A stretch of 40,712 nucleotides of DNA from Terriglobia bacterium (GTDB taxonomy: Bacteria > Acidobacteriota > Terriglobia > Terriglobales > Acidobacteriaceae), in contig JAIQFP010000026.1 in the NCBI GenBank assembly GCA_020073165.1, positions 24,001-64,712 on the forward strand, in the 5' to 3' direction. The notes beneath the pieces were generated by a model that was not told the DNA's origin, did no database searches, and saw nothing but the letters and a program-made list of their open reading frames with translations. The translations under genes were made by a program, and so were the position numbers. Positions within the stretch are counted from its first letter, which is position 1, and every line of letters starts with the position of its first letter. Shown piece by piece: positions 1 through 40,712 of the stretch.

Positions 1-1
1 C

Positions 2-2584
2 CTCAAGGCGCTCGATAAAGATCCTGCCTTGCGTTATCAAACGGTGCGGGAGTTGGACGTCGATCTGGAGCGCCTGACTGCCGGCGTTTCCCCGCTCGCC
101 AAACGCAGGCGCAAGGTTTCGCTTGCTTTGCAAGCAGCGGGAGCTGCCGTCGTATTGGCGGCCCTCGCGCTGGGAGCCTACTTCGCCCTGCACCGCCGCC
201 CCCAGCCCACCGCAACCGCAGTGAGCACGATCAAGCCGCGCCGCTCGGTGGCGGTGCTGGGTTTCAAGAATCTCTCCGGCAAGCCGGACCTGGCATGGTT
301 CTCGACTGCGCTCTCGGAAATGCTCACTACCGAGCTTTCGGAAGGCGAGCAGTTGCGCACCATTCCCGGCGAGAGCGTCGTGCAGATGAAAATGAGCCTT
401 GCCCTGCCCGATGCCGACAGCTACGGCAAAGAGACACTCGCCAGGATTCGGCAAAACCTGGGGACTGACCTGGTCATCCTCGGCTCGTACATCCCGATAG
501 GCAAGGACCAGGTCCGCCTCGACGTGAGGCTGCAGGATACGACCGCTGGCGAAACCCTGGCCGCCGTTTCTGCGAAGGGTGCGGAGTCTCAGCTCGATGA
601 ACTGGTCAGCAAAGCAGGTGCGGAGTTACGCGCCAGGTTGGGGATAAGCGGCCTTTCGGAGACCCAGCTCGCCAGCGTGCGAGCCTCGCTTCCCTCCAGT
701 CAAGAAGCGGCTCGCCTGTATTCGGAGGGTCTGGCAAAACTGCGCAGCGCAGATGCCTTGGGCGCGCGCGATCTGCTGCTGAAGGCCGTGGCTGCGGATC
801 CCAACCACGCAGCGTCATGGGCGGCACTCTCCGCCGCCTGGAGCACTCTAGGCTATGACGCCAAGGCGCTGGAGACGGCCAAGCGCGCATTCGCCCTGTC
901 TGCTCACCTGTCCCGCGAGGAACGCTTGCGGGTGGAGGGCCAGTATTACGAGGCGGACAACCAGTTAGACCGCGCCATCACTACTTACAGGGAGCTTTTC
1001 GAATCCGCACCCGACAACCTGGACTACGGCTTGAAGCTGGCCAACCTCCAGATCTTCGCTGGCAAAGCGAACGACGCGCTGGCCACAATTGCCGGATTCC
1101 GGTCCTTACCTTCGCCGCAGCGTGATGACTTGCGCATCGACCTGGCGGAGGCACGTGCGGCGCACTATCTGTCGGACTTCAAGCGCGAACAAACGCTGAC
1201 GGCGGCAGTGGCAGCCAAAGCCGCGCAGCAGGACGCCCGATTCCTGGTCGCCCGGGCGCGCCTGGCCGAATGCTCCGCACTCCGCAACCTGGGAGATCCG
1301 AAGGCGGCGATTTCGGCCTGCCAGGAGGCTCAGCGTATCTTCCTCGAAGCCGGAGACCGCTACGGCGCGGCCAGCGCGCTCAACAGCATCGGCAATGCCC
1401 TGTATGACATGGGAGACCTGCCCGGCGGCAAGCGAGCCTACGAGCAGGTGGCTCAACTCGATCGCGAAATCGGGAACCAGGGAGGCCTGGCGGGAGCGCT
1501 CGATAACATCGCCAGCCTGGTCGGAGATCAGGGAGACCTCACGACGGCAAGGAAGCTCTCGCAACAGGCGCTCGCGATCTACCGCGAGACGGGAGACAAG
1601 ATCAACACCGCGGCCACGTTGAACAACATTGCCGCGCTACAGGTCACCGAGGGAGATCTGGCGGGAAGCAGAAAGCTGTTCAAGGAAGCACTCGCCATCG
1701 GTCAGGAGATCGGCGCCGACACTGCGGTGGCTACCGCTCTCGTAAATCTGGGAGATGTAGGTCTCCAGTTGGGTGATCCGGCCGGGTCGAAAGCAGCCTA
1801 CGAGGAAGCGCTCGCCGCCTTTCGCAAAACCGGCGAGAAAGGCAAGACGTCGTATCCCCTGGTGGGCTTGGGGGACGTATTCAGCGCCACCGGGGACCTG
1901 TCCGCTGGCAAGTCCAACTACGAACAAGGGCTCGCCGTGTCGCGGGAAAGCGGGGAGAAGCACCAGTCGGCAGTGGCGCTGGCCGGCCTGGGTACCGTGC
2001 AAATGCGACAGGGAGACCTCGCAGGGGCCCGAAAGAGTTACGAAGAGGCGCTGGCGCTGCACCGGGAGCTCGGGGAAAAAGATTCTGAGATGGATGATCA
2101 GTTACTGTTGGCGAGGCTGGCGATTGAAGAAGGGCATGCACAGGAAGGCGAAACCATACTGTACGGGCTCGTGCAGGTGCCGGTGACCGAACGTGTGGCT
2201 CTCGCCCGCGCGGTACTGGCGGAATCGCTGGCAGTGCAGGGCAAGGTAGCGGAGGCGCAGAAGCAGATTGGCTCGGCGATGGCTCTGGTCAGAAAAACCC
2301 AGCGGCCGGCGGTTCAGCTGGATGTGCAGGTCGCGGCGGCACGGGTTCGGATGGCCTCGGGACATCCCGGCGATCTGCGCAATGCGGCCACCGCATTGAA
2401 CGGAGTGCTCGCGGAAGCGAAGAAGATCGGCCTTGCCGATCCCCAGATGCAAGCCCGCTTGACGCTCGCCACTATCGAGAAGAAGTCCGGCAAGGGCACG
2501 GCTCAGTTGGAGGCACTCGAGAAGGACGCCACCGCCCGAGGCTTCGGGCTGATTGCGAGAAAAGCGGCAAAGGCGCGAGACTAA
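2..2584 (+). CDS. Receptor-type Ser/Thr protein kinase, C-terminal part with TPR repeats (5' truncated)
   Basis: The open frame enters from the left edge. Its first codons read LKALDKDPALRY, the usual closing helix of a bacterial Ser/Thr kinase domain, so the catalytic domain lies outside the window. Numbering from the TTG at 29: a basic stretch (residues 25-29), one membrane segment (about 33-54), a TolB/adenylate-cyclase-associated-like region (about 70-200, beginning RRSVAVLGFKNLSG), then TPR-type helices. Between about 445 and 690 at least six consecutive 40-residue units carry a G-D-L/P turn and an A-L-x-x-x-R core, as in Kinesin-light-chain-type TPRs. This architecture (cytoplasmic kinase, one membrane helix, sensor/TPR tail) is common in Acidobacteriota. 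The ligand cannot be read. It ends 3 bp from the convergent FMN reductase gene. Confidence 0.85.
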   Translation, partial: LKALDKDPALRYQTVRELDVDLERLTAGVSPLAKRRRKVSLALQAAGAAVVLAALALGAYFALHRRPQPTATAVSTIKPRRSVAVLGFKNLSGKPDLAWFSTALSEMLTTELSEGEQLRTIPGESVVQMKMSLALPDADSYGKETLARIRQNLGTDLVILGSYIPIGKDQVRLDVRLQDTTAGETLAAVSAKGAESQLDELVSKAGAELRARLGISGLSETQLASVRASLPSSQEAARLYSEGLAKLRSADALGARDLLLKAVAADPNHAASWAALSAAWSTLGYDAKALETAKRAFALSAHLSREERLRVEGQYYEADNQLDRAITTYRELFESAPDNLDYGLKLANLQIFAGKANDALATIAGFRSLPSPQRDDLRIDLAEARAAHYLSDFKREQTLTAAVAAKAAQQDARFLVARARLAECSALRNLGDPKAAISACQEAQRIFLEAGDRYGAASALNSIGNALYDMGDLPGGKRAYEQVAQLDREIGNQGGLAGALDNIASLVGDQGDLTTARKLSQQALAIYRETGDKINTAATLNNIAALQVTEGDLAGSRKLFKEALAIGQEIGADTAVATALVNLGDVGLQLGDPAGSKAAYEEALAAFRKTGEKGKTSYPLVGLGDVFSATGDLSAGKSNYEQGLAVSRESGEKHQSAVALAGLGTVQMRQGDLAGARKSYEEALALHRELGEKDSEMDDQLLLARLAIEEGHAQEGETILYGLVQVPVTERVALARAVLAESLAVQGKVAEAQKQIGSAMALVRKTQRPAVQLDVQVAAARVRMASGHPGDLRNAATALNGVLAEAKKIGLADPQMQARLTLATIEKKSGKGTAQLEALEKDATARGFGLIARKAAKARD

Positions 2585-2587
2585 GGT

Positions 2588-3202
2588 TCAGGCTTCCACC
2601 ACCGCTATCCCACTCCGCAGCAGCCGCTCCAGCGTCACCGACGGGCAAACATTCTGGTGGAGATAGTCCATGACGCTCTTGGCCAGATTGCGAACCAGCT
2701 TCTCCACCGCGGGCTCCAGGATGTGACCAGAGGCGTCAAACACGCGCTGCACATTCGCCACCGAAATCGGCAGAGGCAGCACGATCGCCCCGATATGCGA
2801 GAGAACTCCGCGCAGGTGCTCCAGGGACTTGATGGCCCCGATGCTCCCCGCCGCCACGCCGAGCAGGCCCACCGGCTTCCCCGCCAGCACCGAAGGGAAT
2901 CCCAGGTTCTCGATCACCAGCTTGGTCACGCTGCTGAAGCTGCCGTGATACTCGGGCGTGGCAAAGATCACGGCGGTGGCATTCTTCACTTCCTCCTGAA
3001 GCCTCTTCGTCCCCGGCGCATCCGGATCGGTCCCGGGGAATGGCAAGTGATACTCCAGGGGATTAATGACGTGCACCGTGACCTTCGGATCTTTTCTCAG
3101 CTCATCCACCACCAGCGCCGAAGCCATGCTGGTGTAGTTGTTGGGCCGCACGCTGCCATTGATGAGAACAATGCGGATTCCCTTCTCTTCGTCTGCCATC
3201 AC
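2588..3202 (-). CDS. NADPH-dependent FMN reductase family protein
   Basis: A 204-residue flavodoxin-fold protein. The N-terminal strand IRIVLINGSVRPNNYTS is the FMN-phosphate-binding loop of the NADPH-dependent FMN reductase/azoreductase family, and ATPEYHGSFSS is the second flavin-contacting motif (usually PEYNGS). Length fits the family (about 180-200). It probably reduces FMN or quinone-like substrates with NAD(P)H in the cytosol; the natural substrate cannot be inferred. The start is MMADEEKG or the second Met. The pirin gene lies upstream on the same strand across a 140-bp spacer holding a double hairpin repeat. Residues after about 185 are Cys-containing and less typical. Confidence 0.85.
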   Translation of the reverse strand: MMADEEKGIRIVLINGSVRPNNYTSMASALVVDELRKDPKVTVHVINPLEYHLPFPGTDPDAPGTKRLQEEVKNATAVIFATPEYHGSFSSVTKLVIENLGFPSVLAGKPVGLLGVAAGSIGAIKSLEHLRGVLSHIGAIVLPLPISVANVQRVFDASGHILEPAVEKLVRNLAKSVMDYLHQNVCPSVTLERLLRSGIAVVEA

Positions 3203-3234
3203 TCACCTCTTCGCAAGGTTTCACGCTTGTGTAG

Positions 3235-3280
3235 GGACAGCCGCCCTCGGCTGTCCGGCCGCGGCGGTTTGTGCCGCGGC
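3235..3280. repeat. Double-hairpin palindromic repeat (REP-like)
   Basis: Two adjacent perfect hairpins. GGACAGCCG (3235-3243) pairs with CGGCTGTCC (3248-3256) around a 4-nt loop; GCCGCGGC (3258-3265) pairs with a second GCCGCGGC (3273-3280) around 7 nt. It lies between two minus-strand genes, with no run of T on the minus side, so it does not look like a terminator for pirin. A diverged relative of the first hairpin occurs near 25484-25509. Confidence 0.6.
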
Positions 3281-3342
3281 ATGGTTTTTCTGAAACATAC
3301 CAGAAAGAATGAGCGGCCCGCGCTGAGCGGCCATCCACACCC

Positions 3343-4041
3343 TCACGCTAGGTCGAACAGCAGAACTTCAGCGTCCTGAATGCCTTTGATGGTCAGCTTC
3401 TGCTCTTCGCTCACCGCCGCGCCATCGCCCTGGTTGAGCAGCTTTCCATTCAACTCCACCGCGCCCTTGGCCACCTGCAACCAGGCGTAGCGCCCCGGCG
3501 CCAGATCGTGCTTGACCTCTTGTCCCGGCGACAGAAGCGAGACGTACAGCCGCGCGTCCTGATGAATGGTCACCGAGCCATCCTCGCCATCCGGCCCGGC
3601 AATCAGGCGCAGCTTGCCGCGCTTCTGTTCGGCGGGAAACGCCTTTTGCTCGTAACCGGGCTCCAACCCGCGCTCGCTGGGTAGAATCCAGATCTGCAGC
3701 AGGTGCGCGGCTTCGGTCTTCGAGGGGTTAGCCTCGCTGTGCCGTACGCCCCGGCCCGCGCTCATGCGCTGCCCATCGCCGGGCCGGATGATGGACCCGT
3801 TGCCCATGCTGTCGTTGTGCTCCAGCGCCCCTTCCAACAGGTAGGTAATGATCTCCATGTCCCGATGGGGATGCATGGGGAAGCCGTGGCCGGGCTCCAC
3901 AAAGTCCTCGTTGATCACGCGCAGCGAGCGGAATCCCATGAACCGCGGGTCGTGGTACTGGTCGAAAGAGAAGGTGTGGCGAGTATTGAGCCACCCGTAG
4001 TCGCCGCCACCGCGTTCGTTGCTGGGCCGAATCGTGATCAT
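3343..4041 (-). CDS. Pirin family protein (bicupin)
   Basis: A 232-residue protein of the YhhW/YhaK pirin branch. The N-terminal cupin holds the metal-ligand set: HPHRDME (His57, His59), then GVRHSE (His101, Glu103). The opening RPSNERGGGDYGWLNTRHTF and the length match quercetin 2,3-dioxygenase-like pirins. Family members bind Fe and some cleave quercetin in vitro; the physiological role is unclear. The start ATG at 4041 is well placed. A perfect 12-bp palindrome lies 10-21 nt upstream and may be an operator. It may be co-transcribed with the FMN reductase downstream, a pairing consistent with a redox or electrophile response (inference). Confidence 0.88.
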   Translation of the reverse strand: MITIRPSNERGGGDYGWLNTRHTFSFDQYHDPRFMGFRSLRVINEDFVEPGHGFPMHPHRDMEIITYLLEGALEHNDSMGNGSIIRPGDGQRMSAGRGVRHSEANPSKTEAAHLLQIWILPSERGLEPGYEQKAFPAEQKRGKLRLIAGPDGEDGSVTIHQDARLYVSLLSPGQEVKHDLAPGRYAWLQVAKGAVELNGKLLNQGDGAAVSEEQKLTIKGIQDAEVLLFDLA

Positions 4042-4050
4042 AGAATATCT

Positions 4051-4062
4051 TCGTTATAACGA
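4051..4062. promoter_or_regulatory. Perfect 12-bp palindrome upstream of pirin (possible operator)
   Basis: TCGTTATAACGA is a perfect dyad ending 10 nt before the pirin start codon. Read on the minus strand it contains TATAAC, which could serve as a -10 element, so a repressor bound here would block the promoter. No regulator gene is adjacent. No good -35 is visible. Confidence 0.4.
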
Positions 4063-4145
4063 CTATCTCGACTTCTTTGGATGCGGACGAGGGAAAAACG
4101 ATTCAAGGGGACGACAGGTGGCAGGCGCCGGACCGGGAGCAACTC

Positions 4146-4466
4146 CTAGTCCTTTTTGGATTTCTCTTTTGCGGTCTCGGATTTCGATTTCCGCTCCGGC
4201 TTGGCCTTTTCCTCTTTCTTGGAAGCGGAGTCATCCTCTTTCTTGGCAGCCGATTCACCATCCTTGGGCGTGCGGGTGTGCGAGGTGTTCTTGCCGTAGT
4301 CGGTGACGTACCAGCCCGAACCCTTGAACTGCACTGCCGGCGCGGAGATTACCTGCTCGACTGCGCCGCCGCAGTCGGGGCACTTCTTCACGTGGGGATC
4401 GGAAAATTTCTGGATGCGCTCAAAGCGGTGATGGCACTTCTTGCACTCGTACTCGTACAGTGGCAT
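4146..4466 (-). CDS. FmdB family zinc-ribbon protein
   Basis: A 106-residue protein. The N-terminal half MPLYEYECKKCHHRFE...KKCPDCGG is the FmdB/CxxC_CXXC_SSSS zinc ribbon (two CxxC knuckles), followed by the typical FKGSGWYVTDYG segment. The last about 35 residues are a Lys/Glu/Ser-rich disordered tail. The start is placed at MPLYEYEC, where family members begin; 21 upstream in-frame residues are not family-like and overlap the promoter. FmdB was named for a putative regulator of formamidase, but most family members are uncharacterised. It is divergent from rsmI. Confidence 0.88.
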   Translation of the reverse strand: MPLYEYECKKCHHRFERIQKFSDPHVKKCPDCGGAVEQVISAPAVQFKGSGWYVTDYGKNTSHTRTPKDGESAAKKEDDSASKKEEKAKPERKSKSETAKEKSKKD

Positions 4467-4513
4467 GGATGTCCTGAAAACTCCCGGGAAACGCGCTTGC
4501 CTGGCTGTTTTTG

Positions 4514-4542
4514 ATTCTAGGGTGCGCACCGAATCGCGTCAA
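4514..4542 (-). promoter_or_regulatory. Sigma-70-type promoter of the FmdB-family gene
   Basis: On the minus strand, TTGACG (4542-4537), a 17-bp spacer and TAGAAT (4519-4514) form a near-consensus promoter. The predicted start of transcription, about 4507, leaves a leader of about 40 nt. Confidence 0.65.
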
Positions 4543-4588
4543 TTTGCGCCCCAGGTACGGAGGCGGCCCACGGTGGTAGACTCGCGCC

Positions 4589-5491
4589 ATGAAGCCGGGA
4601 GAGACGAAGCCGCGCCAAACCGCCGCGAACTCCAGCCACACGCTCGCTCCCGGCCCGGCGCTTTACCTGGTGGCCACGCCCATCGGCAACCTCGAAGACA
4701 TCACCCTGCGCGCCTTGCGCGTGCTCAAGGAAGCCGACGTCATCGCTTGCGAGGACACGCGCCAGACCCAAAAGCTGCTCAACCACTACGGCATCGCCAC
4801 CCGCACCACCAGTTACCACGAGCACAACGAGATGACCCGCGCCCCCGAGCTGGTGCTCGAACTGGAGCAGGGGTCGCGCATCGCCCTGGTCAGCGACGCC
4901 GGCATGCCCGGTATCTCCGACCCCGGCTTCCGCCTGATCGCGCTCGCCATCCGCCATCACGTGCCGGTAGTGCCCATCCCCGGCGCCTCGGCCTTCCTGT
5001 GCGCCCTCGCGGCCAGCGGCCTGCCGACGGACTCCTTCCGCTTCAGCGGATTCCTTCCCGCCAAGCGCGGCCAGCGAAGGCAGATGCTGGAGAGCGTGAA
5101 AGATTCGCCGCGAACCCAGGTCTTCTACGAGGCACCGCACCGGGTGATGGAAGCAGTCGAAGACATTGTCGAGACTCTAGGCGCCGACCGGCACGTGGTC
5201 ATCGCCCGCGAGGTCACGAAGATTCACGAAGAATTCTTGCGTGGACGAGCAGGCGAAGTGCTGGAAGCACTGAAATCGCGCGGCGAGATCAAAGGCGAGA
5301 TCACGCTCCTGATCGGGAAATCTGAGACCCGGGACCTGAGACCTGAGACCTCGCCCCTGACAGCAGCCCAGCGCGTCAAGCAGATCATGGCGGAGGAGAA
5401 GCTGGACGAGAAGGCGGCGCTGAAGAAAGTGGCGAAAGAGCGGGGGATTTCCAAGAGCGAAGCCTATCGGGAGTTGCAGAGGAATAAGTAG
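4589..5491 (+). CDS. rsmI: 16S rRNA (cytidine(1402)-2'-O)-methyltransferase RsmI
   Basis: A 300-residue tetrapyrrole-methylase-fold protein. Diagnostic motifs are LYLVATPIGNLEDITLRA near residue 30, CEDTRQTQKLLNHY, SDAGMPGISDPG, and the PGASAF SAM-site loop. RsmI 2'-O-methylates C1402 in the ribosomal decoding centre, together with RsmH. Length is close to the usual 280-290; the extra residues are a divergent N-terminus of about 25 residues. A C-terminal extension (ALKKVAKERGISKSEAYRE) looks like the small helix-turn-helix-like tail seen in many RsmI proteins. The linker before it is encoded by a short DNA repeat of the cctgaga type (5321-5349). Confidence 0.95.
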   Translation: MKPGETKPRQTAANSSHTLAPGPALYLVATPIGNLEDITLRALRVLKEADVIACEDTRQTQKLLNHYGIATRTTSYHEHNEMTRAPELVLELEQGSRIALVSDAGMPGISDPGFRLIALAIRHHVPVVPIPGASAFLCALAASGLPTDSFRFSGFLPAKRGQRRQMLESVKDSPRTQVFYEAPHRVMEAVEDIVETLGADRHVVIAREVTKIHEEFLRGRAGEVLEALKSRGEIKGEITLLIGKSETRDLRPETSPLTAAQRVKQIMAEEKLDEKAALKKVAKERGISKSEAYRELQRNK

Positions 5492-5512
5492 GTGGCCCTG
5501 CCGGGCGGACCG

Positions 5513-6655
5513 CTACATCTGAACATCAATGCGGTGGGGCAACCCGTTTCCCGCAACTGTCGTGATTATCTTCGTTCTTGCGTCCACCCGGCGAATGCGA
5601 TTATTGACGTATTCAGCGATGAACAAGTTACCCTCCGCATCAACCGCGAGTGCTGAAGGATTGTTAATCTGTGCCCGTGCCGCCAGGCCACCATCGCCTC
5701 CGTAGCCTTTAGCGCCATTGCCCACAAAAGTTGAGAGCGTGAGAGCGCCACCATCTATACGCCGCACAATATCCATGGCACCTTCAACAAAGTAGATGTT
5801 CCCGCTCGAATCTGTCGCGGGGTCGGAGGGGGATGGTCCCGGCCCAAGGTCACCCTCCTTGCAACTGCCATCCGGGTTCGATTCACCCGTCACGGCAATG
5901 GTATTGATTATGCCGGTGGCACGGTCAATGCGCCTGATGCGACAGTTGTCATGGTCGGCAATGATGAGATTGCCCGGCTTATCCAGCGCTATGCTCCCAA
6001 AAAAACGAAAACTGGCATTCACTGCCAAACCTCCATCCCCAGCAAATCCCTGCCTCCCATCACCGGCGACGCTGCTGACCAGTCCGGTTTTGGCATCGAG
6101 CTTAAAGATTTTTTCTTGATGATCATCGGCGATGAACAAATCATCATTGGCGCTCATGGCCAATCCATCGATTGCCCAGAAGTGCGCCGAAAGCGCCGGT
6201 GCGCCCTCCGCCGTCTCGCCCGGTTGACCATCTCCCGCTACCGTGGAAATGACTCCAGTGCTAACGTCCACCTTTCTGACGTACCCAGCGATTTCTCCAA
6301 TGAAAAGATTGCCGAGCGAATCCACGGCAAGGGAAGCAGGTGAGTCCAAACAGGCACGTGTAGCCTGAATGCCATCTTTGTGAACACAATCGTCCTCGAT
6401 CCGAGTGCCCGCCACAGTCGAGATGGTTCCGCTTGTAAGGTCGATGCGGCGGACTCGGTCTTCCTCCCCCTCAATCACATACAAGTAGCGGTCATTGTAC
6501 AGAGCCAACGCAGTTGGACCGTTGATCGAAGTCTGAGTGGCAGGTTGTTCCTCTTTCTGCGGCGCAGCGGCAGCGCCCGCGGCGAGACCGCCGGTCAACA
6601 GCAGGAAAGGTAACCAGCAATATGCTCTGAACAAGCCCGGCCTCCAACTATCCAC
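5513..6655 (-). CDS. Secreted NHL-repeat beta-propeller protein
   Basis: 380 residues with an N-terminal signal peptide (hydrophobic core about 13-28, AxA-type site near AAGAAAAP). Six NHL-type blades follow, each of the form LA-D--GNLFIAE----RIRR-D then TVAGNG; examples are near residues 55, 110, 165, 215, 280 and 335. A six-bladed propeller is therefore expected, acting in periplasm or outside the cell; ligand unknown. The start is a GTG at 6655 that overlaps the yqeY stop codon by 8 nt and has AAGGAA just upstream, so translation is probably coupled to yqeY. Such proteins are very common in Acidobacteriota. Confidence 0.85.
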   Translation of the reverse strand: MDSWRPGLFRAYCWLPFLLLTGGLAAGAAAAPQKEEQPATQTSINGPTALALYNDRYLYVIEGEEDRVRRIDLTSGTISTVAGTRIEDDCVHKDGIQATRACLDSPASLAVDSLGNLFIGEIAGYVRKVDVSTGVISTVAGDGQPGETAEGAPALSAHFWAIDGLAMSANDDLFIADDHQEKIFKLDAKTGLVSSVAGDGRQGFAGDGGLAVNASFRFFGSIALDKPGNLIIADHDNCRIRRIDRATGIINTIAVTGESNPDGSCKEGDLGPGPSPSDPATDSSGNIYFVEGAMDIVRRIDGGALTLSTFVGNGAKGYGGDGGLAARAQINNPSALAVDAEGNLFIAEYVNNRIRRVDARTKIITTVAGNGLPHRIDVQM

Positions 6656-7103
6656 TAAGTTCCTTCTTCACCACCTCACTCACCACCTTCCCATCCACCC
6701 GCATCCCCGCCGCCGAGAACCGGGCCATGGCATTCTTCATCACAGTGCCCATCTCTTTCATGGTCGGCGAGCCCATCTCGGCGATCACCGCCTTCACCCC
6801 AGCGACGATCTCTTCTTCTCCGGCCGCCTTGGGCAAATAAGCTTCGATCAGCTTGATTTCGGCGGCTTCTTTGTCCGCCATCTCCTGGCGTCCACCCTTG
6901 GTGAACTGCTCGATGGACTCTTTGCGCTGCTTGATCAACGTCGATAGCACCTGCTGCGATTCTTTCTCGTCGAGTGGCGCCATTTTCTCAATCTGGCGAT
7001 TCTGCAACGCGGTCTTGACCATGCGCAGGCAAGACAGCCGCTGTTCATCCCGCGCCTTCATGGCTTCGGTGATGTGCTTCTGTATCTGTTCAATGAGGCT
7101 CAT
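6648..7103 (-). CDS. yqeY: GatB/YqeY domain protein
   Basis: A 151-residue helical protein opening MSLIEQIQKHITEAMKARDE and ending in KVVSEVVKKELSG, the full length of stand-alone YqeY proteins. It has the YqeY helical fold plus the GatB C-terminal tRNA-binding-like domain. The family is related to the tail of GatB and is fused to GlnRS in Deinococcus, hinting at a tRNA-linked role; no reaction is established. Twelve in-frame residues upstream are rejected because ATG 7103 is the family start. A perfect TATAAT sits only 9 nt upstream and no Shine-Dalgarno is visible, so the mRNA may be nearly leaderless. Confidence 0.9.
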   Translation of the reverse strand: MSLIEQIQKHITEAMKARDEQRLSCLRMVKTALQNRQIEKMAPLDEKESQQVLSTLIKQRKESIEQFTKGGRQEMADKEAAEIKLIEAYLPKAAGEEEIVAGVKAVIAEMGSPTMKEMGTVMKNAMARFSAAGMRVDGKVVSEVVKKELSG

Positions 7104-7112
7104 CGTGCCGCC

Positions 7113-7118
7113 ATTATA
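7113..7118 (-). promoter_or_regulatory. -10 element TATAAT for yqeY
   Basis: A perfect TATAAT on the minus strand lies 9 nt before the yqeY ATG. No convincing -35 is seen 16-18 bp upstream. Transcription would start about 2-3 nt before the start codon. Confidence 0.45.
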
Positions 7119-7181
7119 GCCGCGCCGCCAGAATTTCATTTCGGGAAACCGCAGCCCGTCCCCTGCTCCCCGCCCCGCTTG

Positions 7182-7196
7182 CTAGTAAACTACTAG
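7182..7196. promoter_or_regulatory. Inverted repeat upstream of the aminotransferase gene
   Basis: CTAGTA-AAC-TACTAG is a perfect 6-bp dyad with a 3-nt centre, 23 nt before the aminotransferase start. It may be an operator or only a chance palindrome. Confidence 0.3.
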
Positions 7197-7219
7197 TGCA
7201 TCGAACAAAGGACATCCCT

Positions 7220-8413
7220 ATGCTGCGCAAGAATCGCCTGTTCACGCCCGGGCCGACGCCCATTCTGCCGGCGGCGCAGACGGCCATGGCTTCGTTCGCC
7301 ATGCATCACCGCACCGCCGAATTTCGCGACCTGTTTTCACGCGTGCTGGCCGACCTCAGGGAATTCATCGGCACGAAAAATGATGTGCTGGTGCTGTCCT
7401 CGTCTGGTACTGGCGCCATGGAAGGCTCCGTCTCGAACCTAACCTCGCCCGGCGACAAGGTCCTCGTGCTGAGCGCCGGCAAGTTTGGCGAACGCTGGCG
7501 CGACCTGGCGCAAGCCTTCGGGTGTGCAGTGGAGATGGTGACTGCTCCCTATGGCGAGACCTTTTCGCTCGATGAAGTCCGCCGCAAGCTGACTCCCGGC
7601 GTGCGTGCCGTGTTCGTGCAGGCGACGGAGAGCTCCACGGGCGCGCGCCATGATGTCGAGGGCATTGCCCGGCTGGTGCGGGCGATGGGCGACGATACAT
7701 TGCTGATCGTAGACGCCATCACCGGCCTGGGCACGACTCACTTCGACGTGGACGGTTGGGGCATTGACGTCATCATCGGCGGCTCGCAGAAGGCGCTGAT
7801 GATTCCGCCCGGGCTGGCGTATTGCGCCATCAGCGAGCGCGCCTGGAAGCGCATGGAAACGACCTCTTCCCCGCGCTACTACTTCGATTTTCGCAAAGAA
7901 CGCAAGGCCGCAGCCAAGGGTGAGGCTGCGTTCACACCCGCGACTTCGCTCTTTGCTGCCCTCGCCGCCGCCCTGGATTTTGTACGCGACATGGGCAATG
8001 ACGACATCGCCGCCGGACGCGAAGCGCTGGTCAACAACGCCGAACTCGCCGCCGAGATGACCCGCGCCGGTGCGCAGGCGCTGGGGATGAAGCTGTTCGC
8101 TGCGTCCTCACCGGCAGCCGCGCTGACCGCGATCCAGTCGCCACCCGGGATTGATTCCGGCGCGATGGTGAAGGAATTCCGCGAATCCTTCGCCGCCGTG
8201 GTGGCCAACGGGCAGGGCGAGATGCGCGGCAAGCTGTTCCGCATCGCGCATCTGGGCTACTACGACTATCTCGACACCATCGGAATCCTGGCAGCGCTGG
8301 AGCATGTGCTCGCTAGCGTGACTGGGAAAGCCGTGGAGTACGGCGCAGCCGTGCGCGCAGCGCAAGAAGTCTATGCCCGCCAGATGAGCCTGCGCACGTC
8401 TGTTAGTGTCTGA
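7220..8413 (+). CDS. Class V PLP aminotransferase (alanine/serine-glyoxylate type, possible phosphoserine aminotransferase)
   Basis: 397 residues of the AGXT-like class V family. FTPGPTPILP near the N-terminus, SSSGTGAMEG (PLP phosphate contact), VDAITGLG (Asp to the PLP ring) and GGSQKALMIPPG, with Lys191 as the Schiff-base lysine, are all present. The start ATG 7220 has AAAGGA 8 nt upstream; eight further residues in the longer frame are rejected. Substrate cannot be fixed by motif: alanine-glyoxylate, serine-pyruvate and phosphohydroxypyruvate are possible. It precedes serA on the same strand, an arrangement known in Thermotoga, which favours a serine-biosynthetic role (inference). Confidence 0.88.
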   Translation: MLRKNRLFTPGPTPILPAAQTAMASFAMHHRTAEFRDLFSRVLADLREFIGTKNDVLVLSSSGTGAMEGSVSNLTSPGDKVLVLSAGKFGERWRDLAQAFGCAVEMVTAPYGETFSLDEVRRKLTPGVRAVFVQATESSTGARHDVEGIARLVRAMGDDTLLIVDAITGLGTTHFDVDGWGIDVIIGGSQKALMIPPGLAYCAISERAWKRMETTSSPRYYFDFRKERKAAAKGEAAFTPATSLFAALAAALDFVRDMGNDDIAAGREALVNNAELAAEMTRAGAQALGMKLFAASSPAAALTAIQSPPGIDSGAMVKEFRESFAAVVANGQGEMRGKLFRIAHLGYYDYLDTIGILAALEHVLASVTGKAVEYGAAVRAAQEVYARQMSLRTSVSV

Positions 8414-8433
8414 TCCGGGCCGGCGGCCATGCC

Positions 8434-8781
8434 TCACTGCACGTCGAAGTTGACGCTGTTGGAGTTCATGCCGTTGGAAAGAACATGAACCGAAGCGGCG
8501 CCTGAGTTGGCGATCAGGGCAGCGGGAATCATCGCCGTGACCTGGCCGGCAGTGGCAAAAGTGGTGGTTTGCGGCATGTTGTTCCAGTAGACGATCGCGT
8601 TGGGTGCAAAGTGCGAGCCGTTGACAGTGAGGATGAATGCTGGCCCGCCGGCGGCGGTGTTACTGGGCACGAGCATCTGGATAGACGGGGCAGATCCCCC
8701 CATCATTCCGGAGTTGTAGTTGGAACCGTAGCCGCAGCCGAGGGTCAAGGCCGTGAGCAGAAGAACAAAAGTAAGCTTCAT
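8434..8781 (-). CDS. Small lipoprotein with IPT/TIG domain
   Basis: A 115-residue protein. Residues 1-16 form a lipoprotein signal (MKLTFVLLLTALTLGC, a loose lipobox with Cys16). After a Gly/Ser/Asn linker, residues about 35-115 form one IPT/TIG immunoglobulin-like domain: the pattern is P-x-N-T-A-A-G-G, then LTVNGSHFAPNAIVYWN, and it ends SNSVNFDV. Such domains act as surface or periplasmic adhesive modules. Start MKLTF is preferred to the upstream MERH because it begins the signal peptide. It is an antisense island between the aminotransferase and serA, so those two need not share one transcript without reading through it. Confidence 0.75.
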   Translation of the reverse strand: MKLTFVLLLTALTLGCGYGSNYNSGMMGGSAPSIQMLVPSNTAAGGPAFILTVNGSHFAPNAIVYWNNMPQTTTFATAGQVTAMIPAALIANSGAASVHVLSNGMNSNSVNFDVQ

Positions 8782-8924
8782 ATGTCTCTCCATTCGGGAA
8801 CACGCCCGATGGAAACAGGGTAAGGTACCAGGGCGGAAGAGGGTGTCAGAGGAGTGTCACTTTCCTGTAAACAATCGTGGATGCTTGACCAGCAGCAGCA
8901 GAAGCCTTGCAAGGAAGTACAAGA

Positions 8925-10526
8925 ATGAAGATCGTAGTAGCTGAAAAAATCTCGTCTTCCGCCGTGGACCTCCTGCGCGAGCCGCGCTGGACGGTGATCA
9001 CGCCGGAACAGTTGGATGGCAAGCTGGCGTCGCAACTGGAGTCGGCCGATGCCCTGATCGTACGCTCCGCGGTGCAGGTCAACCACGCCCTGCTGGAGCA
9101 TGCCCGCAAGCTGCAGGTCATTGGCCGCGCCGGCGTCGGCGTGGACAACATTGACCTGGATGCCGCCACTCGCAAGGGTATCGCGGTCATGAACACCCCC
9201 GGAGCCAATGCCGTGGCCGTGGCCGAACACACCCTGGCCATGATGCTGGCGATGGCGCGCCACCTCTGCCGCGCCAATGACCTGATGCATGCCGGCAAGT
9301 GGGAGAAGAAATCGCTGCAAGGCACAGAACTTCGTGGCAAGACCCTGGGGATCGTCGGTCTGGGACGCATCGGCATGGAGGTGGCGCGCCGCGCTAAGGC
9401 CTTCGGCATGGAGGTCGTCGCGCACGATCCCTTCGTCTCCACCGTCGTTGCCAAGGAACAGGGGATTCGCACCACCAAGCTCGACGAAGTCTATGCAGTC
9501 GCGGATTACCTGACCCTGCACGTCGGCCTGACGCCGCAAACCGCGGGCATGATCAATCCCGATTCCCTGAAGAAGATGAAGCGCGGCGTCCGCCTGGTGA
9601 ACTGCGCCCGTGGCGAACTGGTCGACGAAGTAGCGCTGGCTCATGCGCTGAAACACGGTCACGTGGCAGCCGCCGCATTGGATGTCTTCCTCGATGAGCC
9701 GCTGAAAGACTCGCCTTTCGCCACGATGGAGAACGTAGTCCTCACGCCCCACATCGGCGGCTCAACCCACGAAGCCCAGGAGGCCGTCGGATACCAGATT
9801 GCCCTCCAGGTGAAGGAATACCTGAAGCACGGCGTCATCCAGAATGCTGTCAACGTGCCCTCGGTCTCGCACGACGAGTATGTCGAACTGCAGCCCTACA
9901 TCGTGCTGGCGGAGCGGCTGGGGGCGTTCCTGGCACAGACTAGCCAAGGTCCGCTGGAGGAAATTTCCCTGCGCTACAGCGGGCACATCGCTGAATGGAA
10001 AACGGAACTCATCCGCAACGCCGCCATCAAGGGAGTGCTCAACCAGGCGTTGGAGGAGAAAGCCAACCTGGTGAATGCGGCGGCGATCGCTGCCACGCGC
10101 GGCTTGCGCATCCATGAAGCCCGCAAGCCCAAGAGTTCCGGCGGGGGCGCCGGCAGCGTGCTTTCCATTCTGCTGAAGACCGGCGCCGAGGAGCACCTGG
10201 TCAAGGGCGCGGTCTTGCACCGGCACACGCCACGATTGCTGAACGTGGACGGAATTGACGTCGAGGCCCCCCTGGAGCGCAACCTCATTTACATGCAAAA
10301 CCGCGACGTCCCCGGAGTCATCGGCAGGATCGGCACCATCCTGGGCAAGCACAAAATCAATATCGCCGACTTCTCCCTGGGACGCCGTGTGGGTAACGGC
10401 CAGGCGGGCAAGCCACGAGAGGCGATCGCCGTGGTGCACGTGGATGGGCGTGTGCCTGAACCCGTCCTGGCCGAACTGCGGAAAGTCCCGGCCGTTGAGC
10501 AAGCGAAGTCTATTCGCCTGTTCTGA
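8925..10526 (+). CDS. serA: D-3-phosphoglycerate dehydrogenase, long form
   Basis: 533 residues, the length of type I PGDH. The N-terminal catalytic and NAD domains (about 1-310) contain AGVGVDNID, LGIVGLGRIGMEV (Rossmann GxGxxG), VNCARGELVDE (catalytic Arg) and LTPHIGGSTHEAQ (catalytic His). An intervening allosteric substrate-binding domain (about 315-450) and a C-terminal ACT domain (about 455-533, RDVPGVIGRIGTILG) follow. It oxidises 3-phosphoglycerate to 3-phosphohydroxypyruvate, the first step of serine synthesis; the ACT domain usually binds serine for feedback control. Start ATG 8925 has AAGGA 9 nt upstream. Confidence 0.96.
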   Translation: MKIVVAEKISSSAVDLLREPRWTVITPEQLDGKLASQLESADALIVRSAVQVNHALLEHARKLQVIGRAGVGVDNIDLDAATRKGIAVMNTPGANAVAVAEHTLAMMLAMARHLCRANDLMHAGKWEKKSLQGTELRGKTLGIVGLGRIGMEVARRAKAFGMEVVAHDPFVSTVVAKEQGIRTTKLDEVYAVADYLTLHVGLTPQTAGMINPDSLKKMKRGVRLVNCARGELVDEVALAHALKHGHVAAAALDVFLDEPLKDSPFATMENVVLTPHIGGSTHEAQEAVGYQIALQVKEYLKHGVIQNAVNVPSVSHDEYVELQPYIVLAERLGAFLAQTSQGPLEEISLRYSGHIAEWKTELIRNAAIKGVLNQALEEKANLVNAAAIAATRGLRIHEARKPKSSGGGAGSVLSILLKTGAEEHLVKGAVLHRHTPRLLNVDGIDVEAPLERNLIYMQNRDVPGVIGRIGTILGKHKINIADFSLGRRVGNGQAGKPREAIAVVHVDGRVPEPVLAELRKVPAVEQAKSIRLF

Positions 10527-10588
10527 TCGCCCAAATCCTGCATCTATCCGGTAATATGTCTCCCCGGACTCTCCCACGAGGAAAAGGA

Positions 10589-11212
10589 ATGCTCAACAAA
10601 GCAGGGATGGTATGTGCGGTTTTGGTTTTACTCACGTCCGCAGGCTGGGCTCAGGACGACAGTCGTCTGAACCTGGCCGTGAATCTCGGCGAGGCTTTCA
10701 GCAAACAGTCGTCGGGCAATGGAGTCGTGCTCACCCCCACCAACAATCCCACGATTTTTGGCACGGCGCGACTCAACGTCGGCAAGAAGAGTGCTTTCGA
10801 GTTGACCATCGGCAAAGTGTCGAATACGCAGAAATACTTCGTGTCTCCGTTGACCATCAGCCTCGCCAGCAGCACTACCGAATACACCGGTGCTTATGTT
10901 TTCCGTCCGTTCGCCGCCGGGAAATTTGACACCTTCTTGCTGGGGGGCGCAGGGATCCTTCGCTTCTATCCCAGCTATTATGCCTATGTAGACGGCTCCC
11001 CGTTTCCTCTCAACGCTCAAACCCAGACTCGTCCCACGTTCCTGTACGGGGCCGGTCTGGATTACAAAGCCTACTGGAAGTTCGCCGTCCGCGTGCAATA
11101 TCGCGGCCTGTTTTATCGCGCTCCCGACTTCAAAGTCACTGGCGTGAACCTGAACCCCTCGGCCAACGGACACCTGGCCGAACCCTCGGTGGGATTAGTC
11201 TTCAAGTTCTGA
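10589..11212 (+). CDS. Outer-membrane beta-barrel-like protein
   Basis: 207 residues, opening with a signal peptide (MLNKAGMVCAVLVLLTSAGWAQ). The mature part alternates polar and hydrophobic residues and ends in Phe (SVGLVFKF), as expected for a protein inserted by the Bam complex. The size suits an eight-stranded OmpA/OmpX-like barrel. No specific family is recognised. Start ATG 10589 follows a purine-rich AGGAAAAGG; an in-frame ATG 33 nt upstream would put charged residues before the signal peptide. It is 62 bp downstream of serA and could be co-transcribed, but the relation looks incidental. Confidence 0.7.
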   Translation: MLNKAGMVCAVLVLLTSAGWAQDDSRLNLAVNLGEAFSKQSSGNGVVLTPTNNPTIFGTARLNVGKKSAFELTIGKVSNTQKYFVSPLTISLASSTTEYTGAYVFRPFAAGKFDTFLLGGAGILRFYPSYYAYVDGSPFPLNAQTQTRPTFLYGAGLDYKAYWKFAVRVQYRGLFYRAPDFKVTGVNLNPSANGHLAEPSVGLVFKF

Positions 11213-11222
11213 GGAGAATCTT

Positions 11223-12368
11223 TCAGGAATTCAGGGCCGCTTTGCGCAGCTTGCGGCTCTCGGCCAGCAGGGCCATGGAGTGCATCAGGTTCTGCAGGGT
11301 GACGATACCCACCAGCCGCTGGTCTTCGACTACCGGAATGATGCTGAGGTTGCGCGAGGTCAGCTTGCGGAACGCCGAGGCCAGCGATTCCGTCTTCTGG
11401 GCCACTTCGAAGATGCGGTTCATCACCGATTGCACGTAGCCGTTGCCTTCCACGCGCAGCGCTTCCAGAATCTTCTGCTTGGAAATTACGCCCACCATGT
11501 CGCTGCCGCGAATGACCGGGAAGTCGTCTTGCAGCGTGTGCACCGCCTTGTCCAGAGCGTCTTCCAGGGTGTCCGCGGGGGAAAGCGTGGCGAAGTCGGT
11601 GAGCATGATGTCTTCCAGGTGCACGGTTTCCAGCACCGACTGGAATACCACCGAGCGCTCTTCCAGTTGCGCTGCAATGAACAAGAAGAAGCCTACGAGC
11701 GTCAGCCAGGTGCTTCCCGGGCTGCCTCCCTGCATGTACTGCAGCATTCCCGCCAGCATGAAGGCCGCCGCCAGGGTCTGCCCGATGGACACAGCCCGCC
11801 GGGTGGCGCGGACGGGATCAGTCTTCCGGCTGAGCAGCGCCCGCAGCACGCGCCCCCCGTCCATCGGATAGGCCGGCAACAGATTGAAGCCCGCCAGCCA
11901 CACGTTGACCCATACAAAGCTGCGGAGCAAGTTGCTGGAGTGGACATAAGGCTTCGCCCAAAGCTGGATTTCGGGGGCCACGGTGAGCAGAATGCTGCCC
12001 GCCACAAAAGCGACCAGCAGGTTGATCAGCGGCCCGGCCAGGGCGATGCGGATGTCCCGCTTCCAGGCTTGGCTGCCCGGCGTGAGCGGCTGTTGGGTTT
12101 CATCCATCAGCGTCACTCCACCAATGGGCAGCAGGATGATGGCTTTAGCCGGGGTCCCCGCGTGCATGCTTACAACCGCGTGCCCCAGTTCGTGCAGGAT
12201 CACGCATGCGAAGATGATTCCCACCAGGGCCAAACCCCGGCCGCCGCTGACTTGGCCGTGCGCCGCCGACTCGCTCAGCCAGACGAACAGCAGCAGGATC
12301 AGGAAGGTCAGATGGATGCGGACCTCAACCCCGAAAATCCGCCCTGCTGGGATGGACCAGTTTCTCAT
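11223..12368 (-). CDS. M50 (site-2) membrane metalloprotease with CBS domains
   Basis: 381 residues. N-terminal membrane domain with HELGH near residue 60 (zinc ligands and catalytic Glu) and NLLPAYPMDGG near 162 (third ligand Asp), the two signatures of SpoIVFB-type site-2 proteases. About five hydrophobic segments run from 17 to 235. Residues about 250-370 form a CBS pair (MLTDFATLSPADTLEDAL; VMNRIFEVAQKTESLASA), probably sensing an adenosine ligand. It would cleave a membrane protein within its helix; substrate unknown, and no anti-sigma factor is nearby. An AT-rich patch at 12392-12402 probably carries its promoter. Confidence 0.9.
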   Translation of the reverse strand: MRNWSIPAGRIFGVEVRIHLTFLILLLFVWLSESAAHGQVSGGRGLALVGIIFACVILHELGHAVVSMHAGTPAKAIILLPIGGVTLMDETQQPLTPGSQAWKRDIRIALAGPLINLLVAFVAGSILLTVAPEIQLWAKPYVHSSNLLRSFVWVNVWLAGFNLLPAYPMDGGRVLRALLSRKTDPVRATRRAVSIGQTLAAAFMLAGMLQYMQGGSPGSTWLTLVGFFLFIAAQLEERSVVFQSVLETVHLEDIMLTDFATLSPADTLEDALDKAVHTLQDDFPVIRGSDMVGVISKQKILEALRVEGNGYVQSVMNRIFEVAQKTESLASAFRKLTSRNLSIIPVVEDQRLVGIVTLQNLMHSMALLAESRKLRKAALNS

Positions 12369-12490
12369 CAGGATTTTTCTGCTACTGCCATTCTATATAT
12401 ATTAGATGCCTGGGCGGAGGGCTTCACCCAGTCGAAGGTACCAGGACGTGTTTAGGCCCCTCGTGCAGGATCGGGCCAGGCAGGTAATCC

Positions 12491-13057
12491 ATGCGCGTCA
12501 TCGCCGGAAACTATCGTAGCCGCCCGCTGCGCTCCCTGCCCGGCACGGACCTCCGTCCCACCGCGGACCGGTTGCGCGAGACCTTGTTCGATGTGCTTAC
12601 TGCGGGCAATCCCGATGTGCTCGTGGGCACAGTTTGGCTGGATCTCTACGCCGGCACGGGTGCGGTGGGCATTGAGGCGATCAGCCGCGGCGCAGCTGCG
12701 GTGTATTTCGTCGAGAGCTCTGCGGCCGCGGCCGCATTGGTGCACCAGAATCTGCAGTCTCTGGACGTGAACCAGGGCTTCGAGCTCTTGCAGCAGGACG
12801 TAGACCGGGCCCTGCCCCGGCTGGAAACCGACGGCGTCGTGGCGGATTTCGTGTTTCTCGATCCGCCCTACCGGATGGAAGCAGCCTACCGTCACACCTT
12901 GGATGCGCTCGCCCTGTCGCGCCTGCTGAAACCCCAGACCACTGTCATCGCCGAGCACCACAAGAAATTTGATCCGGGAGAAGTTTTCGCGCGGTTGCAT
13001 CGCTACCGCAAGCTGCAACAGGGAGATGCGGCGCTCAGTTTCTACCGCATCGGTTAG
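12491..13057 (+). CDS. rsmD: 16S rRNA (guanine(966)-N2)-methyltransferase RsmD
   Basis: 188 residues, standard length. MRVIAGNYRSRPL at the start, RPTADRLRETLFDVL, the SAM site DLYAGTGAVGIEAISRG (about 55-72) and the catalytic DPPY motif near residue 120 (FVFLDPPYRM) together identify RsmD. It methylates G966 of 16S rRNA at N2 during small-subunit assembly. It is divergent from the M50 protease across a 122-bp gap. Confidence 0.93.
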   Translation: MRVIAGNYRSRPLRSLPGTDLRPTADRLRETLFDVLTAGNPDVLVGTVWLDLYAGTGAVGIEAISRGAAAVYFVESSAAAAALVHQNLQSLDVNQGFELLQQDVDRALPRLETDGVVADFVFLDPPYRMEAAYRHTLDALALSRLLKPQTTVIAEHHKKFDPGEVFARLHRYRKLQQGDAALSFYRIG

Positions 13058-13108
13058 CCAGAGGCTGAAGGCGGGGATGCCCGGCGGGACGGCGGCGCGA
13101 CGAAGCAG

Positions 13109-13660
13109 CTACATCAGCATTTCACCCGCCCGCCGCACGATGGGGTGCTGCATTTCCGCCAGTTCGTTCTTCACCCGGTTCAGTCCAAACACGCACTGCT
13201 CAAAGTGGGCGGAGAGATTGGCGAATAGCGGCGCGACCTTGGCGTACTCGAAATGTTCGAACTTGGAGACGATGTAATAGCTCTCTTTACCGGCTTTCAT
13301 CCAATCGATAAACCCCTCCAGCCGGTTGCGGCGCAGGCGGAAGTGATTGATGCTCTCCGGAAACATCCCGGTAAAGAACAAGGTGTAGTCGCCTATGTGC
13401 TTGCGCACCTGGCGTTCGCGGTCGAACGACGGCGCGGGCCCGAACACGGGACTCGATTCCATCAACATCTCGCCGACATCGCTGAGTGCCTTCCCGGAAA
13501 TGCTGCGAATCTTGAACAACTGTTCCACTTCGCAAAAGTCCGCCAGCAAGTGCGCGACGTAGTTCACGATTTGGGGATCGCGAATCCCGATCTCCTCTGC
13601 GTAATGCCGCCCTACCAGTTCAATGAACAACTGCTGCAGCGGATGCGATTCCGGAATCAT
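13109..13660 (-). CDS. Conserved-looking hypothetical protein
   Basis: 183 residues, predicted soluble and helical; no family recognised. The start is fixed by an exact AGGAGG (13674-13669) 8 nt before ATG 13660; longer in-frame starts at 13723 and 13747 are less likely. The sequence is rich in charged and aromatic residues (for instance DYTLFFTGMFPESINHFR in the middle) and lacks signal peptide or membrane segment. It converges with rsmD, and its 5' flank faces the RidA gene across 245 bp. Confidence 0.7.
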   Translation of the reverse strand: MIPESHPLQQLFIELVGRHYAEEIGIRDPQIVNYVAHLLADFCEVEQLFKIRSISGKALSDVGEMLMESSPVFGPAPSFDRERQVRKHIGDYTLFFTGMFPESINHFRLRRNRLEGFIDWMKAGKESYYIVSKFEHFEYAKVAPLFANLSAHFEQCVFGLNRVKNELAEMQHPIVRRAGEMLM

Positions 13661-13905
13661 TCTGGGGCCCTCCTGGAACCCGCCTGCCGCCCGGGTTCCA
13701 AAAACAATCTTGCGCGACTTCATATCGCAGCTTGGCCACAAACACAAGTGACTTTGGTTAGTCGGCGCTGCGGTCTTTCTACTCCGTTAGAGAGCGCCTG
13801 CCCCGCACAAGGTTTCAAGCCCGCTTCTGGCAGCCGCTTCCCTCGAGTGCTAACTACGGTTGCGGCGCATCTATACAATCATCGGCCTAAGGAGGAATCC
13901 TGAGC

Positions 13906-14295
13906 ATGGAACGAAAGAACATCTCGAGTGGTGCACCTTGGGAACCCATCGTCGGATACTCGCGCGCTGTCCGCGTCGGCGCCCAGGTTCATGTAGCCGG
14001 AACCACGGCCTTCGGTCCGGACGGCAAAATTGTCGGGGTGGGTGACCCTTACGCCCAGGCCGTGCAGGTCCTCAAGAACATTGAGTCGGCTCTGCAAAAG
14101 GCGGGTGCCGGCTTGAAGGACGTAGTGCGCACACGCATTTTCGTCACCAACATTGCCGACTGGGAAAAAATCGGCAAGGCCCACGGCGAGGTCTTCCGGG
14201 ACATCCGCCCAGCAGCCACCATGGTCGCCGTCGCCGGCCTGGTCTCGCCCGAGATGCTGCTCGAAATTGAGGCCGATGCGGTGATCACCGGCTGA
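13906..14295 (+). CDS. RidA family protein (YjgF/YER057c/UK114)
   Basis: 129 residues, full length for the family. [18 protein letters not shown] near the start and the [14 protein letters not shown] segment, whose first Arg matches the substrate-carboxylate-binding Arg of RidA, are present. Classical RidA hydrolyses reactive enamine/imine intermediates made by PLP enzymes. The sequence (EIEADAVI ending) looks like one of the Rid branches rather than canonical RidA, so the exact substrate is open. TAAGGAGG lies about 10 nt upstream of the start. The secreted amidohydrolase begins 35 bp after it. Confidence 0.88.
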
Positions 14296-14330
14296 TCGGG
14301 AGTACAATCCTCCTTCCCACGGAGGACCTC

Positions 14331-15656
14331 ATGAAGTGTATCTGGTGGCTGGGCACTCTGTGCCTGGCTTTGATTCTGACCGCGGCGGCCCAGGAGCAGG
14401 AGGGAGAGAGCGCGCCCCGGCCAGCGCTGCATGCCTTCACCGCGATCCGTGCCGGCACGCTGATTGACGGCAAGTCCGACACCCCGCGGCATGATCAGAT
14501 CATTCTCATTCGTGGCAATCGCATTGACAGCATCTCCGACGCGGCCAGCACGAAGATTCCCGCCGGCGCGAACGTGATCGATCTCTCGCACGCTACCGTG
14601 TTGCCCGGGCTGATTGATTCCCACACCCACATCTTCCTGCAGGGAGAAGACCCCGCCGAGGGCGGCTACGACGCCAACATTCTCAAGTATCCGCTGGCCC
14701 TGCGAACGGCACGGGCCACGGTCTCCGCGCGGCGGGCGTTGGAGCAGGGCTTCACCACCCTGCGCGACCTGGAGACCGAAGGTGCGGGCTATGGCGATGT
14801 TGGCATCAAGGAAGCCATCGAAGGCGGCTACATTCCCGGGCCGCGGCTGTTCGTGGTCACGCTGGCGATCTCCACCACGGGCGGATATCCCCTTGAGGGC
14901 TACGCCCCTGAACTGACGATGCCCAAGGGGGTACAGATCATCGATGGGCCGGTCGAGGCCCGCAAGGCGGCCCGCGAACAGCTCGACCACGGCGCTGACT
15001 GGATCAAGGTCTACATGACGCATCGCTCCTGGGTCGGCAAGAACGGCGAGCTGGTGTCGCAACCTACGCTGACGCTGGAGGAGATCAAGGCAATCGTGGA
15101 CGAAACCCATGGTTGGGGCAAGAAGGTCGCCTGCCACGCCTACAACGGCATCGGGCTGCAACGCGCGCTGGATGGCGGCTGCGACTCCATCGAACACGGC
15201 CTGCAAATGACCGATGCCCAGATCGCGCAGATGGTCAAGCAGGGCACCTGGTACTGCCCCACCCTCAGCGTGTACTACCTGGATTGGGCCCCGGCCGACA
15301 CCCCCGCCGGACAGCGCGACCGCCTGCGCGCTTCCCTGCACGGGCCCACCTTTCGGAAGGCACTCCAGGCAGGCGTGAAGATTGTCTTCGGCACCGACAT
15401 GGGCGGCATCCCCTGGACGGAACCGATTGCCCAGGAATTCCCTCGCATGGTGGAACTCGGGATGTCCCCGATGGATGCCATCAAGGCCGCCACCTCGCGC
15501 GCCGCCGACATGTTGGACGTGGCCGGGCAGATCGGAGTGGTCGCTCCCGGCGCCTTTGCCGACATTGTTGCCGTCCCCGGCGACCCCCTGCACGACATCA
15601 CGCAACTGGGGAAGGTGCAGTTCGTGATGAAAGATGGCAAGGTGTTCAAGCAGTGA
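14331..15656 (+). CDS. Secreted metal-dependent amidohydrolase (imidazolonepropionase/prolidase-like), copy 1
   Basis: 441 residues with an N-terminal signal peptide (about 1-20, ending TAAAQ). Amidohydrolase metal site: GLIDSHTH (HxH), DWIKVYMT (probable carboxylated Lys), CHAYNG (His), IEHG (His) and FGTDMGG (Asp). The C-terminal small beta domain ends GAFADIVAVPGDPL. This subgroup includes secreted Xaa-Pro or acyl-amino-acid hydrolases; substrate cannot be read. GGAGG precedes the ATG. It is paralogous to the gene at 16325-17626 and separated from it by a CBS protein. Confidence 0.88.
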   Translation: MKCIWWLGTLCLALILTAAAQEQEGESAPRPALHAFTAIRAGTLIDGKSDTPRHDQIILIRGNRIDSISDAASTKIPAGANVIDLSHATVLPGLIDSHTHIFLQGEDPAEGGYDANILKYPLALRTARATVSARRALEQGFTTLRDLETEGAGYGDVGIKEAIEGGYIPGPRLFVVTLAISTTGGYPLEGYAPELTMPKGVQIIDGPVEARKAAREQLDHGADWIKVYMTHRSWVGKNGELVSQPTLTLEEIKAIVDETHGWGKKVACHAYNGIGLQRALDGGCDSIEHGLQMTDAQIAQMVKQGTWYCPTLSVYYLDWAPADTPAGQRDRLRASLHGPTFRKALQAGVKIVFGTDMGGIPWTEPIAQEFPRMVELGMSPMDAIKAATSRAADMLDVAGQIGVVAPGAFADIVAVPGDPLHDITQLGKVQFVMKDGKVFKQ

Positions 15657-15662
15657 ACGTGT

Positions 15663-15685
15663 AGGGCGGGTCTCTGATCCGCCCT
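15663..15685. repeat. Hairpin between amidohydrolase and CBS genes
   Basis: AGGGCGG and CCGCCCT form a 7-bp stem around a 9-nt loop right after the amidohydrolase stop codon. No T-run follows. The 3' flank gccctgcacgg recurs 67 bp downstream, inside the spacer of the next promoter, so this looks like a repeat unit with a partial second copy. Confidence 0.45.
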
Positions 15686-15737
15686 GCACGGGCCAAAGAC
15701 CGGGTCCCCACGCCATACTCGCCCGTGACCATTCCCC

Positions 15738-15765
15738 TTGACACCCGCCCTGCACGGTTCATAAT
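15738..15765 (+). promoter_or_regulatory. Sigma-70-type promoter of the CBS gene
   Basis: TTGACA (15738-15743), a 16-bp spacer and CATAAT (15760-15765) match the housekeeping consensus at 11 of 12 positions. The predicted leader is about 60 nt, ending in the strong Shine-Dalgarno GGAGGT. Confidence 0.72.
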
Positions 15766-15832
15766 GCCCATCTCTGCCAACCACAAAAAACAGGCGGCGG
15801 GGGCTCCCGGTTGGGGCGCTTGGGAGGTAACC

Positions 15833-16270
15833 ATGAGTGTCCTGGAACTATGTGATTCGGAAGTAGCGGCAGTCTCGGTGGAAGCCAATGTGGCCGACGC
15901 CATCTGCCTGATGTTGGAGCGGCACGTGGGCGCGGTGGGTGTAATCGATCGCGAAGGCCGCGTGGCTGGGATCTTCACCGAGCGCGATGTCTTGCGCAAG
16001 TTGTCCCTCAGCGGACGCGCTCCGGAGAAAGTACCTGTCCGTGAACTGATGACCACCCCCGTAGAGTTGGCGACCCTGGCCACCGGACCGGCCGAGGCCT
16101 TGGCTACCATGGTGGAGCGTCATTTTCGCCACTTGCCGGTGGTGGACGACACCGGCAAACTCCTGGGGATGCTCTCCATCCGCAATGTGCTGCAATGGCG
16201 CATCGACAATCTTACCCAGGAACTGGATTCGCTGGAGCATTACGTCGCCAACGACGGGCCGGGTGGATAA
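15833..16270 (+). CDS. CBS-pair protein
   Basis: 145 residues made almost wholly of two CBS motifs. The first includes VEANVADAICLMLERHVGAV and VAGIFTERDVLRKL; the second includes VRELMTTPVELATLATG and LLGMLSIRNVLQW. Stand-alone CBS pairs bind AMP/ATP/NAD-type ligands and modulate partner proteins. Start ATG 15833 has GGAGGT 5 nt upstream; a longer frame from 15725 runs through the promoter and is rejected. It sits between two amidohydrolase paralogs but has its own promoter, so a functional link is not implied. Confidence 0.85.
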   Translation: MSVLELCDSEVAAVSVEANVADAICLMLERHVGAVGVIDREGRVAGIFTERDVLRKLSLSGRAPEKVPVRELMTTPVELATLATGPAEALATMVERHFRHLPVVDDTGKLLGMLSIRNVLQWRIDNLTQELDSLEHYVANDGPGG

Positions 16271-16324
16271 TCAGTACCGAGTTGCCTGTGCCGAGTACCG
16301 AGAAAATTCTCTTGAGGAGCTCGA

Positions 16325-17626
16325 ATGAATCGAGTAGCAAGGTACCTGTTCGTCTCAACTCTGCTCGCTGTCCTTCTGCCCAATGGTCTGCTTTCGGCCC
16401 AAACCGCTGCCACGCGCCGCGTCGTCGTTCGTGCCGGGAAACTTCTGGACGTGAAAACCGGAAGGACCCTCTCCGACCAGGCCATCGTCATCGAAGGCGA
16501 CAAGATCGTGAGCGTGGGCCCGGCGTCCGATGCTCCCGCCGGCGCAACTACTATCAACCTTCCCAACGCCACGGTACTCCCGGGTTTGATTGACGCTCAC
16601 ACGCACATCACCTTCAATCCCAATTTTGGCTACGACACGCTGGGAATCTCCATCCCGCGCGAGGCGCTGACGGGCGCGCATAACGCCCGCCTGACGCTGG
16701 AAGCCGGCTTCACCACGATTCGGAACGTTGCCGCGCGCGGCTACACCGACGTGGCTCTGCGCGACGCCATCAATGCCGGCGACGTTCCCGGTCCCCGCAT
16801 GCTGGTGAGCGGGCCGGCGCTGAGCATCACCGGTGGGCACTGCGACAACAACCTGCTGCCCTTCGAGTACCACGCCTCCAACGAAGGCGTGGCCGATGGC
16901 ATCGAGGCCGTGCAGCACAAGACTCGGGAAGTGATTAAGTACGGTGCCGATCTCATCAAGATCTGCGCCACCGGTGGTGTGCTCTCCAAAGGCGACGATC
17001 CCAATGCCCCCCAATTCACCCTCGAAGAGATGAAGGCCATCGTGGCCGAGGCCCACCGCCTGGGACACAAAGTCGCCGCCCACGCCCACGGTGCCCAGGG
17101 CGTCATCTGGGCGTCGGAAGCCGGCGTGGACTCCGTCGAGCACGGACACCTCATGAATGACGCCGCCATCGCCACGTTGAAAAAGAACGGAACTTATCTC
17201 GTACCCACGCTCTACCTGATGGACTGGCAGAAGGAGAACGCGGCCCGGGCCAACCTGCCCGACTACGCCAAGCGCAAAATGGAAATGGTCTCCGAGACAG
17301 GACAGAATGCCGCAAAAAAGGCCTTCGCCGCCGGCGTCAAGATCGGCATGGGCACCGACGCCGCCGTGTATCCCCATGGCCTCAACGCCCACGAACTCGC
17401 CGTCTACGTCCGCCTGGGCATGACCCCTCTGCAAGCCATCCAGACTGCCACCATCAACGATGCCGACCTGCTCGGCTGGTCCGACAAGATTGGAACGATC
17501 GAACCCGGCAAGTGGGCCGACATCATCGCCGTCGACGGCGATCCGTTGCAGGACATCACCACCCTGCAACACGTGAAGTTCGTAATGAAGGGCGGCGAGG
17601 TGGTGAAGAACCAGTACGCAAAGTAA
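16325..17626 (+). CDS. Secreted metal-dependent amidohydrolase, copy 2
   Basis: 433 residues, signal peptide about 1-25 (ending LLSAQ). The same metal-site set as copy 1: GLIDAHTH, ADLIKICATGG (carboxylated Lys candidate), AAHAHG, VEHG and GTDAAVYPHG. The end (KWADIIAVDGDPL, then FVMKGGEVVKN) is close to copy 1, so the two look like diverged tandem duplicates. Probable periplasmic or secreted dipeptidase/amidase; substrate unknown. The Shine-Dalgarno GAGGAG lies about 6 nt upstream. It converges with the HU gene. Confidence 0.88.
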   Translation: MNRVARYLFVSTLLAVLLPNGLLSAQTAATRRVVVRAGKLLDVKTGRTLSDQAIVIEGDKIVSVGPASDAPAGATTINLPNATVLPGLIDAHTHITFNPNFGYDTLGISIPREALTGAHNARLTLEAGFTTIRNVAARGYTDVALRDAINAGDVPGPRMLVSGPALSITGGHCDNNLLPFEYHASNEGVADGIEAVQHKTREVIKYGADLIKICATGGVLSKGDDPNAPQFTLEEMKAIVAEAHRLGHKVAAHAHGAQGVIWASEAGVDSVEHGHLMNDAAIATLKKNGTYLVPTLYLMDWQKENAARANLPDYAKRKMEMVSETGQNAAKKAFAAGVKIGMGTDAAVYPHGLNAHELAVYVRLGMTPLQAIQTATINDADLLGWSDKIGTIEPGKWADIIAVDGDPLQDITTLQHVKFVMKGGEVVKNQYAK

Positions 17627-17651
17627 GGCTGATGTTCGCAGACCTGAAACG

Positions 17652-17677
17652 AAAAAGGCCGGCTCCCAAGCCGGCCT
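17652..17677 (-). terminator. Rho-independent terminator of the HU gene
   Basis: On the minus strand, AGGCCGGC and GCCGGCCT form an 8-bp GC-rich stem with a 6-nt loop, followed directly by TTTTT. It lies 23 bp after the HU stop codon. Read from the plus strand it follows the amidohydrolase stop but lacks a clear T-run. Confidence 0.8.
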
Positions 17678-17699
17678 CGTGCGCTTTCAGATGCTGGGG

Positions 17700-17993
17700 C
17701 TACTTCTTGGGTGCGATCGCATCCTTCGCAGCCTTCGCCAGGTAAAATTTCGCCGTCGTCTTGGCCTTGATTTGAATGGGTTCTCCCGTCTGGGGGTTGC
17801 GTCCCATGCGGGCTTTGCGATGCACTTTCTTCAACCGGCCCAGCCCCGGGACGACAAACATGCCGCCCTTCCTGGTTTCCTTGATGGCGGTGTCGGTCAG
17901 GGTTTCCAGAAATGCCGCCGCAGTCTTGTTGTTGGTGCCCACCTTCTCCGCCAGATGGCGAATGAGTTGGGTCTTGGTCATGCCTGAAGCCAT
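17700..17993 (-). CDS. HU family DNA-binding protein
   Basis: 97 residues, typical HU/IHF size. The MTKTQLIRHLAEKVG helix, the central GLGRLKKVHRKARMGRNPQT arm (the family signature region, usually GFGxF...RxGRNPxTG) and the basic C-terminus (AKAAKDAIAPKK) are clear. It compacts and bends DNA. The arm carries LKKVHRKARMG rather than the canonical FEVRERAARKG, a divergent but recognisable form. GAGGAGG lies 6 nt before ATG 17993. It has its own terminator. Confidence 0.92.
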   Translation of the reverse strand: MASGMTKTQLIRHLAEKVGTNNKTAAAFLETLTDTAIKETRKGGMFVVPGLGRLKKVHRKARMGRNPQTGEPIQIKAKTTAKFYLAKAAKDAIAPKK

Positions 17994-18257
17994 GAATCCT
18001 CCTCTGAGCTAGAAATCTGATTTTCCTGCGATGCCCGCTATGGTACACCACCGCTCCTGTGGAAAAGAAGCGTTTCAGCCGCATTTTTGGCGGTTTTTTC
18101 CAATCCGGCACCGGGAAAGGCCCGAAACAACGCCTTTTTCGCGACGACTGGCTCGCAGAATGCCCGGTACAGACCGCTCCCGCGCCTCCCCCAGGCCGCC
18201 TCGCAAACCGGGATTCTCTCCCCCGCATGTCATAATGCTTGCCGGAGACCAGCCCCG

Positions 18258-18914
18258 GTGAGTTGTTCGATCTGCGAGCAGCGCAAGGAAAAACGCTTCT
18301 GTCCCGCGGTCCACGGACGCATCTGCCCACAGTGCTGCGGCGAGCAGCGCGAGGTGACCCTGGATTGCCCCAGCGACTGTCCTTACCTGCAGCAGGCCCG
18401 CGAGCACGAAAAGCCGCGCCGGGCGCAGGATCTGGATCCGGCCGCCCTCTTCCTCCAGGTCGAACTCGGAGACCAGTTCCTCTACGAGCGCGAGCACCTG
18501 CTCGCGGGCATGAGCTACGCCTTGGCCAAAAGCGCGCGCGCCGACCGCACCCTCGCGGACGGCGATCTGATCGCCGTGCTCACCGCCATGGCCCGGACCT
18601 ACGAGACCCTCGCCAACTCCGGCCTGCACTACGAATCTCCCATTACCAGCGTCAGCCGGCAGGCCGTGGCCGCGGAAGTCCAGAAACTGGTGAAAGAATA
18701 CGGCGAGGCTGAGGAGAAGCACTTCGGCTACACCCGTCTGCGCGACGCCGACGTGGTGCGCGCCCTGGTTTTCCTGGTGCGCACCGCCCATGCTCGCACC
18801 TCAGGACGCCCCAAGTCGCGCGCCTTCGTGGATTTCCTCTTCGCGCAGTTCCCGGAGAAGCCAGCCGCCATCGCCACCCCCGAAGAAACCGGCAGCAGAA
18901 TCATTACGCCCTAG
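18258..18914 (+). CDS. Hypothetical protein with N-terminal Cys-rich zinc-binding motif
   Basis: 218 residues if begun at GTG 18258. Eight cysteines fall in the first 41 residues (positions 3, 6, 15, 23, 26, 27, 37, 41), plus His19, in the pattern CxxC...C...CPQCC...CPSDC, suggesting one or two structural zinc sites. The rest is helical and charged with no recognised domain. No ATG starts the Cys-rich part; GGAG lies 10 nt before the GTG. A longer in-frame extension to 18087 is poorly protein-like and is rejected. Family unrecognised; a nucleic-acid or protein-binding role is only a guess. Confidence 0.7.
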   Translation: MSCSICEQRKEKRFCPAVHGRICPQCCGEQREVTLDCPSDCPYLQQAREHEKPRRAQDLDPAALFLQVELGDQFLYEREHLLAGMSYALAKSARADRTLADGDLIAVLTAMARTYETLANSGLHYESPITSVSRQAVAAEVQKLVKEYGEAEEKHFGYTRLRDADVVRALVFLVRTAHARTSGRPKSRAFVDFLFAQFPEKPAAIATPEETGSRIITP

Positions 18915-18927
18915 TCGAGGTCGTCAG

Positions 18928-19035
18928 CAAGAAGGTTCGTATTAGGGTATGGCTTCAGCCATCGGCAAGAAGGTTCGTATCAGGGTATGGCTTCAGCCAT
19001 ACCGAAACCGTCCCACCGATGACCGGCTTTAGCCG
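18928..19035. repeat. 38-bp tandem duplication with palindromes (REP-like)
   Basis: Two nearly identical 38-bp units (18928-18965 and 18966-19003) each contain the palindrome ATGGCTTCAGCCAT (stem ATGGCT/AGCCAT). A related palindrome CGGCT-TT-AGCCG follows at 19024-19035 and overlaps the folK stop codon. The units differ at one internal base and at their ends. Confidence 0.7.
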
Positions 19036-19544
19036 CTGCGAACCTCACCCCCACGCTGATCTCGACTGACCTTTCGCGCCGCCTGCCCCGGCGGCAGCGC
19101 ATCGCGCATCTCGCGCACAGTGCGCTTGAACACCGGATGCCGCACCTCCGGCGCAATCTCCGCCAGCGGCTCCAGCACAAACCGCCGCTCGTGCAAAGCC
19201 GGGTGCGGGATGGTCAGCCCCTGGGTATCCACAATCGAGCTGCCGAACAGCAGAATGTCAATATCAATCGTCCGCGGTCCCTTGGTCTGCGTCCGCCGCC
19301 GGCCCATCTGCTGTTCAATGTCGAGAATCCCCGCCAGCAGTTGCTTCGGCATCTTCTCCGTGTCGAGCGTGACCGCGCAGTTCAAGAACCAGGGCTGCGC
19401 CGTCAGCTCGACCGGTTCCGTCTCGTAGAAAGACGAAACCGCAGCCACTGCCCCCAGTTCCGCCAGCCGGCCGATGGCCGCGTTCAGGTTGGCCGCCCGG
19501 TCGCCCACATTCGATCCCAGTGAGAGATAAGCCAGTTTGTGCAT
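19029..19544 (-). CDS. folK: 2-amino-4-hydroxy-6-hydroxymethyldihydropteridine diphosphokinase
   Basis: 171 residues. MHKLAYLSLGSNVGDRAANL, then FYETEPVE, WFLNCAVTLDT and the HPPK signature ranging from GPRTIDIDILLFG to PHPALHERRFVLEPLAEIAP are all present. FolK transfers pyrophosphate from ATP to 6-hydroxymethyl-dihydropterin in folate synthesis. Start ATG 19544 is the family start; 27 upstream residues are rejected. The last residues after about 160 (KVSRDQRGGEVRSG) and the stop codon run into a palindromic repeat, so the C-terminal tail may have been rewritten by repeat insertion. No other folate gene is adjacent. Confidence 0.93.
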   Translation of the reverse strand: MHKLAYLSLGSNVGDRAANLNAAIGRLAELGAVAAVSSFYETEPVELTAQPWFLNCAVTLDTEKMPKQLLAGILDIEQQMGRRRTQTKGPRTIDIDILLFGSSIVDTQGLTIPHPALHERRFVLEPLAEIAPEVRHPVFKRTVREMRDALPPGQAARKVSRDQRGGEVRSG

Positions 19545-19684
19545 TGCCGGATAGTTTCCAGTTTCCCGTTCCCGGATTCCAGCAAAAAATCTCCCCCCCG
19601 GATTTCCCACGCTATCAGCCACCACCCACCCGTGACCTTAGTCACCTTCTCGCCTCCGAACCCGCGGGCTACCATCAAACTGCC

Positions 19685-20386
19685 ATGGTCCTGGAATCAC
19701 TCCTCCTCAGTCGCGATCCCCAGGTAGTTCGCGTCCTGCGCCCGACTCTGGAGAAACTGTCGGTGGAGATCGAAGTGTGCCGGGGCGCCCGCTCCGGCGG
19801 TGAGATCCTGTCTTCCGAAAAGTTTGACGCGGTGATTGTGGACTGCGACGACCTGCAAGGCGGCCTCGACGTGCTCGCCGGCCTGCGCAAAGGCACCAGC
19901 AACCGGAATTCCGTCGCCTTCGCCATCCTGAACGGCAACACCACCACCCAGAAGGCGTTTGAGCTGGGCGCCAACTTCGTGTTGCAGAAGCCCATCTCCC
20001 CGCTCAACGCCATGCGCTGCTTCAGCGCCGCCCTCAGCTTCATGGAGCGCGAACGCCGTCGCTACTTCCGCCACCCCATCGAGATCCCGGTCACGGTGGT
20101 GTTTGGCCAGGGCCAGGAACTGAAGGCCACCACCACCAATATCAGCGAAGGCGGCATGGCCATCCGCTTCCGCGGCAGGTTGCCCAAAGGCGGAATCTCC
20201 AAGGTGGTGTTCACCCTGCCGGACATGCCTTCCTCGATGGAGCCCAAGGCCACCCTGGCCTGGGCGGACGGCGCCGGACGCGCCGGCCTGCGCTTCCTCG
20301 AAGTCCCGCAGAAGTCCCGCGAACTGCTGGAAGCCTGGCTCACCCAGCAGCTGCAGATACAGGAGAAGGCTCCCGCCAAGAACTAG
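19685..20386 (+). CDS. Receiver-like domain plus PilZ domain protein
   Basis: 233 residues. Residues about 1-120 resemble a CheY-like receiver: DAVIVDCDDL supplies the candidate phosphoacceptor Asp, and FVLQKPISPLNAM supplies the conserved Lys-Pro. Residues about 125-225 form a PilZ domain with the c-di-GMP signature RRYFRHP (RxxxR-type) and NISEGGMAI (D/NxSxxG), ending AGLRFLEV. It may link phosphorelay input to c-di-GMP binding. The acidic pair before the phospho-Asp is not obvious, so phosphorylation is uncertain. Start ATG 19685 is chosen over a longer frame whose extra 55 residues are antisense to folK. Confidence 0.85.
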   Translation: MVLESLLLSRDPQVVRVLRPTLEKLSVEIEVCRGARSGGEILSSEKFDAVIVDCDDLQGGLDVLAGLRKGTSNRNSVAFAILNGNTTTQKAFELGANFVLQKPISPLNAMRCFSAALSFMERERRRYFRHPIEIPVTVVFGQGQELKATTTNISEGGMAIRFRGRLPKGGISKVVFTLPDMPSSMEPKATLAWADGAGRAGLRFLEVPQKSRELLEAWLTQQLQIQEKAPAKN

Positions 20387-20429
20387 CAGGCTCCGAAAAA
20401 ACTCGGCATCCAGCCGCCGATTTGAAAGA

Positions 20430-20447
20430 GCGCGCCTTCAGGCGTGC
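20430..20447. repeat. Short hairpin (REP-like) between PilZ gene and the convergent hypothetical
   Basis: GCGCGCC and GGCGTGC pair over 7 bp (one G-U) around TTCA. It lies between convergent genes and is not followed by a T-run on either strand. Confidence 0.4.
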
Positions 20448-20481
20448 CGCAACCTGCCTTACCGGCCCCCCGCCCGCGGAA

Positions 20482-21075
20482 CTATATGCTTATCCCGCCC
20501 CCGAGCCGCAGAATTCCGGGCAAGGGGCGCGGCTTGAACGGCACCTTCACCAGCTCGGCTGGACCAAGCGAAATTGTGCCCGACCCTTCGAGCATCCCTG
20601 ACTGTATGGCTTTGATTCGAGCGTCTTGCACCTGCAGAATTAGTTCCTTCAGCGTGAGCTCCAACTCTACATCGAACACAATCTCGTAGGTCTGCCCGCG
20701 AAAGCGAATCTCCAGATGAGGATGGTGTTCGGATTTCACTGTGTGTTCGAACACCGGAACCGAAGCAAGTTCGCCCGGTGGATGCTTGCTGCTGTCGGCA
20801 TATTCGGAAAGCACACGATACTTTTGCCAGGCCCCCAGCAAGATATCAGAAAGGTGGGTGCGAAAAAGCTCCAAAGCGTGCCTGCCCAACGAAGCGGCAA
20901 ATGATTTCCAGGGAAAGTACTTCATCTCCTTGAGGAGTTGCAGCTCCAAGGGCGCCAGGGTCTGCGTGGCAAGAATGGCCGCGGTCGCCGCACCTGCAAA
21001 GTTCGCCTCGGTGAGATCGAATAGTTCCCTCAGCGTAACCGCCTCCGCACCAGAGTGTGACTCAGCTTTGTTCAT
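20482..21075 (-). CDS. Hypothetical soluble protein, partner of the PASTA-PKD protein
   Basis: 197 residues with no signal peptide or membrane segment and no family I can name. The N-terminal 60 residues are helical and Ala/Leu-rich; the C-terminal half looks beta-rich (HLEIRFRGQTYEIVFDVELE) and ends in a Gly/Pro-rich tail. Its ATG overlaps the stop codon of the upstream PASTA-PKD gene (ATGA, 21072-21075), so the two are translationally coupled and probably work together. Because the upstream protein has a cytoplasmic tail, a complex at the inner membrane is possible (inference). Confidence 0.72.
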   Translation of the reverse strand: MNKAESHSGAEAVTLRELFDLTEANFAGAATAAILATQTLAPLELQLLKEMKYFPWKSFAASLGRHALELFRTHLSDILLGAWQKYRVLSEYADSSKHPPGELASVPVFEHTVKSEHHPHLEIRFRGQTYEIVFDVELELTLKELILQVQDARIKAIQSGMLEGSGTISLGPAELVKVPFKPRPLPGILRLGGGISI

Positions 21076-22088
21076 GATTGACCACGTTTCGTTCTGAGGC
21101 TGTGTTTATCCGCAGCCTCCAGGTATTGATTGCCCTCCGAGGGAAACGCTCGTATCAGCACCGCGTCTTCCCCGCGGACACGTGGAACTTGGGGAATCGT
21201 CTGCTGCCCTGCATCAGTCTTTGCCGACACCGCAATCTCTTGCATCCGCCTTCGTACTCGGCGTCTTCTTGCCACCCTCCGGAGCACCTCCGCCACGGCG
21301 CCGAGGGCAACGACGCCGGCAGCAACTTCCCACGGTAGATCGCTATTCCTTTTCCTCTCTGGAGTTTCCGACGGGGTTGGATGGGGCACAACGGGTGCTG
21401 CCTTAGGCTCCTTTATCGTCGGTGGCTTGTTCTGTTGCGACTCAGGCCCTCCCACCGCCGACTGCTCAATCCTGATCTGTACCGTATCGCTCGTTGCCAG
21501 AATCACCTCGTTATCTTCGAGCGCAGTCACGCTAATCCCACACTCACATGGGCTGGCGTACACGTGTGTCCGCGTGGATTCGCTGATTGTCTCCAAGGTC
21601 CCGTCTCCCCAGTCGAACCGGTACGTTGCATTGGTGAGCGGCTGAAGGGAAGCCGTAGCCTCGATCGTGTCGCCCACGCGGGCCGCCTGAGGGATCCCCG
21701 TGAGCGATAGCTGGTAGGTTGTCGGAACTGGCGGGGGAGCCGGGACCGTAAGCGTCAGCTCAACCACCCTAACTCCTCTTGCCGGTGACCCGGCAACCGG
21801 CAGTTGGTCGCTGACGACTGCGCCTTCGACAAGCTCCCCGATGCATCTTCCCACTAAGTGAACTTCGCTGAGCAGTGTTTGCTTGGCTTGGTCGCAGGTC
21901 TGTCCCCTCACATCGGGTACAGTGGGACCGACATACTGGGCCGCGGCTGCGCTTGCCTTTCTAGCCGTCTTAGGGGCTGATTGAACTGGGACTTGGGAGT
22001 GTAGAGATGGGTCTGGGAAGAGAGCCGCCATACACACGGCCATCAGAAACGTTCTGCCTGAGGGCCTGATCAAAAACTGCATTCCCAT
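21072..22088 (-). CDS. Membrane protein with extracytoplasmic PASTA and PKD-like domains
   Basis: 338 residues. N-terminal signal (about 12-30); PASTA domain about 54-115 (VPDVRGQTCDQAKQTLL, then GAVVSDQLPVAGSPARG), with two Cys (65, 82); PKD/Ig-like domain about 125-210 (YRFDWGDGTLETISE, the family WGDG turn), Cys181 and Cys183; Pro-rich linker; membrane helix about 252-270; a strongly basic stop-transfer (RRVARRRRVRRR); cytoplasmic tail of about 55 residues. It resembles the ectodomain of a PASTA kinase without the kinase. PASTA domains bind muropeptides or uncrosslinked peptidoglycan in kinases and PBPs; ligand here unknown. A near-consensus promoter lies about 100 bp upstream. Confidence 0.78.
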   Translation of the reverse strand: MGMQFLIRPSGRTFLMAVCMAALFPDPSLHSQVPVQSAPKTARKASAAAAQYVGPTVPDVRGQTCDQAKQTLLSEVHLVGRCIGELVEGAVVSDQLPVAGSPARGVRVVELTLTVPAPPPVPTTYQLSLTGIPQAARVGDTIEATASLQPLTNATYRFDWGDGTLETISESTRTHVYASPCECGISVTALEDNEVILATSDTVQIRIEQSAVGGPESQQNKPPTIKEPKAAPVVPHPTPSETPERKRNSDLPWEVAAGVVALGAVAEVLRRVARRRRVRRRMQEIAVSAKTDAGQQTIPQVPRVRGEDAVLIRAFPSEGNQYLEAADKHSLRTKRGQS

Positions 22089-22190
22089 GTCGGCTCACCC
22101 GCATGAATAACGTTTCCAGGTTTTGGGGCCGTGGGTTCAACCAGGGCGGCGAAGGTAACCAGTGCCAAGTGGAACTCTCAAGCGAGGCTG

Positions 22191-22218
22191 AGTATATACG
22201 TCTCTGTCTCGTTGTCAA
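22191..22218 (-). promoter_or_regulatory. Sigma-70-type promoter of the PASTA-PKD operon
   Basis: On the minus strand, TTGACA (22218-22213), a 16-bp spacer and TATACT (22196-22191) match the consensus at 11 of 12 positions. Transcription would start near 22184, leaving a leader of about 96 nt before the ATG at 22088. Confidence 0.72.
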
Positions 22219-22265
22219 CCAAGGGTTTCCGGTCGCATGGAACCGCCGAACCCCAGCCCCAGAGA

Positions 22266-22440
22266 GCCTGCCCTGAGCGAACCCTGAGTCGAGACGAAGG
22301 GGAGTCGAATGGGTGCGGAATAGTGCAGCCCAGGGCGTAAGCCCTGGGTCAGGAGTGCGCATTGAGCCAGTCCCGGAGGGACGACAGACAATTCGGCAGG
22401 AGCTGCGGGGAAAACCGGAGAAAGACGAAACTTTTCCATG
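22266..22440. repeat. Composite of palindromic and dispersed-type repeats
   Basis: Contains a perfect 8-bp hairpin CCCAGGGC-gtaa-GCCCTGGG (22329-22348) and a 5-bp hairpin GTCCC-gga-GGGAC (22370-22382). Upstream lie two copies of a CCTGAG-type motif followed by GACGAAGGGG (about 22270-22300). This block directly abuts the truncated REP-associated transposase and has no credible ORF. Confidence 0.65.
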
Positions 22441-22590
22441 ACCTTTCTGATGGAGCTGGGAATAGCGCCGCAGCAAGTCGAGATAAACGCGTCGGTCGGC
22501 ATCGCCGGCCAGAATGAATTGGCGGGCGTTTCCAAGCTGCGTAACGTGAGGGGGGACGTCGACAGCGATGACGCGAGTCAGGCGAGCCAC
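22440..22590 (-). pseudogene. Truncated REP-associated tyrosine transposase (IS200/Y1 family, RAYT)
   Basis: From a GTG at 22590 the frame reads VARLTRVIAVDVPPHVTQ, then GNARQFILAGD and LDLLRRYSQLHQ, the characteristic N-terminus of TnpA_REP/RAYT proteins. Identity stops after about 48 residues, near 22445, where palindromic repeat sequence begins. The HUH motif and the catalytic Tyr, expected further downstream, are absent, so this is a relic. RAYTs mobilise REP palindromes, which matches the repeats next to it. Confidence 0.75.
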
Positions 22591-22947
22591 GTCAGATAAA
22601 GCAGCGGAAAACGTCCCGTCTGTCCCCGGTTTGCACCGCGCCATTGCCCCTCAGGGTCTTGGCCACGATGGACAGACCGCATCGCCACGCCGAGCCGCGT
22701 ACAAGAGTGTCCGCGCCACACAAGTTGGGTGCAGGCCTCTTCACCCTATCTGCATTCTCGGGAAAACCAACACCTCGCCCCCAGACTACGCCCACCTGCT
22801 GTCAAGCCCCCTAAAACCCCAATTTCCTCCCAACCCGCTCACCCCAAAGGGAAAATAAAATCCTCCCCCATGTCCCATTTACCCTCTCCCATGTGCTATT
22901 CTTAAAGTAGATAGTAAGAAAATTTACATAGCTCGAAGGACAGTGTC
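22591..22947. other. Intergenic stretch without a recognised gene
   Basis: About 360 bp between the transposase relic and the small ORF. It has C-rich, low-complexity parts (22770-22870) and an AT-rich end (22900-22930). Frames in it are short and not protein-like. The AT-rich end may carry a promoter for the small ORF, but no confident -35/-10 pair was found. Confidence 0.5.
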
Positions 22948-23079
22948 ATGAATTCTTCCCGCGCACGCCGTTGCCATCCTATGCCCGCCCTTCTCCCGCG
23001 CCTCGCGCCCTCTGCTAACTCCAATGGGCTCCCGATTTTGCGGCTAACTCCAATGGATGCTGGATTTTGCGAGATCTAG
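22948..23079 (+). CDS. Possible 43-residue small ORF
   Basis: ATG 22948 is preceded by GAAGGA about 7 nt upstream and an AT-rich segment, and opens a 43-residue frame beginning MNSSRARRCHPMPALLPRL. It is basic at the start and has no known family. A 29-bp DNA repeat runs through its 3' half out of phase with the codons, so the peptide may not be the selected product; the segment could instead be a repeat-derived leader or non-coding RNA. Confidence 0.3.
   Translation: MNSSRARRCHPMPALLPRLAPSANSNGLPILRLTPMDAGFCEI
23014..23071. repeat. 29-bp tandem repeat
   Basis: Two units begin gctaactccaatgg (23014 and 23043) and both end gattttgcg. Only the central 5-7 bases differ. A long run of T follows about 45 bp downstream (about 23119-23130). 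Confidence 0.6.
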
Positions 23080-23241
23080 CCCCGGCAACTTGTTTGTTTT
23101 GCCGAATTTAACCTTAAAATTTTTTTTCTTCTTGATCTATCCCGCCCGACACCCTCCCCTCTCCCCGAACCCAGCTTGGGACTTGCGGCAACCCCCACCC
23201 GCAAGCACTCTGGGAGAAAATCCATCCACGGGTGCCATCCC

Positions 23242-23472
23242 ATGCTTTCCCTTGATGTGAGGATCGATCGCGCGCAACGCCTGTTGCGCATGCTGGAAGA
23301 AGATGCGCCCCTGCTGGCGCACCGGGTGGCTGAATTGACGCCCGAACACCAGGAATCCGCCCGCAACCACGCCGCTCAGTGGGCCGCCCACACCCGCGCC
23401 GAGCTGGACCGCCTGCGGCTCCAGCAGGCGTACTGGGATCCCAACGATCCAACCCCCGAACCGGCAGACTGA
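23242..23472 (+). CDS. Small hypothetical protein, helical
   Basis: 76 residues beginning MLSLDVRIDRAQRLLRML. Strongly helical with Leu/Ala/Arg heptad-like spacing (about 5-60), then a short Pro/Asp tail. No family recognised. No good Shine-Dalgarno precedes ATG 23242; a longer frame from 23176 adds 22 unlikely residues. Codon use is GC3-rich like its neighbours, which supports a real gene. It converges with lpxC. Confidence 0.5.
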   Translation: MLSLDVRIDRAQRLLRMLEEDAPLLAHRVAELTPEHQESARNHAAQWAAHTRAELDRLRLQQAYWDPNDPTPEPAD

Positions 23473-23496
23473 AACTGAAATAGAGATGCCCCGGAG

Positions 23497-24408
23497 CTAG
23501 CGGGCGGAAGCGTGGTTGGCCGCCGGGTGTAGGACGGGCACGGCAGCGTGCGGCTGGTCTTCAACGGTAGTCTCTTCCCACAACGAACGGTCCCGCAGGA
23601 TGCGCGAAACCAGGGCGGTATGCATCGCGTGCCCGGCCCGGTCGGCGACCACGTTGCCCAGGATCTGCTTCCCCAAGAGCGCCAGATCGCCAATCAGGTC
23701 AAGCACCTTGTGGCGCACGAACTCATCCGCAAAGCGCAGCGGCGGATTCTCGACCGCCGTCCGCGTCATCACGATGCAGTTCTCCAGCGAGGCCCCGCGA
23801 ATCAGCCCCTGCTGCCGCATGGCATCGGCCTCGTGCAGGAACCCGAACGTCCGCGCCGGCGCAATCTCACTCAGGTAAGTCCCATTCGACAAATCCACCC
23901 GGAACGTTTCCTTCCCAATCAGCGGATGCGGGAAGTTGATGGTGTACGACACCGAATAGGTGTCCGCCGGATACACCGCGATGAACTTGTCGCCCTCGCG
24001 CAGTTCCACCTCGCGGCGCATGCGGAGATAAGTCCGCGGCCGCCGCTGCCTGCGAATCCCCGCCCGATGAATGAACTCCACGAAGGGCAGCGCGCTGCCA
24101 TCCAGGATGGGCAACTCCAGGTTGTCAAGCTCGACGATGGCGTTGTCAATGCCCACGCCCATGAACGCCGACAGCAAATGCTCGGTGGTGGAAATCAGCA
24201 CGCCCTTCTTCATCAAGCTGGTGGCGTAACTGACGCGGGCCACATTGCGGCTGACCGCCTCGACCGCAAAGTCGTCCAGGTCCGTCCGGCGAAAGACGAT
24301 CCCCGACGCCGCCGGAGCCGGCAAGATGCGCAGATGAACCGGCGCCCCGCTGTGCAGGCCCACCCCACGGCATTCCACCGGGGTGCGGATTGTCTGTTCC
24401 TGTCTCAA
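23497..24408 (-). CDS. lpxC: UDP-3-O-acyl-N-acetylglucosamine deacetylase
   Basis: 303 residues. TIRTPVECRGVGLHSG at the start, ISTTEHLLSAFMGVGIDN with the zinc-ligand His, LPILDGSALPFVE, and the HKVLDLIGDLALLG zinc motif (HKxxDxxGD) identify LpxC, the committed step of lipid A synthesis. This supports a diderm with LPS. The start is a TTG at 24408; an in-frame stop lies six codons upstream and no ATG is available. No other lpx gene is adjacent. In a few phyla LpxC is fused to FabZ; here it is unfused and normal in length. Confidence 0.96.
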   Translation of the reverse strand: MRQEQTIRTPVECRGVGLHSGAPVHLRILPAPAASGIVFRRTDLDDFAVEAVSRNVARVSYATSLMKKGVLISTTEHLLSAFMGVGIDNAIVELDNLELPILDGSALPFVEFIHRAGIRRQRRPRTYLRMRREVELREGDKFIAVYPADTYSVSYTINFPHPLIGKETFRVDLSNGTYLSEIAPARTFGFLHEADAMRQQGLIRGASLENCIVMTRTAVENPPLRFADEFVRHKVLDLIGDLALLGKQILGNVVADRAGHAMHTALVSRILRDRSLWEETTVEDQPHAAVPVLHPAANHASAR

Positions 24409-24623
24409 ACCAAAGCCAGCTATCTATCGGAAGCTGTCCAGCTTACAGGCGGGAGCCGATTTGTGTATGTGGTAAATTAGCCACACTTCGTGGCACGAAC
24501 CGAACGCACCGGAAGGTTCCAGCGTGGAGGCCTTGGCGTTTCAACAAGATAGGTTACTCCCTCTGCAATGACAATCCGAGGTGTTATGCCTTTGGTTAAC
24601 TGCGGGGCCGCCGGCGAACGGCA

Positions 24624-25421
24624 TCACTTCTTCGGGTTGGGTGAGAGGACGGCCTCAAACATGGAATCGCTCAGTCCCTGGTTATAGCGGACCGTAGTCA
24701 GAAAGCGCTGGTTGGACATGTCTCCGTTGTAAAACCGGGTGACGCTGAACGGGGTCATGATGCCCTGTACCGGACGGTAGGCGTCATAGACTTCGTCCTC
24801 GACGTTGCGCTGCTGGTCGGTGGGATCGCGCCAGCTGAAGGTTTTCTTCACCGGCAAGTGGGTATCGGAGTCAATGTACAGGGTCAGGCCCTGGTTGCGG
24901 GCGTTCATGATGGTGACTTGTTCGGCATTTTTTTGCTCGGCCACGGTCGGACCCTCGTAGAACAGAGCGACGCCGGGCTCCTGCAGCCAGTGGCGCAGCA
25001 CCCAGTCGAGGGCATACCCGCGGCGGCGCAGATAATCGGCCAGATCCTTGGCTTCCTGCGCCTTTGCGCCCTTGTAAGTGATCTCGAATCCCTTGTCGCC
25101 ATTCTCCACAAAGACCACGTCGCGCTTCTTGGTCAGCTCCATCCGGTCCTTGTCCGGAAACTTGTAAAAGCGCCAGAACTGCACGCCCAGGCTATTGGGG
25201 ACGCCGAGATGGAAGCTGTAGGTGCGGCCTTCCTGGCTGATGTCCTCGATGTTCAGATACGCGGGGCCGCCCAGAGCCTGGATCATTTGATCGATGAGAG
25301 CTTTGGCTTTGCGGGCGCTGTCCTGTTCCACACGAACGGACTGGCCGGATGCGGCCGGCGCCGTGCCGGCTTGCCCGAATGCGAGCGTCACGAGGAGAAG
25401 AGCGGAAATGAGGTGCTTCAT
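24624..25421 (-). CDS. Secreted LolA-like outer membrane lipoprotein-sorting family protein
   Basis: 265 residues. Signal peptide about 1-18 (MKHLISALLLVTLAFGQAG). The mature part has an N-terminal helix IDQMIQALGGPAYL, typical of the outer-membrane lipoprotein-sorting/LolA-like superfamily, then alternating strands (FWRFYKFPDKDRMELTKK) and LTLYIDSDTHLPVKKTFSW, the beta-sheet contact usual in this group. Function is not assigned; relatives carry lipids or lipoproteins. A longer frame of 502 residues joins this gene to a shadow frame of the upstream SDR gene and is rejected. Confidence 0.78.
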   Translation of the reverse strand: MKHLISALLLVTLAFGQAGTAPAASGQSVRVEQDSARKAKALIDQMIQALGGPAYLNIEDISQEGRTYSFHLGVPNSLGVQFWRFYKFPDKDRMELTKKRDVVFVENGDKGFEITYKGAKAQEAKDLADYLRRRGYALDWVLRHWLQEPGVALFYEGPTVAEQKNAEQVTIMNARNQGLTLYIDSDTHLPVKKTFSWRDPTDQQRNVEDEVYDAYRPVQGIMTPFSVTRFYNGDMSNQRFLTTVRYNQGLSDSMFEAVLSPNPKK

Positions 25422-25483
25422 GCCTGTCTCGTAGGTTAGACGCTGAACCAGTGATTCTAGCTGCTTCCGGGCCGATAAACACG

Positions 25484-25509
25484 GAGGGGGAGCCGCCTCG
25501 GCTATCCGG
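25484..25509. repeat. Diverged copy of the 3235-type palindromic hairpin
   Basis: The core AGCCG-cct-CGGCT with flanks GGAGGGGG and ATCCGGGG resembles the first hairpin at 3235-3256. It lies between the LolA-like gene and the SDR gene, both on the minus strand. Confidence 0.45.
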
Positions 25510-25525
25510 GGAAGCAAGATGGGCG

Positions 25526-26305
25526 CTATCCCGCCAGCACCGCTCCCCCGTTCACATTGAACACCTCGCCCGTAATGAACCCGGCGTGCTCGGTACACAG
25601 GAACAGGATCGGCGCGGCAATCTCCTCCGGCTTGCCTACGCGGCCCAGAGGAATCGTAGCGAAAATCGCATCGCGAGTCTGGGAAACACTCAGCGCGGGC
25701 GCAGCCATGTCGGTAGCCACCCAGCCGGGCGCGACGCAATTGACGTAGATACGATGCCTGGCCAGCTCGGTGGAGAGCCCCTTGACCATGCTGATGAGCG
25801 CGCCCTTGGTCGCGGCATAATCGCAATGGAACGCCTCTCCGCGCTGTCCCGCCGTCGAACTGACCAGCACGATGTGCCCTGCAGCGCCCGTCCCCGGCTG
25901 CTTCTTCATCTGCGCCACGGTGTGCTTGATCAGTCCGAACACGCTGTCGAGGTTGACCGCGACGGTGTTCCGCCATTGGGCATCGGACATCTGGTCGACG
26001 GGGGCGTCGTCGGAAGGCCACACGCCGTGGTTCGCGACCAGGATGTCCAGCCGTCCGAAGCGATTGACCGCGGAGTCGACCAGTTTGTGCGCCGTCTCCA
26101 CACCGGAGAGATCGCAGGCGAATGCGGCACAATTCTTCTCTCCCAGTTCCTTCACCAGTTGCTCAGCATGCGCTTTCGCTCGTTGGTAGTTGAAGGCGAC
26201 GCGCGCGCCCGCGCCCGCAAACATGCGCACGGTGGCTGCACCAATGCCGCGTGATCCACCCGTAATCAGAGCAACCTTGCCGGACAAGGAGAGAGGAATG
26301 GACAT
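25526..26305 (-). CDS. SDR family oxidoreductase (FabG-like)
   Basis: 259 residues, classical SDR. TGGSRGIGAATVRM (NAD(P) site, about 15-28), a strand before ANHGVWP (NAG/NHG), Ser in VLVSSTAGQRG and the catalytic YAATK follow in order. It ends with FNVNGGAVLAG, as in FabG-type 3-oxoacyl reductases. Substrate cannot be fixed from sequence. An upstream-strand relation with the LolA-like gene across 104 bp suggests possible co-transcription. Confidence 0.88.
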   Translation of the reverse strand: MSIPLSLSGKVALITGGSRGIGAATVRMFAGAGARVAFNYQRAKAHAEQLVKELGEKNCAAFACDLSGVETAHKLVDSAVNRFGRLDILVANHGVWPSDDAPVDQMSDAQWRNTVAVNLDSVFGLIKHTVAQMKKQPGTGAAGHIVLVSSTAGQRGEAFHCDYAATKGALISMVKGLSTELARHRIYVNCVAPGWVATDMAAPALSVSQTRDAIFATIPLGRVGKPEEIAAPILFLCTEHAGFITGEVFNVNGGAVLAG

Positions 26306-26386
26306 GCAGACATAGTCTCAAGTTTCGAGTGAGAAGTTGCAAGTGCTGTGCCGGCAAACTGGAGGAACAGAATACTGAGCGCTGGC

Positions 26387-29300
26387 CTACTGCAGGCTCG
26401 ACGGCGCCCGCTCAGCTTTGAGTTCGCGCGCGAGAATGCGCACCAGCATCCCGTCATAGCGCGTGCCGCTGAGCTTTTGCAGTTCGGCCAGGGCTTGTTC
26501 GCTGGTGCGGGAGGCAGCAAACGAGCGTTCAGTGGTCATATTGACGTAGGCGTCGGCGATGGCCAGGATGCGGGCCCAGAGCGGGATTTGTTCGCCGTGC
26601 AGCCCGGCCGGATAGCCCGACCCGTCGAAAGCTTCGTGGTGGTGCTCGACCGCCTTCTGCAACATCTCGCTGCTGGGCACAGTGCCCAGAACCTCCGCCC
26701 CCACCCGGGGATGCATTTTCACCAGGTAAAACTCGTCTTCCGTCAGCGCGCCAGGTTTGTTCAAGATACGCTCAGGGACGAAAATCTTGCCCACATCATG
26801 CACTCGGGCAGCATAGGCCAGGTCGGCCACCTCTTCCGGGGGCAGGCTGAGCGCGCGGCCTACCAACTCGCAATAGCGCGCGACCATCTCGCCATGCCCG
26901 GAACCGTTGATTTCACGCGCTTCCGCGGCATGGGTCAGAGCTTTAATGGACTCGCGCAACACATGCAGGTTGATATCTTCCTCACCGCCGCATAACTTCC
27001 TGAGCGTGGTGATGAGTTCCTCCAGGTGCTCGGGACCAGTGTGTTCGCGCTGCAGAAAGCCTTCGATGTAGCCGGAAATCAGTTGCCGCTGGACCGCGGC
27101 ATTCTCGCCTTCGGCGAATTCCTCTGCCGTAGAGACGCGGTCGCCGCCGGCGTGCTTGGAGACGTACATGCCCGCATCAGCAATGCGGATGATGTCCTCG
27201 ACCGCAAAACCGTGTACCGGAAAACTCGCTACCCCGAAGCTTCCGGTGATTGCGTGCTCCTGGAGCATGGGGTCGGTGCAAATCCAGAGGCGCAGGCGTT
27301 CGGCCAGGATCTGCGCCTGCTCCACTCCGGTTTCCGGCATGAGGATGATGAACTCGTCGCCGCCGTAGCGCGCCACTACGTTCGATTGCCGGCATTTCTG
27401 TTCGAGCAAGCGGCCGACGCGGGCCAGCACCAGGTCCCCCTCCAGATGGCCCAGCGTGTCATTGACCTGCTTGAATTTGTCCAGGTCCATGAGCACGACC
27501 GAGAACGGCCGACCCGAGCGGGAGGCGCGCTTCCACTCCGAACTCAGGGCCTCCCAGAAGAAGCGCCGGGTCTTGATGCCGGTCAGACCGTCGGTGATGG
27601 ACTGCTGCTGCAGCTTCTGGAATACAAAAGCGTTGTGCAGAGCGGTAGCCAGCAGGTCGGCCAGCGTGTTCATGATGAGCACGTCCTGCGGCGAGAAAGC
27701 GTCCTCGCGCTGGCTCTCGACGTTGAGCACGCCCAGCAGAGTCTCACCGTAGCTGATGGGGATACACAGCACCGCCCGCGAGTCGGGCAGCACCCCCTGC
27801 AGGTGGCCCTCGCCGATGGTCTGCACCAGCGCGGTCTCTCCAGTTCGCGCCACCCGGCCGAGAATCCCCACGCCGAGCGGAATGCGCTTGCCCAGGGCCT
27901 GGGTGGTGGCGCCCGCCTCGGCTTTGATCTCAATGTCTTTGGTCACGTAATCGAGGATGCCGATCCCGATGTGATCGAAGCGGAAGTTTTTCTGGATCTC
28001 AGCCACAATCTCGGCCAGCATCTGCTCCGCGTCCTCGCTGGAGATGGCGGTCTTCGAGATGTTGTTCAGGAAGGCAAGCTGCCTGGAGCGCCGCTGCTCT
28101 TCAGCAAACAGGCGGGCGTTCTCCACCGCGACCGACACCTGGCCGGCGGCAGTCTGCATCACTTCCATGTCGCGTTCCTCGAACACAAACTCCCGCTCGG
28201 TGCTCATCGCGGCCATGACACCCGCGGGCTTGCCCCCTAGCAGGATGGGCGAGCCACAAAAGCACTTAGCCGGCTTGCCGGGCACAAAATTGACGCCCAG
28301 ACGTTCGCGGGTCTTTTCCATGTCGGTTCGAACCAGCAAAGGTTGGCCAGTGCGGATGATGTACTCAGTCAAGCCATTGCCGACCTTGCGTGAGCGCTTG
28401 GGTAGAATCTGCCCGTCCACTACCTCCAGTTCGAAGCGGATCTCGTCGCCCATCTGGAATGCGATGTAAAAATCGCTGGTGTCGAAAATCTGTCCCAGTT
28501 CCTGCTGGACGGCGCGCAAGACTTCGTCCTGGTCAAGCCGCGAACTGATGGCCTGCCCGATCTGGGTGAGCAACTCGTATTCCTTGGTGCGCCGCTGGGC
28601 GTCGTGCATCACGACATAGTTCTCGAGCGTAAGACCGATCTGTAGCGCCAGCCCAATCAGCAGTCGCAGGTTCGAGGAACCGAACATGCGGCGCTCGGCG
28701 TGAGGAAACAGGATCACCCCGAAATTATGTTCGCGGGTTTGCAGGCTGACGGCGGTGAGATTGCGGATGTTTTCCTCCGCCATCACCTGGCGAAATTGCT
28801 CAAACCGGCCACCCGGAAACGCGGGCAGGGGCTCCGAGGTTTCGGCCACGTTGCGGAAGCTGACAAATCCACCCCGCCGGTATGCCAGCTCGCAGATGTA
28901 CTCCCCAGCGCCGGTCTTTTCCAGTTTGTGCACCAGTTCGTCGGAAAACCCGCGTTGCGCCGAAGGCAGGACGGCTCGCCAGCGCTCCGAGACGCAGATC
29001 ACCGCCCGCCCTGCCGGCAGAGGCGCCACCAGGCGGTCGAGGATGTTTTGTACGCTGGGCACCAGGTCTTTGGCCGAAAGCAGCCGGGTGGGATCCACGC
29101 CCAGGGTGGAGAAGGCCAGGGCGTTTTCCTGCACGGCGTTGCGTTCATTCTCAAACAGCACCATCACCATGGCGATGCCCAGCAGCATCTGGGGCACGGG
29201 ACCGAGCAAATGCCCGGCGCTGCCAAACATCTCCACAAACGGGTTGCGGAACTGGCCTACCCACATCAACACCGCCCACAGCGCCAGCGCCATAGCCAGC

Positions 29301-29782
29301 ACCTTGAAGGCCAGCGAATTCTTGCGGTGGGCGTGGCGGTAGAAGTAGGCCGAACAGTACAGGAGCACGGCTGCCAATCCAACGTCCAGGCGGAAGTGGG
29401 AAACGGGGACCATGTCCGAGCGAAATATCCCCCCCGCCAGGTTCGCCCGCACGTTCCAGTAGGCCAGGCCGGCGCCGCCGGCGGCTAGAGCCAGGTCATA
29501 CCAGCGCAACCGGAATTTTTCCCGCATTAGCCGGGTCGAGACAAAGATGCAAAGCGCCATCCCCACCAGCAGCAGCGAACCCACAAAAGCCAACAGCGCC
29601 GAAGGTCCGTTGAAGGCGTTCCAGGCATCGAAGGCGTAGTGCAAGGTGTAGGCAGCCCAGCCGATCTGCCAGGCGCGAAAATATGCTTGCCGGCTTTGCT
29701 CGTAGAGGTAAGTGAAGACGAGGAACAGCAGCAGGGCGACCACGCCCGGGACAACCACCATACTGGTAGCGACGCTGTTCAT
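26387..29782 (-). CDS. Membrane-anchored GAF-GGDEF-HD-GYP protein (bifunctional c-di-GMP enzyme candidate)
   Basis: 1131 residues. Residues about 8-210 carry about seven hydrophobic segments; then three GAF-like domains (about 235-390, 415-560, 585-720). GGDEF domain about 725-890 with intact active-site GGDEF at 807-811 and MDLDKFKQVNDTLGH; the I-site position reads RQSN instead of RxxD, so product inhibition may be lost. HD-GYP domain about 945-1115 with HDVGK (His995-Asp996), HHHE and GSGYPAG (GYP at 1056-1058). It could both make and degrade c-di-GMP, with GAF/membrane input setting the balance (inference). Start is ATG 29782. Confidence 0.92.
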   Translation of the reverse strand: MNSVATSMVVVPGVVALLLFLVFTYLYEQSRQAYFRAWQIGWAAYTLHYAFDAWNAFNGPSALLAFVGSLLLVGMALCIFVSTRLMREKFRLRWYDLALAAGGAGLAYWNVRANLAGGIFRSDMVPVSHFRLDVGLAAVLLYCSAYFYRHAHRKNSLAFKVLAMALALWAVLMWVGQFRNPFVEMFGSAGHLLGPVPQMLLGIAMVMVLFENERNAVQENALAFSTLGVDPTRLLSAKDLVPSVQNILDRLVAPLPAGRAVICVSERWRAVLPSAQRGFSDELVHKLEKTGAGEYICELAYRRGGFVSFRNVAETSEPLPAFPGGRFEQFRQVMAEENIRNLTAVSLQTREHNFGVILFPHAERRMFGSSNLRLLIGLALQIGLTLENYVVMHDAQRRTKEYELLTQIGQAISSRLDQDEVLRAVQQELGQIFDTSDFYIAFQMGDEIRFELEVVDGQILPKRSRKVGNGLTEYIIRTGQPLLVRTDMEKTRERLGVNFVPGKPAKCFCGSPILLGGKPAGVMAAMSTEREFVFEERDMEVMQTAAGQVSVAVENARLFAEEQRRSRQLAFLNNISKTAISSEDAEQMLAEIVAEIQKNFRFDHIGIGILDYVTKDIEIKAEAGATTQALGKRIPLGVGILGRVARTGETALVQTIGEGHLQGVLPDSRAVLCIPISYGETLLGVLNVESQREDAFSPQDVLIMNTLADLLATALHNAFVFQKLQQQSITDGLTGIKTRRFFWEALSSEWKRASRSGRPFSVVLMDLDKFKQVNDTLGHLEGDLVLARVGRLLEQKCRQSNVVARYGGDEFIILMPETGVEQAQILAERLRLWICTDPMLQEHAITGSFGVASFPVHGFAVEDIIRIADAGMYVSKHAGGDRVSTAEEFAEGENAAVQRQLISGYIEGFLQREHTGPEHLEELITTLRKLCGGEEDINLHVLRESIKALTHAAEAREINGSGHGEMVARYCELVGRALSLPPEEVADLAYAARVHDVGKIFVPERILNKPGALTEDEFYLVKMHPRVGAEVLGTVPSSEMLQKAVEHHHEAFDGSGYPAGLHGEQIPLWARILAIADAYVNMTTERSFAASRTSEQALAELQKLSGTRYDGMLVRILARELKAERAPSSLQ

Positions 29783-29956
29783 GGTGCCGGAAACAGCTCT
29801 CCCTAGCCCTCAACCTTCACATGGCTAACTCGTCTGCTAATGTTTTCACACCCTTCCCGGCAAGACAATAGTTTTGCAGGTCACGAAAGACACTCTGGGC
29901 AGGGCTTTCCGATACGGCAGCGATTCTCCCACCTTCAGCCGTGTCACCCGCCTTGC

Positions 29957-29986
29957 TTGACGTTGCTTTTCCCCCACTCGTAACAT
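29957..29986 (+). promoter_or_regulatory. Promoter of gltX
   Basis: TTGACG (29957-29962), an 18-bp spacer and TAACAT (29981-29986). Transcription would begin about 10 nt before the gltX ATG, giving a very short leader. Confidence 0.5.
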
Positions 29987-30003
29987 CGAGAACCGTTACC
30001 TGC

Positions 30004-31509
30004 ATGAGCAATCCCAACAGCCCAGCCGGCCTCCCGGAGCGTGCCAGTGGTCCGCGGGTCCGGTTTGCGCCCTCGCCGACCGGATTCCTGCATGTGGGCA
30101 GCGCGCGCACCTTCATCTTCAACTGGCTGTTTGCCCGCCGGAATGGCGGGACGATGATTCTTCGCCTTGACGACACTGATGTGGAGCGCAATACCGAGGC
30201 GTCGGTCAATTCGATTTTCGAGGGATTACGCTGGCTCGGGCTTGGCTGGGATGAGGAGTACAAGCAGTCGGAGCGACTGGAACTGCATCGCCAGATGGCG
30301 GAGGCGATTTTCCAGAAAGGTCTGGCCTACCGGGACTTCACGCCCGCACGGGGCGGAGAGAGTGAGCAGTCGGGCGCGCAGGGGACCTGGCTGTTCAACG
30401 CGGGCATGCGGGAGATGTCGTCGGGAGAGAGTGACCGTCGCGCCGCTGCTGGAGAGCCTTTCGCGTTGCGCTATCGCGTGCCCCGCAGCAGCGGGCGGGA
30501 GGTGCGGTTTGTGGATGCGGTTTATGGAGCGCAGGCCAAGCTGGCGGATGACATCGAAGACTTCGCCCTGCTGCGTTCGGACGGCATGCCGACCTATCAC
30601 CTGGCCTCGTGCGCCGATGACGCCGATCTCCGCATCAGCCACATCATCCGCGGCCAGGACCATCTCACCAACACCTTCAAACACATTCTGATCTTCGAGG
30701 CGGCAGGCGCCACGCCGCCGCAATTTGCGCATCTACCACTGCTTGTCGCTCCCGACGGCAGCAAACTTTCCAAGCGCCGTCATGGACCGGTGGTAAGCGT
30801 GACCACGTATCGCGATGCCGGCTTCCTGCCCGAAGCCTTCGTGAACTTCCTCTGCCTGCTGGGCTGGTCGCCAAAAGACAACCGCGAGAAGATGAGCCAG
30901 GAGGAGTTGGTCGAGGCGTTTTCACTCGAAGGCATTAACCGGGCGAATGCGGTGGTGAATTTCAAGGAGGAAGACCCATTCGATCCCAAGGCGGTGTGGC
31001 TGAATGCGGAGCACATTCGCGGCTTAACACTAGAAGACCTGAGCGAGCGTCTGCTGCCGATCGTGCGCGGGGCCGGATTCAACGTTGAGGCTGCCAAGAT
31101 GCTCAAGGTCACACCGCTCATCCGCGAGCGCATCAAGCTGCTGCGCGACGTGCTCACGACGGCTGACTTTTTCTTCGTAGACCAACTGCCCCCCTATGGC
31201 CCCGCCGAACTGATCCCCCAGAAGGGAGACGCGGCGATGGCGCTGAAGGTTCTCAAGCATGCCCGCGATGTGCTGGCGCAAACCGACTTCAACCACTCCG
31301 TGCTGGAAGACGCCCTGCGCGGTGCCGCTGGGCAACTGGGAATCAAAGCCGGACAGATGTTCCAGCCGATCCGGGTGGCGGTGTGCGGGCGCAAGAATGC
31401 GCCGCCTTTGTTCGAGACTCTGCAGATACTAGGACGGGACACTACTTTGGAGCGGATCGACCAAGCGATCAAGAAACTAGACCATGAAACTACAGGCGAG
31501 GGGTTGTGA
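30004..31509 (+). CDS. gltX: Glutamyl-tRNA synthetase
   Basis: 501 residues. Class I signature [15 protein letters not shown] (HIGH variant HVGS) at about 22-36 and [11 protein letters not shown] (KMSKS variant) near 250. The dinucleotide-binding domain and the C-terminal anticodon-binding helices are present at normal length. It charges tRNA-Glu with glutamate. A GlnRS gene is also present 3.2 kb downstream, so a discriminating GluRS is expected. Start at ATG 30004 is chosen over a 21-residue extension that spans the promoter. No Shine-Dalgarno is seen. Confidence 0.96.
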
Positions 31510-31561
31510 CAAGCTAGTGAACCTATTGAGATTTGAATAATGGGCCTTGTGACCTGCTCGC

Positions 31562-32563
31562 TCACTTCCAGAACTCCACCTGCTCCCAGCAATGGCCCCC
31601 CGACTGATCAATGTATTTCCACCACGGCATGAGGCAGAGCTCGACGGTAATCAGGGTTCCTCCGGGAGTATCTTCCGATGCCGCGATCAGGACCTGGCGG
31701 TGGTACTGCAAGGTTCCCCCGATGTAGATGTTGCCCAGCCATTGCTGATCGCGACCCCGGTTGGAACGAGCCCCCAGAGACGAAGAAATTTTGCAGGTCA
31801 CTTTCCCGCGAAGCACCAGGCCGTGAGCTTCGCGCTGGCTTTCCAGCGATCGCAGGGTGGCTTCCGAAGGCGCTTCCGAGGTGGGCACGCAATTGGCCGG
31901 CAGAGGTGGAGGCAGTTCGCTGGTATCGAAGATGTCCCCCAGGAGAAATGGCGCGCAGGTCCAGGAAGGGGCGGCCAGGAACAGGACCACAATCGCTGCA
32001 GCGAGTGCGCCAGCCAGTACCAGCGACCCACGGATGCGGCGGCGCTGGGGACGGGTCCGGCGCGGGAAGCTGGCATGGCTCACCGGTTCCACCCGGTTGC
32101 CACCATTGCCCTCGGCTTTGTACTGCGCCTTCTCCAGTTCGCGCAGGAGTTCCTCTTGCTTGTCTGTTGAGAAATCACCCGAAGTCGCCAAGGCAAGGCT
32201 GATGGTGGCTCGAATTCCGGCTCCTGCGACCTCGATCGGCGATTGCGCCACGGATTCTCTCAACTTTTCCGCAAGGGCAACGCCGTTTTCGGGCTTGCAG
32301 TTTGTGGCGACAATCAGGAGTTGCTCGGTGCTGTAGCGTCCGATGTGGTCATACGGACGCATCAAGCCGCTCAAGCGCTTGGCAATCTCGCCCAAAACCA
32401 GATCGCCTTGCGACGATCCCTGCTGACTGCTGATGGTCTTGAACTGATCGATTCCGACCAGCATCACGCACAGGCTGCCACCCTCCCGCGCCGATCGCGC
32501 GAACTCGCGAGCCAGCAACTCAAGGATGGAGTCGCGGTTCCAGATGGCGGTTGGCCGAACCAT
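31562..32563 (-). CDS. Membrane protein with degenerate GGDEF domain retaining the I-site
   Basis: 333 residues. Residues about 1-155 keep the GGDEF fold (DSILELLAREFARS; MLVGIDQFKTISS; GDLVLGEIAKRL) but the active-site loop is STEQL (78-82) instead of GGDEF, so cyclase activity is not expected. The inhibitory site RPYD (69-72) is intact at the canonical spacing. A basic stretch (168-178), one membrane helix (about 181-198), then an extracytoplasmic domain of about 135 residues with several Cys and no recognised family. Known degenerate GGDEF proteins with RxxD, such as PelD, are c-di-GMP receptors; this one could signal across the membrane (inference). Confidence 0.82.
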   Translation of the reverse strand: MVRPTAIWNRDSILELLAREFARSAREGGSLCVMLVGIDQFKTISSQQGSSQGDLVLGEIAKRLSGLMRPYDHIGRYSTEQLLIVATNCKPENGVALAEKLRESVAQSPIEVAGAGIRATISLALATSGDFSTDKQEELLRELEKAQYKAEGNGGNRVEPVSHASFPRRTRPQRRRIRGSLVLAGALAAAIVVLFLAAPSWTCAPFLLGDIFDTSELPPPLPANCVPTSEAPSEATLRSLESQREAHGLVLRGKVTCKISSSLGARSNRGRDQQWLGNIYIGGTLQYHRQVLIAASEDTPGGTLITVELCLMPWWKYIDQSGGHCWEQVEFWK

Positions 32564-32584
32564 GGGTGGCCTCGATGTGCATCG

Positions 32585-32612
32585 TTTATACCTGACTGGC
32601 GTCGGCCCTGAA
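32585..32612 (-). promoter_or_regulatory. Possible promoter of the degenerate GGDEF gene
   Basis: On the minus strand, TTCAGG (32612-32607), a 16-bp spacer and TATAAA (32590-32585). The -10 is good; the -35 is weak. Confidence 0.38.
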
Positions 32613-32718
32613 AGCCCCTAAAGCAGGATCACCAGCCCGCGTGACCGGAAGCCTGGCCAAGGCGGATGGCGTGCGTCTAAGCTGTCCTCGAACGACCGAC
32701 ATGGGCAAGGAACTCGTC

Positions 32719-33138
32719 ATGCTGGCAAACGCTTTTGTTGATAAGCCCACAAAGCCCACGAATGCTGAACTGGCTGCGGTTCTGGGTCCAGCCAAGGCGC
32801 TCTGGGACCAACTGCTGGCTGGTCTGGCCGAGCGGTGCAGCATAGATGTCCAGGAGTGGAACTCCTACTCCCGCAAGGCCGGATGGTCGCTGCGATTGCA
32901 GCACAAGAAACGCAACGTAGTGCATTTGTCTCCGTGCCGAGGCTGCTTCCGGGCATCGTTTGCGCTGGGTGACAAGGGGGTGCAGGCGGCGCGGCAAAGC
33001 GGGCTGCCTCCGAGCGTGATTAAGATCATCAAGGCGGCCAAGCGGTACGCGGAAGGCACGGCGGTCCGGATCGAGGTGAAGTCCGCCAGGGACCTTGCCG
33101 TCGTCGAGAAACTGACAGCAATCAAGCTGGCCAGTTGA
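32719..33138 (+). CDS. DUF3788 family protein
   Basis: 139 residues, the usual length of DUF3788 proteins. VLGPAKALWDQLLAGLAE and WNSYSRKAGWSLRLQHKKRNVVHLSPC, followed by FRASFALGDKGVQAA, match the family core. Function unknown; these are small cytosolic proteins. The start is fixed by AAGGA 7 nt before ATG 32719; longer frames from 32641 or 32701 are less likely. It is divergent from the degenerate GGDEF gene. Confidence 0.75.
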   Translation: MLANAFVDKPTKPTNAELAAVLGPAKALWDQLLAGLAERCSIDVQEWNSYSRKAGWSLRLQHKKRNVVHLSPCRGCFRASFALGDKGVQAARQSGLPPSVIKIIKAAKRYAEGTAVRIEVKSARDLAVVEKLTAIKLAS

Positions 33139-33253
33139 GTGTTTTTGTCCCTGAGGGCAGCTGTTCTCGGTTCTCAGATCCCAGTTCTCAGTTGCGCAAG
33201 TGAAGTTCGTCGCGGGTCTGGCCTTTGCCAGCCAGCTGCGGGTGATGTGTAGA

Positions 33254-34996
<1,743 letters not shown>

Positions 34997-35020
34997 CAAG
35001 AATCGGGTTGGCACCAAGAG

Positions 35021-35566
35021 CTAGTTGTGGGCGTGCGGGCTCTGGGCGGGATTCTTCTTGTGTACCACGACCTTGGCCTTCTCCACCTTGACTTCGAAAT
35101 CCACCGGCAATTGTTTGGGGGGGTAGCAGGCGGCATTGTCGCAGGCCTGGTACTTCAACTGCCCGTGAAGCGCATACTTGCCCGGCACCACGTGGGCCAG
35201 CGGACGAATGACGACTGCCAAGGCAAAGTCCCCGCCGTACACGCTGATCTTCTCATCCGGAGCGAAGGGAAAGCTGCGATCTACTCCCGCGGGATAAGTG
35301 ACCTTTCCGACCACGATATCGGTCGGCGCATTCAGCTTAAGAGAAGTGGGTATGAGAAATTCCGACTTGGGGCTATTGGAGTTAATGTGGAAGCCAGAAC
35401 TGACACGGAATTGCAGTTCCACCGTGCCCGGCTTGCCGCGGGTAATGGCGGTGATCGGAACCGGTGCCAAGGTTACGGAGGGGGTTCTTCTGCCCGGACT
35501 ATCCTGGGCGCTCGCCAATGGAGCGAGAAGCAAGAGGCAAGCCGCGAGCTTTGCCACAGAGTGCAT
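35021..35566 (-). CDS. DsbD N-terminal (alpha) domain-like periplasmic protein
   Basis: 181 residues. Signal peptide about 1-20 (ends LASAQ). The mature protein is an immunoglobulin-like DsbD-alpha domain; the QACDNAACYPPKQLP segment holds the Cys pair that in DsbD passes electrons to periplasmic targets. Start is placed at MHSVAKLAACL, giving a normal signal peptide; a GTG nine codons upstream is possible. It follows the TlpA-like and CcdA genes on the same strand with short spacers (39 and 11 bp). Confidence 0.82.
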   Translation of the reverse strand: MHSVAKLAACLLLLAPLASAQDSPGRRTPSVTLAPVPITAITRGKPGTVELQFRVSSGFHINSNSPKSEFLIPTSLKLNAPTDIVVGKVTYPAGVDRSFPFAPDEKISVYGGDFALAVVIRPLAHVVPGKYALHGQLKYQACDNAACYPPKQLPVDFEVKVEKAKVVVHKKNPAQSPHAHN

Positions 35567-35605
35567 CAGCGGAAATGGTAAAACGCCTCCCACCAGTTGC
35601 CTAGG

Positions 35606-36169
35606 TTACCGTTGCGCCTGTACAGCCTGGCCTTCGGCCAGCGCTTTCTTGATGTCTTCCTCGATCTCCCCCCTGCCCTTCAGGCCGAATACCTTGTCTA
35701 CCACCTTGCCGTCCCGCCCGATATAAAACGTAGCGGGCAGGAACTGCACCCCGCCGTAGGCGTCACCTACGGCTTCCTTGCCGATCAGAATAGGGTAATT
35801 CACGCCCATGTTACTGGCGAACTTGGCAATGTCCTCCTGGCTGGCGTCGTCCATAGCGATGCCCACCACCTGCAGTCCTTCCGGCCCATACTGCTTTTGC
35901 AGCTCAACAAACCAGGGCATCTCGATCTTGCAGGGTTCGCACCAGGTCGCCCAGAAATTCAGCAATACGGCCTTGCCACGGAAATCGGCGAGGCGGACAG
36001 TCTTGCCGTCGAGCGACTGCAGGGTGAATTCAGGCGCTGGTTGGCCGGTCAAGTTGGCCCCAGCCAGGGCTGCCTGACCGGGCGCACGGCGCACCATGTG
36101 GAAGCCAAACACCACCATGATAGTGACCACCATGGCCACCAGTATGATAACTACGGGATCATGTTTCAC
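35606..36169 (-). CDS. TlpA/ResA-like membrane-anchored thioredoxin-family protein
   Basis: 187 residues. N-terminal membrane anchor (about 7-25), then a thioredoxin fold of the AhpC/TSA-TlpA group: GQPAPEFTLQSLDGK, LLNFWATWCEPCKIEMPW (active-site WCEPC) and FLPATFYIGRDGKV (cis-Pro). It reduces disulfides outside the membrane, for example apocytochrome c or partner proteins, using electrons from CcdA. It sits between ccdA and the DsbD-alpha-like gene. Confidence 0.9.
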   Translation of the reverse strand: MKHDPVVIILVAMVVTIMVVFGFHMVRRAPGQAALAGANLTGQPAPEFTLQSLDGKTVRLADFRGKAVLLNFWATWCEPCKIEMPWFVELQKQYGPEGLQVVGIAMDDASQEDIAKFASNMGVNYPILIGKEAVGDAYGGVQFLPATFYIGRDGKVVDKVFGLKGRGEIEEDIKKALAEGQAVQAQR

Positions 36170-36180
36170 TCAGGACTCCC

Positions 36181-36903
36181 TTACAGGGCGAATCGATTCA
36201 GGAACGACAGGTAATTCGAGATGATAGTAAATCGTCCGATCACCAGAAGCACGCCCAGGGCGATCAGCAGAGCGCCGCTGGCGACCTCCACTGCGTGCAT
36301 ATGCGCGCGAAAACGGCCGTAGAACTTGAGAAAGCGCTCGATGCCGAGCGAGGTCAGCAGGAACGGCACCGCCAGGCCCAGTGAGTATACCGCCAGCAGA
36401 AGAATGCCCTTGGTCACCGAATCCTGGGCGGCCGCGAAACCCAGGATCACGGCCAGGATGGGCCCTACGCACGGTGTCCAGCCGAAGGCGAAGGCAAAGC
36501 CGATGAGGAAAGCTCCCCCCACCGTGCTCCGGCCTTTCAGGTTATGCAGTCGCTTGTCGGCATACAGAGCATTGATGCGAAATATCCCGGTCAGATGCAG
36601 CCCGAACAAAATGATGACCACGCCCGCGACCACGGCCAGCTTGGACTTGTAGATGGCCAGCAATTGGCCGAATTCGGTCGAGATCGCCCCCAGAGAGACG
36701 AAGACGACACTGAAGCCCACGATGAAACCGATGGAGTTCAGCATCACTTTGCGCAGCAACCGCCCTTCCTGTGATTTCAGTTCCTCGACGCCAGCGCCGG
36801 AGATCAGTGACACATAGCCGGGAACCAGGGGTAGCACACAGGGCGAGAGGAAAGAAATCAGCCCTGCCAAGAACGCGGCGATGGGAAGTGGAAGGCTCGA
36901 CAT
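36181..36903 (-). CDS. ccdA: Cytochrome c biogenesis protein CcdA (DsbD membrane domain)
   Basis: 240 residues, six membrane helices. AFLAGLISFLSPCVLPLVPGY carries the first conserved Cys near residue 22; the second is in FGWTPCVGPILA near 140. These two Cys shuttle electrons from cytoplasmic thioredoxin across the membrane. Start ATG 36903 is the family start; a 20-residue upstream extension is rejected. TAAAAT lies 7 nt before the ATG, so the transcript may be leaderless. Confidence 0.93.
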   Translation of the reverse strand: MSSLPLPIAAFLAGLISFLSPCVLPLVPGYVSLISGAGVEELKSQEGRLLRKVMLNSIGFIVGFSVVFVSLGAISTEFGQLLAIYKSKLAVVAGVVIILFGLHLTGIFRINALYADKRLHNLKGRSTVGGAFLIGFAFAFGWTPCVGPILAVILGFAAAQDSVTKGILLLAVYSLGLAVPFLLTSLGIERFLKFYGRFRAHMHAVEVASGALLIALGVLLVIGRFTIISNYLSFLNRFAL

Positions 36904-36910
36904 TGAAGGT

Positions 36911-36916
36911 ATTTTA
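36911..36916 (-). promoter_or_regulatory. -10-like element for ccdA
   Basis: TAAAAT on the minus strand ends 7 nt before the ccdA ATG; transcription would begin at the start codon. No clear -35. Confidence 0.35.
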
Positions 36917-37051
36917 CCTGCCCGGACTGCTCGGGCCAGAAAATTACCCGCCCGAAAGGGCACGCACCCTGGGCCCAGCCACGACCGGAATCCGGGGCTC
37001 CATCTACAAGATGCACACTCAAGCCGCCCCGTTACAACCTTTTAAAGGATG

Positions 37052-38116
37052 TCATTTATGACGTCTCTTGCCACCCGTTTCCGTAGAGGCGGGCGGAGGA
37101 CTTGGTGGTGGGGAGGTCTGGGGCGCCAGCTGCGAGGGAGATTCGGCTAGAGCCTTTCGGATCAGGCCCTGGGGCACAATGGCGCTCAACACGGCGCGAT
37201 CCTGACTTGCGTTGACCTTCAGGCTGTCGAGAAACTGCTTTACGTCGGGGTCTGGCCCCCCGTTTTCGGAAACAGAGGCCTCCGCCGCATGAAAAATACT
37301 GAGAAACGTGTTGACCTGCTCGGCCAGGTGTTGGGCGTCCGCCTCGCTGCCGGTATACGCTTCGGCCCTTAGATGTACCGCTCCCAGGTACCGCAGCGAG
37401 GCCACCACCACTGCGGGCTTGGGGAACAGGAGCGACAGGTCCATCGGCCCCGGCGAAGGCTGCTCTGCCGATGGTTGCACGCGGAAAATCGACCAGGCCA
37501 GACTGGCAAATGGGACCTCTTTGTAGTATTGCCGCAAGAACGCCGGCCCGCCAAAGGGTGAAGCCAGCTTGCGTGAGCGGTCAATGATCCCGCGAATGAC
37601 CTGCGGGTCGCCGTGATTCGAGGCGGCCACCGTGTCCACGCCGAGGATCGCCACGCGCAGCGTGCGCCCCTCGAGTGGGATGTTGTAGATGTCCACAGCG
37701 CGGTAACTGTCCACCGAGGTCGAGATCTTCCGCAAGTAGGCGCTGAGACGCTCGCCTTGAATCCTGCCGACGAAGACCTCAGAGAAGCGAGCCTCTTCCG
37801 GCGCGGGGGATTTGGCGCCCCGCTTTGCCGCCGGATAATGGACAGCGAACGCGGTCTCGTCCAGATCGCGTTCAAACTGGAAGCCGGTGGCCTGAATGAA
37901 CTGCTCGTAGTCGGGATCGTGCGACACCGGGGGTAGTTGTCCTGCCAGGCTGGCGCGCCGCATCCACTGCAGGTTCACGTAGACGAAGGCGTCCGCACTG
38001 GGCAGCAGGCGTGCGGCCTCCGGGGGGGCATGCTTGCGCAGCTGAACTACCAGCGTAAGCACCGCTGCCAATGCCACCACGGCCAGCAGGATGGGGAGAC
38101 TGCGTCGTATGCGCAT
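37052..38116 (-). CDS. Hypothetical membrane-anchored protein
   Basis: 354 residues. N-terminal signal anchor (about 8-25), then an extracytoplasmic region without a recognised family, opening LLPSADAFVYVNLQWMRR. The C-terminal 25 residues are Pro/Ser-rich and end in a basic KRRHK. The phrase ADAFVYVNL is common in secreted DUF-type proteins of Acidobacteriota and Planctomycetes (recall, unverified). It lies just before the tRNA cluster on the opposite strand. Confidence 0.72.
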   Translation of the reverse strand: MRIRRSLPILLAVVALAAVLTLVVQLRKHAPPEAARLLPSADAFVYVNLQWMRRASLAGQLPPVSHDPDYEQFIQATGFQFERDLDETAFAVHYPAAKRGAKSPAPEEARFSEVFVGRIQGERLSAYLRKISTSVDSYRAVDIYNIPLEGRTLRVAILGVDTVAASNHGDPQVIRGIIDRSRKLASPFGGPAFLRQYYKEVPFASLAWSIFRVQPSAEQPSPGPMDLSLLFPKPAVVVASLRYLGAVHLRAEAYTGSEADAQHLAEQVNTFLSIFHAAEASVSENGGPDPDVKQFLDSLKVNASQDRAVLSAIVPQGLIRKALAESPSQLAPQTSPPPSPPPASTETGGKRRHK

Positions 38117-38262
38117 GCATTCTGGCCGCTAAGACGAGACAGCGCCAAAACAAGTCGTCGCCAAGAGCGGTCTGGGAGGGTCATCATAGCACCCGGGGGA
38201 CGGGGCCGGGGACCCGTGCCCGGTCCCGGCTGGAACGGTGGCACTGGCAGGGGCGGAGCTGC

Positions 38263-38291
38263 TTGCACGTAGATTGCCGATTATGATAGTT
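38263..38291 (+). promoter_or_regulatory. Possible promoter of the tRNA-tuf cluster
   Basis: TTGCAC (38263-38268), a 17-bp spacer and ATAGTT (38286-38291), about 70 bp before the first tRNA. An overlapping TATGAT (38282-38287) is the better -10 but would be too close to this -35. Confidence 0.35.
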
Positions 38292-38363
38292 TTATGAATT
38301 GTCCCGGACATCAGGAAGGGATCAGGAGGGAGTGTGTCGCTCCGAGAGCGGCTGCCCTCGACG

Positions 38364-38439
38364 GCTGGCGTAGCTCAGCTGGTAGAGCATCTGATTTGTA
38401 ATCAGAGGGTCGGGGGTTCGAATCCCTTCGCCAGCTCCA
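38364..38439 (+). tRNA. tRNA-Thr (anticodon TGT)
   Basis: 76 nt with a perfect 7-bp acceptor stem GCTGGCG/CGCCAGC, D-arm, anticodon stem TCTGA/TCAGA with loop TTTGTAA, T-arm GGGTTCGAATCCC and encoded CCA. First gene of the cluster. Confidence 0.95.
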
Positions 38440-38658
38440 GGAAACGGATCCGGAACGCAGGGCAAAGGCGCGGCGGCGGCACAACAGATTTTCCAACGGC
38501 ACTCCATAAGGAAGCTTTTCCAAGTGTGGTGTTTTCGCGCGGAAGCATGTTTGCGCGCGATTTCCGTTCTTCAACTGGGCAACGACCCCGCAGTATTTTT
38601 CCGCGTTGACGCGCTGTCCCGGCGATGGCCGGCGTAAGCGAGGGTAGAGGGTATTTCT
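38440..38658. other. Spacer between tRNA-Thr and tRNA-Tyr
   Basis: About 220 bp with no credible ORF. It has a CGCGCG-flanked palindromic stretch near 38538-38560 (CGCGCGGAAG...TTTGCGCGCG). It may be a processing region of the tRNA precursor; nothing else is recognised. Confidence 0.45.
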
Positions 38659-38747
38659 GCACAGGTGGGTGAGTGGTTAAAGCCGACAGACTGTAAATCT
38701 GTTCCTCCTAGCGAGGTACGGAGGTTCGAATCCTCCCCTGTGCACCA
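38659..38747 (+). tRNA. tRNA-Tyr (anticodon GTA)
   Basis: 89 nt, class II. Acceptor GCACAGG/CCTGTGC, anticodon stem ACAGA/TCTGT with loop CTGTAAA, long variable arm between about 38702 and 38720, T-arm GGAGGTTCGAATCCTCC, encoded CCA. Confidence 0.95.
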
Positions 38748-38756
38748 GGACTTGAA

Positions 38757-38939
38757 GTGAATCGACTGGCATTGGCGCTCGCAGCATACGGAGTCCTTGC
38801 GATTCTGACGTGGACCACGATCGCAGACCAGCGCATCCGGTTAGTAGCGTTGCTGATTCTGGGGATGTTTGCGGTGAAAACGTTGCTGCGGCGCAAAGAG
38901 GTCATGCATCCGGACGGCGAGGGCGATGCCGAACGATAG
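38757..38939 (+). CDS. Small two-helix membrane protein (60 residues)
   Basis: A GTG-started frame between tRNA-Tyr and tRNA-Thr. Two hydrophobic segments (about 3-20 and 28-43), a positively charged LLRRKE loop and an acidic tail. It begins 9 nt after the tRNA-Tyr CCA and ends 4 nt before the next tRNA, filling the space exactly. No family recognised. AGGA lies a few bases upstream. Real small gene or chance frame; the hydrophobic pattern and GC3 bias favour a gene. Confidence 0.5.
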   Translation: MNRLALALAAYGVLAILTWTTIADQRIRLVALLILGMFAVKTLLRRKEVMHPDGEGDAER

Positions 38940-38943
38940 GCGG

Positions 38944-39019
<76 letters not shown>

Positions 39020-39056
39020 GGGATTTGGTTTTGCTGAAGACTGACGACTGAATTGA

Positions 39057-39097
39057 GCGGGAGTAACTCAGTGGTAGAGTCAAAGCCTTCCAAGTTG
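39057..39097 (+). pseudogene. Broken tRNA-Gly: 5' half only (duplicate)
   Basis: Matches the first 41 nt of the intact tRNA-Gly at 39187 with two differences. It keeps the acceptor 5' strand, D-arm and the anticodon loop with TCC, but the anticodon stem can no longer close and there is no T-arm or 3' acceptor strand. The similarity actually begins 4 nt before the gene (39053). Confidence 0.85.
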
Positions 39098-39105
39098 AGC
39101 CGCTT

Positions 39106-39167
39106 AGCAGGCGTGAGCGAAGCAGGAGCCTGCTGGCGAAATCCTGAGCGCAGCGAAGGACCTCAGG
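39106..39167. repeat. Two hairpins inserted between the tRNA-Gly half and the intact tRNA-Gly
   Basis: AGCAGGC/GCCTGCT (39106-39134, 15-nt loop) and CCTGAG/CTCAGG (39143-39167). The two loops share a TGAGCG-x-AGC core, and the second unit resembles the CCTGAGCG motif in the repeat block at 22266. Confidence 0.6.
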
Positions 39168-39186
39168 GGCGGCGAGAAGGGCTTGA

Positions 39187-39261
39187 GCGGGAGTAACTCA
39201 GTGGTAGAGTCACAGCCTTCCAAGCTGTTGGTCGCGGGTTCGATTCCCGTCTCCCGCTCCA
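39187..39261 (+). tRNA. tRNA-Gly (anticodon TCC)
   Basis: 75 nt. Acceptor GCGGGAG/CTCCCGC, anticodon stem ACAGC/GCTGT with loop CTTCCAA, T-arm GCGGGTTCGATTCCCGT, encoded CCA. Confidence 0.95.
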
Positions 39262-39286
39262 GAGTTTGATGCAGGTGGACCACGCG

Positions 39287-39625
39287 ATGGGCTTCGAACA
39301 GGCAACTATCAAAGTTGAGCGCGAGACGGAGTTTGAGCAGTTGAAGGGCGCGATCAGCCGGGTGTTTGCAGGCCAGGTTGAGAAGTTCTTGAAGCAACTG
39401 CAACGCAGCGGCAAGCGCGTCCGGGATTTTGAGGCAGCGGTCGCTAACGGCCTGCTTGACCGCGTGGATGAGACCCTGGCGAAGTCCGGGGCCACAGCCC
39501 AGCGGCTTTATCAGGCGTTGGCAGTTTCCGATCGGGGACAGATGCGGGAGTTTTATCTGTCCAAGATCGAAGAAGTGGAGCCGGCGTTGCGCGCCAGGTT
39601 TCAGAAGTTGTATCGCTACTACTGA
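39287..39625 (+). CDS. Small hypothetical protein between tRNA-Gly and tuf
   Basis: 112 residues from ATG 39287, preceded by AGGTGG 8 nt upstream, which decides the start over 39269. Highly charged and helical (QVEKFLKQLQRSGKRVRDFE and REFYLSKIEEVEPALRARF), no signal peptide. No family recognised. It lies in the tRNA-tuf transcription unit, 30 bp before tuf, so it should be expressed with the translation machinery. Confidence 0.7.
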   Translation: MGFEQATIKVERETEFEQLKGAISRVFAGQVEKFLKQLQRSGKRVRDFEAAVANGLLDRVDETLAKSGATAQRLYQALAVSDRGQMREFYLSKIEEVEPALRARFQKLYRYY

Positions 39626-39655
39626 AGCAAGCGATAAGCGAGGCACAGCACTTTT

Positions 39656-40712
39656 ATGGCGAAGGAAAAATTTGAACGCACCAAGCCGCACGTGAACGTA
39701 GGGACGATTGGTCACATTGACCACGGCAAGACCACGCTGACGGCGGCCATCACCAAGGTTCTGCAGAAGCACAACCCCAAGATCCAGTTCCGGTCGTTTG
39801 ACTCGATTGACAACGCGCCGGAAGAGAAAGCGCGCGGCATCACCATTGCCACGGCGCACGTGGAGTATGAGACCGACAAGCGGCACTACGCGCACGTGGA
39901 CTGCCCGGGGCACGCCGACTACATCAAGAACATGATCACCGGGGCGGCGCAGATGGATGGCGCGATTCTGGTGGTGGCAGCGACCGACGGGCCGATGCCG
40001 CAGACCCGCGAGCACGTGCTTTTGGCCCGGCAGGTGGGAGTGCCGTACATCGTGGTGGCGCTGAACAAGTGCGATGCGGTGGACGATCCCGAACTGCTGG
40101 ACCTGGTGGAACTGGAAGTACGGGAACTGCTGAAGAGCTACCAGTTTCCGGGCGACGACGTGCCGGTAGTGCGGCTGTCGGCGCTGGGAGCACTGAACGG
40201 GGAAGCCAAGTGGGAAGCGCAGATTGACGCGCTGATGAAGGCGGTGGACGAGTATATTCCGCAGCCGGCGCGCGAGTTAGACAAGCCGTTCCTGATGCCG
40301 ATTGAGGATATCTTCTCGATCTCGGGCCGGGGCACGGTGGTCACTGGACGGATTGAGCGTGGCAAGGTGAAGGTCAGCGAGGAAGTGGAGATAGTGGGCT
40401 TCCGCGAGACCCGCAAGACGGTAGTGACGGGCGTGGAGATGTTCAAGAAGCAGCTGGACGAAGGCATGGCGGGAGACAACGCTGGGCTGCTGCTGCGCGG
40501 CATCGGGAAAGACGATGTGGAGCGCGGGATGGTGCTGGCCAAACCGGGGTCGATCACGCCGCATACCAAGTTCAAGGCTGAAGTTTACATTCTGACCAAG
40601 GAAGAAGGCGGGCGGCATACGCCGTTCTTCAAGGGCTACCGGCCGCAGTTTTACCTGCGGACGACGGACGTGACGGGAGTGGCGGAGTTGCCGGGCGGAA
40701 CCGAGATGGTGA
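39656..40712 (+). CDS. tuf: Elongation factor Tu (3' truncated by window edge)
   Basis: 352 residues visible of about 395. [20 protein letters not shown] opens the protein; P-loop GHIDHGKTT (Ile where most bacteria have Val), switch [18 protein letters not shown] and the SAL motif (LSALG) give a complete GTPase domain. Domain II ([17 protein letters not shown]) and part of domain III follow. It delivers aminoacyl-tRNA to the ribosome. Position behind Thr, Tyr, Thr and Gly tRNA genes is the classic tufB arrangement. The frame is open to the last base. Confidence 0.98.

Follow-up and report, generated by a model that had tools for sequence, protein, structure and literature searches.

What do two overlapping genes do for a cell when the first encodes a membrane protein with PASTA and PKD domains and the second a soluble protein of no recognised family? 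Genes A and B raise this question in the window (the whole 40.7-kb stretch of DNA analysed here), where the initial annotation had seen a possible envelope-sensing pair. We propose as most likely that A, an envelope receptor or tether with a single membrane pass, uses its flexible tail to dock B, which would act as a non-enzymatic adaptor. Both genes lie on the minus strand, and their open reading frames (ORFs) were confirmed at the coordinates below, which are given with the evidence for each feature.

22191..22218, minus strand: sigma-70-type promoter TTGACA-N16-TATACT (11/12 consensus match)
21072..22088, minus strand: gene A, membrane protein of 338 aa (ORF; Pfam PKD and sub-threshold PASTA; A directly 5' of B in 25/25 testable intact loci)
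21756..21920, minus strand: PASTA domain of A, residues 57-111, approximate (Pfam below cut-off; confident model; relatives above cut-off)
21465..21710, minus strand: PKD domain of A, residues 127-208 (Pfam; Foldseek and VIA matches to solved PKD domains)
21237..21332, minus strand: membrane helix and basic juxtamembrane stretch of A, residues 253-284 (helix in model; sequence)
21075..21239, minus strand: tail of A, residues 284-338, with two DxGxQ-like motifs (alignments A4 and A5; Embleya tail matches)
20482..21075, minus strand: gene B, soluble protein of 197 aa (ORF; AlphaFold2 model; purifying selection in relatives)
20403..20420, minus strand: terminator-like hairpin with a T run, 3' of B (possible operon end)

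Gene layout and the anatomy of protein A

The 4-nt overlap of genes A and B, ATGA, holds both the start codon of B (ATG) and the stop codon of A (TGA), and the two-gene operon with a tight stop/start overlap described in the initial annotation is borne out. M3 is an alternative possible start of A. The promoter lies about 100 nt 5' of A and is, as had been claimed, near consensus; two sites of this quality (spacing 16-18) were observed in the window, and 100 Markov resamplings gave 0.04 on average. The nearest relative, G073, has TTGACA-N16-TATAGT (11/12) near its A gene; the site falls inside the longest ORF of that gene, and the true A start is therefore probably further downstream. The other 21 loci, scanned at a spacing of 15-19, reach 10/12 in three (G415, G408, G735) and at most 9/12 in 18, and the promoter is thus not shared throughout the family. 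The hairpin 3' of B is possibly the operon end; its position alone speaks for this, with two terminator-like hairpins found in the region versus 2.5 expected.

Two further ORFs flank the pair. On the plus strand, 19520-20386 encodes a PilZ protein that also has a receiver-like part, its Pfam response regulator match being slightly under the cut-off; this gene is convergent with B, and the terminator-like hairpin separates the two. On the minus strand, the start (22450-22644) of a 224-aa ORF at 21970..22644 resembles by eye the N terminus of a REP-associated transposase, and a Pfam search with the full ORF gave no match at 1e-3; it may thus be a decayed remnant lying 5' of the promoter.

Protein A consists, in order, of a signal-like start, a PASTA domain, a PKD domain, one membrane helix, a very basic stretch and a tail of about 55 residues. 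The PKD assignment is certain: the domain passes the Pfam cut-off (E 1.7e-7, 31.6 bits versus 23.5) and matches solved PKD domains in fold (Foldseek E 1e-5; VIA Z 11.0, rmsd 2.2 Å, 84 aligned), just as first annotated. The accompanying claim of a PASTA domain stands in part. Its region is modelled with a block of pLDDT above 90 and 14 of 24 A proteins have a PASTA match at E <= 0.01, but the window's own copy is below the Pfam cut-off (E 0.0017, 18.7 bits versus 23.2). The single helix with a very basic stop-transfer and tail is present as annotated, the helix at 253-284 in the model leading into the Arg-rich stretch RRVARRRRVRRRM. By the positive-inside rule, a basic stretch after a helix places the following segment in the cytoplasm, and from this rule and the order of signal, ectodomain, helix, basic stretch and tail we infer that the tail of A is cytoplasmic. 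Modelled alone, the tail has a confidence under 50 at residues 285-311 and 329-338 and a possible hairpin at 321-335.

The initial annotation had likened this layout to a PASTA kinase receptor with its kinase replaced by a separate partner, and here the comparison fails. PASTA kinases have the kinase N-terminal and the PASTA domains C-terminal, with the boundaries given for PrkC placing the kinase at 1-270, the helix at 349-373 and the ectodomain at 378-664 (PMC3601408). Relative to those boundaries the topology of A is reversed, and no kinase is found among the Pfam matches of window A or the 23 B proteins, each searched to E 1, or among those of 24 A proteins at E <= 0.01. Like the PASTA Ser/Thr kinases PknB, PrkC and StkP, A has one membrane helix, a probable PASTA ectodomain expected to contact peptidoglycan and an inner part next to the membrane; unlike them, the A-B pair has the reverse topology, no kinase, a PASTA domain replaceable by PKD or other beta domains, and a separate soluble partner. 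The PKD domain itself is shared with collagenase PKD and SorCS2 (Foldseek E 1e-5; VIA Z about 11), in which it sits within enzymes, surface proteins or sorting receptors with no relation to B.

The window's own genome has no PASTA kinase among its PASTA loci in a search that did not list the window's weak PASTA, so that a kinase with equally weak PASTA domains would escape it. Two other loci have PASTA matches above 1e-3: one encodes a protein of 279 aa, the other what looks by eye like a penicillin-binding-type protein. The former (L087 1321-2160) has three PASTA domains and a hydrophobic N-terminal segment and is kinase-free.

Occurrence, pairing and inheritance

B was found in 10/396 genomes of the window's phylum by a single-protein search, and by profile searches in 14/399 genomes of the window's class and 9/162 genomes of another class (a repeat gave the same result); these three samples overlap and hold 24 different B-bearing genomes in total, window included. 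B is also present in a Syntrophobacterales MAG (1/46 genomes searched in its class), two Caballeronia plasmids and two Embleya replicons. The window's own genome has no second copy, and tblastn with window B gave no match in phages.

A lies directly upstream of B on the same strand in 22/22 testable genomes of the window's phylum. Left out of this count are G759, with a PKD-like fragment (by eye) and a truncated B at a locus that is decayed or misassembled, and G860, with B at a contig start. Together with the Syntrophobacterales MAG and the two Embleya replicons, A is upstream of B in 25/25 testable intact loci, which rules out chance adjacency; far from being rarely adjacent, the two genes are co-inherited. 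Across 23 loci A and B overlap by 4 nt in ten and by 8 nt in seven and are separated by a gap of 3 to 113 nt in six, with starts in relatives picked by us from ORFs and overlap lengths depending on the chosen B starts. A is 113 nt upstream of B in the Syntrophobacterales MAG and overlaps B by 4 nt at both Embleya loci. The Embleya genes (L046 8610-10501; L081 4811-6621) are unannotated in the plasmid collection.

The sole solo case is that of the Caballeronia plasmids, where B has no A upstream; the two records share the same region and are counted once. A tail profile search of the Caballeronia plasmid found nothing, and the same search also missed both known Embleya tails. In Caballeronia L012 (8632-10470) the solo B and a DUF4157 gene converge, and upstream of B lies an ATP-binding cassette gene with the look of ABC-F; a gene similar to the latter follows B in L014. 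A link to contractile injection systems, considered from the DUF4157 gene, was dropped, as no such gene was noticed by eye at the other loci. Neighbouring genes vary between families, and by eye no third gene is common to all loci.

The sequences of both genes were compared in close relatives. dN/dS of B was computable in six close pairs (0.04, 0.12, 0.11, 0.13, 0.16 and 0.29), the window versus G073 being saturated. These values rule out a spurious ORF: B is genuinely coding and under purifying selection. Whole-A dN/dS in the same six pairs, in order, is 0.16, 0.39, 0.24, 0.28, 0.19 and 0.55, several of these ratios being rough with a dS that exceeds 1 (1.4, 1.6, 2.7). For the last 60 codons of A the ratio is defined in five pairs, with values from 0.15 to 0.24, and the tail, too, is for the most part under purifying selection. 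Both B and the last 60 codons of A have a dN below that of whole A in 5/5 pairs with enough changes, and in the same five pairs the protein identity of B and of the tail is above that of whole A. In the sixth and nearly identical pair, G329/G233, the identity is 0.995 for B versus 0.985 for whole A, and 0.983, not higher, for the tail.

The B tree and the tree of the A C-terminal part have their main clades in common across 25 loci (Spearman 0.37; permutation maximum 0.36 of 2000); since linked genes share trees without binding, this correlation is no proof that the two proteins bind. Members of the window's family are scattered over the B tree, and, G073 apart, every B of that family is more distant from window B than the B proteins of several other families are; this suggests transfer of the A-B unit or an old duplication.

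Exchangeable ectodomains and a near-constant tail

Ectodomains were scanned singly in 21 A proteins (the window and 20 others). Seven have PASTA and PKD domains, six PASTA only (with 3 to 9 copies), six PKD only (one, G329, below the Pfam cut-off) and two neither, G609 being Pro-rich and Embleya Ig-like (by eye only). With no PASTA match in 8/21, PASTA is, as far as Pfam detects it, not the constant part of A. The tail profile, from which the Embleya tails were absent, nevertheless matches both of them (E 2.4e-5 and 3.3e-5 for one sequence; 0/500 shuffles as good, each), despite an Embleya ectodomain unrelated to other A ectodomains. By these comparisons B is constant, the tail nearly so, and the ectodomain exchanged.

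Searched against 150 genomes of the family, the 19-tail profile gave E < 1e-10 in four, all of them B carriers and all of them rows of the profile; the informative part is therefore that no other genome did better than 6.6e-5, in a set of 150 that may include further B carriers. The DNA behind the weak matches G210, G960 and G945 was read, and no A-like protein was present. In one genus (G103, G233, G329, G609) the tail motif is lost (by eye) and B is kept, and the tails of G329, G609 and G103 score no better against the tail profile than shuffles. The four motif-less tails (L019, L020, L021, L038) were excluded from tail alignments A4 and A5, and plasmid-record rows from alignment A3. Near A in this genus there is a gene that looks like a beta-propeller by eye (L019 7552-8097, L020 12037-13608, L021 12354-13703). 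When the A tail was compared with B by profile, no match resulted.

A receptor or tether that has its own adaptor would be expected to combine an outer part open to exchange with a near-constant tail and an unchanging soluble partner, which is the pattern seen here. Strings of PKD domains, Pro-rich stalks and up to nine PASTA domains resemble interchangeable spacers, and A could accordingly be a structural tether that anchors an assembly of B in the cytoplasm to the wall or periplasm for positioning or scaffolding, with no signal passing; the Pro-rich ectodomain of G609 fits a spacer better than a ligand sensor, and B has no recognisable effector domain. However, the patchy occurrence (10/396, 14/399 and 9/162 genomes in overlapping samples) is unlike that of a housekeeping scaffold, and a third gene shared by the loci is missing (by eye). 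We consider a pure tether somewhat unlikely, although it is the strongest of the rival explanations.

Protein B and its possible roles

The AlphaFold2 model of B (pLDDT 85.6, pTM 0.76) has helices at 15-93 and an eight-stranded beta domain at 103-196. Searched up to E 1, window B matches nothing in Pfam, NCBIfam or PADLOC; in PHROGs it has a single match (E 0.083). Across 23 B proteins there are scattered weak matches to Pfam, NCBIfam and PADLOC, of one or two members each, the best being single members at E 0.0034 (NCBIfam), 0.011 (Pfam) and 0.021 (PADLOC). Membership in a Pfam, NCBIfam, PADLOC or PHROGs family is thus ruled out, with weak scattered matches at best, and the partner is as unrecognised as it had first appeared. 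Sequence searches of the PDB with the B and tail profiles reached E 0.25 at best. Fold searches with B gave a best PDB E of 0.14, a best viral E of 0.0077 with a TM of 0.16 and a best Z of 3.7, none convincing; the absence of a convincing fold match for the model does not prove a new fold.

Pores of the gasdermin type and MACPF pores rank highest in these uniformly weak fold matches (Z 3.7, rmsd 6.9, 97 aligned; Foldseek E 0.14), and on this basis B might be a pore-forming or other toxic effector silenced by A in abortive or competitive defence. A Z under 4 at an rmsd over 6 Å can, however, arise by chance from long antiparallel strands; moreover, window A and B are without a PADLOC match up to E 1, and among the 23 relatives just two PADLOC families are matched, each weakly and by a single protein (best E 0.021). 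We regard a toxic B as very improbable.

Membrane anti-sigma/sigma pairs of the RsgI type are two-gene units with varied, exchangeable outer domains, a constant inner part and a soluble partner, all of which the A-B pair shares. By this likeness A could release B, which would then be a transcription factor or sigma-type factor of divergent sequence, and in the model the N-terminal half of B is helical. Unlike in RsgI-type pairs, B matches no sigma or DNA-binding family and the A tail of about 55 residues has no anti-sigma match. No sigma, anti-sigma or HTH family is among the matches listed for the 23 B proteins (Pfam to E 1; NCBIfam to E 0.1), and no sigma or anti-sigma domain is among the listed Pfam and NCBIfam matches of the A and B proteins, from which a very divergent one could escape. 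Such a membrane-held regulator seems to us improbable, if less so than a toxin.

Only H111, P119 and L147 are invariant in the 23 B proteins, and F19, W83, F134, I154 and L185-P186-G187 are nearly so; in a 20-row alignment with Caballeronia and Embleya only H111 and P119 are invariant. The conserved residues look structural rather than catalytic. As B lacks a conserved set of catalytic-type residues, it is most likely an adaptor.

Proposed function of the pair

In the receptor-adaptor reading, which we give an even chance, A and B are halves of one inner-membrane complex. A would be exported and held by one helix, presenting in the periplasm a series of small, exchangeable beta domains (PASTA followed by PKD in this case), of which PASTA probably contacts peptidoglycan or its precursors. 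Inside, the short, flexible and basic tail, bearing a paired D-x-G-x-Q-x-[LI]-E-like motif, would fold upon binding B, probably adding a beta hairpin to its eight-stranded beta domain. B, presumably translated in step with A from the overlapping start codon, would be held at the membrane and would pass on, or be released by, changes in the clustering or wall contact of A. Tail-B binding, a wall ligand, signalling and an output are the parts that we infer here. The models are consistent with docking, the tail being of low confidence alone and B well folded, and it is plausible that the pair senses the envelope. Against the receptor-adaptor reading are the motif-less tails of one genus, in which B is kept all the same, the Caballeronia B without an A upstream, and what appears in Pfam as a sub-threshold PASTA in the window.

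A broader reading, which we put forward tentatively and hold less probable than the complex itself, is that of an undescribed, horizontally moving transmembrane signalling module, in which an outer sensor (PASTA, PKD, Ig-like) would be freely exchanged and a short tail would dock a new family, B, that carries the output, in at least three phyla including that of Embleya (Actinomycetota). No description of such an A-B pair was found in the openly licensed literature, whose limited coverage makes this weak evidence of novelty.

If A and B form one complex, the pair would link domains that face the wall with the cytoplasm in a compact, kinase-free way, and B would found a protein family without an assigned function. 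The swapped ectodomain, near-constant tail and constant partner predict that the tail binds B and that any ectodomain could be grafted onto it.
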